Origin: Sphingorhabdus sp.
GTDB taxonomy: Bacteria; Pseudomonadota; Alphaproteobacteria; Sphingomonadales; Sphingomonadaceae
Direction: 5' to 3'
DNA length: 64,000 nucleotides
Assembly (NCBI RefSeq): GCF_029865925.1
Contig: NZ_JARXAI010000064.1
Coordinates: forward strand, 1-64,000
Part shown: piece by piece, positions 1 to 64,000 of the stretch
Layout of the letters: each line of letters begins with the position of its first letter
How positions within the stretch are numbered: the stretch's first letter is position 1
Notes under the pieces: model-generated
The model's input: only the letters and a program-made list of their open reading frames with translations
What the model was told of the DNA's origin: nothing
Database searches by the model: none
Translations under genes and position numbers: made by a program

Positions 1-1128
1 AGCCATATCAGCCTTGCAAGCCGCACCAAATCGAAATGCGACGCGATCGCAGCGTCAGTCAAGGACCGCACTAACGTTGATATCGATACCTATTCACTTG
101 ATGCCGATGATGTTCCCGCGACAACTGCGCTGCTGAACCAAATCAAGCCAAGTTTGGTCGTCAACCTTGCTTTGCCTTACCAAGACCTCAACATCATGGA
201 TGCGTGTTTGGCTGCTGGCGTTCATTACATGGATACGGCGAATTACGAACCACTTGATGTCGCCAAGTTCGAATATCATTGGCAGTGGGCCTATCAGGAC
301 CGGTACAAGAATGCTGGCCTTACGGCATTGTTGGGCTCAGGTTTTGACCCCGGCGTGACCAGCGTTTTTACAACCTATCTTAAAAAACATCACTTCGACC
401 GCATCGACACGCTTGATATTCTCGACTGCAATGGCGGGGACCATGGTCAAGCCTTTGCCACAAACTTCAATCCTGAAATTAACATCCGCGAAGTTACTGC
501 CGTGGCGCGTCACTGGGAAAATGGCGCATGGGTGGAAACACCAGCGATGTCAGTGAAGCAAAGCTTCGATTTTGAAGCCGTCGGCCCGAAGAACATGTAT
601 CTGATGTATCATGAGGAAATCGAAAGCCTCAAAACGCATCTGCCAGAAATCAAGCGCATTCGGTTCTGGATGACCTTTGGCGACGCCTATATCACCCACC
701 TGAACGTACTTCAGGCGGTCGGCATGACTCGGATTGACCCAGTGATGTATGAGGGCAAAGAAATCGTCCCGCTTCAGTTTTTAAAGGCTGTGTTGCCTGA
801 ACCCGCTTCGCTTGGTCCAACCACCAAGGGAAAGACCAACATTGGCTGTATAGCCACTGGCGCTGGCAAGGATGGCAAGGACAAGACGCTCTACATTTAC
901 AATATTTGCGACCATGAAGATGCGTATGCCGAAACCGGAAACCAAGCGGTTAGCTATACCACCGGGGTACCGGCGATGATTGGCGCGGCGATGTTGGCAA
1001 CTGGCAAATGGTCTGGCGCTGGCGTGTGGAACATTGAACAGTTCGACCCCGATCCATTCATGGACATGCTCAATTTGCATGGCCTGCCTTGGCGAGTGAA
1101 GGAACTTGATGGGCCGCTGCAGTTCTAA
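1..1128 (+). CDS. Carboxy(nor)spermidine dehydrogenase, saccharopine dehydrogenase family (5' truncated by window edge)
   Basis: The frame is open from base 1, so the ORF-track start at 154 is internal and the true start lies outside the window. The protein belongs to the saccharopine dehydrogenase (Lys1-like) family. In this context it would reductively condense a diamine with aspartate semialdehyde, giving carboxyspermidine or carboxynorspermidine in the cytoplasm. Visible are the end of the N-terminal Rossmann domain (LVVNLALPYQD, DACLAAGVHYMDTANYE), the conserved GSGFDPG turn, and the C-terminal GVPAMIGAAMLATGKW segment. Its stop overlaps the start of the decarboxylase gene (TAATG), so the two are translationally coupled and act in sequence. 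Substrate preference (putrescine or diaminopropane) cannot be read from sequence. Confidence 0.88.
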   Translation, partial: SHISLASRTKSKCDAIAASVKDRTNVDIDTYSLDADDVPATTALLNQIKPSLVVNLALPYQDLNIMDACLAAGVHYMDTANYEPLDVAKFEYHWQWAYQDRYKNAGLTALLGSGFDPGVTSVFTTYLKKHHFDRIDTLDILDCNGGDHGQAFATNFNPEINIREVTAVARHWENGAWVETPAMSVKQSFDFEAVGPKNMYLMYHEEIESLKTHLPEIKRIRFWMTFGDAYITHLNVLQAVGMTRIDPVMYEGKEIVPLQFLKAVLPEPASLGPTTKGKTNIGCIATGAGKDGKDKTLYIYNICDHEDAYAETGNQAVSYTTGVPAMIGAAMLATGKWSGAGVWNIEQFDPDPFMDMLNLHGLPWRVKELDGPLQF

Positions 1129-2282
1129 TGGAAACCAAAGCAGGCGATCCTGGGGCTTTTGCCCATTTTGACCTTCACCGCGTGCCGTCGCCTGCCTTTG
1201 TGGTGGATGAGGCTGCGTTACGGCGGAATCTTGCCATATTGGCCGATGTCAAACAGCGGTCTGGTGCCAAGATACTGTGTGCGATGAAAGCATTTTCCAT
1301 GTGGAAAGTGGCGCCTATCATTGGCGAATATCTGGATGGCGTATGCAGCTCTGGCCTCTGGGAATCGCGTCTCGCGCGAGATTATTACAAGGGCGAAATT
1401 GCGACCTATTGTGCTGGCTATAAAGAATCTGACATGGCCGAGATCGTCAATATCTCGGATCATGTCATTTTCAACAGTCCGCATCAGCATCGGCGCTTTG
1501 CGTCGTTCCTGAATGATAGTGTGGATGTTGGCCTTCGGGTTAACCCCGAACATGCAGAAGGCGAAATACCTAAATACGACCCCTGCTCACCGGGTTCGCG
1601 GCTTGGTTTTCCTATCAGTCAATTAAAGGCCGAACATATCGAAGGCGTTTCGGGCCTTCATTTTCACAGCCTGTGCGAACAAGACTTCGAACCGCTGAAG
1701 CGCACATGGGAAGCACTGAAGCCGCATATCTCTCCTTATTTCGGGCAACTGCGCTGGCTGAACTTTGGTGGCGGCCACCATATTACGCGCGCAGATTACC
1801 AGCGCGACGAACTTATCGCATTCATCCAAGATGTACGCGCAGAAACGGGTTTGGATGTCTATCTTGAACCTGGTGAAGCGATTGCACTTGATGCAGGGAT
1901 ACTCATCGGTGAACTGCTCGATGTTTTCGAGAACGGTATTCAGGTCGGCATCACTGATATTAGTGCCACCTGCCATATGCCTGACGTGATCGAGGCGCCC
2001 TATCGCCCTGCGATGCTCAAAGAGCGCTCAGAGGGCACTCCAGTGCGTCTAGGAGGGCCATCCTGCCTAGCTGGTGACATTATAGCAGATTATGTCCTTC
2101 CCGTGCCTGCAGAGCCTGGAGCGCGCTTCGCATTTCTGGATCAAGCGCATTATTCGATGGTAAAGACGAACACCTTTAACGGAGTGCCTTTGCCCTCACT
2201 CTGGCTCTGGAATAGCGAGACAGACACGCTCGAATGCGTCCGTACGTTCGAGTGGACCGAGTTTAGGGACCGGTTGAGCTAA
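1128..2282 (+). CDS. nspC: Carboxynorspermidine decarboxylase
   Basis: A 384-aa PLP-dependent alanine-racemase-fold (type III) decarboxylase, which removes CO2 from carboxynorspermidine or carboxyspermidine to give the triamine. The N-terminal VPSPAFVVDEAALRRNL leads to the PLP lysine in LCAMKAF. Also visible are the glycine-rich phosphate-binding stretch LNFGGGHHI, the EPGEAIA motif, and GPSCLAGD with the C-terminal active-site cysteine. The ATG shares one base with the preceding dehydrogenase stop. Together with the upstream dehydrogenase and the downstream ornithine-type decarboxylase it forms the alternative spermidine route, which needs no S-adenosylmethionine decarboxylase. Length is typical of the family. 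Confidence 0.9.
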   Translation: METKAGDPGAFAHFDLHRVPSPAFVVDEAALRRNLAILADVKQRSGAKILCAMKAFSMWKVAPIIGEYLDGVCSSGLWESRLARDYYKGEIATYCAGYKESDMAEIVNISDHVIFNSPHQHRRFASFLNDSVDVGLRVNPEHAEGEIPKYDPCSPGSRLGFPISQLKAEHIEGVSGLHFHSLCEQDFEPLKRTWEALKPHISPYFGQLRWLNFGGGHHITRADYQRDELIAFIQDVRAETGLDVYLEPGEAIALDAGILIGELLDVFENGIQVGITDISATCHMPDVIEAPYRPAMLKERSEGTPVRLGGPSCLAGDIIADYVLPVPAEPGARFAFLDQAHYSMVKTNTFNGVPLPSLWLWNSETDTLECVRTFEWTEFRDRLS

Positions 2283-2408
2283 AACCCGAACGAATCACTT
2301 TACAACCCATCAGTTTTTGATAATGCGCTCGTCCGCTGCCCCAGGGGGACTTCCAATAACCGCAAGGCAGCCTTGTTGTTTTTTATTATCTTTTGGGGGT
2401 CCCTTGAA
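2283..2408 (+). promoter_or_regulatory. Structured leader of the ornithine-type decarboxylase gene, possible speF-type attenuator
   Basis: This 126-nt leader separates nspC from the decarboxylase. It carries an intrinsic-terminator-like hairpin: AAC c G CAAGG-cag-CCTTG T t GTT (2358-2380), followed by a T-tract to 2384. It ends in GGGGGTCCC, which supplies the Shine-Dalgarno and can pair with GGGGGAC at 2344-2350. A second option pairs GTCC 2330-2333 with GGAC 2347-2350, so mutually exclusive folds exist. A 38-codon uORF (ATG 2323, stop ending 2439) overlaps the decarboxylase start in another frame. A cis-regulatory speF RNA motif upstream of decarboxylases is known in Alphaproteobacteria; whether this is a member is inference. 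Confidence 0.45.
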
Positions 2409-3614
2409 TTGTACGAGAACACTGACGCACTTGCTGTAGTCCGCGCGCTTCGCCCGGACGAACCAATCACGCTAATCCGCCCGCACGCCGCTACGCGCGC
2501 TGCCCGTTTCTTCGTTGAGAAGTTTCAGGGCAAGTCGCTTTATGCCGTAAAAGCTAATCCATCGCCTGCACTGCTTGAGACCCTTTGGGAAGCTGGCATC
2601 ACGCATTATGACGTTGCATCCTTGGGCGAAGTCCGGCTGGTTCACAAATTCCTTCCCGATGCGAAGCTTTGCTTTATGCACCCGGTCAAAAGCGAGCGCG
2701 CCATCGCGCAAGCCTATCACAATCATAATGTCCGCACATTCAGCCTCGACAGTCATGACGAGCTGGAAAAGATCGTTAGCGCCACCAATGGCGCGACAGA
2801 TCTTGAATTGTGCGTGCGGATTCGGGTTTCTTCCGACCACGCAAAGTTGAGCCTTGCCTCAAAGTTCGGTGCTGATCCGTCTGAGGTTGCAGACTTGCTG
2901 GTTGCCACGCGTCAAGTCGCAGACAGCCTTGGTATCTGCTTTCACGTGGGTAGCCAAGCCATGGCAGCAACTGCTTATGCAGAGGCTATGGAGCATGTCC
3001 GCGCCGCAATCGTCGAGGCATCCGTTACCGTTGATATCGTTGACATCGGCGGTGGTTTTCCGTCCGTCTATCCCGGAATGGAGCCGCCGGCGCTTGATGG
3101 CTATTTCGACGTCATTCACAACTGTTTTGAAGACCTGCCAATCAGCTACTCCGCGGAGCTTTGGTGCGAACCGGGCCGTGCATTATGCGCTGAATATGCG
3201 TCGTTATTAGTGAAGGTTGAGAAGCGTCGCGGAAACGAATTATTCATCAACGACGGCGCTTATGGTTCGCTGTTTGACGCTGCACATATCGGCTGGCGCT
3301 TCCCTGTGGCCCTTCAGCGGTCCGAGACCTCAATTGGTACCCAGATGGCCGAATTCAGCTTCTACGGGCCTACCTGCGACGATATGGACCATATGGCAGG
3401 CCCTTTTATCCTGCCTGATGATGTGCAAGCTGGTGATTATATTGAAGTTGGCATGATCGGCGCGTATGGCTGCGCGATGCGTACCGAGTTCAACGGCTTT
3501 GGTGAAACCGAAACGCTTGTCGTTGAGGATCAGCCGATGGCCACTCTCTATGGTTGGGCGCCGGCCAATGACGCAGGTGTCGGCGCAAAGCGCTCACAAA
3601 GCTCAAAAATCTAA
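2409..3614 (+). CDS. Ornithine/lysine decarboxylase, type III PLP-dependent
   Basis: A 401-aa eukaryotic-type ornithine decarboxylase (group IV) that makes putrescine (or cadaverine) for the polyamine genes just upstream. The PLP lysine is in YAVKANPSP, the glycine-rich loop is VDIGGGFPSVYPG, the phosphate-binding motif is WCEPGRAL, and the catalytic GPTCDDMD supplies the cysteine and substrate-contacting aspartate. The track starts at TTG 2373, inside the terminator T-tract. TTG 2409 is preferred because GGGGGT sits about 9 bases upstream and the protein then begins LYENTDALAVVRAL, as family members do. The non-ATG start behind a structured leader suggests regulated expression. Ornithine is the likelier substrate, but lysine cannot be excluded. 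Confidence 0.88.
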   Translation: MYENTDALAVVRALRPDEPITLIRPHAATRAARFFVEKFQGKSLYAVKANPSPALLETLWEAGITHYDVASLGEVRLVHKFLPDAKLCFMHPVKSERAIAQAYHNHNVRTFSLDSHDELEKIVSATNGATDLELCVRIRVSSDHAKLSLASKFGADPSEVADLLVATRQVADSLGICFHVGSQAMAATAYAEAMEHVRAAIVEASVTVDIVDIGGGFPSVYPGMEPPALDGYFDVIHNCFEDLPISYSAELWCEPGRALCAEYASLLVKVEKRRGNELFINDGAYGSLFDAAHIGWRFPVALQRSETSIGTQMAEFSFYGPTCDDMDHMAGPFILPDDVQAGDYIEVGMIGAYGCAMRTEFNGFGETETLVVEDQPMATLYGWAPANDAGVGAKRSQSSKI

Positions 3615-3644
3615 GTTACATTGACAATTTATCTAAGGTGCACC

Positions 3645-3679
3645 ACCCTCCCCATCTGAAAAGACGGGGAGGGTTTTTA
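3645..3679 (+). terminator. Intrinsic terminator of the decarboxylase gene, overlapping the MAPEG ribosome binding site
   Basis: ACCCTCCCC (3645-3653) pairs perfectly with GGGGAGGGT (3666-3674). An A-C mismatch and a TCT/AGA extension follow, capped by a GAAA (GNRA) tetraloop. The stem runs straight into TTTTT. The 3' arm GGGGAGGG is also the only Shine-Dalgarno for the ATG at 3681, so hairpin formation would hide it. Confidence 0.85.
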
Positions 3680-3680
3680 T

Positions 3681-4109
3681 ATGAATACGCCTATTTTGGC
3701 GCCAGCGGCCGCGTTGGTGGTCTGGTCAATCATAATGTTGTTCTGGATGGCGGGAACACGCCTTCCTGCCATGTCAAAGATTGGGATGGATCTAAAACAA
3801 GCTGCGCCGGGTGGGCGAGGCCAAGACATTGACCCAAATGTGCCGCCATCAGTGGCATGGAAGTCCCACAATTACGCGCATCTTATGGAACAGCCGACAA
3901 TATTCTACGCCACCATTATGATATTGGCGCTTTCAGGTGGAGCGACGGACCTGTCGATAGCGTTGGCATGGGGCTACACCGTTCTACGTGTCATTCACAG
4001 CATCTGGCAGGCAACGGTTAACACCGTCAGCATCCGCTTCATGTTCTTTTTATTATCAACACTTTGCTTAACGATCCTGGCAATACAGGCTTTGATCGTA
4101 ACTATTTAA
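3681..4109 (+). CDS. MAPEG family membrane protein (first of two)
   Basis: A 142-aa integral membrane protein of the MAPEG family (membrane-associated proteins in eicosanoid and glutathione metabolism). The four hydrophobic helices expected of the family are visible, at about residues 5-25, 68-85, 88-105 and 115-140. A polar loop with RLPAMSKIGMDL follows helix 1, and the conserved NYAHLMEQPTIFYA segment opens helix 2. It probably sits in the inner membrane; no substrate can be assigned. The ATG at 3681 directly follows the decarboxylase terminator, and its SD lies within that hairpin. It is paralogous to the next gene, which starts 11 bases downstream. Confidence 0.8.
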   Translation: MNTPILAPAAALVVWSIIMLFWMAGTRLPAMSKIGMDLKQAAPGGRGQDIDPNVPPSVAWKSHNYAHLMEQPTIFYATIMILALSGGATDLSIALAWGYTVLRVIHSIWQATVNTVSIRFMFFLLSTLCLTILAIQALIVTI

Positions 4110-4120
4110 GGGGGAGTAAT

Positions 4121-4564
4121 ATGGAAAGTAGTATTTTAGGACCAGTCGTCGCGCTTGCGGCATGGACCATGATTATCTGGATATGGATGTATGCCACGCG
4201 CATACCTGCCATGAACCGCGCCGGGATTGACGGAACGAAAATTGTTGGTTCCTCGAGCGGAGCCTTGCGCGATGCTCTTATAGCTAAAGGCGAAGAAAAA
4301 GCTTCGTGGGTTGCTGATAATTACAATCACTTACATGAAGCACCTACGGTGTTTTATGCGATATGTGTGACACTTGCCATGGTTGGTCAGGGCGACAATC
4401 TGAATGCAACCATTGCGTGGGTTTATGTCGGTCTACGTGTGGCGCACAGCCTCGTTCAAATCTTGTCTAACCGCGTTGTTATCCGCTTTGCACTGTTTGC
4501 ATTGTCATCATTGGCGCTCATAATGCTCGTAGTGCATGCCGTAATGGCGGTGCTTTTGCACTAA
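4121..4564 (+). CDS. MAPEG family membrane protein (second of two)
   Basis: A 147-aa paralogue of the preceding MAPEG protein, with the same layout: helix 1 (ILGPVVALAAWTMIIWIW), RIPAMNRAGIDGTKI, the hallmark NYNHLHEAPTVFYA, and further helices (LRVAHSLVQILSN). The track start at 4064 lies inside the upstream gene. ATG 4121 is chosen because AAGGGGGAG stands just before it and the protein then aligns with its paralogue from residue 1. Its TAA overlaps by a few bases the TAG of the convergent rRNA methyltransferase gene, leaving no room for a terminator between them. Biochemical role unknown; the pair looks like a tandem duplication. Confidence 0.8.
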   Translation: MESSILGPVVALAAWTMIIWIWMYATRIPAMNRAGIDGTKIVGSSSGALRDALIAKGEEKASWVADNYNHLHEAPTVFYAICVTLAMVGQGDNLNATIAWVYVGLRVAHSLVQILSNRVVIRFALFALSSLALIMLVVHAVMAVLLH

Positions 4565-5754
4565 CGGCTGAAATGGCCAACCAGCTCGATATGGGTTGAC
4601 CAGCGGAATTGACCTACGGGCCATATCCGCTGCAACCTGTATCCAGCGGCCACCAACGTTTTGGCGTCGCGCGCAAAGCTCGCTGGATTACAACTGACAT
4701 ATGCAATATTTGCCACGTTAGACGCTGCCAGTTGTGCCACCTGCTCCTTTGCACCCGCACGTGGCGGATCCAGTATCACAGTTTGAAACTTATTAAGTTC
4801 CTCAGGCGTAAGGGGGCGCCTGAACAGGTCCCGATGTTCGGCAAATATCATCCTGCCGCTGCGCCCGGCAGCAGCCTTTAAAGCTAGGCTGGCTTGAAGG
4901 TCTGCCTCACCAGCATAAATTTTTCGACCTGCACCCATCGACAGCGCAAAAGTTCCTGACCCAGCAAAAAGGTCTGCTATAATAGTGTCGCTGCCAACGA
5001 TTTGTTTTACCGCGTTCACCAACGCGGCCTCTCCATCGACTGTGGCCTGAAGGAAGCCATAAGGTTGATAACCGACAGCTACTCCCCCCAATGTAACCGT
5101 GACAGGTTCGGGTTCGTAAAACGGAACAGGGCCATAACCTTCATCAAGCGACAACCGCGCCAGATTGTGGGTTTTGGCGAAGTCTGACAGCAGTTCGTGC
5201 GTGTCGAGATCATTCGCGATCCAGTTCTCAATGAGAACATCAACGCCCTGGTCCACCATCGCCAATTTAATCTGCACCTGACGCGCACGGTTTAGCCGTG
5301 GCTCAAGCAATGTTCGCATTGGCGCAAGCAACGCAAACAACTCTGACGCCATGACGTCACATTGCCTTACATCAATGATACGGTGGCTTTTTTCGGTACT
5401 GAAGCCCAGCTGAAATTGCTTGCCTGCCCAAGCTGAGCGGACCGCAATGCGACGGCGAGTCTTTGGCGGTGATAGATGAACAGGCATCACCTCGCCGATC
5501 TCGACCTGCTGCGTGGCAAGGGTATGCGTCACGCGCTCTGCAATAAACAGGTGCTGGCTGTCTTCGTCTAGATGCTGCAACTGACAACCACCGCACAATG
5601 GAAAGTGCTGACATGGCGGCGGCAGGTGGTGCGGGCCGTGTATCAAACCACCCGACGGTTCAACAATGTCGCCTGGTGCTGCCAAAGCCACATAACGGCC
5701 ATTTGCAGTGACGCCATCACCGCGTGCCGCCACTCTGATAATCTCTTCCGTCAT
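4561..5754 (-). CDS. rlmD: 23S rRNA (uracil-C5)-methyltransferase, RlmD/TrmA family
   Basis: A 397-aa SAM-dependent RNA m5U methyltransferase. An N-terminal TRAM-like segment is followed by a [4Fe-4S] cysteine cluster (CQHFPLCGGCQ, plus a later RQCDV cysteine), SAM-binding DLFAGSGTFALSM, VILDPPRAGAKEQ, and the catalytic YVSCNPASFARD cysteine. It is expected to methylate a 23S rRNA uridine in the cytoplasm, but RlmD, RlmC and TrmA cannot be separated reliably by eye. The track start is a TTG at 5790. ATG 5754 (MTEEIIRVAARGDGV) is preferred because GGGGCGG lies about 7 bases before it. The gene converges on the second MAPEG gene with overlapping stop codons. Confidence 0.82.
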   Translation of the reverse strand: MTEEIIRVAARGDGVTANGRYVALAAPGDIVEPSGGLIHGPHHLPPPCQHFPLCGGCQLQHLDEDSQHLFIAERVTHTLATQQVEIGEVMPVHLSPPKTRRRIAVRSAWAGKQFQLGFSTEKSHRIIDVRQCDVMASELFALLAPMRTLLEPRLNRARQVQIKLAMVDQGVDVLIENWIANDLDTHELLSDFAKTHNLARLSLDEGYGPVPFYEPEPVTVTLGGVAVGYQPYGFLQATVDGEAALVNAVKQIVGSDTIIADLFAGSGTFALSMGAGRKIYAGEADLQASLALKAAAGRSGRMIFAEHRDLFRRPLTPEELNKFQTVILDPPRAGAKEQVAQLAASNVANIAYVSCNPASFARDAKTLVAAGYRLQRIWPVGQFRWSTHIELVGHFSR

Positions 5755-5801
5755 TTCCATACCGCCCCATGCCCGTGAAGGGGCGCGCAATCAACTGGCG
5801 A

Positions 5802-7523
5802 TTAAATATCAGCAAAAACGTGAGTTTCCTTGGCACCACCCGGATGCGTCACTGCGCCTTTATAGGCCGGCCCAACATTCTGCGCATAACGCCAAATGGC
5901 ACCAGACTGATAATCAGTTTCGCGCGGTTTCCAGCTTTTCCTCCTATTTTCAAGTATGTCAGAGTCAACATTCAGATCAATTACACCTGTTTCAGCGTCG
6001 ATCATTATCTCGTCGCCATCTTCGATCAATGCAATCGGGCCGCACAATGCTGCTTCAGGCCCAACATGACCAATGCAGAACCCCCGCGTTGCACCGGAGA
6101 AACGGCCATCGGTGATGAGCGCAACTTTCTCTCCCATGCCCTGCCCGTATAATGCAGCTGTCGTAGACAGCATCTCGCGCATGCCGGGGCCGCCCCTTGG
6201 CCCTTCATAACGGATCACAATAACTGAACCCTCGCGGATTTGCCTTGCTTCGACGGCGGCAAAGCAATCCTCCTCACAATCGAACACTTGGGCTGGCCCC
6301 GTGAACGTAAGCCGGTCCATGCCAGCAACCTTCACAATCGCGCCATCGGGGGCAAGCGATCCGCGCAACCCTACAACGCCGCCTGTGGGCGTTATTGGCG
6401 CTGTCGCTGGATAAATGACCTTCTGATCGGGGTTCCACGTAATTTCTTCAATATTCTCGCCAAGCGTTTTACCCGTGACGGTCATGCAGTCCCCAAACAA
6501 AAGGCCTTCGCCCAACAAGGACTTCATCAGCATATACACGCCGCCGGCGTCATACATGTCGCGCGCAACGAATTGCCCGCCGGGCTGAAGGTCGGCCATA
6601 TAAGGTGTTGTTTTGAATGCCTCCGCCACATCGAACAGGTCAAAGTCTATCCCTGCCTCATGCGCCATGGCGGGCAAATGCAGTGCACCATTGGTCGATC
6701 CACCCGTTGCCGCAACAATTCTTGCTGCATTTACAAAGGCTTCTCGCGTACAGATATCACGGGGTCTAATATTGCGCGCGAGCAATTCCATCACTTGAAA
6801 GCCTGCCGCATGCGCAATCTGGTCACGCGTGGAGTACGGCGCGGGTGCCATATTGCTGTTGGGTAACGAAAGGCCTATCGCTTCGCCAACGCACGCCATA
6901 GTATTCGCAGTATATTGCCCGCCACACGCGCCATGGCCCGGACAGGCCACACGCTCAAGTTCTTCAAGTTCCGACAAAGGACAGGCGCCTGCCGCATATT
7001 TTCCAACAATTTCGAACACGTCTTTGACGGTCACGTCCTTATTGTTGTGACGACCCGGCAAGATAGACCCGCCATACACGAATATGGATGGCACGTTCAG
7101 ACGCAACATCGCCATCATTATACCGGGTAAGGACTTGTCGCAGCCCGCAAAGCCTACAAGCGCGTCGTAACAATGCCCACGTACGGACAGCTCAACCGAA
7201 TCTGCGATGACTTCACGGCTGACAAGGGAGGACTTCATCCCTTGATGGCCCATGGCGATACCATCAGTCACGGTTATCGTATTAAAACGTCGGGGCATGC
7301 CGCCGCCCTGTTCTACACCCAAACGCGCTATGTCTGCTTGGGCATCAAGCGTCGTGTTGCACGGAGCACTGTCATTACCAGCAGATACCACACCGACAAA
7401 TGGCCGCGCAATTTCCTCGGCAGTTAACCCCATTGCGTAATAATAACTGCGATGTGGCGCGCGCTCTGGTCCTACGGACACATGACGGCTTGGCAATTTG
7501 GACTTATCGAACTGGTTGGACAT
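5802..7523 (-). CDS. ilvD: Dihydroxy-acid dehydratase
   Basis: A 573-aa IlvD/Edd family enzyme that dehydrates 2,3-dihydroxy-isovalerate and 2,3-dihydroxy-3-methylvalerate in valine, isoleucine and leucine synthesis. The Fe-S ligand cysteines are visible in [23 protein letters not shown] and [14 protein letters not shown], and the C-terminal [19 protein letters not shown] is the family signature. Length matches the dihydroxy-acid branch rather than the 6-phosphogluconate dehydratase branch. It is followed 47 bases downstream by the rlmD-like gene and preceded by the amidohydrolase gene, all on the minus strand. No other ilv genes are in the window. Confidence 0.95.
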
Positions 7524-7568
7524 CTTACACTCCGTTTCAAGCCTGCGCTTTAAACGTTTTTGTGCTGA

Positions 7569-8297
7569 TTAGCCAAGTCGTTCCGACACAAAATGGCACA
7601 TATCTGACAATATGCGTGCAAATCTTGCTTGGCCTGAAGGCGTGCAGGCCAAATCTTGCCGCATCTCAATGCCGATATACGGTATTTCATTGGCCTCCGC
7701 ATGGCGGTTCATCGTCGCGTTCAGAAGCTTGCCCGAATAAGGCAATTGGTCACCTACAAGATATCCTGCGTTTTCAAGGAATGGAATGGCAAGCTTAGAC
7801 GCCGCCTCCTGTTCATTATACAACACGCCGACTTCCCAAGGCCGAGGCTCATTGGGTTTGCTTTCTAAGGCTGGTGTAAAGCTGTGCAGTGACAATATCA
7901 GTGCTGGGCGATGTTGAGACAGCAAGTCCTTCAGATGGTCGTGGTAGGGCCTGTGGAAGCGCATCAGCCTTGCTTCCCGCTCATCTGGCGCGACGTCATT
8001 GCCGAGGATGACGACACCATCACTCGAACGCGGCATCACAGCAGGATCGAGTTCGTCACGGTTCAAGTCGACAACGAGTCGAGAATACCCCCCCAAATAG
8101 GCCGCAAAGCTCATATGTTGCGTTATCAAATGCGCAACAGGGGCAACGCCGATATCCCAGGCAATGTGGGTGTCGAGAACCAGTCGATCAATGCCAAGCA
8201 CAATATCGTCAGGAACATCATTTGACCCGTGATCACCGATGATGAGGAAGCCACCTTTGCGCGGTGTCCCTAGTATCTCAAACAGCAGGTCCTTCAT
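7569..8297 (-). CDS. N-formylglutamate amidohydrolase family protein
   Basis: A 242-aa HutG-like amidohydrolase. Family features are GDHGSNDVP near the N-terminus, DLNRDELDPAVMP in the middle, and LSLHSFTPAL with a likely metal-binding histidine. In histidine degradation this family releases formate from N-formylglutamate, but no hut genes are nearby, so the true substrate is open. The track start at 8324 is rejected for ATG 8297, which forms an ATGA overlap with the ispE stop and gives MKDLLFEILGTPRKGGF. That implies translational coupling with ispE. Confidence 0.8.
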   Translation of the reverse strand: MKDLLFEILGTPRKGGFLIIGDHGSNDVPDDIVLGIDRLVLDTHIAWDIGVAPVAHLITQHMSFAAYLGGYSRLVVDLNRDELDPAVMPRSSDGVVILGNDVAPDEREARLMRFHRPYHDHLKDLLSQHRPALILSLHSFTPALESKPNEPRPWEVGVLYNEQEAASKLAIPFLENAGYLVGDQLPYSGKLLNATMNRHAEANEIPYIGIEMRQDLACTPSGQARFARILSDMCHFVSERLG

Positions 8298-9121
8298 CGC
8301 AGCACACTGGCCATAGACCACCAATGTGGGTTAAGTGTTGTTCTTGCCGTTTGTAATGACGCCGTATCGTCAAACAACGCAAAGCATGTCGCTCCAGACC
8401 CGGACATGCGCACGATGGCTGGATTAGCGGAAGAAAGACGTTTCAATATATCCGATATAACGGGACAAATCGCCGCTGCCAAAGGCTCGAGGTCGTTTCG
8501 GCTCACACGCGCTGTGTCCCACATGTCGCCTCGGCCAACTTCGCCACCATCAACACCAGCCCATGCCTTGAATATAGCTGCCGTCGAAACCGACTGAAGC
8601 GGGTTAACCAACAGCAAATACCTTGCTGTGATGCTGCTATCGTCCAAAAACACAAGGTCAGTACCGGTACCACTGCCAAAGCATGCACGGCTGAACACGC
8701 AAGCAGGGATGTCTGCACCCAAAGGTGCAAGAATGTCCGCCAGTTCCTGTTCGGAGGCACCCATGCCCCACAGCCGGTTGAGAAGCCGCGCTGTGGCCGC
8801 GGCGTCTGCGGAACCACCACCAATGCCCGAAGCAATCGGCAGTTGCTTATCAAGCCGGATAGCAGCGCCTTGCGATACTCCAAAATGCGACTTTAACAAT
8901 GCAGCTACCTGAAGCACCAGATTGGTCTCATCTGCAGCGAGACCACTCCCGAATGGCCCGTCTATTTCAAGGCTTAATGCGTCTGAAACATGCGCATGTA
9001 AAACGTCGCCACCTTGCGCAAAAGCAAACAATGTCTCTATATCATGATAGCCATCTGCCCGTCGCCGCCGAACATGCAGGGCAAGATTGATCTTTGCGAA
9101 GGCAACTTCAGAATGATCCAC
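8294..9121 (-). CDS. ispE: 4-diphosphocytidyl-2-C-methyl-D-erythritol kinase
   Basis: A 275-aa GHMP kinase of the non-mevalonate (MEP) isoprenoid pathway, phosphorylating CDP-ME at the 2-hydroxyl. The start FAKINLALHVRRRRADGYH is the classic IspE N-terminus. The ATP-binding GHMP motif is PIASGIGGGSADAAATARL, and the third motif is VRMSGSGATCFALF near the C-terminus. It ends in an ATGA overlap with the downstream amidohydrolase gene. Forty-four bases separate it from the ETF-QO gene upstream on the same strand. Confidence 0.95.
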   Translation of the reverse strand: MDHSEVAFAKINLALHVRRRRADGYHDIETLFAFAQGGDVLHAHVSDALSLEIDGPFGSGLAADETNLVLQVAALLKSHFGVSQGAAIRLDKQLPIASGIGGGSADAAATARLLNRLWGMGASEQELADILAPLGADIPACVFSRACFGSGTGTDLVFLDDSSITARYLLLVNPLQSVSTAAIFKAWAGVDGGEVGRGDMWDTARVSRNDLEPLAAAICPVISDILKRLSSANPAIVRMSGSGATCFALFDDTASLQTARTTLNPHWWSMASVLR

Positions 9122-9165
9122 AAAACGCCTTTAAACCCCGGCCAACAGCCCAAGCGCTACCCCAA

Positions 9166-10806
9166 TCACATATTGGGGTAGTTAGGTCCACCACCGCCCT
9201 CTGGCGTCACCCAGTTGATGTTCTGGTTAGGGTCCTTGATGTCGCATGTTTTGCAATGCACGCAATTCTGAGCGTTGATTTGATAACGCGCGTCTTTACC
9301 TTCTTCCTCAATCCACTCATACACACCTGCCGGGCAATAACGTGTCGATGGGCCCGCGAATTCCATGAACTCACTGGTCTTTTGAAGATCCATGTCCTTG
9401 ACTTGCAAGTGAATTGGCTGATCTTCGGCGTGGTTGGTGTTCGACAGGAACACTGATGACAATCGGTCAAAGCTGAACACGCCGTCGGGCTTCGGATAGT
9501 CGATGCGTTCGGCGGTATTTTTCTTTTTAAGCGCCTTGTGGTCAGGATAATGCTTCATCGTGAACGGCATGCGAATACCAAAATTCTCCAGCCACATATT
9601 GATGCCGGCAAGCGCCGTTCCCAACACATTGCCGTATTTCTCGACCAGCGGCAGGACGTTGCGTACCATTCGCAATTCTGTATAAATCCAGCTTTTTTCA
9701 TAAGCTATCTGATAAGATGTCAGCGCGTCATGCTCGCGGCCCGCTGCCAGTGCTTCAACAGCGGCATCAGCGGCCAGCATGCCGGACTTCATCGCCGTAT
9801 GCGAACCCTTGATACGCGGTACGTTTACGAAACCGGCTGAACATCCGATCAATGCCCCGCCAGGAAAAGCCAGCTTCGGAACCGACTGCCAGCCACCATC
9901 GCTGATCGCGCGCGCGCCATAAGAGACGCGACGCCCCCCAGCGAGTATCTTCTTAACCTCTGGATGCGTTTTCCAACGCTGAAATTCTTCGAACGGTGAC
10001 AGATAAGGGTTGGAATAGTTGAGCCAAACGACAAAGCCCAAGGCTACCTGATTGTTCGCATGGTGGTACAAAAATGCGCCGCCATTTGCATCAGTCAAAG
10101 GCCAGCCCTGGCTGTGAATGACGCGGCCGGCGGAATGCTGCTCGGGCGGAATGTCCCACAATTCTTTAATACCAATTCCGTAAACTTGCGGCTCGCAGTC
10201 TTTATCGAGCGCAAATTGCGGTTTGAGCAATTTGGTGAGATGACCGCGCACGCCTTCGGCAAAGAGTGTGTATTTTGCATGTAGTTCCATGCCCGGCATA
10301 TAATCGTCTTTATGGCTACCATCGCGCGCGACGCCCATGTCGCCCGTCGCTACACCCTTTACCGAACCGTCGCTGTTATAAAGTATTTCTGCCGCCGAAA
10401 AGCCGGGGAAAATTTCTACACCCAAATTTTCAGCCTGCCCCGCAAGCCAGCGGCACAGATTACCAAGCGATCCGGTGTAGGTGCCCTTGTTATGCATGAA
10501 GCCCGGGGTCAGGAAATGGGGCATGTTGAACTTGCCGGTCTTAGTAAGAATCCAATGCTGGTTGTCATTCACCGGCGTATCGGCAAGCGAACAGCCCATA
10601 TTGCGCCAGTCAGGCAGCAGCTCGTCAAGCGCCTTGGGATCGATAACCGCACCGGACAATATGTGCGCGCCCACCTCGGAACCTTTTTCAAGGATGCAGA
10701 CACTAGTGTCGGGCGATTGCTGTTTTATGCGTATCGCAGCCGAAAGGCCTGCTGGCCCTGCGCCAACTATTACAACATCATAGGGCATCGACTCGCGTTC
10801 ACTCAT
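9166..10806 (-). CDS. Electron transfer flavoprotein-ubiquinone oxidoreductase
   Basis: A 546-aa inner-membrane-associated ETF-QO, which passes electrons from electron transfer flavoprotein (fatty-acid and amino-acid oxidation) to ubiquinone. Visible are the N-terminal FAD dinucleotide motif VVIVGAGPAGLSAAIRIK, a GCSAGFVNVPRIKGSHTAMK segment, and the C-terminal [4Fe-4S] domain with CPAGVYEW and NCVHCKTCDIKDP, ending in GGGGPNYPNM. The layout and length match bacterial and mitochondrial ETF-QO. The gene is divergent from the UDG-like gene across a 114-base spacer that must hold both promoters. Confidence 0.95.
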   Translation of the reverse strand: MSERESMPYDVVIVGAGPAGLSAAIRIKQQSPDTSVCILEKGSEVGAHILSGAVIDPKALDELLPDWRNMGCSLADTPVNDNQHWILTKTGKFNMPHFLTPGFMHNKGTYTGSLGNLCRWLAGQAENLGVEIFPGFSAAEILYNSDGSVKGVATGDMGVARDGSHKDDYMPGMELHAKYTLFAEGVRGHLTKLLKPQFALDKDCEPQVYGIGIKELWDIPPEQHSAGRVIHSQGWPLTDANGGAFLYHHANNQVALGFVVWLNYSNPYLSPFEEFQRWKTHPEVKKILAGGRRVSYGARAISDGGWQSVPKLAFPGGALIGCSAGFVNVPRIKGSHTAMKSGMLAADAAVEALAAGREHDALTSYQIAYEKSWIYTELRMVRNVLPLVEKYGNVLGTALAGINMWLENFGIRMPFTMKHYPDHKALKKKNTAERIDYPKPDGVFSFDRLSSVFLSNTNHAEDQPIHLQVKDMDLQKTSEFMEFAGPSTRYCPAGVYEWIEEEGKDARYQINAQNCVHCKTCDIKDPNQNINWVTPEGGGGPNYPNM

Positions 10807-10920
10807 TGCCTTTATCCTTTACCCGGCATGTAATTCAGGCCATCCCGATATTCGAACAGCTTGTGGAAATTGCCATGCCAAGCAATTGACCCCGCCGTCA
10901 ACTGGTGACTGAAGGGATTT

Positions 10921-11673
10921 ATGGGGGATCGGGTAGAAATTACTGCATTTACTGTGGTTGAATCGCTAACTGGCTGGTGGGAGCTTGCCGGACTGGACGC
11001 GGCTGTTAGCGAAACCAGCGTCAACTGGCTTGCAGAAGAAGCGCCTTCAAACGCCCCCATACCGCCTATAAAAACGTCTACCACGCCAGAAATACGTTCT
11101 GCGTCCACTGCTCCGTCCGTCGCTTGGCCGGAAGAGATGTCGTCGTTACGCGAATTGGTGGCACATGGCGCTCCTCTCCCTGGCAACGGCTATGGTCCTT
11201 TGCGTTATGCGCCGATTGGCCCAGACAGCTGTGACGTCATGATTGTTTCAGACTTGCCAGACATTATCGGTTCCTCGGACACTTCAACCGGAGCAAACGC
11301 TGCTCTGCTGCGCCGTATGATGGGGGCTATCGGTATAGAAAGTAACGACTGCTACTGCACATGGATGGCAACGACTATGCCGTCGACAGCGGAAGTCCCC
11401 GAGCGTGACTTTCCCGAGCTGGCAGCGTTTGTGATGCACCAGATAAAGCTTATCAGGCCCAAATCGTTGGTGATACTCGGTGCGTCCACATGCAAGGCTC
11501 TGTTGGGCGAAAATCTCATGAATGCTCGGGCAGAGTTACGGAATATTAGTCATGATGGCCTCAACATAACGGTGTTAGCGACATTTCATCCGCGAACCCT
11601 TATCGCGCGACCTGCGATGAAGGCAGAGGCGTGGAGAGATTTGCAGATGTTTGGAAAAAGGGCAGTTCAATGA
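10921..11673 (+). CDS. Uracil-DNA glycosylase superfamily protein, degenerate family-4-like
   Basis: A 250-aa protein with a variable N-terminus followed by a UDG fold at about residues 95-250. The second active-site motif survives as FHPRTLIARPAMKAEAWRDL, close to the family pattern HPS..LR.P..K...W.DL, and the LGASTCKALLG strand is also family-like. The first motif, normally GEAPG, is VSDLPDIIG here. The CxxC pair expected near the N-terminus and the other two Fe-S cysteines of family 4 are missing. It may be inactive or have another function. It is translationally coupled (ATGA) to the lytic transglycosylase gene. Confidence 0.72.
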   Translation: MGDRVEITAFTVVESLTGWWELAGLDAAVSETSVNWLAEEAPSNAPIPPIKTSTTPEIRSASTAPSVAWPEEMSSLRELVAHGAPLPGNGYGPLRYAPIGPDSCDVMIVSDLPDIIGSSDTSTGANAALLRRMMGAIGIESNDCYCTWMATTMPSTAEVPERDFPELAAFVMHQIKLIRPKSLVILGASTCKALLGENLMNARAELRNISHDGLNITVLATFHPRTLIARPAMKAEAWRDLQMFGKRAVQ

Positions 11674-13415
11674 GTATCAGGGCGAAATGGCTAGCAATTG
11701 CTTTGGCTGCGTCGCCCTTTTCGGCAGCAGTTGCGAATAATAGTGAGGAATTTCGGGCTATCCTACCCCCTCAGCTGGCACCAAATGTTCTCAACGCAAA
11801 AGAAAAAGTTCTGTTTTCCGCAATCTATAATGCCATCCGAACAGAGAAATGGGATGAAGCCGCACGTCTGATTGACACCGCTCCGCGAGGCCCCATGTCA
11901 GCAATGGCGCGCGCTGAACTGTATGTCGCGCCAAATAGCCCAAAGGTTGAAGCCATCCAATTGCAAGCATTGCTCGAGATCGCGCCATATCTGCCACAGG
12001 CGGAACGTCTGGGGGCCATGGCGCGCAAACGAGGTGCGGAAGTTTTACCTAGTCGCCCCGGAGTACGTCGCTTTTCATGGCTTGGTGGGGCGCCAAAACG
12101 TGATTTGCCGACAAATATTGCGAGCGATGATATCCGCGCCGAATTGCAGATTTTTATAAAAAATGATCAGTCGCTGGCCGCAGAACAGTTTTTGGAAACC
12201 AAGGCTGCCGAGTTATCGCCCGAAGCATTGACCGAATTGCAATATCGCGTCGCTTGGTCCTATTATATCGAAAATGACGATGCGGCTGCAAAACGGGTAG
12301 CCGCCGAAGCGCAGTTGGCGGGCGGTGATTGGGGCACACAAGCTGCATGGGTTCGGGGCCTCGCTTCTTGGCGTCTGCGGGAATATGCGGCAGCTTTTGA
12401 AGCATTTGACTATGTATCGCGCTCAGCAGTAAATGACGACTTGAAGGCAGCGGGGCTGTTTTGGGGCGCACGGGCAGCGATGGCGATAAAACAACCACAA
12501 TTTTTTCAGCCCAAAATGCAAAAAGCTGCGCAGTTGCCAGAAACATTCTACGGAATACTCGCGAGTGAAACGCTCGGTATGGTGCCGCTAGCAAGCAAAG
12601 CGGCTAAAGTGGCTAAGCTGGATTGGGCAAGCCTGAAAGACCAAGAGAATGCTGCGCTAGCAGTTGGGCTTGCAGAAATCGGTCAAAACAAATTGGCTGA
12701 CGAGGCGTTGCGCCATCAGGCGAGAATTGGTGATGCGCGGCAACACGCAAACCTCGCGCAATTGGCTGGCGCGCTAAACTTGGCATCAACGCAATTTTGG
12801 CTTGGCCATTATGGTCCGTCGCGGGATCAAAGCAACGCCATGGCGCGCTATCCCATGCCCAATTGGAAACCCAGTGGCGGCTGGCGCGTCACGCCTGCTT
12901 TGGTTTATGCCCATACGCTGCAGGAATCCAATTTCCGTACAGACGTCATCAGCCCCGCTGGGGCGCGCGGCTTGATGCAAGTACGCCCAGGAACAGCTCA
13001 AGACATGGCGCGCGCGCGGGGCGCAGCCTTTACCGCATCTGAACTCGACGTTCCCTCTGTTAATCTGGAGTATGGGCAGTCCTACCTTGAAAAATTGCGT
13101 GATTTGCCGGCGACAGGTGGCCTACTTCCCAAAGTGATCGCAGCATATAATGCCGGCCCCTCGCCGCTTATACGCTGGAACAGCGAAATTCGCGACAATG
13201 GCGATCCTTTGTTGTTTGTTGAGTCCATTCCCTATTGGGAAACACGAGGTTACGTATCGATAATATTACGCAATTACTGGATTTACGAGATGCGCGAGAA
13301 AAAAGCATCGGGAAGCTTGAAAGGCTTAGCTCAATATATGTGGCCCAGATTTCCAGACGCCAATGGCAACGTTACTGCGCGCCGAATTTTAGGAGGCACT
13401 ATTGCCACTCGATAA
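11670..13415 (+). CDS. Soluble lytic murein transglycosylase
   Basis: A 581-aa periplasmic peptidoglycan lyase of the Slt70 type. A short signal peptide (AKWLAIALAASPFSAAVA) leads into a long alpha-helical superhelix. The C-terminal SLT domain has the catalytic glutamate in HTLQESNF, then SPAGARGLMQVRPGTA and AAYNAGPSPLIRW. The track start at 11631 lies within the UDG gene. ATG 11670 gives an ATGA overlap and the correct signal peptide. It would cleave between MurNAc and GlcNAc during wall turnover. The moaB start lies inside its last codons. Confidence 0.92.
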   Translation: MSIRAKWLAIALAASPFSAAVANNSEEFRAILPPQLAPNVLNAKEKVLFSAIYNAIRTEKWDEAARLIDTAPRGPMSAMARAELYVAPNSPKVEAIQLQALLEIAPYLPQAERLGAMARKRGAEVLPSRPGVRRFSWLGGAPKRDLPTNIASDDIRAELQIFIKNDQSLAAEQFLETKAAELSPEALTELQYRVAWSYYIENDDAAAKRVAAEAQLAGGDWGTQAAWVRGLASWRLREYAAAFEAFDYVSRSAVNDDLKAAGLFWGARAAMAIKQPQFFQPKMQKAAQLPETFYGILASETLGMVPLASKAAKVAKLDWASLKDQENAALAVGLAEIGQNKLADEALRHQARIGDARQHANLAQLAGALNLASTQFWLGHYGPSRDQSNAMARYPMPNWKPSGGWRVTPALVYAHTLQESNFRTDVISPAGARGLMQVRPGTAQDMARARGAAFTASELDVPSVNLEYGQSYLEKLRDLPATGGLLPKVIAAYNAGPSPLIRWNSEIRDNGDPLLFVESIPYWETRGYVSIILRNYWIYEMREKKASGSLKGLAQYMWPRFPDANGNVTARRILGGTIATR

Positions 13416-13929
13416 CAACAGGGTGTTCAAGCCCGTGAACATCGCGCTTCTAACGGTTTCCGATACACGTGGAATTGACGATGACAGCAGCGGCGACATT
13501 TTGGCCGAACGGATCATTGCCGCTGGCCACAACATCGTCGACCGAACCATCTTACGCGATGATACCACGTTAATTACCGCACGCTTGCACAATTGGATAG
13601 ATGACGATCAAGTCGACGTTGTTATCTCAACAGGTGGTACGGGATTAACCGGACGGGACGTGACGCCCGAGGCTTTGGACCGCGTCAAAACTAAGGAAAT
13701 TCCTGGCTTTGGAGAATTGTTCCGTTGGCTGAGCTTTGCAAGCATTGGCACATCCACCATTCAATCAAGAGCTTGCGCTGTGCTTGCCCGGGGGACGTAT
13801 ATTTTCGCGCTGCCCGGATCCAATGGCGCGGTAAAGGACGGTTGGGATCAGATTTTGGTGCATCAGCTCGATAGCCGTCATCGCCCCTGCAACTTTGTCG
13901 AACTCATGCCCCGATTGCGCGAAGTTTAG
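13402..13929 (+). CDS. moaB: Molybdenum cofactor biosynthesis protein MoaB (MogA/MoaB family)
   Basis: A 175-aa protein of the MoaB/MogA family, which adenylylates molybdopterin before molybdate insertion, or an inactive relative as E. coli MoaB may be. Motifs are [20 protein letters not shown] at the N-terminus and the pterin-binding [16 protein letters not shown]. The start is TTG 13402 with a strong AGGAGG at 13391-13396, overlapping the end of the transglycosylase by 14 bases. moaC and moeA lie about 19 kb away in the trp cluster, so Moco genes are split over this region. Confidence 0.88.
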
Positions 13930-14043
13930 TCTATTTCTTTTTGTTCTCATTCATGTGCAACGGGCAAAATGAAGGATATGAGGCCTCTGCTTCTACCGCC
14001 AAATCTCAACCTATTTTAGGTAAAGGACAGCGTGGTTTTTGCC

Positions 14044-15642
14044 TCAATCCCCCAGCACAAAGTCCTTAAATTGCTGGCGAAGTGCCACTTTCTGAATTTT
14101 ACCGGTACCCGTATGCGGCAGTTCGTCCACGAAAAGCACTCGGTCGGGCATCCACCATTTGACGATGCGCTCGGCCAGATAGGCCTTCACCATTGCTTCG
14201 TCGACCTCCGCACCCGGTTTCTTCACAGCGATCAGAACGGGCCGCTCGTCCCATTTGGGGTGCGCAATTCCAATGGCGCCTGCCTCTGCAATACCTGGGC
14301 AGCCAACCGCGATATTCTCAAGCTCGACTGAACTGATCCACTCGCCACCGGACTTAATGACATCCTTGACTCGGTCAGTAATTTGCATCGTGCCATCGGG
14401 GTGAAGTAACGAAACATCGCCGGTGTCAAACCACTGGTCGGCATCAACAGCGTCGGCTTCTGCCTTAAAATAACGCTTAATGACCCAAGGCCCCCGAATT
14501 TGCAGAGCGCCAGATGTCACCCCATCGCGCGGCGCTACATTGCCATCCTTGTCAATCACCCGCAGCTCAACGCCAAATGGTGTGCGGCCTTGTTTGCATA
14601 CGACATCAATTTGCTCGTCGAGTGTCAAATCATCCCAATTGGGTGTTGGCGCACCCATCGTGCCAATCGGCGACGTTTCTGTCATGCCCCACGCGTGGGC
14701 GACGCGGACTCCAGACTTCATCAGGCGCTCAATCATAGCACGTGGTGCAGCCGAACCGCCAATGGTAACAAGGCGTAATTTGCCAAGCGAAGCGTCGCGG
14801 CCCGCCGCTGCCTCTGCATCCAAATGTGCGAACATAGCAAGCCAGACCGTTGGGACGCCTGCGCTATGCGTGACGCCTTCCTGAAGCATCAGGCCATGCA
14901 ACGTTGCGGCATCATTGGTAGTTGAAAACATAAATTTTACGCCAGCCGCAGCGCCTGCGAAGGGCAGCCCCCAGCTCGCGGCGTGGAACATTGGAACGAT
15001 CGGCAGCAGGACTGCTTGTGGGCTGAGGTCAAAAATGGCTGGCGCGATTTCGGCCATTGCGTGCAATACGGTTGATCGGTGCTGATATAAGACCCCCTTG
15101 GGGTTGCCCGTCGTGCCGCTGGTGTAGCAGAGCATGCAAGCATCCCGCTCGTCACCGGTTGCCCATTCGTAATTGCCATCTTGCGCAGCTATGAATGCGC
15201 TATAACTGTCGTCACGATCAAAGATGACGTAATGCTCGACGGTCTTCAGATGGGATTTCAACCGGTCAATGATGGGCTGAAACATAGCGTCATACATCAG
15301 CACCTTATCTTCGGCATGGTTCATGATGTAGATCAGGTCTTCGTCGAACAGCCGCACATTAACGGTGTGAATAACACCGCCAAAGCCAATCGCGCCATAC
15401 CAAGCCGCCAAATGCCGATGATGGTTCATTGCAAAGGTGGCAATGCGATCGCCCTTTTGAAGGCCAAGACCCGCAAAGGCTTGCGACAGCTTACGCGCCT
15501 CTGCCGCTACACCTGCCCAGTTGGTCCGCTCCATCGTCCCATCGGTCCAACGGGTCACGATTTCGCGCGGACCATGCTCGCGCGCCGCATAGTCAATCAA
15601 ATGGGGAACGCGAAGGTCCCAATCCTGCATGGTGCCGCGCAT
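14044..15642 (-). CDS. Long-chain fatty-acid--CoA ligase family (AMP-dependent synthetase)
   Basis: A 532-aa ANL-superfamily adenylate-forming enzyme that activates a carboxylic acid as acyl-AMP and then acyl-CoA. The AMP-binding P-loop is [19 protein letters not shown], followed by [13 protein letters not shown], the [16 protein letters not shown] hinge region, and the C-terminal catalytic lysine in [15 protein letters not shown]. The track start at 15687 is replaced by ATG 15642, which has GGAGAG about 7 bases upstream. Medium- or long-chain fatty acids are the likely substrates, in keeping with the ETF-QO gene nearby, but specificity cannot be read by eye. It lies downstream of dnaE on the same strand. 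Confidence 0.88.
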
Positions 15643-15711
15643 CAAATTCTCTCCCTCACATAGCGTCGTTAATTGAAGCTGACGCATTTTTATTCAATGT
15701 TTATATCGCAA

Positions 15712-18700
15712 TCAATGCACTAATGCCAAAACTGGCCCTAGAGGCGCAAGCTCTGCATTTTCAATGCCGTCAATTGCCCGAACCTGATCGAGCAAGGACG
15801 CATCAATCTGGTATCGGCGACCCAAGACAATCTGGACCCACCGACCATCTGCAGCACGGGTCTTTATAACCAATTCGCTTCGGCCGCCGTCCAGCGGTGC
15901 AACCATTTGCGCTAGCTGTAATAACGCGGTCTCAGCCGTTACGTCCAACTGCATTTTAAGCCGCGATAAGCTCGTCAGACCGCTCAGTGGCCTAACACTT
16001 TTTACCGAAAAATTTGGAGTTTCATCCCTTGGCCGCATATCCATTTCGCAATGGAGCAAAAGGCATTCCGCATCCTTCGCCCATTCGGCCAGCTGGGTTC
16101 CAACAGCTTCGTCAAAGCAGCGTACCGAAAACTGGCCACTATTGTCAGAAAAATCCGCAATCATGAAGCGCTTGCCTTTGCGGGATTCGCGCCAACGTAC
16201 TCCCTCAATAAGCGCCGACATGGTAGCTGCCCTCCGAACGCCCTCTGGTATTGGACCGCTTTCGAGCCAAACAGCATAAGGCTTTGCACCATGGCTACTG
16301 GCGAGCGCGTCATATTGCGAGCAAGGATGTGCCGAAAAGTAGAAGCCGAACGCGTCCTTTTCCTGATTCATCTGCTCGGCAGGAGCCCAATACAGGCTGC
16401 TGTCGATCCGAAGGGCAGCCATGTCTGACCCGCCCTCGCCAAAGAGACCGCCCTGCCCACTTTCGCGCGAATCCCGCGCGGACTGCGCCGCAGCCAACAG
16501 CGTTTCTGCAGCTCCATGGGCGGAAGCGCGGTTTGGCTCTAACGCATCGAACGCACCTGCTGCTGCCAGATTTTCAAGACTGCGGCGGTTGATTTGGCTA
16601 GGGTCTGCGCGGTTGGCAAAGTCATCAAGGCTTTTGAAAAGCCCAGCTGCTATGCGCTCCGCGACCAAAATCTCCATTGCCCGTTCGCCAACATTTTTAA
16701 TGCCGCCCAGTGCGTAGCGCACGGCATGCTCACCATGTGCGTTCGTTTCGACGATAAACTCGGCCTCACTTCGATTGATGTCTGGCGGCAAACAAATAAC
16801 GTCAAGCCGTCGCATATCGTCCATAAAAATCGCCAACTTGTCGGTTTGGTGCATGTCAAAACACATCGATGCTGCATAAAATTCTTCAGGATGATGCGTC
16901 TTTAACCAAGCGGTTTGATAAGCGAGAACAGCATATGCTGCCGCGTGACTTTTGTTAAAACCATAGCCAGCAAATTTGTCGATTAAATCGAACAGTTCAT
17001 TCGCGCGGTTGGGTGTGATTGCGTGGGTGGCGCAACCGCTGACAAAACGTTCGCGTTGCGCATCCATTTCGGCCTGAATTTTCTTACCCATTGCACGGCG
17101 AAGCAAATCGGCTTCCCCAAGGCTGTAGCCTGCAAGAATCTGCGCGGCTTGCATGACCTGTTCTTGGTAGACGAAAATACCATAGGTTTCGTTTAACACC
17201 GGTTCCAACAACGGATACGGATACTCAATACTCTCCTCGCCGTTTTTGCGGCGACCGAACATGGGGATATTGTCCATTGGCCCGGGGCGATAGAGCGACA
17301 CGAGCGCGATGATGTCACCAAAATTGGTAGGCTTCACTGCTGCTAGTGTGCGCCGCATCCCTTCCGACTCAAGCTGAAACACACCCACGGTATCGCCACG
17401 TTGCAACAGCTCATATACCGCTGGGTCGTCATGCGGCAGTAAGTCGAGGTTTATCTCCACGCCGCGTTTGGCGAGCATTTGGCTACCCTTTTGCAGGACG
17501 GAAAGTGTCTTCAGTCCCAGAAAGTCGAATTTAACCAGGCCAGCACTTTCGACATATTTCATGTCGAATTGCGTGACAGGCATGTCCGAACGTGGGTCCC
17601 GGTACAAGGGCGCCAGCTCCGACAATGCCCGGTCACCAATGACCACGCCTGCTGCGTGAGTCGAACTGTGCCGTGGCAGACCTTCCAGCTTCATCGCAAG
17701 ATCGAACAGACGCTTCACCTGAGCGTCACGCCGATATTCTTCGCGCAGCTCCGCAACTCCCGATAGCGCGCGCTTCAAATCCCAAGGGTCAACGGGTAGG
17801 TTCGGCACTTGCTTGCACAGTCGGTCGACTTGACCATAGCTCATTTGCAAAACGCGTCCGGTGTCTCGTAAAACTGCGCGCGCCTTCAACTTTCCAAAGG
17901 TGATGATCTGCGCAACCTGACGCGAGCCGTATTTCTTCTGCACATAACGGATAACCTCGCCACGCCGCGTTTCGCAGAAATCGATATCGAAGTCGGGCAT
18001 TGATACACGGTCTGGATTCAAAAAGCGTTCGAACAGAAGCCCAAGCTTGATTGGGTCAAGATCGGTAATCGTCAGCGCCCAAGCCACAAGCGAACCCGCA
18101 CCAGACCCGCGGCCCGGCCCAACCGCAATATCCTGTTCCTTCGCCCATTTTATAAAATCGGCAACGATCAAAAAATATCCAGGAAAGCCCATGGAGCAGA
18201 TAACATCGGCTTCAAACTTCAACCGATCAAAATACAGCTGCCGTTCCGCTGGGTCGGTAATCCCTGCAATCTCAAGCCGCTTTTCAAGCCCAAGCCGTCC
18301 GTCTTCGCGCAGTTGCGCATCTTCGGCAGCCCGGTCACCCGCAAGGCTTGGCAATATGGGGCTTCGGATAGGCGCGAGCGCGGCGCACCTTTGCGCGATA
18401 ACGAGCGTATTCGCTAACGCTTCAGGGACATCGGCAAACAACGCGCCCATTTGCTTGCCGGTTTTGATCCAAGTATCTCGGCTGCTCCTGCGGCGATCCG
18501 TGCTTTCGATATAGGTGCCGTCCGATATGCACAGCATGGCATCGTGCGCGTCGAAGAAATCAGGCTCGGCAAAAAAGGCAGTATTGGTCGCGACCAAGGG
18601 AATGTCGCGGGCATATGCAAGGTCAATGAGCGCGTCTTCCGCAGCGTCTTCAACCGCGTCGTTGCGCCTGCTGAGTTCGATATACAAATGCTCGGAAAAC

Positions 18701-19188
18701 AGCGCCTGGAGACGCGTCAGGTAGCTGGATGCCGCTTCATGCTGCCCTTCACTCAACAGCCGGGCCAGCGCACCCTCTGCACCGCCTGTGAGGGCAATAA
18801 GGCCATCTTTATGCGCGGCAAGCTGCTCCAATGTCACATGCGCGTCGAGGTCTTCTGGACGATCAAGATGCGCCATCGATACCAAGCGACACAGATTATT
18901 GTAACCGCTCTCATCCTGCGCAAACAATGGCAACCAGTCGCGTGTGAATTTACCATCGCTGGATGGCCGCCGGATCCCAAGCAACGCGCCAATGATCGGC
19001 TGCACCCCATAGGATTTAGCCGCGTCCTGAAATGGCATCACGCCATAGAGACCATTGCGATCGCAAATGGCAATAGCGGGAAAGCCGAGCTTTTTTGCAG
19101 TCTCGCCAATGGCCTTAGGCTCAATCGCACCTTCCAATATGGTGTAAGCGGAATACACGCGCAGAGGAACAAAGGGAACGTAGGCCAT
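15712..19188 (-). CDS. dnaE: DNA polymerase III alpha subunit
   Basis: An 1158-aa replicative DNA polymerase catalytic subunit (C-family). It opens with the PHP domain (FVPLRVYSAYTILEGAI). The polymerase palm has GPGRGSGAGSLVAW and the acidic MPDFDIDFCETRR, and further motifs include PRHSSTHAAGVVI and KFAGYGFNKSHAAAYA. The C-terminal OB and tau-binding regions follow. It is DnaE1-sized and full length. It lies 62 bases downstream of the glutathione peroxidase gene, so it may be read from the lolC-lolD promoter as well as its own. Confidence 0.97.
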   Translation of the reverse strand: MAYVPFVPLRVYSAYTILEGAIEPKAIGETAKKLGFPAIAICDRNGLYGVMPFQDAAKSYGVQPIIGALLGIRRPSSDGKFTRDWLPLFAQDESGYNNLCRLVSMAHLDRPEDLDAHVTLEQLAAHKDGLIALTGGAEGALARLLSEGQHEAASSYLTRLQALFSEHLYIELSRRNDAVEDAAEDALIDLAYARDIPLVATNTAFFAEPDFFDAHDAMLCISDGTYIESTDRRRSSRDTWIKTGKQMGALFADVPEALANTLVIAQRCAALAPIRSPILPSLAGDRAAEDAQLREDGRLGLEKRLEIAGITDPAERQLYFDRLKFEADVICSMGFPGYFLIVADFIKWAKEQDIAVGPGRGSGAGSLVAWALTITDLDPIKLGLLFERFLNPDRVSMPDFDIDFCETRRGEVIRYVQKKYGSRQVAQIITFGKLKARAVLRDTGRVLQMSYGQVDRLCKQVPNLPVDPWDLKRALSGVAELREEYRRDAQVKRLFDLAMKLEGLPRHSSTHAAGVVIGDRALSELAPLYRDPRSDMPVTQFDMKYVESAGLVKFDFLGLKTLSVLQKGSQMLAKRGVEINLDLLPHDDPAVYELLQRGDTVGVFQLESEGMRRTLAAVKPTNFGDIIALVSLYRPGPMDNIPMFGRRKNGEESIEYPYPLLEPVLNETYGIFVYQEQVMQAAQILAGYSLGEADLLRRAMGKKIQAEMDAQRERFVSGCATHAITPNRANELFDLIDKFAGYGFNKSHAAAYAVLAYQTAWLKTHHPEEFYAASMCFDMHQTDKLAIFMDDMRRLDVICLPPDINRSEAEFIVETNAHGEHAVRYALGGIKNVGERAMEILVAERIAAGLFKSLDDFANRADPSQINRRSLENLAAAGAFDALEPNRASAHGAAETLLAAAQSARDSRESGQGGLFGEGGSDMAALRIDSSLYWAPAEQMNQEKDAFGFYFSAHPCSQYDALASSHGAKPYAVWLESGPIPEGVRRAATMSALIEGVRWRESRKGKRFMIADFSDNSGQFSVRCFDEAVGTQLAEWAKDAECLLLHCEMDMRPRDETPNFSVKSVRPLSGLTSLSRLKMQLDVTAETALLQLAQMVAPLDGGRSELVIKTRAADGRWVQIVLGRRYQIDASLLDQVRAIDGIENAELAPLGPVLALVH

Positions 19189-19250
19189 CCAAGTACGTTA
19201 GATGACCTGCATGATTCGACAAACCCAGTTTTGGGCTAAGCTGTGGACAA

Positions 19251-19739
19251 TCAGGCTGCTGCGGCGAGCAGTTTCTCGATGTCCTTCGCCAGTGCTTCAG
19301 GTTTGACCTGCGGGCCATGGCGGGCAACGACGTTGCCCTTGCGATCGACCAAGAATTTTGTGAAATTCCATTTGATACCACGTGACCCCATAAGGCCGGC
19401 TTGCTGCTGCTTGAGATAATCCCACAACGGGTCTTCATCGGTGCCATTCACGTCAATTTTTGCAGCCAGAGGGAATGACACATCATAAGTCAGCGAGCAA
19501 AAATTCTGAATTTCTTGCGCGTCACCTGGCTCCTGCGCGCCAAACTGATTGCAAGGAAATGCGAGAATTTCCAGACCCTGATCTTTATACTGGCGATACA
19601 ACGCTTCAAGCCCCTTGTACTGGGGCGTGAAGCCACATTTGGATGCGGTGTTCACCACCAACACCACCTTACCCTTATGGGCTTCCATGGCCTCGGCTTG
19701 GCCATCAGGCATTTTCACTGTGAAATCATAAATCGACAT
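19251..19739 (-). CDS. Glutathione peroxidase family (Cys type)
   Basis: A 162-aa thiol peroxidase of the glutathione-peroxidase fold, reducing hydroperoxides with thioredoxin or glutathione. The catalytic residue is a cysteine, not selenocysteine, in NTASKCGFTPQYKGL. The catalytic Gln is in LAFPCNQFGAQEPG, and the Trp-Asn pair is in IKWNFTKFLVDRKG. There is no signal peptide, so it is cytoplasmic. It lies 15 bases downstream of lolD. Confidence 0.93.
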   Translation of the reverse strand: MSIYDFTVKMPDGQAEAMEAHKGKVVLVVNTASKCGFTPQYKGLEALYRQYKDQGLEILAFPCNQFGAQEPGDAQEIQNFCSLTYDVSFPLAAKIDVNGTDEDPLWDYLKQQQAGLMGSRGIKWNFTKFLVDRKGNVVARHGPQVKPEALAKDIEKLLAAAA

Positions 19740-19754
19740 TGATATTCTCCCTGC

Positions 19755-20426
19755 TTAGCCCAATCTGCCTTCTTGCAGACGCACGACGCGGTCCATTTTG
19801 GCTGCCAACCGTTCATTATGCGTTGCCACGATCGCCGAAGAACCCTCTTCGCGTACCAGCGCCATGAATTCGCCGAGCACAATATCGGCGGTGTGTTCAT
19901 CCAGATTTCCTGTTGGCTCGTCCGCAAGCACCAGCTTGGGACGATTCGCCAACGCCCGCGCTACGGCAACGCGTTGCTGCTCACCTCCAGATAGCTTTGA
20001 CGGCCGATGGTGGAGGCGCTCGGCAAGCCCTAGCTGCGTCAATAGATAGGTCGCACGTTCTAGAGCAACGTCAGGTTCAGCATCGGAAATCAATTGTGGC
20101 AAAATCACATTTTCCAGCGCGTCAAAGTCCGGCAACAGATGGTGAAATTGATACACGAAACCAAGCTTCTGCTTACGAATTTCGGTCTGACGATCCACAC
20201 CGGCTGCGCTTACCTCCTCGCCATCAAGCTTGATGGAGCCAGAAAATCCGCCTTCCAAAAGACCAACCGCTTGAAGCATAGTCGATTTGCCCGAGCCAGA
20301 TGGACCGAGTAAGGCAACCAGCTCTCCTTTACCAATCACAAGGTCTACACCGCGCAGAACTTCTATGGTGACATCGCCCTGCACAAATTTGCGGCGGACA
20401 TCGACAAGCTCTAATATGTTATTCAT
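19755..20426 (-). CDS. lolD: Lipoprotein-releasing system ATP-binding protein LolD
   Basis: A 223-aa ABC ATPase that powers release of outer-membrane lipoproteins from the inner membrane to LolA. Walker A is [13 protein letters not shown], the signature is [16 protein letters not shown], and Walker B is [13 protein letters not shown] with the following ATHNE switch histidine. The track start at 20486 is replaced by ATG 20426 ([14 protein letters not shown]), which overlaps the lolC stop by 8 bases and signals translational coupling. The [11 protein letters not shown] pattern is typical of the LolD/MacB/FtsE group, and the LolC partner directly upstream settles the assignment. Confidence 0.93.
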
Positions 20427-21669
20427 AGCGCAGCACCTGAACAGGGTCAGTACTCGCAGCCTTGAGCGCCGGGTACAAGGTTGCAAGGAAGCTGAATAGC
20501 AAAGCGAGCCCGCAGATCACGAGCACTTCAACTGGATCAGTCCGGGACGGCAATTCGGTCAGGAATCGGATGGATGGGTCCCACAAATTTTGGCCGGTAA
20601 CGAATTGGATAAAGTTCACAACCGACTGTCTAAAATATAAAAATATTGCGCCGAGTATCAATCCAAGCACAATGCCGGATGATCCGATCAGCAACCCGAC
20701 CGTCATGAAAATCCGAAGCAGTGATTTGCGTGATGCCCCCATTGTCCGCAATATCGCAATGTCGCGGGTTTTTGCGCGCACCAACATGATCAGGGATGAT
20801 AATATGTTGAAGACAGCAACAAGGACGATGATAGACAAAACCACAAACATGGCGACCCGCTCGACCGCTAATGCCTCGAACAGCGAGGCATTCATGCTCT
20901 TCCAGTCGACGATGAGCCCTTTATTCTCAAGCTTCGGCAGCAGCGGAGCGAGAATTTCATTCACTTTGTCGGGATTTTCGGTCTTGATTTCAATCATACC
21001 TATTTCGTCGCCCAGCAGCATAAGCAATTGCGCCCGCTCAATGGGCATGATCACAAATGCTTTGTCATAATCATAAACACCAACCTCAAAAATGGCCGCC
21101 ACTTCGTAGGAAATCTCGCGCGGAACAGTGCCAAAAGGCGTTGTCCGGCCCGCTGGGTTGATTATGGTTATACTTTGACCAACTCTAACACCTAAATTTT
21201 GCGCGAGGCGCGATCCAATCGCTACTTTATCTTCGTCGGGACTAAGCGCATTTAGATCGCCAGCGACGGTCTTTCCCTTAAGCGTTTCATTTTTGAGTAT
21301 GTCGTTGACCGACATGCCACGCGCCAAAATGGCTTCAACGCGGCCATCGAAAGTTGTTAGCAAAGGTTGTTCAATAAGCGCCGTGGCGTCGGTAACGCCG
21401 GGTGTGCTCTTAACGTCCTTCAGTATCTGACGCCAATCCTGCAACCGACCGCCATAGCCTTGCACCACTGCATGCCCGTTCAGCCCAACGATCTTGTCAA
21501 ACAACTCCGCGCGGAAGCCATTCATAACGCTCATCACAATAATCAAAGCGGCTACGCCAAGTGCGACAGCGACAAGGCTTATGCTGGCAACAAGGAAAAT
21601 GAACCCTTCGCCCTTGCCCGGAAGCAAATATCGTCGCGCTACCATGCGTTCATAACGCGACAATATCAT
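20419..21669 (-). CDS. lolC: Lipoprotein-releasing ABC transporter permease LolC/LolE
   Basis: A 416-aa inner-membrane permease with the LolC/E layout: an N-terminal cytoplasmic motif [19 protein letters not shown]1, a large periplasmic domain (about residues 50-270), then three C-terminal helices of the FtsX domain ([51 protein letters not shown]). There is only one permease gene, so the complex is probably a homodimeric LolF-like version. ATG 21669 ([14 protein letters not shown]) is preferred over the long track start at 21753, with ATG 21687 as an alternative. It is the first gene of lolC-lolD-gpx. Confidence 0.9.
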
Positions 21670-21769
21670 GTGCGGACACTCATCCATAATTTCGGCATGG
21701 GGTGTTCTTAGGTTCCGCCAAGAAATCTGGCAAGTATTGTTGCAGCCGGGCAACAGCTTTTGAAAAAAC

Positions 21770-21970
21770 GTTCGAGCCGGTTCGGTAAGAATTGCAAACA
21801 GAGCGGAGAGCTAACAAGGAGGGGTGGAATTCGTCGCGCGTCACTAGTGGCCGATGGTTCAGGGAAAAATCAGTCACGCCGGTGGGGACCGGCAGAGGAC
21901 TGAAATTATGCGCTAGCAAAGCTGCAGAGCGAGGCCGTTCGGAACATCCGAGCGGCCTTGTTTTTATGTT
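21770..21970 (+). ncRNA. Candidate structured small RNA upstream of the Hsp20 gene
   Basis: No protein-coding gene is evident on the plus strand here, yet the stretch ends in a strong terminator. It contains a 6+6 bp hairpin (TCAGTC 21870-21875 with GACTGA 21898-21903; GCCGGT-gggg-ACCGGC inside) and a second hairpin CGCT-AGC-aaa-GCT-AGCG about 21911-21931. The neighbours on either side are read away from it, or from a separate promoter downstream. The 5' end is a guess, as no convincing promoter was found. I do not recognise it as 6S, SRP, tmRNA or RNase P RNA. Confidence 0.4.
21931..21966 (+). terminator. Strong intrinsic terminator of the candidate small RNA
   Basis: AGGCCGTTCGG (21932-21942) pairs along 11 positions (one G-T) with CCGAGCGGCCT (21948-21958) around an AACAT loop, followed by TGTTTTTATG. 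The T-run exists on the plus strand only, so it does not serve the lolC side. It lies upstream of the Hsp20 promoter and cannot be the Hsp20 terminator. Confidence 0.8.
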
Positions 21971-21999
21971 GCCTCTGCCTTTCGCCAGAATTTTTGGCT

Positions 22000-22027
22000 C
22001 TTGCAATTTTGCGGATGCAACCCATCT
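22000..22027 (+). promoter_or_regulatory. Heat-shock (RpoH, sigma-32 type) promoter of the Hsp20 gene
   Basis: CTTG at 22000-22003 and CCCATCT at 22021-22027 are separated by 18 bases (counted to CCATCT), matching the RpoH pattern CTTG-N17/18-CCATnT. Transcription would start about 22034, directly before the first leader hairpin. The downstream gene encodes a small heat-shock protein, which supports the call. Confidence 0.65.
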
Positions 22028-22035
22028 TGCTTCTC

Positions 22036-22121
22036 GGAGGCCGAAAGGCTCCAAAACGAACATGTTGGCCGCTGCATTTGTGGGGCTGGCAACGAACCAA
22101 ATTGCTTGAAGGAGAATTTGC
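22036..22121 (+). promoter_or_regulatory. ROSE-like RNA thermometer in the Hsp20 leader
   Basis: The leader folds into three hairpins. The first is GGAG(g)CC-GAAA-GGCTCC at 22036-22052. The second has GTTG(g)CCGC at 22064-22072 pairing with GC(t)GGCAAC at 22085-22093. The third, next to the start codon, hides the Shine-Dalgarno AGGAG: CAAATT (22098-22103) is the exact complement of AATTTG (22115-22120), and TTGCT faces AGGAG around a TGA loop. A UUGCU opposite the SD with a G-G mismatch is the hallmark of ROSE elements, which melt on heating to expose the SD of alphaproteobacterial small heat-shock genes. Confidence 0.7.
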
Positions 22122-22607
22122 ATGAACCGTTTTGATTTTACCCCATATCGCCGGAACACCGTCGGCTTTGACCGTCTTTTTGAGCTGCTTGAAACCACAG
22201 GCCGTTCTGCACAGAATGAAAATTATCCTCCGTTTAACATCGAACGGACCGGCGAAAATGATTATCAGATCACCGTCGCCGTCGCCGGTTTCAAAACCGA
22301 AGAGATAGACATTGTCGCCCAGCAGAACCTGCTTATAGTCACCGGCAGCAAGCAGTCCGAAAGTAATGACAATCGGGACTTTTTGCATATGGGTATTGCA
22401 ACCCGAAATTTCGAACGGCGGTTCCAGCTTGCCGACCACATCCATATCACGAATGCGCATATGGCTGACGGGCTTCTCATTATTACCTTGGTGCGTGAAG
22501 TGCCTGAAGCTTTAAAGCCGCGGAAGATCGCGATTGGTGCGAAAGCTGCACCAACAGTCATTGATCATGAAGACGCGCCCAAGAAAAAAGGAGCGCCTGC
22601 TGCTTAA
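22122..22607 (+). CDS. Small heat-shock protein, Hsp20/IbpA family
   Basis: A 161-aa ATP-independent holdase that binds unfolding proteins in the cytoplasm. The class A N-terminus reads FDFTPYRRNTVGFDRLFELLE. The alpha-crystallin domain covers about residues 35-135 (YPPFNIERTGENDYQITVAV to DGLLIITLVREVPEA), and the tail contains RKIAIG, the C-terminal IxI motif. It stands alone behind an RpoH-type promoter and a ROSE-like thermometer, so both transcription and translation are probably heat-induced. Confidence 0.95.
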   Translation: MNRFDFTPYRRNTVGFDRLFELLETTGRSAQNENYPPFNIERTGENDYQITVAVAGFKTEEIDIVAQQNLLIVTGSKQSESNDNRDFLHMGIATRNFERRFQLADHIHITNAHMADGLLIITLVREVPEALKPRKIAIGAKAAPTVIDHEDAPKKKGAPAA

Positions 22608-22617
22608 GTCTTGAACA

Positions 22618-22649
22618 TCGGGGCGGCCGGCAAAAATCGACCGCCCCGA
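22618..22649. terminator. Hairpin between hsp20 and pyrG, possible bidirectional terminator
   Basis: TCGGGGCGG and CCGCCCCGA form a 9-bp GC-rich stem with a loop containing CAAAAAT. The T-run on the plus strand (GATTTTTAC) starts only after a short gap, and the minus strand has none, so it may terminate poorly or act as a simple barrier between the convergent genes. Confidence 0.5.
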
Positions 22650-22690
22650 CATGATTTTTACTTAAGTCCAATTGTCCGAAAATGGGCCAA

Positions 22691-24325
22691 TTATACAAGG
22701 CGGCTTTGATTTAATGCGGCTTTTATGAAGCTCGCGAATAACGGATGCGGCGCGAATGGTCGTGATTTTAATTCTGGATGAAACTGCACACCAATAAACC
22801 ATGGATGGTCAGGCCGCTCAACGATTTCCGGCAATTCACCATCGGGGGACATCCCGCTAAAAACCAGTCCACCTTGTTCAAGTGCGTCCTTGTAATGGAC
22901 GTTTACTTCATATCGATGGCGATGGCGCTCAGAGATTTCCTGACTGCCGTAAATCGTTGCCACATGGCTGTTGCCATCAAGCACTGCATCATAAGCGCCA
23001 AGCCGCATTGTGCCGCCCATGTCGCCACCTGTTTCACGCTTCTGTATACCCTCTTGGCTCATCCATTCGGTGATGATGCCGACTACCGGTTCAGTCGTTG
23101 GTCCAAATTCCGTGCTTGAGGCGCCAACGACACCCGCAGTATTCCGCGCACCTTCAATACAGGCCATTTGCATACCAAGGCAGATGCCAAAGAATGGAAC
23201 GTGACGTTCCCGCGCAAATTTTACCGCGGCAATTTTGCCCTCGGATCCACGCTCTCCAAATCCGCCGGGGACCAAAATCGCATTCATGGGTTCAAGCGCC
23301 GTAGCAATTTCGTCTTCGGATTGTTCAAACAGCTCGGCATCAATCCATTTGATATTGACCTTTACCCGGTTGGCTAATCCACCATGCGTCAATGCCTCGT
23401 TAAGCGACTTATACGCGTCTGCAAGGCCGACATATTTCCCAACCACGCCAATAGTCACTTCGCCTTCAGGGTTGGATTGACGATCAATGATGTCGTCCCA
23501 TCGGCTAAGATCGGGCTCGCCATCGGATTCAAGGCCGAACGCCCGGAGCACTTCATTATCAAGCCCTTCGGCATGATATTGCAGCGGCACGGCGTATATG
23601 CTTTTCGCATCCAACGCCGGAATAACCGCCTCTTTACGGACATTACAGAATGCGGCGATCTTAGCGCGCTCTGTCTCCGGCAATGGATGTTCGCAGCGGC
23701 ACAGCAAAAGATCGGGCTGAATACCCAAGGATGTCAGCTCGCGCACACTGTGCTGTGTTGGCTTGGTCTTCAGTTCACCCGCTGCGGCTATGTAAGGAAC
23801 TAAGGTGACGTGCACAGACAAGGTCCGTTCACGACCAAGCTCGTTGCGCAACTGACGAATGGCCTCAATGAACGGCAGGGATTCAATATCACCAACCGTG
23901 CCGCCAATTTCGCACAAGACAAAATCGAGATCTTGCGTCTCCGCCTTGGCGAATTCCATGATCGCATCGGTGACGTGCGGAATGACCTGAACGGTCGCGC
24001 CGAGATAATCTCCGCGACGTTCTTTCTGAATAATAGTCTGATAAATGCGTCCAGACGTAACATTGTCGGACTGCCGCGCCGAAACGCCGGTAAAGCGTTC
24101 ATAATGCCCAAGGTCTAGGTCGGTTTCCGCCCCATCGTCTGTGACATATACCTCGCCATGCTGGTAAGGCGACATCGTGCCTGGATCAACATTGAGATAG
24201 GGATCAAACTTGCGGATACGAACGCGGTACCCACGCGCTTGCAAAAGGGCAGCAAGCGATGCTGCCATAAGACCTTTGCCAAGCGAGGAGACCACGCCGC
24301 CGGTGATAAAAATAAACCGTGTCAT
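22691..24325 (-). CDS. pyrG: CTP synthase
   Basis: A 544-aa two-domain enzyme converting UTP to CTP with ATP and glutamine. The synthetase domain opens with [20 protein letters not shown] (P-loop) and has [19 protein letters not shown]. The C-terminal class I glutamine amidotransferase has the nucleophile in [14 protein letters not shown] and the His-Glu pair in [13 protein letters not shown]. Full length. It follows tpiA and secG on the minus strand, the usual order in sphingomonads, with 97 bases to secG. Confidence 0.98.
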
Positions 24326-24390
24326 GGGAGAAAAGGCTTAAGCTACCTTTTCATAAAAACACAAGCGAACGAATCCGTCAGATGGAAAAT

Positions 24391-24409
24391 AAACTGTGTA
24401 AAACAGTTT
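24391..24409 (-). terminator. Weak terminator-like hairpin after secG
   Basis: AAACTG and CAGTTT form a 6-bp stem around a 7-base loop, followed on the minus strand by ATTTTCC. It lies just past the secG stop, before pyrG. The AT-rich stem is short, so readthrough into pyrG is likely. Confidence 0.3.
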
Positions 24410-24422
24410 TCGCCAATAGCGC

Positions 24423-24785
24423 TTATTTGTCGAGGGGAACTTCGGTTGCAGGTGCAGCGGCTGGCGCGGCGTTCGCTGGCGCCGTTGTTACGGGCGCTGC
24501 TGGTGCCGATGGAACCTCAGTGCGCTGCAAGCTGCTATCAATTTCGCCAGTACCGCCTTTTTTCGCGGCTACAAAAGCAAGCGAAATGGACAACAAGATG
24601 AACAAGGTTGCCAATATTGCCGTTGTGCGCGTCAAAAAGTCCGTGGCGCCGCGTGCGGACATCAGACCCGATGGGCTGCCTCCCATTCCCAAGCCACCGC
24701 CTTCGGAACGCTGCATCAAAACCACGCCCACAAGCGAGGCCGCGATGATTGCCTGAACGACGATAAGAAAATGAAACAGACCCAT
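24423..24785 (-). CDS. secG: Preprotein translocase subunit SecG
   Basis: A 120-aa accessory subunit of the SecYEG channel. Two membrane helices (LFHFLIVVQAIIAASLVGVVL and AILATLFILLSISLAFVAA) flank the conserved cytoplasmic MQRSEGGGLGMGG loop. The C-terminal tail is Ala/Pro-rich low complexity (about 35 residues). The track start at 24848 is replaced by ATG 24785, after GAATTCTCTC, since SecG proteins begin immediately before the first helix. It lies between tpiA and pyrG, as in relatives. Confidence 0.93.
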   Translation of the reverse strand: MGLFHFLIVVQAIIAASLVGVVLMQRSEGGGLGMGGSPSGLMSARGATDFLTRTTAILATLFILLSISLAFVAAKKGGTGEIDSSLQRTEVPSAPAAPVTTAPANAAPAAAPATEVPLDK

Positions 24786-24863
24786 GAGAGAATTCCGAAT
24801 ATAAATGGCAGCATAGTACCGGTTGTGCCGCCCACATAGCGAGCGCACGGCAAATCTTCAATG

Positions 24864-25610
24864 CTATTTGCTCAAAGCTGCTGCTGCAGATAATATTGGC
24901 CCAAATTTCGCAGCCGTGAGGCTGGCTCCTCCAATTAAACCTCCGTCAACATTGGGAACCGCCAAAAGCTGAGCTGCGTTATCGCCATTCATCGACCCGC
25001 CATATAAAATCCGGATTTTGCGGCCGTCCTCACCGAAGCGCTCCACGAGCGCAGCGCGAATAGCTCCATGCATTTCTGCAACATCGTTTGCGTCTGCGAC
25101 GCGGCCGGTTCCGATAGCCCATACCGGTTCATATGCAACGCTCAGCCATTCACTTGCAGCCGTTTCGGGTAAAGACTGATGCAGCTGGCCGAGCACTACA
25201 TTTAAGGCTTTCTTACTCTCGCGTTCGTCAAGAGTTTCACCGACACATACAATAATCTTTAAACCAGCTACCTGCGCGGCTTCGGCCTTTGCGCGAATAT
25301 CTGAATCTTGCTCATGTTGTGCGGCGCGGCGTTCGCTGTGACCAATGATGGCGAGCACTGCTCCGGCATCTAATAACATTTCCGCCGAAAGGCACCCGGT
25401 ATGCGCGCCAGCCTCCATCATGTGGCAGTCTTGGCCACCTATGGCGAAACCACCCGCTGCTTGGCGTGCTCTGTCAATGAGTGTTGCGGGTAAGCATAAC
25501 GCCGCGTCCACAGCACCGTGCATGCCCGATAACTCTGCGATGGCGCTGATCTCGGACACATCCCGCGATGTGCCGTTCATTTTCCAATTTCCGACGATAA
25601 GCTTACGCAT
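24864..25610 (-). CDS. tpiA: Triose-phosphate isomerase
   Basis: A 248-aa TIM barrel interconverting dihydroxyacetone phosphate and glyceraldehyde-3-phosphate. The N-terminal lysine is in LIVGNWKMNG, the catalytic histidine in AIIGHSERR, and the catalytic glutamate in AYEPVWAIGTG, followed by the phosphate-binding GGSMN and DGGLIGGASL. The track ORF extends far upstream through non-family sequence. ATG 25610 has AGGA at the right distance; ATG 25622 (MRNQ) is the alternative. The gene lies head-to-head with ppiD. Confidence 0.96.
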   Translation of the reverse strand: MRKLIVGNWKMNGTSRDVSEISAIAELSGMHGAVDAALCLPATLIDRARQAAGGFAIGGQDCHMMEAGAHTGCLSAEMLLDAGAVLAIIGHSERRAAQHEQDSDIRAKAEAAQVAGLKIIVCVGETLDERESKKALNVVLGQLHQSLPETAASEWLSVAYEPVWAIGTGRVADANDVAEMHGAIRAALVERFGEDGRKIRILYGGSMNGDNAAQLLAVPNVDGGLIGGASLTAAKFGPILSAAAALSK

Positions 25611-25630
25611 CTGATTCCTCATTGAATTTT

Positions 25631-25656
25631 TTCGCGATTCTTTTTCGCGATTCTTT
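25631..25656. repeat. Two tandem copies of a 13-bp unit upstream of tpiA
   Basis: TTCGCGATTCTTT occurs twice back to back, each copy holding a TCGCGA palindrome. It lies in the divergent tpiA/ppiD spacer, just upstream of the tpiA start. It could be slippage or a paired operator site. Confidence 0.75.
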
Positions 25657-25776
25657 GTATCGCTAAACCATGCTTTCCTAACATAGGGCAAGTCTATCCC
25701 TTGATTGCCAACGCCTTGCCGCCTAAAGCGGCTCCCTAAGCCCACCTTGTGCCGTATATTCAGGAAATCGCCGTTC

Positions 25777-27717
25777 ATGATTAGCTCTATTCGTTCGCTC
25801 ATTAACTCGAAATTCGGCGCCGTTTTTGCGCTTTTGTTCGTCGGGGCAATTGCCATTGCGTTTGCGCTCGGTGATGTGAGTAATTCAGGCAGCTTTGGGG
25901 GCCTGAGCGGCGGCAATGTGGCGCGCGTCGGCGACCGCGATATTACCTTGGGCGAACTTAATGATGCCTTAGATAATCGCCTTAAATCAGAGCGCCAGAA
26001 CAACCCTACCCTGAATATGGCGAGCTTTGTTGACGGTGGCGGTCTGGACTCAACGTTAGAACAATTGATCAATCGCTATGCGCTGACTGTATTTGGGCAA
26101 GAATATGGCGTTGCAGTGAGCAAACGCCTGATTGATTCCGAAATACGCAAAATTCCGGGTGCCATGGGGCTGGATGGCAAGTTCAGTGCTGAGGCATTCG
26201 GCAGATTTGCCCAGCAGATAGGCGTCAGCGAGAAAGCCATTCGCGACGACATCGCCCAGAATTTGTTTGCGCAGCAGATATTACCGGCGTCGGCTAGCGG
26301 ACCATCTGCACCCGACGGGTTTGTTCTGCCTTATGCGTCCCTGTTGCTCGAGCAGCGTTCAGGTCAGATTGCGGCTGTGCCAGCGTCAGCCTTTCTTCCG
26401 CAAAAGCCTCCAAGCGAAACCATCCTTGCTAAGTTTTACAGCGATAATTCTGTGAAGTTCACTATTCCCGAGAAACGATCGATTAGTTACGTCATCTTCG
26501 GCAAGGATATCATTGCGCAGCGCGCAAAACCGACTGAGGCCGATATCGCGGTGTATTATAAAGCAAACGCTGCGAAATTTGCTGCCACGCAAGCGCGAAA
26601 TATAAGCCAAGTGATCGTTCCCACCGAAGCGGCGGCCAAGTCTGTCGTCGCACAGGTTGCAGCGGGTAAATCCATAGCGGCGGTAGCCAATGAACTTGGG
26701 CTGGCGGTCACTACAGCAATTAATGTCAGCAAAAGTACCCTTACAAGCACCACATCGCAAGCAGTTGCAGATGCCGCATTTGCCGCGGCACAGGGCACAG
26801 TGGCAAAGCCTGCTCGCAGTAATTTAGGTTGGGCGGTTGTTCGCGTCGATAGCATCAATAATGTCGCAGCCAAGTCGCTAGCAGCAGCGCGCGCCGAAAT
26901 TGCAGACGAGTTGCTGAAAACGCGCAGTGAAGAAATGCTAACCGAAATGACCGGCGAGATTGAAGACGCGTTTGCGAACGGCGCTACAATCTCAGATGTC
27001 GCAAAGCAGAATAGTCTGGCAGTCAGTACATCGCCAAAACTGCTGGCCACTGGGCAAGATATCAGCAACCCCGCGTACAAACCAATTCCCGAAATGCAGG
27101 CCATTTTGCCAGCAGCCTTCCAAATGGAAACAAATGGCGAGGCGCAGCTTATTGAACTGGTACCTGGTGAAAAATTTGCCATGGTTGCTGTGGCGGATTT
27201 TGACGAGGCTGCCCCGCCTGCCCTAAACCAAGTGCGTTCGATTGTGTTGCAACAATGGGCACAGTCGGAAGGCGCAAAGGGCGCGCGTAAAGCGGCGGAT
27301 GCATTGCGTAAAGCTGTTGATGCTGGACAACCTCTTGAAGCGGCGTTGGCTGCAGCAAAAATCAATGGGGCTCAGGTAGAACGACTGAGCGGGACGCGCG
27401 CCGACATATCGCGTGAAGGCCAACAAGTGCCCCCACCCTTGTCGCTGATGTTTGCGATGAAAAAGGGCACTGCAAAAACCATTCAAGCGGGCGATAACCG
27501 GGGTTGGTTTGTTGTGTATTTGACCGATATTGTAAAAGGCGATGCAAGCGGCCAGAGCGACATGCTTAAAGCGCGTAAGCAGGAACTGTCCGGCATTCTG
27601 CAACAGGAATATGTCGCGCAAATGGTCCTTTCCGCTGCCAAAGATGTGGGCGTTGAAAAGAATGAAGACGGTATCGCCGAAGTGCGCACGCGCCTGACAA
27701 ACCGTGACGGAAACTAA
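25777..27717 (+). CDS. ppiD: Peptidyl-prolyl cis-trans isomerase, PpiD/SurA type
   Basis: A 646-aa inner-membrane-anchored periplasmic folding factor. A short cytoplasmic N-terminus (MISSIRSLINSKFG) leads to one helix (AVFALLFVGAIAIAFALG), then the SurA_N-like chaperone region (about residues 40-170) and a parvulin-like segment (about 240-350) weaker than in SurA. A long C-terminal helical part follows. The track start at 25705 is replaced by ATG 25777, which gives the usual PpiD start. PpiD helps secreted proteins leave the Sec channel; secG lies nearby. Its end overlaps the GTG of trpE. Confidence 0.9.
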   Translation: MISSIRSLINSKFGAVFALLFVGAIAIAFALGDVSNSGSFGGLSGGNVARVGDRDITLGELNDALDNRLKSERQNNPTLNMASFVDGGGLDSTLEQLINRYALTVFGQEYGVAVSKRLIDSEIRKIPGAMGLDGKFSAEAFGRFAQQIGVSEKAIRDDIAQNLFAQQILPASASGPSAPDGFVLPYASLLLEQRSGQIAAVPASAFLPQKPPSETILAKFYSDNSVKFTIPEKRSISYVIFGKDIIAQRAKPTEADIAVYYKANAAKFAATQARNISQVIVPTEAAAKSVVAQVAAGKSIAAVANELGLAVTTAINVSKSTLTSTTSQAVADAAFAAAQGTVAKPARSNLGWAVVRVDSINNVAAKSLAAARAEIADELLKTRSEEMLTEMTGEIEDAFANGATISDVAKQNSLAVSTSPKLLATGQDISNPAYKPIPEMQAILPAAFQMETNGEAQLIELVPGEKFAMVAVADFDEAAPPALNQVRSIVLQQWAQSEGAKGARKAADALRKAVDAGQPLEAALAAAKINGAQVERLSGTRADISREGQQVPPPLSLMFAMKKGTAKTIQAGDNRGWFVVYLTDIVKGDASGQSDMLKARKQELSGILQQEYVAQMVLSAAKDVGVEKNEDGIAEVRTRLTNRDGN

Positions 27718-29179
27718 GCCGCAACTCATTTGGCGTAAACGTATTGCAGACACCGAAACGCCGGTGTCTGCCGGACTGAAGCTTTTTGTTGCCGAGCGCG
27801 GTGATTTCATTCTTGAATCCGTGGAGGGCGGCGAAACGCGAGGACGTCACAGTCTCATTGGAATCGCACCCGATCTCGTTTTTCGCGCAGCAGGCAATAC
27901 TGCTGAAATCAACAATCAGTGGATGTCCGACAGGGAAGCTTTTGTCCCCTCGCCTTTGCCGTCCTTAGACGCGCTGCGCGCTCTGGCTGCAGAGTGCCGA
28001 ATGGATGTTCCCGAAGAACTGCCGCCTGCCCTCGCCTGTCTTGTCGGGTATTTCGGTTATGAAACCATTGGCTTAGTAGAGAAGCTTCCACGGGCACCAC
28101 AGTCTGCACTCGCGTTGCCGGACATGCTGTTTGTTCGGCCAACCGTCATTCTGTTGTTTGATCGTTTGAAAGATGAGATGTTCCTCGTGTCGCCAGTCTG
28201 GACAGGAGGCAACGATGAGCAGGCCGTTGCCCTGGCAAACGAACGTTTGGATGAAACCGAACGATTGTTGGATGCTGGACACCCAGCGGCGACACAAAGA
28301 GATGTCGGTGTTCACGAAAGCAATTTGAACTTAGAACCTGTTTTGCCTGCTGGTCGCTATGCGGAGATGGTGGCTTCGGCCAAAAACTACATTGAGGCTG
28401 GTGACATATTCCAGGTCGTTCTGGCGCAGCGTTTTACCGCCCCCTTTGACCTACCGCCGTTTCACCTCTACCGCGCGTTGCGGCGGATAAACCCTTCGCC
28501 GTTCCTCTATTTTATCGACTTGCCCGGCTTCGCCCTCATCGGGTCAAGTCCCGAAATATTGGTCCGTGCCCGTGGGGGTGAGGTCACTATTCGTCCGATC
28601 GCGGGAACACGACCTCGCGGAATCAGCAGCATCGAAGACGCAGAAAACAAGGCGTCATTGCTCGCCGACCCAAAAGAGCGTGCGGAGCACCTCATGCTGC
28701 TCGATTTAGGTCGCAACGATGTGGGCCGCGTAACCAAAGGCGGGACTGTTACCGTCACTGACAGCTATATGGTCGAGTTTTATAGCCATGTGATGCACAT
28801 CGTATCAAACGTGGTGGGCGAACTTGCGGATGACAAGGACGCGATTGATGCCTTATTCGCCGGCTTTCCCGCAGGCACCGTATCGGGCGCCCCCAAAGTG
28901 CGTGCGTGCGAAATTATTGCGGAGCTGGAGCCAGAAACCCGCGGCGCATATGCCGGCGGCGTCGGATATTTCTCGCCCAATGGCGATATGGATAGCTGCA
29001 TTGTCCTGCGCACAGCGGTGGTGAAGGATGGCATCATGCACGTGCAGGCCGGTGCAGGCATAGTTGCCGACAGCAATCCAGAATATGAACAGCGCGAATG
29101 TGAAGCAAAGGCAGGCGCGCTTATCGCAGCAGCCCGTGAAGCGATCCGTGTTGCGGGTGAAGCTAAGTTTGGTCAGTAG
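27704..29179 (+). CDS. trpE: Anthranilate synthase component I
   Basis: A 491-aa chorismate-using enzyme, the first step of tryptophan synthesis. The feedback region is visible as FILESVEGGETRGRHSLIG, where the ES and GRxS elements contact tryptophan, so allosteric inhibition is expected. The catalytic domain has FLYFIDLPGFALIGSSPEIL, TIRPIAGTRPRG and LLDLGRNDVGRV. The GTG start overlaps the ppiD end. The partner trpG is not adjacent: an exported hydrolase gene lies between them. Confidence 0.96.
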   Translation: MTETKPQLIWRKRIADTETPVSAGLKLFVAERGDFILESVEGGETRGRHSLIGIAPDLVFRAAGNTAEINNQWMSDREAFVPSPLPSLDALRALAAECRMDVPEELPPALACLVGYFGYETIGLVEKLPRAPQSALALPDMLFVRPTVILLFDRLKDEMFLVSPVWTGGNDEQAVALANERLDETERLLDAGHPAATQRDVGVHESNLNLEPVLPAGRYAEMVASAKNYIEAGDIFQVVLAQRFTAPFDLPPFHLYRALRRINPSPFLYFIDLPGFALIGSSPEILVRARGGEVTIRPIAGTRPRGISSIEDAENKASLLADPKERAEHLMLLDLGRNDVGRVTKGGTVTVTDSYMVEFYSHVMHIVSNVVGELADDKDAIDALFAGFPAGTVSGAPKVRACEIIAELEPETRGAYAGGVGYFSPNGDMDSCIVLRTAVVKDGIMHVQAGAGIVADSNPEYEQRECEAKAGALIAAAREAIRVAGEAKFGQ

Positions 29180-29208
29180 CTTGACGGTGGCGTAAAGGCC
29201 GCTAGCAC

Positions 29209-30279
29209 ATGGCTATGCGTAAACTCATCCTAGCTTCACTGGCCCTTTTTTCGGCCGTCCATGTTCCCGCTTTTGCCGAGACTACGGCCCCCACTGAGGC
29301 GGACGCCGTTTTTAAGGACTATGTATTTTCTACAGGCGAGCGACTGCCTGAGCTAAAAATTCATTATACAACCTTAGGTGCGCCAAAACGCGACGCCAGC
29401 GGCAACATCTCAAACGCCATAATCATCTTGCACGGTACAGGCGGAACAGGCCACCAGTTCTTCCAGCCCCAATTTGCGGGAGAATTGTTCGGCCCGGGCC
29501 AAGTGCTGGATACGTCGAAATATTTCATCATCCTGCCCGACAATGTTGGCCACGGAAAGTCGTCAAAGCCAAGCGACGGTCTGCGCATGACGTTTCCAAA
29601 ATATGATTATAGCGACATGATCGCTTCGCAGCATCAATTGGTAACTAAGACCCTTGGTATCAAAAAGCTAAAGCTCATCCTCGGTACATCCATGGGCTGC
29701 ATGCATGCCTTCATGTGGGGTTCGCGTTATCCCGATGCTGTTGAAAATTTGGCGCCCTTTGCTTGCCTGCCCGTTGAAATTGCTGGGCAAAACCGCATGT
29801 GGCGCAAGCTTTCTATGGATGCAATCAAGGCCGACCCAAATTGGAACGACGGTAACTACACCGCACCGCCAATGTCAGGCTTGCGCACCGCAGCAACATT
29901 GAGCCTTATCGCCGGCGCCAATCCGCTCGCCCTGCAGGCGCAATATCCCACCCGCGCAGCCGCCGAAGCCTATACCAACGAAGCCTTTGACCGGGTGGTG
30001 ACGCGCAATGATGCGAACGACATCATCTACCAATTGGATTCGTCTCGAACCTACAATCCATGGCCAACGCTTGAGGCGATTAAAGCCCCCACATTGTGGA
30101 TCAATTCGGCCGATGATTTCATCAATCCGGCGAGTTACGGCATCACTGAACGTGCCATAAAGCGGATGCCCAATGCCAAGTTCATCCTTATCCCGGCGTC
30201 CGCAGACACCAAGGGGCATGGCACGCATACATGGGCCAAATTCTGGAAGGATGATCTAGCAGCCTTGCTTGCGCAATAG
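29209..30279 (+). CDS. Exported alpha/beta hydrolase, MetX-like
   Basis: A 356-aa alpha/beta hydrolase with a clear signal peptide (KLILASLALFSAVHVPAFA), so probably periplasmic. The fold resembles homoserine O-acetyltransferase: oxyanion loop ILHGTGGTG, nucleophile serine in GTSMGCMHAF, acid in NSADDFINP, and histidine in the GHGTHTWAKFW segment. True MetX enzymes are cytoplasmic and lack a signal peptide, so this is more likely an esterase or other hydrolase. It stands between trpE and trpG, 29 and 41 bases away, in the same direction. ATG 29215 is an alternative start. Confidence 0.82.
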   Translation: MAMRKLILASLALFSAVHVPAFAETTAPTEADAVFKDYVFSTGERLPELKIHYTTLGAPKRDASGNISNAIIILHGTGGTGHQFFQPQFAGELFGPGQVLDTSKYFIILPDNVGHGKSSKPSDGLRMTFPKYDYSDMIASQHQLVTKTLGIKKLKLILGTSMGCMHAFMWGSRYPDAVENLAPFACLPVEIAGQNRMWRKLSMDAIKADPNWNDGNYTAPPMSGLRTAATLSLIAGANPLALQAQYPTRAAAEAYTNEAFDRVVTRNDANDIIYQLDSSRTYNPWPTLEAIKAPTLWINSADDFINPASYGITERAIKRMPNAKFILIPASADTKGHGTHTWAKFWKDDLAALLAQ

Positions 30280-30320
30280 TGCCTCTTCCACCCGCACGTC
30301 AAAGCCGCTAGGGACGCCGC

Positions 30321-30920
30321 ATGATCCTAGTCATAGACAATTACGACAGCTTTACTTGGAACCTTGTCCATTATCTGATGGAACTGGGGGCGCAGGTTGA
30401 AGTTGTGCGCAATGACGATATTTCCGCTGCTCAGGCCATTGCGTCTGGCGCGCAAGCGTTCCTTATTTCGCCCGGACCGAAGACCCCCAACGAAGCTGGC
30501 GTTAGCCTTGACCTTGTCGCGGCCTGTGCCGAAGCAGGCAAGCCACTTCTTGGCGTATGCCTTGGCCATCAGACCATAGGGCAGCATTTCGGTGGCAATG
30601 TGGCCCGTGGCGGCTTGATGCATGGCAAAACATCGCCTGTCAGCCATGACGGGAGCGGGTTGTTTGCAGGACTGCCCTCCCCTTTTCAGGCCACGCGGTA
30701 CCATTCCTTGATTGTAGAAAATGTTCCTTCCACTTTGGTCGTCAACGCGACCAGCGATGACGACTACGTCATGGGTTTCCGCCACGCTACGCTGCCGATC
30801 CACAGCGTTCAATTTCACCCCGAAAGCATCGCGACGGAACATGGCCATGCGATGCTGGCGAATTTCATGCGTATCGCCGGGATGACCGTTGTGAGCGGAG
30901 CCGAAGGGAATATGCGTTGA
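30321..30920 (+). CDS. trpG: Anthranilate synthase component II (glutamine amidotransferase)
   Basis: A 199-aa class I glutamine amidotransferase that delivers ammonia to TrpE. It opens with ILVIDNYDSFTWNLVHYL, carries the nucleophile in GVCLGHQTIGQHFGG, and the His-Glu pair in VQFHPESIATEHG. In many bacteria the same protein also serves PabB in folate synthesis. Its stop overlaps the TTG start of trpD (TTGA). Confidence 0.95.
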   Translation: MILVIDNYDSFTWNLVHYLMELGAQVEVVRNDDISAAQAIASGAQAFLISPGPKTPNEAGVSLDLVAACAEAGKPLLGVCLGHQTIGQHFGGNVARGGLMHGKTSPVSHDGSGLFAGLPSPFQATRYHSLIVENVPSTLVVNATSDDDYVMGFRHATLPIHSVQFHPESIATEHGHAMLANFMRIAGMTVVSGAEGNMR

Positions 30921-31912
30921 CCCCATTCGGCAAGCTTCCCGACCCGCAGCATCTGTTTGACCATGACGAGGCTGCACAGGCCTTTTCCGACATTCTTGAT
31001 GCGCGCGCATCAGAAGACGAAATTGAGGCCTTCCTTGTTGCGCTGTCTGCCCGCGGTGAAACAATGGTGGAAATCGCCGCGGCTGCGCAAGCCATGCGCG
31101 ACCGATTGATACCGATCGAAGCCCCAGAGAACGCGATCGATGTCTGCGGCACAGGCGGCGACGGGCATCATACGCTTAACGTTTCAACCGCTGTGTCTAT
31201 CGTGGTCGCCGCCTGCGAAGTTCCCGTTGCCAAGCATGGTAACCGCGCAGCATCATCCAAGGCAGGCGCAGCGGATACTTTGGAGGCGCTTGGCCTCGAT
31301 ATGGAACGCGCGGGGCGCATGGCGCAGGAAACTCTTAAAGACCTTGGTATCTGCTTTCTGTTCGCTGCCAACCACCATCCTGCGATGAAGCGCATCCAGC
31401 CAATCCGCCAACGCATTGGCCAGCGGACGATATTCAACCTTATGGGCCCCCTCGCAAACCCTGCGCGGGTCAAACGTCAACTGATCGGCATTGCGCGCCC
31501 TGCTTATGTCCCTGTGTACGCAGAAGCACTGCAGTATCTGGGCACGGAACATGCGCGCGTCATTTCAGGCGACGAAGGGCTAGACGAATTGAGCCTTGCT
31601 GGCGGTAATGAAGTTGCAGTCGTCACTCCGGACGGCATCCGTTTTCAACGCGTCAGCGCTGCGGATGCTGGTTTGCCCGTGTATCCTGTCGAAGCCATCC
31701 GTGGCAGCGACGCGCAACATAATGCGTTGGAGCTGCGCAAGCTGCTTCAGGGTGAACATGGCGCCTATCGCGATGCTGTCTTATTCAATGCAGCAGAGGC
31801 TTTGTTGGTGGCGGGTGTCGTGCAAACAATGCCCGAAGGCGTGGAAGAAGCAGCAGAAGCAATCGACAAGGGTCTTGCCAATGCCCTGCTAAACTGTTGG
31901 GTGGCATATTGA
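30917..31912 (+). CDS. trpD: Anthranilate phosphoribosyltransferase
   Basis: A 331-aa class IV phosphoribosyltransferase joining anthranilate to PRPP. The PRPP loop [17 protein letters not shown] and the conserved [21 protein letters not shown] are visible, as is [11 protein letters not shown]. The start is a rare TTG that overlaps the trpG stop by 4 bases, and its own stop shares a base with the trpC ATG. The start codon may limit its translation relative to trpG. Confidence 0.95.
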
Positions 31913-32694
31913 TGGCGGACAAGCTTGCAGAGATATGCGCGACCAAGCGGCTTGAAGTTGCAGAACGCAAACTTCACGGCTTGCCACATTGGCCAACGCC
32001 ATCTGCGCCTCGTGGGTTTGAGGCAGCATTGCGAAGCAAGAGCCAGTCAGGCATCGCGTTGATCGCGGAGATCAAGAAGGCTAGCCCATCCAAGGGGCTT
32101 ATTCGCACAGATTTTAATCCTGCCGCCCATGCAATAGCCTATCAGGCTGGAGGCGCAGCTTGCCTTTCCGTCCTCACCGACGCGCCTTATTTTCAAGGAC
32201 ATGAGGATTATCTGATTGCGGCGCGCGCAGCATGCGACCTGCCCGTCGTCCGCAAGGATTTCATGGTCGACCCTTGGCAATGCGCCGAAGCGCGGCAAAT
32301 GGGCGGCGATGCTATCTTGATCATTGTCGCCGCGCTTGATGACGTCGTTATGGCCGAAATTGAGGATGCTGCGCGGCAGGAGAATCTTGATGTCCTTGTC
32401 GAGGTTCATGATGAAAATGAACTCGAACGCGCCTTTAAGCATCTCAATTCCAAGCTGGTGGGCGTGAACAATCGCAATTTAAAAACCTTTGAGGTTGATC
32501 TGGCCAACACGGAACGCTTGGCGAAACTAGTACCAGATGACATTTTGCTTGTCTGCGAAAGCGGTATTTCTACTCACGCCGATTGTCTGCGCATGGCTGA
32601 TGCAGGCATTAAAACGTTTTTGGTGGGCGAAAGCCTGATGCGGCAGGATGATATTCGGGCGACTACACAAAGGCTTTTGACTGGCAATGGCTGA
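31912..32694 (+). CDS. trpC: Indole-3-glycerol phosphate synthase
   Basis: A 260-aa TIM-barrel enzyme closing the indole ring in tryptophan synthesis. Motifs are [15 protein letters not shown] with the catalytic lysine, [24 protein letters not shown], and [14 protein letters not shown]. The track start is a TTG at 31897. ATG 31912 is preferred because it gives a TGATG junction with trpD. It overlaps moaC by 8 bases. There is no fused TrpF domain. Confidence 0.96.
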
Positions 32695-33154
32695 TCTTAC
32701 GCATCTCAACGCCGATGGCGGCGCGCATATGGTCGATGTTTCGGCGAAGGCAGATACCGCGCGTGAGGCTGTCGCCGAAGGCCGGATCAAACTGTCCGCC
32801 GAAGCGCTTCAGGCCGTGCGCGCAGGCAATATGAAAAAGGGCGATGTCTTTGGTACCGCACGTATCGCAGGCATCATGGCCGCAAAAAAGACAAGCGACC
32901 TTATTCCCTTATGTCATCCGCTGATGCTGTCCAAGATTAGCGTCGAATTCGAATATGAAGCGACCGCTATTCGTGTCGAGGCACGGGTGCGGCTTAACGG
33001 GCCAACCGGAGTGGAGATGGAGGCGTTGACCGCTGTGACCGTCACCTTGCTGACATTGTACGACATGGCAAAGGCGCTCGACAAATCGATGGTCATTTCG
33101 GATGTGCGCTTATTGTCGAAGACCGGCGGCAAGTCAGGTGACTGGTTCGCATGA
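32687..33154 (+). CDS. moaC: Cyclic pyranopterin monophosphate synthase
   Basis: A 155-aa MoaC, which with MoaA converts GTP to cyclic pyranopterin monophosphate, the first molybdenum cofactor intermediate. Signature segments are [31 protein letters not shown] with the active-site Cys-His, and [13 protein letters not shown]. Its ATG lies within the last codons of trpC and its stop overlaps moeA by 4 bases, tying Moco synthesis to the trp genes at the translational level. Confidence 0.96.
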
Positions 33155-34332
33155 TTTCGGTGGATGAGGCACAGGCCAGATTGCTGGCGCTCGCGTCGCC
33201 ATTGCCCCCGTTCGAAGTCGAACTAACGCGCGCCGTGCGCCATTATATGCATGGACCGCTGATGGCGATGCGCACGCAGCCTGCCGCAGATTTATCGGCG
33301 ATGGATGGCTATGCTGTGATAAGCTCGGACTTTCCCGGGCCATGGCGTGTGATCGGTGAGAGCGCAGCGGGGCGTCCATTTTCGGGCGCAGTTCATACAG
33401 GCGAAGCTGTCCGCATTTTTACAGGGGCGCATGTTCCCAAAAATGCAGACCGCATTTTGATTCAAGAAAATGCCACGCGAGAGGGGGACATCGTGCACCC
33501 CACGCAACATGAAAGCCCCGCAGATAAGCCCCATATCCAACTTGCTGGAAGCGATTTTCTGGCGGGCGCCGAAATTCTAACGCAGGGCGCGCTGATTAGT
33601 GCTGGGCAAATCGCTCTAGCCGCAATGGCAGGTTATGGAACGTTGTGCGTTGGTGGCCGGCCACGTGTTGCGGTTGTTGCCACTGGCGATGAATTGGTGG
33701 CTGCCGGTACGCAGTGCACCGCGGCACAGATACCATCATCAAACAGCCCCATGCTGCGTGCCATGCTTTCAAATATGCCTTGCGACGTAATTGACGGTGG
33801 CATTTTGCTGGATGATCTGGCGGCACTTGAGGCCAGCTTGGCGCGCTTGGCCACACAAGCGGATGTCATCGTCACCACAGGCGGCGCGTCCGTTGGCGAC
33901 CATGATTTGGTCCAGCCTGCATTGCTGAATATAGGCGCAAAGATGGACTTTTGGAAAGTAGCCATGCGTCCTGGAAAGCCTTTAATGGCGGGAAAAATAG
34001 GCGATACAATCATGCTTGGCCTTCCGGGTAATCCGTCATCGGCCTTTGTCACCGCAACCTTATTCGTGCTTCCACTTCTGCGCTATATGGCTGGTTGCCA
34101 CACGCCGTTTCCAGATTTGCAGGAAGCCATCATAACCCGCGATCTGCCCGCTGGCGGCATGAGAGCAGAATATCTACGCGCCAGATTTGGCGAAGGCCGC
34201 ATTACCCCGCTGAACACCCAAGACAGCGGACTTACCCATAGCCTATCGCACGCCAACGCGCTTCTTCTTCAACCCGTCAATGGGCCTAGTCGAGCCGCAG
34301 GCACTCTTGTCCAATATATACGCCTGTCGTAA
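33151..34332 (+). CDS. moeA: Molybdopterin molybdenumtransferase
   Basis: A 393-aa MoeA, which inserts molybdate into adenylylated molybdopterin. Visible are [14 protein letters not shown] in the N-terminal region, [15 protein letters not shown], the MPT-binding [16 protein letters not shown], and [13 protein letters not shown] with [11 protein letters not shown]. The C-terminal beta domain is present. It starts with an ATGA overlap on moaC. The next gene, lexA, has its own promoter 50 bases downstream. Confidence 0.95.
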
Positions 34333-34360
34333 AATCTGGACACAATATGTGCGATTGTTC

Positions 34361-34392
34361 TTGACTTAACCGCTTTTGTTCTCTAATCGTTC
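34361..34392 (+). promoter_or_regulatory. lexA promoter with SOS box
   Basis: GTTC at 34378-34381 and GTTC at 34389-34392 are separated by exactly 7 bases, the alphaproteobacterial LexA-binding pattern GTTC-N7-GTTC. A -35-like TTGACT at 34361-34366 with a 17-base spacer puts the -10 region (weak, TAATCG) inside the box, so bound LexA would block RNA polymerase. This indicates autoregulation of lexA. Confidence 0.8.
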
Positions 34393-34423
34393 CAGTCATG
34401 TTCAACAGGATGGAACTCTGAAT

Positions 34424-35107
34424 ATGCTCACGGCAAAACAGCACGAACTGCTAATATTCATTAATCAGCGACTTGATCAAAGTGGCATCTCTCCGTCATT
34501 TGAAGAAATGAAGGAAGCGCTCGATTTGAAAAGCAAATCCGGGGTGCACCGTTTAATCGGCGCTTTGGAAGAGCGCGGCTTTATTCGTCGCCTGGCCAAC
34601 CGAGCCCGTGCGCTTGAAGTTATGAAAATGCCTGAGAGCGCGAATGCGCGAGGGGACAATGTGACACGTCTGGCACCTTTCAAAGAAGCCAAACCACAAA
34701 TTCAAATTCCTGTTGCTGCGAATGACGTGCTTGAAATTCCGTTTCATGGCAAGATTGCTGCCGGCATTCCGATTGAGGCACTTGAAGGGCAGAACTCGTT
34801 ATCGGTGCCAATGGCATTGCTGGGCGCGGGTGAACATTATGCGCTTGAGGTGTCCGGCGATTCCATGATGGAAGCTGGTATATTGGATGGCGATTACGCC
34901 TTGATCCGTAAGGCAGACACAGCGCGTGATGGCGAGATTGTGGTAGCCTTGATTAGAGGCGAAGAAGCAACGTTGAAATATCTCCGTCGCGAAGGGCAAC
35001 AGATCCGCCTTGATCCGGCCAATGGCAGCTATCAACCGCAATATTATGCACCGCATGAAGTTCAAGTCCAAGGTAAGCTTGCAGGCCTATTACGCAGATA
35101 TCATTGA
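34424..35107 (+). CDS. lexA: SOS-response repressor LexA
   Basis: A 227-aa repressor-protease. The N-terminal winged helix-turn-helix is [19 protein letters not shown] to [20 protein letters not shown] longer alpha-type linker leads to the Ala-Gly self-cleavage site in [10 protein letters not shown]. The latent serine protease dyad is Ser in [11 protein letters not shown] and Lys in ATLKYLRRE. The track start at 34376 overlaps the operator. ATG 34424 follows AGGATGGAA and gives the standard N-terminus. Its own SOS box lies 32 bases upstream. Confidence 0.96.
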
Positions 35108-35168
35108 TTATTATTGGACCGCGGATGTGCTCACGCGTGCTTTTACCCATGGCATGTGGTGGGTGCCG

Positions 35169-35339
35169 TTATTGGCGCCAATGTGATGTGCCCCTAAATT
35201 GCCAAATGGCGATACCGAATTCGATGCCTACCGGCAGCCAGAGTGGCAATTTGTCGCGTTCGCGGTCAAGCCAGTTCTCGACGGCTTGAAATAGCGTCAA
35301 ATTCTCATTTGTTCCTACAGCTGTAAGTGTATGCAATTT
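35169..35339 (-). pseudogene. Remnant of the N-terminus of a ComEC/Rec2-type competence protein
   Basis: Read on the minus strand, this stretch encodes LFQAVENWLDRERDKLPLW followed by LPVGIEFGIAIWQF, then a short unrelated tail and TAA at 35169-35171. The pattern W-L-x-x-E-R-x-x-L-x-L-W-L-P-V-x-x-x-x-G-I-A-x-W is how sphingomonad ComEC proteins begin. The remaining some 650 residues of a DNA-uptake channel are missing. No ATG precedes it in frame; a TTG exists. In relatives, comEC commonly stands here, opposite lexA, so this looks like a deletion scar. Confidence 0.55.
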
Positions 35340-35611
35340 GAGAACTTTCGTTTCTACAGCATATACTTAGGATCCAATAAACAAACCGCAAATCCCTATG
35401 TTCTCGGATGCTATTGTTTGCCTTGACGCCCGCAAAAATTGCTACCATTGGGCTAAACAGTATCAAAGCCCGTTTATCTCCCAGAAAAATTGGCATTTGC
35501 AGGGCCTTATCAGTCCGTATCGGTTGTTTTCTTGCTTCCAGTGGCGCACGAGAAAATATGCCGATGCATGCGCGGCTCATTTATTATGTTAGCAAGATAT
35601 GGAGTTTGAAA
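35340..35611 (+). other. Gene-free stretch upstream of gltA
   Basis: Between the comEC remnant and gltA no plausible gene is seen; the two opposing ORFs in the track lack any recognisable family. It is AT-rich and contains TTGACG near 35424 as a possible -35 for gltA, without a convincing -10. The gltA Shine-Dalgarno GGAG is at about 35600. Confidence 0.5.
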
Positions 35612-36898
35612 ATGGCCGATAACAACGCAACGCTCATCGTTGGCGAAACTAGCTATGACTTGCCCATCATGAAGGGCTCCGAAGGTCCTGACGTTATTGA
35701 TATACGCAAGCTGTATGCGGCGTCTGACCATTTCACTTTCGACCCTGGCTTTACGTCGACAGCAAGTTGTGAGTCTGCACTGACATTCATTGACGGTGAC
35801 CAGGGTATTTTGCTGCACCGCGGATATTCGATTGAAGAGCTCTCGGAACAATCAAGCTTCATGGAAGTGTCTTACCTGTTGTTAAATGGTGAGCTTCCAT
35901 CCAAGGCCGAGCTAGAACATTTTAGCTATACTATATCGCGCCACACCATGCTGCATGAACAGCTTGCGACCTTTTACAGTGGCTTTCGACGCGATGCCCA
36001 CCCAATGGCGATCATGTGCGGTGTAGTTGGTGCGCTTTCAGCATTTTACCATGATTCGACTGACATTAGCGATCCAACACACCGGATGGTTTCCAGCCAT
36101 CGCTTGATCGCCAAAATGCCGACAATTGCGGCAATGGCTTATAAATACTCGGCCGGCCAACCCTTTGTCTATCCTGACAATCGTCTATCCTACACAGGCA
36201 ACTTCCTGCGTATGACCTTTGGTGTCCCTGCTGAGGAATATGTTGTAAATCCAGTCATTGAACGCGCCTTAGACCGGATTTTTATTCTTCATGCAGACCA
36301 TGAACAAAACGCATCTACATCGACCGTGCGGCTTGCCGGATCGTCGGGTGCGAACCCATTTGCGTGTATCGCGGCGGGTATCGCATGTCTTTGGGGGCCT
36401 GCACATGGCGGCGCCAACGAAGCTGCATTAAACATGCTGCGTGAAATCGGCACGCCAGACCGCATTCCGCATTACATTGAACGGGCAAAGGACAAGAATG
36501 ATCCGTTCCGCCTAATGGGCTTTGGTCACCGTGTTTACAAAAACTACGACCCGCGCGCTTCGGTCATGCAAAAAACGGTCCGCGAGGTACTAAGCGAACT
36601 CAACATCAGCGACCCGATTTTTGACGTTGCAATGCAACTTGAAGAAATGGCTCTGAATGACCCATATTTCATTGAGAAAAAGCTGTTCCCGAATGTCGAT
36701 TTCTATTCGGGCATAATTTTGTCAGCCATCGGCTTCCCCACCGAAATGTTCACTGTCTTGTTCGCCCTTTCGCGGACGGTTGGTTGGGTCGCCCAATGGA
36801 ATGAAATGATTTCCGATCCAGCCCAGAAAATAGGTCGTCCGCGCCAGCTGTACACCGGACCAAATCACAGGGCCTATCCCGGCCTAAACGCCCACTAA
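35612..36898 (+). CDS. gltA: Citrate synthase
   Basis: A 428-aa type II hexameric citrate synthase condensing acetyl-CoA and oxaloacetate at the head of the TCA cycle. The catalytic histidines are in [11 protein letters not shown] and [14 protein letters not shown], and the catalytic aspartate is in PNVDFYSGI. The N-terminal NADH-responsive-type domain is present. The track ORF starts 204 bases earlier. ATG 35612 is preferred because it follows GGAGTTTGAAA and gives [18 protein letters not shown], a typical alphaproteobacterial start. In many relatives gltX precedes it; here it does not. Confidence 0.96.
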
Positions 36899-36908
36899 TA
36901 GCTCGCTG

Positions 36909-36942
36909 AAGGTGGAGTGTGTTTATAGTACTCCACCTTTTC
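36909..36942 (+). terminator. Intrinsic terminator of gltA
   Basis: AAGGTGGAGT (36909-36918) pairs over 10 bp with ACTCCACCTT (36930-36939), followed by TTTTCCCC, 11 bases after the gltA stop. Confidence 0.85.
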
Positions 36943-36991
36943 CCCTCTCTAAAGTCAATTTCTGTCGCTCTACGTCAACGCGCTTTGGCTT

Positions 36992-37013
36992 GCCAACAAA
37001 GACTTGGCTTTTT
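36992..37013 (+). terminator. Second terminator-like hairpin downstream of gltA
   Basis: GCCAA-caaagac-TTGGC followed by TTTTT. It has only 5 bp but is well placed as a backup terminator before the convergent gene. Confidence 0.45.
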
Positions 37014-37074
37014 GGCACACAGAGGTCCGATAGCGGTCGAACCAAAGCTAGAGCAGTTTTAGGTGCAGCCGGCC

Positions 37075-38304
37075 TTAAGTTTGTTCAGCCTTTTTGCCGA
37101 TGATGTCATTGCGGAGGCTGACGAAGATGAGCGCACTAAGTTGCATTACCATAATCCACTCCAAAGCCTGAATGAGTCCAAGTAGAGCAGACCCGATTGC
37201 TGCAAAGATAGTTAGTGCCGCAGGCGAATGTAGTAATTGCTTCGCCCAAGTTGGTAACGCCATTTTCTGCGTAAGATATGCAAGAGACGAAACTGCAAAA
37301 GCGACAAATAGGTCATCATCGCGGTATGAGGATTGCATATAGACCGCGCTAAACATGGCCAAAATGGTCAGCGCCCATGTTATTACGGATACGCTTTGGA
37401 TGTGACTATGGTCATCAACGTCATCTGTAACCGCGAGGCGAAGGGAATTGGCTGCGATAGCGACAAATGCCGCAATGCAAGCCGCAGTCGCAAAATTGCC
37501 AAAGCCCAACGCCAACGCAACTAGTGCAAGAATTGGGCTTGCGAACTTTGTAATAGTGACGGCAGCAGGATTTTGCCAAATCACTGGGACTATGCGCGCC
37601 AGCACGGGACCGAATAACTGAGATTCCACAAAGCCGGATCGGCCTGCCACACGCCGCCGCAATATTTGGCGGTTAAGCTCGGAAAAATCTTGCGGCCCCG
37701 TCAGAACGGTCAGTGTCCCATTAGTGATGTGCTGCTGGGACACAGGACGCATCGGAATTTGCGCCAATACCGACTGACGCAGTAATGAGGAGATGATGCT
37801 CCAATCATCAGGCAGATCTCTTAGCATCGCGATGGTATCTTGTCCGACCACAGAAATACCCGCCCACCGCGTGTTCAAGTCAATCCGTTCAAAAGCATTA
37901 TTCTCATCACGACTATCAACCGTAGCGACAAAATTCTCAGGGGCTTTCGTGAGCGTTTCAATCAGCCCGAATTGAACATATAATTGCGATGATTGGACCC
38001 AAATGCGGTCGCTAGCTTCGACAAAGCTTTGAATATCTGCGCCAGTTCGAACAAAAACGACCACCAAACCTTTCACACGACAACGGTCCGCTAGTGCAGT
38101 AAGAGAATGGCCGTAATTCTCCACCTCGATAAGGAACTTCGAAATTCCGGCTCGCGCCAGGGTGGTTATCTGATGCTCTATTAGCGATCCGCCAGCAAGA
38201 TCCTGACGCGCTGTACCCGGCAACAACTCATTCCCACCATTACCTTCGCCCGCGACAGACAACAAAGCGATCGTAGGAATATTTTGAGAACGAGCTGACG
38301 CCAT
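37075..38304 (-). CDS. Unassigned membrane protein: nucleotidyltransferase-like domain plus CDP-alcohol-transferase-like membrane domain
   Basis: A 409-aa protein. Residues 10-215 resemble a sugar/alcohol-phosphate nucleotidyltransferase (LAGGSLIEHQITTLARAGIS, FLIEVENYGHSL, VVVFVRTGADIQ). Residues 250-400 hold about five to six membrane helices (ITKFASPILALVALALGFG to WIMVMQLSALIFVSL), in the position of a CDP-alcohol phosphatidyltransferase. The architecture recalls bifunctional inositol-1-phosphate cytidylyltransferase/CDP-inositol transferases. However, neither the usual G-x-G-x-R nucleotide loop nor the D-x2-DG-x2-AR-x8-G-x3-D-x3-D signature is present, so it may be a degenerate or repurposed version. 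It is divergent from the coiled-coil gene and convergent with gltA. Confidence 0.5.
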   Translation of the reverse strand: MASARSQNIPTIALLSVAGEGNGGNELLPGTARQDLAGGSLIEHQITTLARAGISKFLIEVENYGHSLTALADRCRVKGLVVVFVRTGADIQSFVEASDRIWVQSSQLYVQFGLIETLTKAPENFVATVDSRDENNAFERIDLNTRWAGISVVGQDTIAMLRDLPDDWSIISSLLRQSVLAQIPMRPVSQQHITNGTLTVLTGPQDFSELNRQILRRRVAGRSGFVESQLFGPVLARIVPVIWQNPAAVTITKFASPILALVALALGFGNFATAACIAAFVAIAANSLRLAVTDDVDDHSHIQSVSVITWALTILAMFSAVYMQSSYRDDDLFVAFAVSSLAYLTQKMALPTWAKQLLHSPAALTIFAAIGSALLGLIQALEWIMVMQLSALIFVSLRNDIIGKKAEQT

Positions 38305-38610
38305 CGCCCAGATATGAATATTGTTACGATTTTGCCAATAGAAATCTGCCGCCGTGATGCCCTCAATTAAGCATTAAAGCACTCAACATATTGAATGTTA
38401 TCGAAAATTAGCCTTGAAAGCAATTTTATCTGGCGATTTGCGCTAGCCACAGAGGAAACGCACAGTTGTCCCGTGAGCGTTATATGGATGCCCATCACTG
38501 CCGTTAATGCTGCTTCAAATCCGCCAAGATCTAGGAAACGTTTGATTAAGCTAATCCAAAACCGTTAAGTTTGCGTTTCTCTACAGAAATAATGTGCTAG
38601 ATAACCTACC
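38305..38610. other. Divergent intergenic region between the two unassigned genes
   Basis: This 306-base AT-rich spacer must contain promoters for both neighbours. Several TTAA motifs occur, including TCAA-N7-TTAA and TTAA-N7-TCAA, each one mismatch from the alphaproteobacterial CtrA box TTAA-N7-TTAA. No gene or hairpin of note was seen. Confidence 0.4.
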
Positions 38611-40893
38611 ATGACTATGCGCTCAAAAATTGTCGGCCTAAGCCGCGACATCACTGAAACCGAACAAAATGCCTCAGCGCCCGCGGCAGGTGAAGATGAG
38701 GTAACTTCTGATGACGGTTATGATGCGGACCTCGAAGAGTACGCGGAAGAAAGGACATATCAGTCTGGCATCTTGGGCTATCTTGCTCCTGTTTTGTTGC
38801 TCGTTGCCTTTTCGACGTGGACGGCATTTTTTGCGCTGACATATTGGCCTGAAATAAAGATAGGATTGGCCAACGAACGGATAATCGCATTGGTCACAAC
38901 TTGGTCCGTGCCGACCCTGCTAATTACAGTCCTATGGCTCTTGGCGATGCGGAACAGTAGCCGCGAAGCTACCCGCTTTGGTAAGGTCGCAAGCCGATTG
39001 CGGATGGAGAGCGTCGCGCTTGCTACGCGAATGCGCACAGTGAATGGAGAAATCTCACTTGCCCGCGAATTTTTGTCGCAAAACGCACGGGAACTGGAAA
39101 CCGTTGGGCGGCAATCTTCGCAAAAGCTCATAGAATCGGCTCAAATGCTCTCTGCTGCTCTTGCTGATAGCGATGAAAAGGCCAAAAAACTTGAAGCCGT
39201 TAGTCAGGCGGCTAACACGAACTTGGAGCATCTTCGCAAACATTTACCCGTGGTGACGAGCGCCGCCAAAGACGTCACAAACCAAATTGGAAGCGCAGGC
39301 AATAATGCGCAAGTCCAAATCAAATCCCTAATTGCTTCCCTTGAGCGGGTGAGTGATGCTGGCAAATCCGTCAACGCGTATATCAACAATGTAGAAACGC
39401 GCGCAGATGATCTGTCGGTTAGGCTAGAGCAATCATTAAGCGGCAGCGCCAAACTTCTTGATGATAAGAGCGCCGAAGCGCTTGATAGAAGTGCGGAAAT
39501 GGCGACGCTCATGGACAGCGCAGCGCAAGCCATCTCAAGCGGCATAGCTCAAGCCTCTGGCGACATCGACACGGTGTTTGCGGGTAGCCAAGCGCAAATC
39601 CAATCCAGTCTTTCGGATCTTCGCAGCGCGCTTAGCGAAATAGAGGCTCAATCTCAGCAAGAAGACGCGCGTGTCCGCGATATAATTACGGCTATAACTG
39701 CGCACATCCAAACGAGCGCTGCGCACATCGCCGAAGTAGACAAAGCTGCCACTCAGCAAACCTCAAAACTGGCTTTCGTTGTGACAGCGCTCGGGGAAAG
39801 CACGCGCTCGGTCGGCTCGGCTTTGTCGGGCAATCAGGTAATTGCGGCGGATCTCATTACCCAGTCGGATAGATTGAACACATTGCTTGGCGCCGCAAAT
39901 GATGAGATTGGCCAGAACATTCCTGCGGCCATGGACAATCTCAACGTCCGCATGACCGAGAGTATATCGCAAGTCCAATCTGCACTATCGAACGCGGAAA
40001 CGTTAGATAGTTTAAGCGATGGGGTGCTGGAGAAGCTTGCAAAGATTGAGCAATCAATTGCTGCGCAACACGACGCAGTTGGCGCTTTGACCGCAGAAAG
40101 CGATGTCCATTTCGCGGCCCGTCATGAACAGGTTGATGCACTTGGCGCTGCGTTAAAGCAGACACATGCATTGTTGGAAGAAATGTCGGGAGAGGCAAAT
40201 GACCGGTTGGTGTCTTCGCTCTTACGTGTGCGTGAAACAACCCGTGCCGCCGCCGAAAGCAGCCGCAAAATCCTCGACGAAGAACTAGCACATATTGCCG
40301 ACCAGTTGACCGAGCAAAATCGTGCGGCGCTTGCAAATGCGTTGGACGCGCAGGTGGCGTCTATGAATGAGGCCGTGCAAGAGGCCATTGCGCGTAACAT
40401 CGAATTGTCGGAAGTCGCTTCATCATTAGCGGCAAGGCAGCTTGGCGAACTTGAGGAAATGACGATAAGCCTTGAGGGCCGGATAGCCGATACCAAAAAC
40501 AATTTTGAATCTGTTCAAGCAGATAGCTTTGCGCGTCGCATGGTGGTGTTGACGGAATCATTGAATTCCACCGCAATCGACGTGACAAAGATATTGTCTA
40601 ACGAAGTCACGGACACCGCTTGGAACGCCTATCTGAAGGGTGACCGAGGTGTATTTGCGCGCCGCGCTGTTCGCTTGCTCGATTCTAGCGAAGCCAAAAT
40701 TATTGTAAGACATTATGGCGAAGACAGCGACTTCCGTGAACACGTCAACCGCTATGTCCACGATTTCGAAGCAATCATGCGACTGTTGCTGAGCACGCGC
40801 GACGGCAATGCCATCGGTGTTACGCTTCTATCGTCAGACATCGGCAAGCTATATGTTGCGCTTGCTCAAGCCATTGAGCGCCTTCGCAGATAA
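38611..40893 (+). CDS. Membrane-anchored coiled-coil protein, TipN-like architecture
   Basis: A 760-aa protein without an assignable enzyme domain. Residues 1-50 are acidic and polar. Two membrane helices follow at about 55-78 (YLAPVLLLVAFSTWTAFFAL) and 88-113 (ALVTTWSVPTLLITVLWLLA). About residues 120-650 form a long Ala/Ser/Gln-rich coiled coil with repeated LIxSxxxLxxxL-type heptads. The last 90 residues are compact and look conserved (YLKGDRGVFARRAVRLLD, VRHYGEDSDFREHVNRYVHD). This layout matches the Caulobacter polarity factor TipN; equivalence is inference. An envelope scaffold or chemoreceptor-like sensor are alternatives. Confidence 0.6.
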   Translation: MTMRSKIVGLSRDITETEQNASAPAAGEDEVTSDDGYDADLEEYAEERTYQSGILGYLAPVLLLVAFSTWTAFFALTYWPEIKIGLANERIIALVTTWSVPTLLITVLWLLAMRNSSREATRFGKVASRLRMESVALATRMRTVNGEISLAREFLSQNARELETVGRQSSQKLIESAQMLSAALADSDEKAKKLEAVSQAANTNLEHLRKHLPVVTSAAKDVTNQIGSAGNNAQVQIKSLIASLERVSDAGKSVNAYINNVETRADDLSVRLEQSLSGSAKLLDDKSAEALDRSAEMATLMDSAAQAISSGIAQASGDIDTVFAGSQAQIQSSLSDLRSALSEIEAQSQQEDARVRDIITAITAHIQTSAAHIAEVDKAATQQTSKLAFVVTALGESTRSVGSALSGNQVIAADLITQSDRLNTLLGAANDEIGQNIPAAMDNLNVRMTESISQVQSALSNAETLDSLSDGVLEKLAKIEQSIAAQHDAVGALTAESDVHFAARHEQVDALGAALKQTHALLEEMSGEANDRLVSSLLRVRETTRAAAESSRKILDEELAHIADQLTEQNRAALANALDAQVASMNEAVQEAIARNIELSEVASSLAARQLGELEEMTISLEGRIADTKNNFESVQADSFARRMVVLTESLNSTAIDVTKILSNEVTDTAWNAYLKGDRGVFARRAVRLLDSSEAKIIVRHYGEDSDFREHVNRYVHDFEAIMRLLLSTRDGNAIGVTLLSSDIGKLYVALAQAIERLRR

Positions 40894-40896
40894 GCC

Positions 40897-41169
40897 CTAT
40901 TTTGGCCTGTTAAACAATGCGTCAAAGCTATGGCGGTCAATCCAGCCATAAATGTAATTCAGATAGTATAGCCCGAATAACCCCGCCGACAGTAATGTGG
41001 TGCGCAGCAGTACAACGCGTGGCCGAAAATTGCCCGGCGCGCCGTCTTCCTGCCCCGGGGTTTTTGGCAATCCTAACTCTTCGTGCGTGCGCACGCCGAT
41101 GGGAAGGATCACAAAAGCAGTCATGACCCAAAACAAAGCGTATATTGCTACAATCGAACTCCAGTTCAT
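40897..41169 (-). CDS. DUF1467 family membrane protein
   Basis: A 90-aa protein with two membrane helices (WSSIVAIYALFWVMTAFVILP and LRTTLLSAGLFGLYYLNYIYG) flanking a polar loop with VRTHEELG and EDGAPGNFRPR, the DUF1467 pattern. Function unknown; the family is confined largely to Alphaproteobacteria. It overlaps the end of the RNase J gene by 4 bases and is the last gene of the nuo-birA-coaX-rnj unit. Confidence 0.85.
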   Translation of the reverse strand: MNWSSIVAIYALFWVMTAFVILPIGVRTHEELGLPKTPGQEDGAPGNFRPRVVLLRTTLLSAGLFGLYYLNYIYGWIDRHSFDALFNRPK

Positions 41170-42809
41170 GCTGTCTCCACTATCAGAACGTCAACAATAG
41201 GCTTTTTGCCTGTCCAGCTTACCGCAACGCGGCGCACGGCCAAGCGAACTGTTTCGCGTAACTTATCATAATCACCGCGATGATCTTTGATGGCCTTTGC
41301 CGCAGCCGTGCTGGATTCTTCCAGAAAATCCTCAAGATCCTCTTCAATCGGCACGCCATGCAAACGGATCTGGGGGCTACCCAGCAATCTGTCCTTAGCA
41401 TCCAACGCAAAGGCCACTGAAATCAGCCCATACCATGACAGGCGGCGGCGTTCGTTCAATGTTACGCCATCTGCGGCAATGATGGTGTCTCCATCCAGTA
41501 TCAGGCGCCCCGTGCGTTCCTTGCCGATAATTTTGGGTTCGCCAGGCGCCAAACGTACCACGTCGCCATTTGACTGAACCACTGTTTTAGGAACACCATG
41601 GGCACGCGCAAACCGTGCCTGTTCCGCCATGTGCCGACGCTCCCCGTGGACAGGGACAAGAATTTCAGGCCGGATCCAATCATACAGCGCAGCCAACTCT
41701 GGCTGCCCTGGATGTCCAGACACGTGCACATGCGCCTGCTTTTCCGTGACGGTCAGAATGTTGCGCTCAGCCAGCTTGTTCATGATGACGCCAATGGCAA
41801 TTTCGTTGCCCGGTATCTGTTTCGATGAGAATATCACCGTGTCGCCTGCTTCCAGCTTTACGGGGTGATTACCCTCAGCAATACGCGCCAACGCCGCGCG
41901 TGCTTCGCCCTGCCCGCCCGTTGCCACTACAATAACGTCGCGACGTGGAAGGCTATCGACGCTCTCCATGCCAATGGTCTTGGGCATATCCTTCAAATAG
42001 CCATTGGCCTGCGCGGCCTCAATAATCCGATGAAGCGAACGGCCTGCAAAACATAATGTGCGGCCGCTTTCACGTGCCACTTCGCCTAAAGTCTGTAACC
42101 GCGCTGCGTTGGAGGCAAATGTGGTGACGACCACCCTGCCCTTTGCGGCCTTAACAGACTTTAGCAGGTCATCCTTGACACTGCCTTCGCTGCCACTGGT
42201 TTCCAGGTTGAAGACGTTGGTAGAATCGCAAACCATAGCCAGCACTTTGCCATCGCCGATCGTGGTGAGCGCCTGTTGCGTCGATGGTGTGCCCAATACG
42301 GGCCGTGGGTCCAATTTCCAGTCGCCTGTATGGAATATTTTTCCATAAGGCGTTGTGATCAAGCAGGCGCTCATTTCAAGGATCGAGTGCGCCAAAGTAA
42401 CAAACTTAAAATCAAATGGGCCCAAGGAGAACGCGCCCTCCATAGGGATCACGTTCAATTCCACTATATCGGCAATGCCTTCTTCTTCCAGCTTGCCGCG
42501 AATAAGCGTTGCCGTGAATGGTGTCGCGTAAAGCGGTACACCAAGGTCGGCGGCAAAATATGCCACTGCGCCGATATGGTCTTCATGACCATGGGTCAGC
42601 ACGATACCGAGCAAGTCTTTTTTACGCTTCTCGATGAATTCGAGATCGGGCAAAACAAGGTCAACACCCGGATATTCCGAGTTCGCGAATGTCAGGCCAA
42701 GATCAACCATTACCCACTTGCCTTCGCATCCATACAAATTGACGTTCATGCCAATTTCATTGGATCCACCAAGGGCAAGGAAAAGAAGTTCATTTTTTGG
42801 GGTCGTCAT
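41166..42809 (-). CDS. rnj: Ribonuclease J
   Basis: A 547-aa metallo-beta-lactamase/beta-CASP nuclease with 5'-3' exo- and endonuclease activity on RNA (rRNA maturation and mRNA decay). Zinc ligands are in VLTHGHEDHIGAV and FVTLAHSILEMS. VCDSTNVFNLETSGSEG and VHVSGHPGQPEL are beta-CASP motifs, and the C-terminal dimerisation domain is present. Its ATG overlaps the coaX stop by one base, and its own end overlaps DUF1467. Alphaproteobacteria use RNase J alongside RNase E. Confidence 0.95.
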   Translation of the reverse strand: MTTPKNELLFLALGGSNEIGMNVNLYGCEGKWVMVDLGLTFANSEYPGVDLVLPDLEFIEKRKKDLLGIVLTHGHEDHIGAVAYFAADLGVPLYATPFTATLIRGKLEEEGIADIVELNVIPMEGAFSLGPFDFKFVTLAHSILEMSACLITTPYGKIFHTGDWKLDPRPVLGTPSTQQALTTIGDGKVLAMVCDSTNVFNLETSGSEGSVKDDLLKSVKAAKGRVVVTTFASNAARLQTLGEVARESGRTLCFAGRSLHRIIEAAQANGYLKDMPKTIGMESVDSLPRRDVIVVATGGQGEARAALARIAEGNHPVKLEAGDTVIFSSKQIPGNEIAIGVIMNKLAERNILTVTEKQAHVHVSGHPGQPELAALYDWIRPEILVPVHGERRHMAEQARFARAHGVPKTVVQSNGDVVRLAPGEPKIIGKERTGRLILDGDTIIAADGVTLNERRRLSWYGLISVAFALDAKDRLLGSPQIRLHGVPIEEDLEDFLEESSTAAAKAIKDHRGDYDKLRETVRLAVRRVAVSWTGKKPIVDVLIVETA

Positions 42810-43591
42810 TAGGTAAGTTCTCTATTCCTGTACAAAAGCGCCAGCCCCCGCAGCGTTAAATCCGGCTCTACCCGGTCAAATAAATGGCCATGCTGCTGAA
42901 ACAATATAGCCAAACCGCCAGTCGCAATGACCGACACCGGTTCGCCGATTTCAGCTTTCATCCGTGCGATCATCCCCTCGATCATCGCCACATAGCCCCA
43001 ATAGATGCCAATCTGCATTTGTCCAACAGTCGTTGTGCCAATTACGCTTTCATTTGGTGGCGGTTCAATTGCAATTCGCGGCAACATGGCGGCCGCAGCG
43101 TATAGGGCATCAAGGGACAAGTTCACACCGGGCGCAATGCTGCCGCCGCGATAGGACCCATCTGGACCGATATAATCAAAGGTGGTGGCCGTGCCAAAAC
43201 TGATAACAATCTTGTGACCTTCTGTTAACGACTGCGCGGCGATTGCGTTAACGGCGCGGTCAGCGCCAACCGAATGGGGTTCTGCTACCCGCAATTGAAT
43301 ACCCCAGCCAACGGCCCCGCGTCCCGCCACCAATGCCTCACAGCCAAAATAGCGCGTCGCCAGTAACTGCAAATTGTGCAGCGCACGCGGCACTACGGTC
43401 GCAATGATAACCGCATCAATATCCGTACGGCGATATCCTGCCATCTGGATAAGCTGATCCAGCCAGACGGCATATTCGTCAGCTGTACGCCTAGCATCGG
43501 TCGCTATACGCCACCGCTGCAATATTTTGCCTGTATCGTCGACCAATGCAAATTTGGCATTGGTGTTACCCGTGTCAATCGCGAGCAGCAT
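42809..43591 (-). CDS. coaX: Type III pantothenate kinase
   Basis: A 260-aa ASKHA-fold kinase for the first step of coenzyme A synthesis. The phosphate loop is [17 protein letters not shown], the pantothenate/ATP-binding [12 protein letters not shown] follows, and the second aspartate motif is [22 protein letters not shown]. The C-terminal VIATGGLA is the adenosine motif. It sits 12 bases after birA and overlaps rnj, a birA-coaX pairing frequent in bacteria. Confidence 0.95.
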
Positions 43592-43603
43592 AGCCCACTC
43601 CTG

Positions 43604-44350
43604 TTAGATTAGAAAAACATCGGCCGCGTGAATGGCACGAATTGCGCCATCCGCCAAGCGAAGCTGCAATGCGCCATCTTCATTCAGTCCTGCATAAAGG
43701 CCGTCCAAATGCTCTCCATCGGGCAGCTTTGCGGACAAAGCAGTGCCGCGCGGATGTGCACGCGCCTCCCAATGCCGCACAATTACTTCGACCCCTGACT
43801 GACGCCAGATAGCGAGATAGCGCGCAAAGACCTCTGCAACGATCTCCACTGCCGTTTGCGCATCGGGTGGCGTTGCACCAAGGGTTAGTAGGTCCGTTAC
43901 CTTGCGTTCAAGATTTTGCGGATGCCAAACTAAGTTAAGACCGATACCAACGACAACAGCGTCAGACGCACGCTCTAACAAAACGCCGCATAATTTTGCG
44001 CCATCCAGCGTCAAAATGTCATTTGGCCACTTAACGCAAATAGGCACTTGCGGCGCCATCTGCCGCACGGCATCAAACACAGCAACAGCCGTCACAAAGG
44101 CAAGGCTAGCCGGCGATGGGTCGGTATCGCGCAACCGCACAATAGTGCTCGCAAACAGGTTGCCGCTTGAGCTTTCCCAAATGCGCCCGAGCCGCCCGCG
44201 TCCGCCATCTTGTGCATCGGCACGCAACCACAATCCCTCAGATGCGCCCTGGACCGCCCGCGCCAAAAGGTCTGCGTTCGTTGATCCTGTCAGCGTGACT
44301 TCTTCAAATATCGACGTCAGAAGAGCGCTCTTGCGGCATAGGCCGTCCAC
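43604..44350 (-). CDS. birA: Biotin--[acetyl-CoA-carboxylase] ligase
   Basis: A biotin protein ligase without the N-terminal DNA-binding domain, so not a repressor. Motifs are TGSTNADLLARA, DGGRGRLGRIWESSSGNLF for biotinyl-AMP binding, CVKWPNDILTLDGAKLCGVL, and VVVGIGLNLVW. The ATG at 44350 lies 34 bases inside nuoN. The alternative is a non-standard CTG at 44320 next to the nuoN stop, which would fit family N-termini better. It biotinylates BCCP in fatty-acid synthesis; downstream is coaX. Confidence 0.9.
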   Translation of the reverse strand: MDGLCRKSALLTSIFEEVTLTGSTNADLLARAVQGASEGLWLRADAQDGGRGRLGRIWESSSGNLFASTIVRLRDTDPSPASLAFVTAVAVFDAVRQMAPQVPICVKWPNDILTLDGAKLCGVLLERASDAVVVGIGLNLVWHPQNLERKVTDLLTLGATPPDAQTAVEIVAEVFARYLAIWRQSGVEVIVRHWEARAHPRGTALSAKLPDGEHLDGLYAGLNEDGALQLRLADGAIRAIHAADVFLI

Positions 44351-45759
44351 ACACCAAGCGCCGGTATTGCAAAATAGCCAAGCGGCGAGTTCGCGGCAGC
44401 CAACAGCCCGCCAGTCCAGACGAGAACCTTGTCATCGCTTTGCGCAATCACGTCGGCGGCATCATCGAAATACATGACCTTGACGACTTTCAGATAATAG
44501 AAAGCTCCAATCGCCGAAGCGGCAATGCCGATGACGGCCAATGGCAAAAGACCCGCGGCAACAGCAGCGTTGAACACAACCAGCTTGCCCCAAAAGCCGA
44601 ACAGTGGCGGAATACCGGCCAAGCTGAACATGAAAATTGCAAAAGCGGCCGCCAGCGCTGGACGCGTCTTGGATAGCCCTGAAATGTCGGCGAATTCTTC
44701 ACGATAGCCGCCATCCTTGTCCTTCAACTGCATCAGGCAGACAAAACTGCCTAAGGTCATCGCAACATAAATTGTCAGATAAACCAGCATCGCGGCAATG
44801 CCCTGCTCTGTCCCCGTGGCAAGACCAATCAGAATAAATCCGACATTGTTGATTGAGCTATAGGCCATAAGGCGCTTCAGATTCTGCTGACCAATTGCGC
44901 CGACTGCGCCGATGATAATTGACATTAAAGCGACGGCAATGATGATCTGTTGCCACACGAAAATCTGCGAGCCAAATGCCTCAAGCACGATGCGGATGGT
45001 CAACGCAATTGCCGCAACCTTTGGCGCGCTGGCAAAGAATGCGGTCACGGGCGTTGGCGCGCCTTCATACACGTCAGGTGTCCACATGTGGAACGGCGCA
45101 GCGCTAATCTTAAACGCTAAACCGGACAGAATGAATACGATGCCGAATATCAAGCCAAGGCCAACTTCGCCGTTCATAGCCGAACCGATGGCAGCAAAAC
45201 TTGTCGATCCGGCAAAGCCATAGACCAAGGATGCACCATAAAGCAGCATCCCACTAGCCAAAGCACCAAGGACGAAATATTTAAGACCAGCCTCAGCCGA
45301 ACGCCCATCGGAACGCGCAAAGCTTGCCAAAACATAAGCAGACAGGCTTTGCAGTTCGAGTCCGATGTACAGTGAAATCAGGTCTGTTGCGGAAACCATG
45401 ACCCCCATGCCTATACAGGAGAGCAGGATAAGCACGGGATATTCAGCCCGCATGGCACCCGTTTTTTCAAGGAAACGCGGGGCAATGATCAGAGAAATCG
45501 CTGCCGCTATATATACGAGAATTTTGGCAAAGTTGCCGAAGGCGTCATTAACAAGAAGGCCATCAAAGGCCAAAACATCCGTTCCCTTTGCCATAAAAGC
45601 AAATACGAAAGCCGCCGCAGCAACAAGCGCTCCGACCGACAAAATGCTGATCAGGCGCCCCGCCTGTTCCCGCCATGCGGCAAGCAACAACAGCGCAAGC
45701 GCCGAGAAACTCAGTACAATCTCTGGACGGACTAATGAGAGAGAAGCGTTTAGTTCCAT
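44317..45759 (-). CDS. nuoN: NADH-quinone oxidoreductase subunit N
   Basis: A 480-aa proton-pumping antiporter-like subunit of complex I, with about 14 membrane helices. GLAFKISAAPFHMWTPDVYEGAPTP contains the conserved lysine, and LMAYSSINNVGFILIG is the second hallmark. ATG 45759 (MELNASLSLVRPE) is preferred over the track TTG two codons earlier, directly after the nuoM stop. It is the last nuo gene; birA starts inside its 3' end. Confidence 0.95.
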   Translation of the reverse strand: MELNASLSLVRPEIVLSFSALALLLLAAWREQAGRLISILSVGALVAAAAFVFAFMAKGTDVLAFDGLLVNDAFGNFAKILVYIAAAISLIIAPRFLEKTGAMRAEYPVLILLSCIGMGVMVSATDLISLYIGLELQSLSAYVLASFARSDGRSAEAGLKYFVLGALASGMLLYGASLVYGFAGSTSFAAIGSAMNGEVGLGLIFGIVFILSGLAFKISAAPFHMWTPDVYEGAPTPVTAFFASAPKVAAIALTIRIVLEAFGSQIFVWQQIIIAVALMSIIIGAVGAIGQQNLKRLMAYSSINNVGFILIGLATGTEQGIAAMLVYLTIYVAMTLGSFVCLMQLKDKDGGYREEFADISGLSKTRPALAAAFAIFMFSLAGIPPLFGFWGKLVVFNAAVAAGLLPLAVIGIAASAIGAFYYLKVVKVMYFDDAADVIAQSDDKVLVWTGGLLAAANSPLGYFAIPALGVWTAYAARALF

Positions 45760-45761
45760 TA

Positions 45762-47321
45762 TCAATGGCTCCCCTCAGCCATATTTTTTTCCGGACCATG
45801 CACAACGCGGTAAGGCGCAGTTGTCGGGTCTACTAATTTGATTTTGCTATCCCCGGCGGGTGCAGCGCGTTCGACGCGGGCGACAATCGTTGCGACATCG
45901 CGGCGGATAGGCGCCAAAAATGTCTCAGGATACACACCCATCCACAAAACCACGACGGCAATAGGTGCAAGAAGCCACATTTCACGGCCATTGACGTCCG
46001 ACATAGCGGCAGCATCTGCATTGACCTGCGGGCCAAAGGCGATACGGCGATAGAGATACAGCATATAGCCAGCGCCAAGGATGATCCCAGTGGTCGCAAT
46101 CAACGTAGCCCAAGTCGAAACCTTATACGCGCCGGCAAGACTCAAAAACTCGCCCACAAAACCGCTAGTTCCCGGCAAACCAACGCTCGCCATGGTGAAA
46201 AGCATGAAAAGCAAAGCATATTTGGGCATATTGACGCTCAGACCGCCATATCGGCTAATTTCGCGGGTATGCAGGCGGTCATAAATGACGCCAACGCACA
46301 AGAAGAGCGCACCCGAAACAAGACCATGGCTCAACATCACAATGATCGCGCCTTCAATGCCCTGTTGGTTAAACGTAAATAGGCCAATAGTCACAATTGC
46401 CATGTGCGCGACCGAGGAATAGGCGATCAGCTTTTTCATGTCCTGCTGCACCAAAGCAACCAGCGACGTATACACAACGGCCACCATCGACAGGCCAAAG
46501 ACCAATGGAATGAAGTCGGCACTTGCTTCAGGGAACATCGGCAAAGAAAAACGCAGAAAGCCGTAGCCGCCCATTTTTAACAACACGCCCGCCAATATGA
46601 CGGAGCCTGCGGTCGGCGCCTGAACGTGCGCGTCGGGCAACCATGTATGTACTGGCCACATGGGCATTTTTACGGCAAAAGATGCGAAGAACGCAAACCA
46701 CAGCCACTTCTGCGCTTCAACAGGGAAATCCGTGTTAAGCAAAGTCGGAATATCCGCCGTGCCGGCAAACTGGATCATCCACAGCATCGCGATCAGCATC
46801 ACCAGCGAGCCGAGCAAGGTGTAGAGGAAGAATTTGTAAGACGCGTAAATCCTGTCCTGTCCGCCCCAAATACCGATAATCAGATACATCGGGATCAATC
46901 CAGCTTCGAAGAAGATGTAGAACAGCAGCAAGTCCTGCGCCGCGAAAACGCCAATCATCAACGTTTCCATGAGCAAGAACGCGGCCATATATTCACCAAC
47001 GCGCTTCTGTATCGAGGTCCAGCTTGCGCCGATACAAATCGGCATCAGGAACACGGACAGCATGATAAGCGTCAAGGAAATGCCATCAATGCCAAGACGC
47101 CAGCCAATTGGCCCGAACAAGGTAGCTGCTTCAGTAAACTGCCACTGCGCGCCCGCCGGATCGTAGCTAAGCCATAGCACGACACCGAGCGCTAGGTTCG
47201 CCAGCGTGGCCACCAACGCGATTAACCGCGCCTTTTCAGCCCGCACAAAAAGGCAGAATGCTGCCGCAACCACCGGAATGGCGAGCATGATAGAGAGTAT
47301 AGGGATATCCGCGGCGTTCAT
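45762..47321 (-). CDS. nuoM: NADH-quinone oxidoreductase subunit M
   Basis: A 519-aa antiporter-like membrane subunit of complex I. Hallmarks are the glutamate-containing LLMETLMIGVFAAQDLLLFYIFFE, PMWPVHTWLPDAHVQAPTAGS with its lysine-adjacent loop, and LIAYSSVAHMAIVTIG. Helix pattern and length match NuoM. The start shares a base with the nuoL stop, and nuoN follows immediately. Confidence 0.97.
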   Translation of the reverse strand: MNAADIPILSIMLAIPVVAAAFCLFVRAEKARLIALVATLANLALGVVLWLSYDPAGAQWQFTEAATLFGPIGWRLGIDGISLTLIMLSVFLMPICIGASWTSIQKRVGEYMAAFLLMETLMIGVFAAQDLLLFYIFFEAGLIPMYLIIGIWGGQDRIYASYKFFLYTLLGSLVMLIAMLWMIQFAGTADIPTLLNTDFPVEAQKWLWFAFFASFAVKMPMWPVHTWLPDAHVQAPTAGSVILAGVLLKMGGYGFLRFSLPMFPEASADFIPLVFGLSMVAVVYTSLVALVQQDMKKLIAYSSVAHMAIVTIGLFTFNQQGIEGAIIVMLSHGLVSGALFLCVGVIYDRLHTREISRYGGLSVNMPKYALLFMLFTMASVGLPGTSGFVGEFLSLAGAYKVSTWATLIATTGIILGAGYMLYLYRRIAFGPQVNADAAAMSDVNGREMWLLAPIAVVVLWMGVYPETFLAPIRRDVATIVARVERAAPAGDSKIKLVDPTTAPYRVVHGPEKNMAEGSH

Positions 47322-49363
47322 TATATTCTCACCATCATCCAGCTAACCGCGACGACGAGGCCGAGAAGCATCACAAGCGCATATGTATACAGATAACCCG
47401 ATTGCATCCGGACGGCCATTTTGCTGCCGAAAGACACAGCGGCAGCAGACCCATTGGGTCCAAAGCGGTCGATGATCCCGATGTCCCCCTGCTTCCAGAA
47501 AAGGCGACCGAACCAGAATGCGGGCCGCACAAATAGGAAACTATACAGTTCGTCGAAGTACCATTTATTCAGAAGGAAACGATAGATTGGAGCGAAAGTC
47601 GCAGCCAAGCGCTGCGGCGCGTCCTTTGACAACTGATACATAGAAAACGCTGTTATCAGACCCAGTAACATTGCCACTGTCGACGACAGCTTCACCCACA
47701 TCGGCACCTCATGCATCGCATGCATCAAATGTTCGTTGAAATAGAGGGTGCTGTTGGCCCAAAACGCCTTACCGGCCTCTGCCTCAATAAACTGATTATG
47801 GAAGACAAAGCCTGCAAACACAGCGCCAAGCGTGAGCAACGCCAATGGTGTTAGCATCGACCATGGGCTTTCATGGGGATGATAACCCGCCGTCCCGTCA
47901 CGTGTCGTCGCGTGCGCATGTGCATCATGGTCATGCTCATGGTCGTGGTCACCATGATCATGCACCGCGTGCTGAATATGCTCGGATTGTTCCCAACGTG
48001 GCTTGCCGAAGAAGGTCAGGAACATCAGCCTCCAGCTGTAAAAACTCGTCAAAAGCGCAGCGATCACACCAATGGCAAAGCCGTACATATGATAGGTTGA
48101 TCCACTGGCGAACGCGGCCTCAATAATCGCGTCCTTGGAATAGAAGCCCGCAAATCCGCCAACCCCTACGATGCCAACGCCCGTAATTGCAAGCGTTCCA
48201 GCCATCATCGCCCAAAATGTCAGCGGGATATGTTTCCGAAGGCCACCATAATAACGCATATCTTGTTCATGGTGCATTGCGTGGATTACCGAACCCGCAC
48301 CCAAGAACAACAACGCCTTGAAAAAGGCATGCGTGAACAAATGGAACATTGCCGCGCCATATGCGCCTGACCCTGCTGCAAAGAACATATAGCCAAGCTG
48401 CGAGCAGGTTGAATACGCGATAACACGCTTGATATCCGTTTGCACCAAGCCGACCGTTGCAGCAAAAATAGCGGTCGTCGCCCCGACGATTGTCACAACG
48501 TTGAGCGCAAATTGGCTCGTCTCGAACAAAGGCGACAGTCGGCAAACCATAAACACACCAGCGGTCACCATAGTAGCCGCGTGGATCAGCGCCGACACAG
48601 GTGTCGGCCCTTCCATTGCGTCAGGTAACCATGTGTGCAGCCCTAGCTGCGCCGATTTGCCCATCGCGCCGATGAACAGCAATATACACAGCAAGCTCAT
48701 CGTATCCACACGCAAACCAAGGAAGCCAATGCTTGAGCCGACTTTATCAGGTGCAGCAGCGAGTATTTCAGGGATGGAAACCGTGCCAAATAACCAGAAT
48801 ATGCCAAAAATACCCAGCATAAAGCCAAGGTCGCCAACGCGGTTGACCACAAACGCCTTAATTGCTGCCGCATTCGCGCTTGGTTTTTTGTACCAGAAAC
48901 CAATCAGCAAATAAGATGCAAGACCGACACCTTCCCAACCAAAGAACATCTGGACTAGGTTGTTGGCAGTTACGAGCATCAACATCGCGAAAGTAAACAG
49001 CGACAGATAGGCAAAAAAGCGCGACTGGTCGGGGTCTTCCTCCATATAGCCCCAGCTATACAAATGGACGAGCGCAGACACGCTGGTGATGACGACCAAC
49101 ATGACCGCAGTGAGCGCATCGACACGCAATTCCCAGTCAAACGTCAAATCGCCGGACTGCACCCATGTCATCACGGGCTGCACATAAGCGGTTTCACTGC
49201 CGCTTAGAAAACCAATGAAGATCGGCCAGCTCAGGAACGCGGCGATAAACAACCCTGCGGTTGTGATCGTCTTGGCCGCCAACGCCCCAATGAAGCGCTG
49301 TCCCAGGCCTGCGACGAGCGCAGCCAAAAGCGGCAGGAAAACGATGATATGAATTGCAGTCAC
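47321..49363 (-). CDS. nuoL: NADH-quinone oxidoreductase subunit L
   Basis: A 680-aa distal proton-pumping subunit with the long lateral helix at the C-terminus. [24 protein letters not shown] and [14 protein letters not shown] are the hallmark segments. Between about residues 470 and 505 lies a His/Asp-rich insertion ([19 protein letters not shown]) in the cytoplasmic or periplasmic loop before helix 14, which may bind metal or be simple sequence expansion. It is one base from nuoM and 6 bases from nuoK. Confidence 0.97.
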
Positions 49364-49369
49364 TGGACG

Positions 49370-49675
49370 TTACCCCTTCATCCGGTTGACATCGTCAACT
49401 GCAATGGTCCCACGACCACGGAAGTAAATCACCAATATGGCAAGGCCGATAGCCGCTTCGCCAGCGGCGACGGTCAACACGAACATGGCGAAAATTTGGC
49501 CCGTCAGGTCGCCTAAAAACACACTGAACGCGACGAGGTTGATGTTAACCGCCAGTAAAATGAGCTCGATAGCCATCAATATGATGATGACATTCTTGCG
49601 GTTAAGGAAAATCCCAAGCACGCCCATGACAAACAATATGCTGCTGACAACGAGATAATGTTCGATACCAATCAC
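49370..49675 (-). CDS. nuoK: NADH-quinone oxidoreductase subunit K
   Basis: A 101-aa three-helix subunit of the complex I membrane arm. The two buried glutamates are in [14 protein letters not shown] and [13 protein letters not shown], and the family opening [20 protein letters not shown] is intact. The start overlaps the nuoJ stop by 4 bases. Confidence 0.97.
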
Positions 49676-50292
49676 AACTCAATCCCCTGCCCGACGGGCT
49701 GATTAACATTACGCGTCGCGTCTTCGGGGCGGCGCTGCACTTGGCTGCTGATATTCTGGCCGCGCGTGCCATGGCTGCGCCGATGCGTCAGAACGATTGC
49801 GCCGACCATAGCAACCAACAGGATTAACCCAGCGGTTTCAAAAAGAAAAACATATTTGCTATAGAGCAAACCGCCAATAGCTTCGATGTTCGGCACTGTT
49901 GCCGACACCGTGGCTTCCCCTGCACCCGGGGTACCGAGCTTTACAGCTCCCGCTTGATAGGCACCAATACCAAGCACCAGCTCAGCCACCAGAACGACCG
50001 CCAACAAGATGCCGAGCGGCACGTTTTTGACAAATCCAGCACGCAACTCGGCAAAATCAATGTCGAGCATCATCACCACGAACAAGAACAGCACTGCCAC
50101 CGCGCCGACATAGACAATGACCAAGAGCATCGCGATAAATTCGGCGCCGATCAGGACCATCAGGCCCGCAGCATTGAAGAAAGCCACAATCAGCCAAAGC
50201 ACGCTGTGCACGGGATTGCGCGCGAAGATTACCATCGCTGCTGCGGCAATGACGATACTTGCAAAAATATAGAAGGATATAAGCTGGATCAC
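49672..50292 (-). CDS. nuoJ: NADH-quinone oxidoreductase subunit J
   Basis: A 206-aa membrane subunit with five helices. The helix-3 hallmark [26 protein letters not shown] contains the pi-bulge region. The C-terminus carries a polar tail ([20 protein letters not shown]) longer than in E. coli, common in alphaproteobacteria. It lies 12 bases after nuoI and overlaps nuoK. Confidence 0.96.
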
Positions 50293-50304
50293 GATGCGCC
50301 GCCC

Positions 50305-50793
50305 TTAACGATAGGGTGCATCGGCAGCAAGGTTCGCGGCGATTGCCCGCTCCCACTTTGCGCCATTGTCGAGGAGCTTGGCTTTATCATACAGCAATTC
50401 TTCTCGCGTTTCTGTTGCGAATTCGAAATTTGGCCCTTCAACGATAGCATCTACGGGACATGCCTCTTGGCAAAAACCGCAATAAATGCACTTGGTCATG
50501 TCAATGTCGTAGCGCGTCGTACGGCGGCTGCCGTCGTCGCGCGGTTCGGACTCAATGGTAATGGCAAGTGCCGGGCACACAGCCTCGCACAGCTTGCACG
50601 CAATACACCGTTCTTCACCATTGGGGTAACGACGCAAGGCATGCTCACCGCGAAAACGCGCGCTCAACGGGTTCTTTTCAAACGGATAATTGATCGTCGC
50701 TTTTGGCTTGAAGAAATATTGCAAGGTTAGCCAATGCGCCTTGACGAATTCCCACAAGGTGAAGGTTTTGATGAGATGAGCGATACTGGTCAT
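50305..50793 (-). CDS. nuoI: NADH-quinone oxidoreductase subunit I
   Basis: A 162-aa peripheral-arm subunit carrying clusters N6a and N6b. The two ferredoxin motifs are [16 protein letters not shown] and [19 protein letters not shown] 50793 gives [20 protein letters not shown] and an ATGA overlap with nuoH; the track start at 50871 lies well inside nuoH. Confidence 0.97.
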
Positions 50794-51836
50794 GCGAAAT
50801 GTCCTGTGAACATAAGATAGCCGCTCACCAAAAAGACCCAGAACAGCGAGATGGGCAGAAAGACTTTCCAACCCAGACGCATCAATTGGTCATAGCGGTA
50901 ACGCGGCACGGTCGCCTTCACCCATGCGAAGATGAAGAACATCAACAGGATTTTGGCAAAGAACCAGATAATACCGGGAACAAGATAAAGCGGCGCCCAA
51001 TCAACCGGTGGCAAATATCCGCCCCAGAAAAGTATCGCATTGAGCGCGCACATCAAAAGGACGTTTGCATATTCGCCAAGCCAGAACAAAGCGAAGGCCA
51101 TGGACGAATATTCGGTTTGATAACCAGCAACCAGCTCGCTCTCGGCCTCAGTCAAATCGAACGGTGCGCGGGCGGTTTCGGCCATTGAACTGATTAGAAA
51201 CATGACAGCAATCGGGAACAACAAAGGGTTGAAGGCATAAGCGTTGATGAAGCCAAAGACGTGGCCACGCTGGCCTTCGATAATGCCACCTATGTTGAAT
51301 GTGCCAGCCCACAAAACAATGCAAATCAGTATGAACCCAATAGAGACTTCATAGGATATCATTTGCGCCGCAGCCCGCATGGCGGAATAAAACGGATATT
51401 TGGAGTTGGAAGCCCAGCCCGCAATCACAACGCCATAAACGCCAAGACTGCTGATCGCCAGAATATAGAGCAAACCAACATTGATGTTCGACAGCACGAC
51501 ACCGTCGGCAAACGGTATGACTGCCCATGCCATCAAAGCCACGGTGAAGGTGATGATGGGCGCGATCAGGAACAGGCCGCGGTTTGACGCGCTTGGAATA
51601 ATCGTTTCCTGCAAGAAAACCTTCAGGCCATCTGCAAAAGATTGCAGGACACCAAAGGGCCCAACCACGTTTGGCCCCCTTCGAAGGGCAAATGCGGCCC
51701 ATAATTTACGTTCCGCATAAATGATCATCGCCACCGCTAACATCAGCGGCAGGGCGATAAGGAGGATCCCCGCGATGGTCGCGGTGAACCAGGCCGCGTC
51801 ATAACCCATGCCCAAATTTTGGAAGAAGGAGGTCAT
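50790..51836 (-). CDS. nuoH: NADH-quinone oxidoreductase subunit H
   Basis: A 348-aa membrane subunit forming part of the quinone chamber. Conserved stretches are [25 protein letters not shown], the acidic loop [20 protein letters not shown], and [19 protein letters not shown] at the C-terminus. ATG 51836 ([14 protein letters not shown]) makes an ATGA overlap with nuoG; the track start is 48 bases too early. Confidence 0.97.
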
Positions 51837-53833
51837 TCCGCCGCCTCCAGAATCTGCGTTCCGTGCACCAGCTCCGAAGAGCATTTCTGCATCGTTTCCG
51901 ACGCGCGGCAGATGGCGTTCGTCAGATAAAAATCCTTGATTGGATAATCGGCAATTTTGCCATTAACTTCCGCCGAAAGCGACGGTTCGTTCCAACCATA
52001 ATTGGCGAGACCCTCAACACCAAGCGCCGGAACCACTTTTGCCATTTCGCCGCGCAACGCGTCGACACTGTCGAACGGCAAACGCTTGCCCAATGCGTCG
52101 GATAATGCGCGGAATATCGCCCAATCTTCACGTGCATCGCCAGGCGGGAATACGGCACGCTCTCCGCGCTGCACTCTGCCTTCTAGGTTCACATAAGTAC
52201 CCGATTTCTCGGAATAGGCAGCACCTGGCATAATGACGTCAGCATGATGCGCGCCATTGTCGCCATGATGGCCGACATAGACCTTAAACGTATTACTAAA
52301 CAGGCTGTAATCAACCTCATCCGCGCCGAGGAAGAATGCCAGCGTGGGCGATGCTGCCGCCAGCTTCTTGATGCCGCCGTCATGCGCATAGCCCAACATC
52401 AGCCCGCCCATGCGCGCCGCTGCAAAATGCAGGACGTTAAATCCGTTCCAGCCATCACGCACCAGTTTGAACTTTTTGGCAAACGCCAACGCCGCCCCAT
52501 GCACGCCTGCATAACGCAACGCGCCGCCGCCGACGATGATTGCAGGACGCTCCGCATTCTTCAGCGCCTCTGTAAGGGCCTTGGGCGCCTTTGTGAGGGC
52601 GCTCAGGTCGTCGCCCAGCCACTCAACCTTATATGTCAGGTCCGTCACTGGCCCAATTGCAAACACCTTTGCACCGCGCTTTCGGATTGCCTTTTGAATA
52701 CGCGTGTTCACCAATGGTGCTTCACGCCGCAAGTCGCTTCCAACCAACAGGATAACGTCGGCATTCTCTATGCCTGCAATCGTGGTGTTGAAATTTACCG
52801 CCGAAAGCGAAGATGTGTCATAGGCTAGGCCAGTTTGACGTCCTTCAAGCATCGACGTGCCCGCCAATGCGCGCGCCGCGAACATGGTCTCGCAATCAAC
52901 CTGATCACCAGCCAATACAGCAGCTTCGCCGGTCCAATGGGCTTTGATGGCATCAAATGCCTCGACCCAACTCGCGGCAACAAGCTTGCCGTCCTTGCGG
53001 ATATATGGCTTGTCCAAGCGGCGATGCGTCAGGCCATCAACCGCATGACGCGTTTTGTCCGATGCCCATTCTTCGTTCACATCGTCATTGATACGCGGCA
53101 ATGCGCGGAGCACGGCCCTGCCCCTGCTATCAAGCCGAATGTTGGTGCCAACAGCATCCATCACATCGATGCTTGGCGTCTTTTTAAGCTCCCAAGGACG
53201 CGCTTCGAAAGCATAAGGCTTCGACGTCAAGGCTCCCACAGGGCACAGATCAACCACATTGCCCGAAAGCTCGCTTTGCATGGCGTGCTCAAGATAGGTC
53301 GTAATCTGCATATTTTCGCCGCGACCAATCGCGCCGACTTCTTCAATGCCCGCGACTTCTTCGGCGAAACGGACGCAGCGTGTGCACTGGATACAGCGCG
53401 TCATCGCTGTTTTGACCAGCGGACCCATATATTTTTCAGTGACCGCACGCTTATTTTCCTCAAAGCGCGAAGCACCGCGACCATAAGCAACGCTTTGGTC
53501 CTGCAAATCGCACTCGCCACCTTGGTCGCAAATCGGGCAATCGAGCGGGTGGTTGATGAGCAAAAACTCCATCACCCCTTCACGCGCCTTTTTGACCATT
53601 GGCGTATCGGTGCGGATTATTTGGCCTTCGGTGGCGGGCAACGCGCACGATGCCTGTGGCTTTGGTGGCCCGGGGGCTATCTCGACCAGGCACATCCGGC
53701 AGTTACCCGCGATGGACAGCCGCTCATGATAGCAAAAGCGGGGTATTTCTTTCCCCGCCATTTCGCATGCCTGAAGCACTGTGGCGCCTGCAGGGACTTC
53801 GATTTCTAATCCGTCTACGGTGACTTTAGGCAT
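51833..53833 (-). CDS. nuoG: NADH-quinone oxidoreductase subunit G
   Basis: A 666-aa peripheral-arm subunit. The N-terminal [2Fe-2S] domain has CRMCLVEI. The His/Cys cluster is HPLDCPICDQGGECDLQD, and the N4/N5 ferredoxin ligands are in RCIQCTRCVRF and VVDLCPVGALTSKP. A molybdopterin-oxidoreductase-like C-terminal domain follows without cofactor residues, as in mitochondrial 75-kDa subunits. It is separated from nuoF by two bases. Confidence 0.96.
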   Translation of the reverse strand: MPKVTVDGLEIEVPAGATVLQACEMAGKEIPRFCYHERLSIAGNCRMCLVEIAPGPPKPQASCALPATEGQIIRTDTPMVKKAREGVMEFLLINHPLDCPICDQGGECDLQDQSVAYGRGASRFEENKRAVTEKYMGPLVKTAMTRCIQCTRCVRFAEEVAGIEEVGAIGRGENMQITTYLEHAMQSELSGNVVDLCPVGALTSKPYAFEARPWELKKTPSIDVMDAVGTNIRLDSRGRAVLRALPRINDDVNEEWASDKTRHAVDGLTHRRLDKPYIRKDGKLVAASWVEAFDAIKAHWTGEAAVLAGDQVDCETMFAARALAGTSMLEGRQTGLAYDTSSLSAVNFNTTIAGIENADVILLVGSDLRREAPLVNTRIQKAIRKRGAKVFAIGPVTDLTYKVEWLGDDLSALTKAPKALTEALKNAERPAIIVGGGALRYAGVHGAALAFAKKFKLVRDGWNGFNVLHFAAARMGGLMLGYAHDGGIKKLAAASPTLAFFLGADEVDYSLFSNTFKVYVGHHGDNGAHHADVIMPGAAYSEKSGTYVNLEGRVQRGERAVFPPGDAREDWAIFRALSDALGKRLPFDSVDALRGEMAKVVPALGVEGLANYGWNEPSLSAEVNGKIADYPIKDFYLTNAICRASETMQKCSSELVHGTQILEAAE

Positions 53834-53835
53834 TT

Positions 53836-55131
53836 TTACTCCGCCGCCTCCAGCATATTATTGCCTTTAGCTTCATGAATGCGCCGCTCCATCTCGGGAC
53901 GGAAATGCTTGATTAGCCCCTGAATAGGCCAAGCCGCCGCATCGCCGAGCGCGCAGATGGTGTGGCCTTCAACCTGTTTGGTGACGTCGTACAAAGTATC
54001 GATATCACCTATTTCAGCATTGCCGATGCGCATCTTTTCCATCACGCGCCACATCCAGCCTGTGCCTTCACGGCAAGGCGTGCATTGGCCGCAGCTTTCA
54101 TGCTTGTAGAAATAGCTCAATCGCGAAATGGCACGCACAATATCGGTGGACTTGTCCATCACGATGACCGCTGCGGTGCCTAGGCCGGAACCAACAGCCT
54201 TGCAGCCGTCAAAGTCCATTGGCACGTCCATCATCATCGCCGCAGGTACCAATGGCACTGACGACCCGCCTGGGATGACAGCCAAGAGATTATCCCAACC
54301 GCCTCTGATGCCTCCACAATGCTTTTCGATGAGCTCACGAAATGGGATACCCATTTCTTCTTCGACGACGCATGGCTTTTCAACATGGCCAGAGATTTGG
54401 AACAGTTTCGTGCCATGGTTGTTCTCACGACCAAAGCTTTTGAACCAAGCGGCGCCGCGCCGCAGGATCGTTGGCACAACCGCGATACTTTCGACATTGT
54501 TGACCGTGGTGGGGCAACCATAAAGCCCTGCACCTGCTGGAAAAGGCGGTTTCAAACGGGGCTGACCCTTTTTGCCTTCAAGGCTCTCGATCATCGCGGT
54601 CTCTTCGCCGCAAATATATGCACCCGCGCCGCGATGAACAAAGACGTCGAAGTCATAACCGGACTTGGCGGCGTTTTTGCCGAGTAAGCCCGCTGAATAT
54701 GCCTCAGCAACAGCCTGTTCCAGAACCTTTGCTTCGAAAATATATTCACCGCGAATGTATATATAGGCTGCACGCGCGCGCATCGCGAAGCCAGCGATCA
54801 GAGCGCCTTCAATTAACTTATGTGGATCATGACGGATGATTTCCCGATCCTTGCAAGAACCAGGCTCGGACTCATCGGCGTTGATGACAAGGAAATTGGG
54901 ACGCTCTGGCGTTGGCGCTTTTGGCATGAAGCTCCACTTCATACCCGTGGGGAAGCCAGCACCGCCGCGACCGCGCAGGCCAGAGGCTTTCACCTCCTCA
55001 ATAATCGCGTCCTGCCCAACCTTCATCAAGGCGGCTGTTTTATCCCAATCGCCGCGTTTCTGCGCCGCTTTCAGGGCGAAATCCTGATAGCCATATAGAT
55101 TGGTAAAAATGCGGTCTTTGTCAGCGAGCAT
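53836..55131 (-). CDS. nuoF: NADH-quinone oxidoreductase subunit F
   Basis: A 431-aa NADH- and FMN-binding subunit with cluster N3. The NADH/FMN loop is [23 protein letters not shown] contacts lie in [17 protein letters not shown] and [17 protein letters not shown], and the [4Fe-4S] motif is [18 protein letters not shown] 55131 is preferred to the track start at 55158 because GGAGG stands 7 bases upstream and the ATG shares a base with the stop of the 45-aa gene. Confidence 0.97.
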
Positions 55132-55268
55132 CAGCCCAAACCTCCAAGAAAAAACCATGCAGCGCCTGCGATAAGCAACCCGATCACGCCAAGTTTAATA
55201 ATGCCAGTCAGCAATTTCCACGCGACGAATGCCGCGATAAGAACACCAATGAGAGGAAGAAATTCCAT
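55131..55268 (-). CDS. Small membrane protein (45 aa) between nuoE and nuoF
   Basis: A gene too short for the ORF track. ATG 55268 shares a base with the nuoE stop (TGATG), and its TGA shares a base with the nuoF ATG. The product, starting [20 protein letters not shown] and ending [15 protein letters not shown], has two hydrophobic helices around a short TGIIKLG turn. Two-sided coupling argues that it is translated. Not recognised as a standard complex I subunit; it could be an accessory or assembly factor. Confidence 0.75.
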
Positions 55269-55936
55269 CACCAATCGCCCCGGTAATCATGGTTCTTGTC
55301 GACCATCGCCTGCAGCGTAGTCGCGCCGCCAAAGGGCTCAACTGTGTGGCGACCAGGCAATTGCGTGCCGACCTTCGGCTGCTTGCCCTCTGCGAGATCG
55401 CTTAGGATAGCGGTCATGCTGTCATAATCGAGATCTTCGTAATTATCATCGTTGATCTGCACCATAGGTGCAGAAGCGCAGTTACCCATGCATTCAACTT
55501 CATTCAAAGTGAACAGGCCGTCGGGCGTTGTTCCACCCTTGACCAGTCCGCGGTTCTTGCAAGCCGCGATTATGTCATCCGACCCGCGCAGCATGCATGG
55601 CGTCGTGCCACATATTTGCACATGAAAACGGCCAACTGGGGCGAGATTGTACATCGTGTAAAAGGTAGCGACCTCATAGGTCCGCATATATGGCATGCCG
55701 AGATAGCTTGCGACATATTCGATTACCGGCACTGGCAACCAGCCTTGGGTCTGCGTTTCTTCGCCCACCTGACGTTGCGCCAGATCAAGCAACGCCATCA
55801 CGGCAGATTGCTGACGCCCCGCGGGATAGCGGCCGATGAAGATATCTGCCTTCGCCTTATACGCTGGCGAAAAGGCAAAACCGCCCCACTTGGCGCGGGT
55901 TTCAGCTTCATCAGGGATATGCACTGCACCAGCCAT
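55268..55936 (-). CDS. nuoE: NADH-quinone oxidoreductase subunit E
   Basis: A 222-aa thioredoxin-fold subunit with cluster N1a. The [2Fe-2S] ligands are in VQICGTTPCMLRG and VECMGNCASAPMVQI, and the helical N-terminal domain includes AVMALLDLAQRQVGE. It starts one base into the end of the NTF2-like gene and is followed by the 45-aa membrane gene. Confidence 0.96.
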   Translation of the reverse strand: MAGAVHIPDEAETRAKWGGFAFSPAYKAKADIFIGRYPAGRQQSAVMALLDLAQRQVGEETQTQGWLPVPVIEYVASYLGMPYMRTYEVATFYTMYNLAPVGRFHVQICGTTPCMLRGSDDIIAACKNRGLVKGGTTPDGLFTLNEVECMGNCASAPMVQINDDNYEDLDYDSMTAILSDLAEGKQPKVGTQLPGRHTVEPFGGATTLQAMVDKNHDYRGDW

Positions 55937-56271
55937 TAGCGGACAAACTCCACGCGCGACACTTTGTCGCCTTCAAAACTGTAAATCGACATGACATCAA
56001 AGGGTTCAGACGATTCCGAACGATACACTTTTTCGTACAACACAGCGTAATCGCCTAAAGCATAGCTTGCCACAATCTCTGCCCTATTCTCGGGGAATTC
56101 AGCAAACATTGCCTTCAATCCCGAACGAACACCCTCTTTCCCGTCGCGAACAACGGCCCCGCGATACACAGCCTCGGCAGCATCATCGGTCATTAACGAC
56201 ACATAGGCGTCTGCGTCTTGTGCATTATAATACGCAATCATCTGCTGCGCGGTTGCGAGGTGCGCGCTCAT
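55936..56271 (-). CDS. NTF2-like / SnoaL-like protein inside the nuo operon
   Basis: A 111-aa cone-shaped alpha+beta protein of the NTF2/SnoaL superfamily: ATAQQMIAYYNAQDADAYVSL, DDAAEAVYRG, VRSGLKAMFAEFPENRA, and a C-terminal MSIYSFEGDKVSRVEF strand pair typical of small ketosteroid-isomerase-like folds. No catalytic residues can be assigned, so the ligand is unknown. It lies between the 59-aa membrane gene (63-base gap) and nuoE (one-base overlap). It is not a known complex I subunit, though it is co-transcribed with them. Confidence 0.8.
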   Translation of the reverse strand: MSAHLATAQQMIAYYNAQDADAYVSLMTDDAAEAVYRGAVVRDGKEGVRSGLKAMFAEFPENRAEIVASYALGDYAVLYEKVYRSESSEPFDVMSIYSFEGDKVSRVEFVR

Positions 56272-56334
56272 TGGACCGACCTTCCCTGCGACAATGCAGA
56301 AGCGGAAACTTTTGGGAATTCGCGAAAAAATGAG

Positions 56335-56514
56335 TCAGCCATGTGCTTCTTTCCGTCCCCAAATCCGTCCAATATATGCCCCAAAGATCATAGCGGCCGC
56401 GGTCGACCCAACTTCCTTTGCCGAAATCTCAGCATGAAAAAGATACAGATAGGCGGCAACCAACGCGACCGATCCCATGGCAGCGGATACCAGAAACATA
56501 AGCTCGCGTGTCAT
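56335..56514 (-). CDS. Small membrane protein (59 aa) after nuoD
   Basis: Missing from the ORF track because of its length. ATG 56514 shares a base with the nuoD TGA (TGATG). The product starts [20 protein letters not shown] and has a helix to about residue 27, a polar linker (HAEISAKEVGSTA), a second helix with AAMIFGAYIGRIW, and a basic end (GRKEAHG). Coupling to nuoD and codon usage like its neighbours support a real gene. No family recognised. Confidence 0.7.
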   Translation of the reverse strand: MTRELMFLVSAAMGSVALVAAYLYLFHAEISAKEVGSTAAAMIFGAYIGRIWGRKEAHG

Positions 56515-57725
56515 CAGCGGTCACACTCCCCGAACACGATATCGAGCGCGCCTAATATGGCGGTCGTATCCGCAAGCATGTGCCCGCGGGTCATGAAATC
56601 CATCGCTTGGAGATGCGAAAATGCCGTCGGCCGGATTTTGCAGCGATAGGGTTTATTGCTGCCATCGGCGACAAGATAGACCCCGAATTCGCCCTTGGGG
56701 CTTTCGGTGGCGACATAGACGCTGCCTGCTGGTACTTTGAAGCCTTCGGTGTAGAGTTTGAAGTGATGGATCAACGCTTCCATCGACTGTTTCATTTCGG
56801 CCCGCTTGGGCGGAACAACCTTGCGATCGTCACTGCAAACCGGACCTTCTGGCATTTGTTGCAAGCATTGCTTCATGATACGAACAGATTGACGCACTTC
56901 TTCAACGCGCACCATGAACCGATCATAGCAATCGCCGCGCGTGCCGACGGGAATGTCAAACTCCATCCGATCATAGACGTCATAAGGCTGGCTTTTGCGG
57001 ATATCCCAAGGGATGCCAGCGCCACGGATCATCGGGCCGGAAAAGCCCCATTTTATGGCGTCTTCCTTCGAAACAATCGCGATATCGACGTTGCGCTGCT
57101 TAAAAATACGGTTGTCGACAACAAGCGACATAGCGTCTTCAAACAGTCGCGGCATGCGATCATCCAGCCATTCAGCGATGTCGGTCAGCAGCTTCAACGG
57201 CACATCCTGATGCACGCCGCCCGGACGGAACCAAGCCGCATGCATACGCGCGCCGCTCGCCCGTTCATAAAAGCCCATTATGTCTTCGCGAATTTCATAC
57301 AGCCACAAGGGCGGTGTCATCGCGCCAACGTCAATGATATGGTGGGCAATATTCAGCGTATGGTTCTTTATCCGTGTTAGCTCGGCGAACAACACCCGCA
57401 GATATTGCGCGCGGATCGGCACTTCCAAGTCCAGCAGCTTCTCGATAGCGAGCACATAGCTATGTTCCATCGCCATTGGCGACGCGTAATCCAAACGGTC
57501 AAAATAGGGCAAAGCCTGTAAATAGGTCTTATACTCGATCAGCTTTTCCGTGCCGCGATGCAAAAGACCGATATGCGGGTCAAGCCGCTCGACGATTTCA
57601 CCATCCAACTCCATCACCAAACGCAAAACGCCGTGCGCTGCGGGGTGCTGTGGCCCGAAGTTAATCGTGTAGTTCTGGATGACGTCATCGCCAGTGTTGG
57701 GCGCGAGATCTTGCTGCATGCTCAT
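56514..57725 (-). CDS. nuoD: NADH-quinone oxidoreductase subunit D
   Basis: A 403-aa 49-kDa-type subunit lining the quinone site. [22 protein letters not shown] contains the quinone-binding histidine, [21 protein letters not shown] is the next hallmark, and the C-terminus ends in FGECDR as in mitochondria. It is not fused to NuoC. It overlaps nuoC upstream by 4 bases. Confidence 0.97.
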
Positions 57726-58471
57726 GCCTTGTCTCCCGTCGCCTTAGGCTTTCGAACACTGCGTTTAACGGCTTCCTTGTTCGCAGCTTTACCAGCGCCA
57801 GTCTGTGTCGCTGTATCCGTCGTTTTGGGTGTAGGCGGTGGCGCAGCGTTGCCAGCACCCCCGCCGGTTTTCTCGTCGCCCGGCAGGATATAATCCGCGC
57901 CTTCCCATGGCGAGAGGAAATCAAAATTACGGAAATCCTGCGCCAATTGAACTGGCTCATATTTGACGCGTTTTTCTTCTTCGGAATAGCGCAGTTCGAC
58001 ATAGCCAGATAATGGGAAGTCCTTGCGTTGCGGGTGCCCTGCAAAGCCATAATCTGTCAAAATTCGGCGCAAATCCGTATTGCCCGAGAATAGCACACCA
58101 TACATGTCGAACACTTCGCGCTCCAACCATCCGGCAACAGGCCAGATGCCCGTAACCGACGGAACTGGCTGATCTTCATTCGTCACAAGATGGACGCGGA
58201 TGCGGTGGTTTTTAGTCAGGCTCAACAGGCAATATACCACCTCAAACCGGGGATCACGATCAGGCCAATCAACGCCGGCGATTTCCATCAATTGCTGATA
58301 TGCGCATTCGTCACGCAGTTTAATCATGCACTCCACCAGTGCATCGCGATGAATATGCACAGCAATTTCATTATTGGCTTCTTCAATAGAAACCAGATGC
58401 TTACCCAGTACTTTTGAGATGGATTCTACCGTGCCATCAGGCGTGGTAATCAAAGGTGCGGAATGGGTCAC
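57722..58471 (-). CDS. nuoC: NADH-quinone oxidoreductase subunit C
   Basis: A 249-aa 30-kDa-type subunit. The family signature is [29 protein letters not shown] with [12 protein letters not shown]. After the core ends near residue 195 ([19 protein letters not shown]), a 50-residue Gly/Ala/Pro/Thr then Lys-rich tail follows ([30 protein letters not shown]), absent from most homologues. Overlaps nuoB by 4 bases. Confidence 0.95.
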
Positions 58472-59004
58472 CGTTCAATGGTTCCAGTCCGGCGGATTTT
58501 ACGCTGCAGCTGCATGATACCGTACAACAATGCTTCTGCGGTCGGTGGACATCCTGGCACATAAATGTCGACGGGCACCACGCGATCGCAACCGCGCACA
58601 ACACTGTAGCTATAATGATAATAGCCACCACCATTGGCACAGCTTCCCATGGAAATAACATATTTCGGCTCAGACATTTGGTCGTAAACCTTGCGCAAGG
58701 CAGGTGCCATTTTGTTGCACAGCGTCCCAGCCACAATCATTACGTCGGACTGACGTGGTGACGCACGTGGCGCTATGCCAAAGCGTTCAAAGTCGTAACG
58801 CGGCATATATCCGTGGATCATCTCTACGGCGCAGCATGCAAGGCCAAAGGTCATTGGCCACAAGGAACCGGTGCGTGCCCAGTTAAACAGATCTTCCACG
58901 GAGGAAACGACAAAACCCTTGTCGTTCACTTCGCTTTCAATATCCTTGAAGAAGGCTGCATCGGGCGCTTGCACATCCGAGAGTGCTGGTGTGACTACTC
59001 CCAT
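58468..59004 (-). CDS. nuoB: NADH-quinone oxidoreductase subunit B
   Basis: A 178-aa PSST-type subunit binding cluster N2, the direct electron donor to quinone. The tandem cysteines are in [10 protein letters not shown], with further ligands in [12 protein letters not shown] and [14 protein letters not shown] 59004 ([15 protein letters not shown]) is preferred over the track start at 59088, deep inside nuoA; the overlap with nuoA is then 10 bases. Confidence 0.97.
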
Positions 59005-59369
59005 TCGAGTGCTCCCACTTTCCATGCATAAATAAAACCAATGACCAGTTCGAACAGGAACAGCATCATTGTGCCCCAACCAATCCAACCTGTTTCACCG
59101 AGGCTAACTGCCCAAGGAAACAAAAAGGCGGCTTCAAGGTCAAAAATGATGAACAGGATGGCTACGAGATAGAAGCGGACATCAAACTGGCTCCGCGAAT
59201 CTTCGAACGCAGGAAATCCACACTCATATTCCGTCAACTTCGCTTCAGTCGGCTTATGTGTGCCCGTCAACCGAGACACACCCATAGGCAAAAACACAAA
59301 TGCCGACGACAAACCGAGCGCCACCACGAGGAAAAGCAGTATAGGCAAATATTGCGACAAATCAGTCAT
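58995..59369 (-). CDS. nuoA: NADH-quinone oxidoreductase subunit A
   Basis: A 124-aa three-helix subunit and first gene of the nuo operon. The conserved loop [40 protein letters not shown], with its cysteine and acidic residues near the quinone channel, is intact. It lies 101 bases after the inositol monophosphatase gene, with room for its own promoter. Confidence 0.97.
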
Positions 59370-59405
59370 ATCAGACTCGCTTCCGAACCCCGTAAGATGC
59401 GGCGC

Positions 59406-59433
59406 TTTTAGGCAGAAGAAACCTGACCTGCAA
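59406..59433 (-). promoter_or_regulatory. Possible nuo operon promoter
   Basis: On the minus strand TTGCAG (59433-59428) and CTAAAA (59411-59406) are 16 bases apart, some 36 bases upstream of the nuoA ATG. The match is moderate and no other candidate in the spacer is better. Confidence 0.3.
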
Positions 59434-59470
59434 GGCCAAGAATCGGCATTTTTTCTAACATTTTCATGGT

Positions 59471-60289
59471 TTATTTTATGGCGCCGACCAACAGCTTATG
59501 TAGCTTGCTATGAAGTATGTCATTTGCCGCCAAAACCTGAACATCTGCTATGTGCGGGCTCCGTCCGCGATAGTCAGTTACAAAGCCGCCAGCTTCGCGC
59601 ACCAACAAACATCCCGCAGCCGTATCCCAAGGTGACAAGCCGCTTTCCCAAAAACCATCATAGCGGCCAGCGGCGAGCCAAGCCAGATCAAGACTGGCAG
59701 CACCAAAGCGCCGGATACCCGCGACCGAAGGACCAATCGCGCCAAAAATCTTGGCCCATTCGTCAAAATCGCCATGCCCCTTATATGGTGTCCCGGTCGC
59801 AATTAACGCTTCATTTAACTGCCGGCGTGCCGAAACACGTAAACGACGATTGCCTAACCAAGCGCCCTTACCCCGTTCCGCCCAAAAGCTTTCATCCGTA
59901 ATCGGGTTGTACACAAGGCCTGCAAAAATATCACCCCAGCCCGAACCGTCGGGCTTTGGATCTTGCACAGCAATCGAGATCGCAAAATGCGGAATGCCGT
60001 GAAGAAAGTTGCTGGTTCCGTCGAGCGGGTCGACGATAAAACGAGGCTTGCCCTCGGCGCCAGCAATCTCGCCGCCTTCTTCCATCAAAAAGCCCCAATC
60101 GGGCCGTGCGATTTCGAGTTCCCGAAAAATCGTATCTTCGGCGCGTTCATCGGCCTTGGAAACGAAATCGGCAGGTCCCTTTTGCGACACCTGCAAATGT
60201 TCGATTTCGCCAAAATCGCGGCGAAGCTTTCCACCCGCTTTACGGGCGGCTTTTTCCATGATGGTCAAAAGACCGGTTAATGCAGGCAT
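59471..60289 (-). CDS. suhB: Inositol monophosphatase family protein (SuhB-like)
   Basis: A 272-aa Mg-dependent, Li-sensitive-type phosphatase. The first metal site is the glutamate in [11 protein letters not shown], the central motif is [17 protein letters not shown], and the C-terminal metal aspartate is in [17 protein letters not shown]. Substrates in this family include myo-inositol-1-phosphate, and SuhB also takes part in rRNA antitermination; which applies here cannot be told. The start overlaps the efp stop (TAATG). Confidence 0.9.
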
Positions 60290-60852
60290 TAATCAGCCTT
60301 CCGGACATATTCCCGCTCGTACACATCCACCACGATCCGCGTGCCCGAGCTGATGAACGGCGGCACCATAACGCGCACGCCATTGTCGAGAATTGCAGGC
60401 TTGTAACTGGAGGATGCTGTTTGGCCTTTAACCACGGCATCTGCTTCAACGACCGTTGCTTCGATATGGTCAGGTAAAGCCACGGAAAGCGCTTCATCGT
60501 CATACATTTCCATGACAACATCCATACCATCCTGCAGGAACGCCGCAGCATCACCCAAAAGGTCGCTTGGCAACGTCACCTGGTCGTAGGTTTCCTTGTC
60601 CATGAACACCAAATTGTCACCTTCGGCATAAAGAAACTGGAAATCTTTCTGGTCAAGGCGCACTTTTTCAACGCTTTCCGCCGAACGAAAACGGATATTA
60701 TTTTTGCGGCCATCCCGGAGATTTTTGAGCTCCACCTGCATATATGCGCCGCCCTTACCCGGTTGGGTATGCGCGGTCTTTACGACGCGCCATAGGCCGC
60801 CTTCGTATTCCAGAATGTTACCCGGCTTAATTTCAACCGCGTTGATTTTCAT
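60289..60852 (-). CDS. efp: Elongation factor P
   Basis: A 187-aa three-domain translation factor that relieves ribosome stalling at polyprolines. The modifiable residue is a lysine at the tip of domain I ([11 protein letters not shown], about K33), as in the EpmA-type group, not the arginine of EarP-type proteins. The C-terminal OB fold ends [21 protein letters not shown] 60852 ([12 protein letters not shown]) is preferred over the track start 36 bases earlier. It overlaps suhB by one base. Confidence 0.95.
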
Positions 60853-60933
60853 GAGTGCACTCGCTTGACAGATGGAAAGAGCAGGCACGCAAGAACGTGC
60901 CGTTGGACGCGGCCTTTAGCGATGACAGCGCGA

Positions 60934-61557
60934 TTAGGCAAGCAGTGCGTTGAACGCCTTTACGGCTACTGCGGGACCCTGAGGATGGGTCCAGACCGCG
61001 TTGCTAACGGCAATGAAGTCCGCGCCACCATCAATCAACGGCTTGGCGTTATCAGCTGTGATGCCGCCAATAGCCACGCAGGGCACTTCGGTTACAAGAG
61101 ACCATTTCTGCAATGTATCCAAATCAGCAATATGCTCAACGGCCTTCGTCTGGGTTGGATAAAAGGCCCCAAAGGCAACATAATCTGCGCCTGCCTCAGC
61201 CGCTTCCATCGCGAGATGGCGACTGTTGTGACAGGTAACGCCAATCTGCGCGTCGCGGCCAAGCAGTTCGCGTGCTTCGCTAACGTCACCATCACCCTGA
61301 CCCAAATGCACGCCGTCAGCCTTCAACCGTTTGGCGAGCGCTACGCTGTCGTTAACGATAAACGCTACATCATGCGCGGCGCAGATTGCCTGCAGGGGCT
61401 CTGCCAGGGCAGCAGCCTCATGCTGGTCCACATCCTTTACGCGAAATTGGAATGCGGCGACTGGCCCCGCAGATAACGCAGCCCCAAGCTGAACGGGAAA
61501 ATCGCCGCCTACTTCAAGCGGCGAGATAAGATATAATTGGCAGGGAAATTCTTTCAT
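60934..61557 (-). CDS. thiE: Thiamine-phosphate synthase
   Basis: A 207-aa TIM barrel joining HMP-pyrophosphate and thiazole phosphate to thiamine phosphate. Motifs are LYLISPLEVGGDF, AFQFRVKD in place of the usual LRxKD, FIVNDSVALAKRLKADGVHLGQGD, and VAIGGITADNAKPLIDGGADF. The slightly altered first substrate loop leaves a TenI-type relative possible. There is no TPP riboswitch in the 112-base upstream gap and no other thi gene in the window, so it is apparently constitutive. It lies between fba and efp. Confidence 0.88.
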   Translation of the reverse strand: MKEFPCQLYLISPLEVGGDFPVQLGAALSAGPVAAFQFRVKDVDQHEAAALAEPLQAICAAHDVAFIVNDSVALAKRLKADGVHLGQGDGDVSEARELLGRDAQIGVTCHNSRHLAMEAAEAGADYVAFGAFYPTQTKAVEHIADLDTLQKWSLVTEVPCVAIGGITADNAKPLIDGGADFIAVSNAVWTHPQGPAVAVKAFNALLA

Positions 61558-61669
61558 ACTGGGCTCAATAGCGCGGCTTTAGGCCAGCGGCAAATCCCTT
61601 GCGCATTTACTGCCGACCTATATCAAAACTGGCCTCAAACCTCGAATACGAATTTACGTGGCCCTGACC

Positions 61670-62557
61670 CTAAGTCGCAGACGCTGCGTGAATTTCATCG
61701 ATAGCGCTGGCGAGTGCCGCGTCAAATTCGTCCGTGGTCATCTGGTGGCGCAGATCTTCCAACAACGCGCGGGAGAAGCTTGCGATCATCCCTTTGTTCT
61801 CGGCAAGCTCGGCGCACGCTTCAGGACGGGCATAGCCACCAGACAAGGCGACAACACGCAAGACGCGTGGATGGTTGATGAGCCCATCAAACGTACCCGC
61901 CTCGGCCGGAATTGACAGTTTAAGCATCACCTTGTGGTCGCCTGACACATTATTCAGCGCCTTCAATATCTCGTCGCGCAGGATAATGTCGCTTTGCGCG
62001 CGGTCAGCGCTTTTGATGTTCACTTCAGGTTCAATGATCGGCATCAGCCCATTCGCTAGGATCTGCTCAGCCACTTCAAATTGCTGCTTCACGATCGCCG
62101 CGATGCCCGAAGGCGAAGCCTGATTGATTACGGAGCGCTTTTTCGTACCAAACACGCCCTTGGCCTTCGCGCGCTGAAGCAGTTCATCAAGACCGGCTAT
62201 TGGCTTCATCAATTGAACACCATCCGCTTCGTCCTCAAGTCCCTTGTCAACCTTAAGGAATGGCACCACGCCGCGATCTTGCAGCGCTGCTGGAACGGGC
62301 TTGCCCCCGGCGTCGCCATCCATCGTCCGTTCGAACAAGATCGCGCCCAACACTTTTTCGCCGGAAAAGCTCGGTGCAGTAATAATCCGCGCACGCATGT
62401 CGTGGATCAACGCAAACATTTCCTCGTCGTTTGTGTAAGCATCTTCTTCGACACCATAACCCCGAAGTGCCTTGGGTGTTGAACCGCCGCTCTGGTCAAG
62501 CGCAGCGATAAAACCAGATGCAGTGGCCACTTTTTCAAGCATTTCAGCGTAATTCAT
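61670..62557 (-). CDS. fba: Fructose-bisphosphate aldolase, class I
   Basis: A 295-aa Schiff-base aldolase splitting fructose-1,6-bisphosphate. The N-terminal segment ASGFIAALDQSGGSTPKAL is the class I hallmark, and the Schiff-base lysine is in HKVMLKLSIPAEAG. MPIIEPEVNIK and ALSGGYARPEA form the rest of the site. No zinc-ligand histidines of class II are present. ATG 62557 follows AAGGAAG; the track start at 62587 lies over the palindrome. It follows gap and pgk in order. Confidence 0.95.
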   Translation of the reverse strand: MNYAEMLEKVATASGFIAALDQSGGSTPKALRGYGVEEDAYTNDEEMFALIHDMRARIITAPSFSGEKVLGAILFERTMDGDAGGKPVPAALQDRGVVPFLKVDKGLEDEADGVQLMKPIAGLDELLQRAKAKGVFGTKKRSVINQASPSGIAAIVKQQFEVAEQILANGLMPIIEPEVNIKSADRAQSDIILRDEILKALNNVSGDHKVMLKLSIPAEAGTFDGLINHPRVLRVVALSGGYARPEACAELAENKGMIASFSRALLEDLRHQMTTDEFDAALASAIDEIHAASAT

Positions 62558-62581
62558 CAGCAACTTCCTTAATTTTACCTC

Positions 62582-62597
62582 GTGCATACGTATGCAC
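62582..62597. promoter_or_regulatory. Perfect 16-bp palindrome upstream of fba, candidate operator
   Basis: GTGCATACGTATGCAC reads the same on both strands. It lies in the 78-base pgk-fba spacer, 24 bases before the fba ATG. With no loop it is not a terminator; a dimeric repressor or activator site is the likely reading. Confidence 0.55.
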
Positions 62598-62635
62598 CAA
62601 CAGTTGAAAAAAAAACGAGGCGCTACCTCGAATGT

Positions 62636-63835
62636 TTAAACGATATTCAAAGCATCAACACCGGGGAGCGGCTTGCCTTCCATCCACTCCAAAAAAGCAC
62701 CGCCCGCGGTCGAAACAAAGGTAAAATCTTCAGTTACTCCAGCGTGCGCCAGCGCAGCAACAGTATCACCACCACCTGCAACCGACACCAGCGAGCCTTC
62801 GCGCGTCAACGCAGCGGCTGTGCGGGCCAGTGACACTGTAGCCGCGTCAAAAGGTTCAATCTCAAAAGCACCCAATGGACCATTCCACACCAATGTGCGG
62901 CAATTTTTCAGTACATCCGCAAGCGCCTCAACAGCGGCAGGCCCAACATCGAGGATCATCTCATCAGCAGCGACTTCATGGACATTCACTGTCCGAACCG
63001 GAGGATTTGCGCGGAATTCGCGTGACGTCACGACGTCATAAGGCAAATGCACGGTGCAGCCAGCGGCGTCCGCGGCGTCCATGATGGCATTGGCTTGGTC
63101 GGCAAGATCGTGCTCGCACAAAGACTTCCCGACATGCACACCGCGTGCGGCCAAAAAGGTATTCGCCATGCCGCCACCGATAATCAGATGGTCAACTTGC
63201 TTGACCAGATTATTCAACACATCGAGCTTTGTAGAGACCTTTGCTCCGCCAACTACGGCTGCCACAGGATGCTCTGGCGAACCAAGTGCCGCTTCCAACG
63301 CTTTTAACTCGGCTTCCATCGATCGACCAGCATAGGCCGGCAGGATATGCGCGAGCCCTTCGGTTGACATGTGCGCACGGTGCGCCGCCGAAAATGCGTC
63401 ATTGACGTAAAAGTCCCCGTTCGCGGCAACGGCACGTGCAAGTTCAGGATCATTCTTTTCTTCACCAGCCCAAAAACGGGTATTTTCGAGAAGCGCGATG
63501 TCACCATCGGCCAATATACCCACCGATTGCGCCACAACATCGCCCGCAACTTCCGGTACAAACATGATTTCGCGGCCAACCACCTCTTGCAAGGCATCAA
63601 GCACCATAGACACTGACATTTCGCTATGCTTGGCCCCCTTGGGACGCCCGAAATGTGCGAGCAAAAGGACCTTGGCCCCCTTATCCGCCAGTTCCAGCAC
63701 CGTCGGCAACAACGCGCGCATGCGCGTTTCATCCGTCACACGCCCGTCGGCCATGGGTACATTCAGGTCAACGCGAACAAGTGCCCGCTTTCCCTTTATA
63801 TCCCCAAGATCGTCAAGCGTGCGAAATGCCATCAT
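62636..63835 (-). CDS. pgk: Phosphoglycerate kinase
   Basis: A 399-aa two-domain glycolytic kinase making ATP from 1,3-bisphosphoglycerate. The N-terminal substrate motif is [17 protein letters not shown], with LAHFGRPKG and [10 protein letters not shown]-like [11 protein letters not shown]. The nucleotide domain has [28 protein letters not shown] and [13 protein letters not shown]. Two adjacent ATGs (63835, 63832) follow AAGGAG and either could serve. It lies 8 bases after gap. Confidence 0.97.
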
Positions 63836-63843
63836 TCAGCTCC

Positions 63844-64000
63844 TTACAGCAATTTGCCTATGACGCCGGCGGTGTCTACCATGCGGTTGGAGAAGCCCCA
63901 TTCATTGTCATACCAACTCAACACGCGCACCAACTTGCCGTCGATTACGGCAGTTTCAAGGCTATCGATGGTCGAGCTTGCCGGACAATGATTATAATCG
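63844..64000 (-). CDS. gap: Glyceraldehyde-3-phosphate dehydrogenase, C-terminal fragment (cut by window edge)
   Basis: Only the last 52 codons are in the window, so this entry is partial. The minus-strand reading contains [11 protein letters not shown], then [20 protein letters not shown], the invariant C-terminal GAPDH stretch, and ends GVIGKLL with TAA at 63844-63846. It is not in the ORF track because its start is outside. It heads the gap-pgk-fba glycolytic cluster. Confidence 0.95.

Follow-up and report, generated by a model that had tools for sequence, protein, structure and literature searches.

A predicted lolC-linked small RNA family in Sphingomonadaceae

Few small RNAs of Sphingomonadaceae seem to have been studied; literature searches led to suhB in Sphingopyxis and to the sRNAs of Zymomonas. 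The suhB sRNA of Sphingopyxis granuli (RF00519), the subject of experimental work, is 61 nt long and works with Hfq (PMC6563040). The RNA predicted here, in the gap between lolC (lipoprotein export) and hsp20 of Sphingorhabdus sp. (the window, a stretch of 64,000 nucleotides), would likewise be a short trans-encoded sphingomonad sRNA. However, suhB has a C-rich loop and lies at another locus, and its model does not match the present RNA: no suhB match was obtained at the RNA locus, and the best suhB-like match of the genome is on contig C64. With 6S RNA (RF00013) the predicted RNA shares a structured nature, a single copy and a similar length, but 6S RNA forms one long closed stem whereas in the present RNA separate hairpins follow one another. 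The 6S model does not match the RNA locus, and the best 6S match of the genome lies elsewhere. Decoy RNAs of the CsrB/RsmY type also carry several exposed purine-rich motifs per RNA; the motifs of the present RNA, in contrast, consist of G-runs rather than hairpin loops with A(N)GGA. CsrA, which is the best known of the proteins that GGA-bearing RNAs titrate, was found in none of the 21 genomes searched, in which the controls were detected. The ROSE thermosensor (RF00435), like the present RNA a structured element before hsp20, is represented in the window adjacent to the RNA, but there it is part of the hsp20 leader and separate from the RNA.

Searches against Rfam 15 at the gathering cut-off yielded no match in the window. 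Relaxed searches with the RNA and with the loci of 12 relatives returned nothing beyond the neighbouring ROSE element and microRNA matches due to chance. The sequence-only reading of this DNA had not recognised a family either, and the Rfam search that it recommended gave none at this locus. No RNA beside lolC in sphingomonads is described in the openly licensed papers searched. The family thus appears to be undescribed in Rfam 15 and in the openly licensed literature searched. Its occurrence in many genera, its fixed address next to an envelope-biogenesis operon and its absence from Rfam 15 point to a new family, a candidate conserved regulator in Sphingomonadaceae. A likely 6S RNA was seen outside the window on the same contig (G000:C50:67570-67740), scoring 43.3 bits, just under the cut-off; the 6S matches of several relatives are also just below it.

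Architecture of the predicted transcription unit

The features of the locus are collected in Table 1. Direct reading of the sequence places the start of lolC, which encodes a MacB/FtsX-type permease, at position 21669, from where it reads leftward, away from the RNA. The start of hsp20 is at 22122 on the plus strand, 156 bases beyond the T-run of the RNA terminator. No plus-strand gene of an annotated type that could feed this terminator was found upstream of it in the window. The sequence-only reading had made the same point, and the two observations on which it relied, lolC reading away and the hsp20 promoter lying beyond the terminator, are both seen in the sequence.

Table 1. Features of the lolC-hsp20 gap in the window
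Feature	Position	Strand	Sequence and evidence
Inverted repeat	21738-21755		TGTTGC-N6-GCAACA; conserved
Putative -35 element	21792-21797	+	TTGCAA; TTGCAAA invariant in 23/23 genomes; at about the place of the family TGACA
Putative -10 slot	21815-21820	+	weak in the window's species
Predicted sRNA gene, ~140 nt	21826-21966	+	core kept in 22 other Sphingorhabdus genomes
Hairpin P1	21827-21860	+	GAATTC...GGCCGATGGTTC; 95.7-99.5% of cells paired, 23 relatives
Linker	21861-21869	+	AGGGAAAAA (AGGGGGAAAA in many relatives); alignment
Hairpin P2	21870-21903	+	inner stem 98.6% paired
P2 outer stem	21870-21875 / 21898-21903	+	TCAGTC / GACTGA
P2 inner stem	21878-21883 / 21888-21893	+	GCCGGT / ACCGGC
P2 loop	21884-21887	+	GGGG; predicted unpaired, probability ~1
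Hairpin P3	21909-21926	+	94.8% of cells paired
Intrinsic terminator	21932-21965	+	11-bp stem and T-run; 100% of cells paired (10 pairs counted); compensatory change
Terminator stem arms	21932-21942 / 21948-21958	+
Five-T run	21961-21965	+
hsp20 heat-shock-type (RpoH) promoter	22000-22005, N16, 22022-22027	+	CTTGCA, CCATCT; sequence reading
ROSE-like thermosensor in hsp20 leader	22034-22126		27.1 bits; below the RF00435 cut-off of 45

The 5' end of the RNA was deduced from family members, whose promoter sits just upstream of P1. In 36 of 42 family loci TGACA occupies the -35 place, 22-50 nt upstream of P1, compared with a mean of 0.85 and a maximum of 4 in shuffled upstream sequences, and in most loci a TAGCAA-like -10 element follows 17 or 18 bases after TGACA. 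Based on this layout, the RNA start was placed at P1. The window has TTGCAA at the family -35 place and a poor -10. An intergenic position, a promoter of its own, which in the window's genus is putative, and an intrinsic terminator are the marks of an independent sRNA gene; since promoter and terminator are conserved, a separate transcription unit is predicted. Transcription would start near position 21826 and proceed away from lolC, and the transcript would fold into P1, P2 and P3 and end at the terminator, at about position 21966. The start at about 21754 and the length of 150-200 nt proposed in the sequence-only reading are less likely than this start and a length of about 140 nt, given the promoter and P1 layout of the family. 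The hairpins that had been noticed before, GCCGGT-gggg-ACCGGC inside TCAGTC/GACTGA, a second hairpin and an 11-bp terminator with a T-run, lie exactly as described and correspond to P2, P3 and the terminator; P1 had been overlooked.

The segment 21800-21966 folds with -72.1 kcal/mol, compared with -52.8 +/- 3.9 for shuffles (z -5.0). A generic terminator scan did not list the RNA terminator, apparently because of the T-run rule of the scan. The linker after P1 carries an exposed G-run in some relatives; in the window this run is shortened to AGGG. The fifth pair of the P2 outer stem forms in just 2 of the 22 sequences that have letters there. P3 in some relatives is formed in a shifted register, GCGG/CCGC, in which pairing is restored.

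Conservation in Sphingorhabdus and beyond

A BLAST search among 60 relatives, 36 of them congeneric with the window's genome and 24 from other genera, revealed homologs of the RNA region in 22 of the former and in none of the latter. In all 23 Sphingorhabdus loci, including that of the window, the RNA lies between lolC and hsp20, followed by pyrG. A core of about 140 bases is conserved above its immediate flanks, and conservation stops at the terminator. Of the 14 same-genus genomes that BLAST did not match, eight have, in the same position, a version that is clearly related but more diverged, and one has a reduced remnant; in four (L065, L066, L067 and L069) the RNA is absent and the lolC-hsp20 gap measures just about 240-250 bases. 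The RNA is therefore dispensable in at least part of this GTDB genus. Within the Sphingorhabdus alignment P1, P2, P3 and the terminator are paired in 95.5% of cells versus 18-47% in registers slid by 1-3 columns. Sequence variation in this alignment is limited. Double changes that preserve pairing occur in the P2 inner stem, where G-C is replaced by A-U in four relatives, and also in the terminator. Loss of the hairpins in relatives had been named beforehand as an observation that would speak against an sRNA; they are kept across the 23 loci.

In other genera a signature, ATGGCC(G/A)TGGTTC(A/G)GGG, was recognised upstream of lolC. There, too, the RNA begins with a P1-type hairpin; after the signature come, in order, a variable hairpin, AAGGGGGC, a short GACGA/TCGTC hairpin whose small loop is of the GNRA type in many members, and a terminator. 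The clade of the window has a signature longer by one base, GTGGCCGATGGTTCAGGG; in L054-L057, other species of the window's GTDB genus, the family form is present. The first model, R1, matched beyond the genus mostly terminators after genes, and for this reason a second model, R2, was made from aligned lolC-linked homologs, solely from genera other than the window's. At E values up to 1e-5, R2 matched a single copy in each of 95 of 401 Sphingomonadales genomes, which represent 12 genera, all from one family; it matched none of 285 genomes from across the class that lie outside Sphingomonadaceae. The named pairs hold in 98.3% of the cells of the R2 family alignment. Covariation in related genomes, suggested earlier as a check, scored 0.255 versus 0.174 after shuffling, with 20 double-change cells versus 6.3 in shuffles, and of the 13 terminator pairs in other genera 4 vary on both sides.

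lolC lies upstream and reads away from the RNA in all 20 loci fetched with at least about 2 kb of flanking sequence, and it is likewise present and points away in g23-type loci. In several genera about 1.3-1.6 kb separate lolC from the RNA. The one such spacer checked, in L182, contains a class II tRNA synthetase gene, which by its position is proS. The family is read as a single-copy one that stays beside the lolC or the proS-lolC operon. hsp20, in contrast, is an inconstant neighbour: for most of the other genera examined, roughly the first 2 kb downstream of the RNA contain no hsp20. When R2 was applied to 8 kb of the window, its best match fell on the RNA, with 14.6 bits; as chance matches of R2 to terminators alone elsewhere reach 23.7 bits, this score was not used as proof of homology. 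Kinship of the window's diverged version with the family version is suggested instead by its position, the shared motif of 16-17 nt and the bridging species L054-L057.

Two loci of genus g41 found by R1 (L030 and L053) are not the lolC-linked RNA; the true g41 copies adjoin lolC (L062 and L116). L030 and L053 contain a separate structured element with a terminator, a chance find of R1. Pattern matches without lolC (L136-L138 and L141-L144) are mostly chance matches in coding sequence. For the pattern match in L140 no lolC was seen, and the stretch is probably too short to reach it.

Mode of action and alternative explanations

Besides the stems, an exposed G-run is the only feature that recurs in nearly all members. 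At least one run of four or more G with a mean unpaired probability above 0.5 was predicted in 46 of 50 RNAs. Accessible GGGG runs number 1.18 per RNA on average versus 0.20 in mononucleotide shuffles, a lenient control that keeps base composition only. The exposed G-run of the window is the P2 loop; in other genera most sites are AAGGGGGC, ahead of P3, or the linker that follows P1. We take the exposed G-runs as contact sites, most likely for base pairing with C-rich segments in target RNAs. The RNA would then be a trans regulator, and Hfq might assist the pairing of the G-runs in the linker, in the P2 loop and, in other genera, in AAGGGGGC. As expected of a genome with an Hfq-dependent trans-acting sRNA, Hfq is present; its two Sm-like domains lie in one frame of 205 aa (G000:C57:144-575).

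There is little doubt that the locus is an sRNA gene, and the independent sRNA proposed from the sequence alone gains support from the conserved hairpins, the adjacency to lolC, the family promoter, the lack of a kept reading frame and the single copy. We infer the transcription of the RNA, its base pairing with C-rich targets and the help of Hfq. Chances are about even that it acts by antisense pairing. The reading as a whole, an independent, predicted single-copy sRNA of Sphingomonadaceae that acts in trans via G-runs, possibly with Hfq, is probably correct. The same G-runs could make the sRNA a decoy that sequesters either a protein or a small RNA rich in C. Part of the family has repeated exposed G-runs within one RNA, and C-rich sRNAs of the suhB type occur in the same genomes; the absence of CsrA and a predicted RNA-suhB duplex no better than shuffled controls render such a role unlikely. 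Even less likely is a more specific version, in which a decoy of an RNA-binding protein or of C-rich sRNAs couples lipoprotein export, through lolC, to post-transcriptional control.

The orientation of hsp20, the same as that of the RNA, its short distance from the T-run and its place after the RNA in every one of the 23 Sphingorhabdus loci would suit a cis-acting leader that regulates hsp20 through a conditional terminator. This is very improbable, as beyond the terminator hsp20 is preceded by a heat-shock-type promoter of its own and by a ROSE-like leader, and most other genera examined retain the RNA without a nearby hsp20. It is about as improbable, or slightly more so, that the conserved block regulates lolC and hsp20 as DNA, with no RNA made from it. 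This proposal is in line with a conserved palindrome and further blocks found in the stretch from lolC to the RNA, but compensatory changes in the stems, a terminator with a T-run, a promoter before P1 and the end of conservation at the terminator are features of an RNA. The least credible alternative is a small protein encoded from the conserved ATGGCCGTGGTTC, which in many genera reads ATG GCC GTG GTT. Depending on the genus, the next conserved block is offset from this ATG, the only conserved one, into frame 0, 1 or 2; early stops occur frequently, and the Sphingorhabdus clade of the window has no ATG in that position; the lack of a conserved reading frame accords with an independent sRNA gene, the preferred reading.

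The inverted repeat between lolC and the RNA is perhaps a regulator site; a looser version, TGTTGC...CACAG, recurs across the RNA family. On the other side of the RNA, CTTG and CCATCT of the hsp20 promoter are invariant across 23 aligned loci, and the 3' part of the ROSE-like element, AAATTGCTTGAAGGAGAATTT, hardly varies among the 23 aligned relatives.
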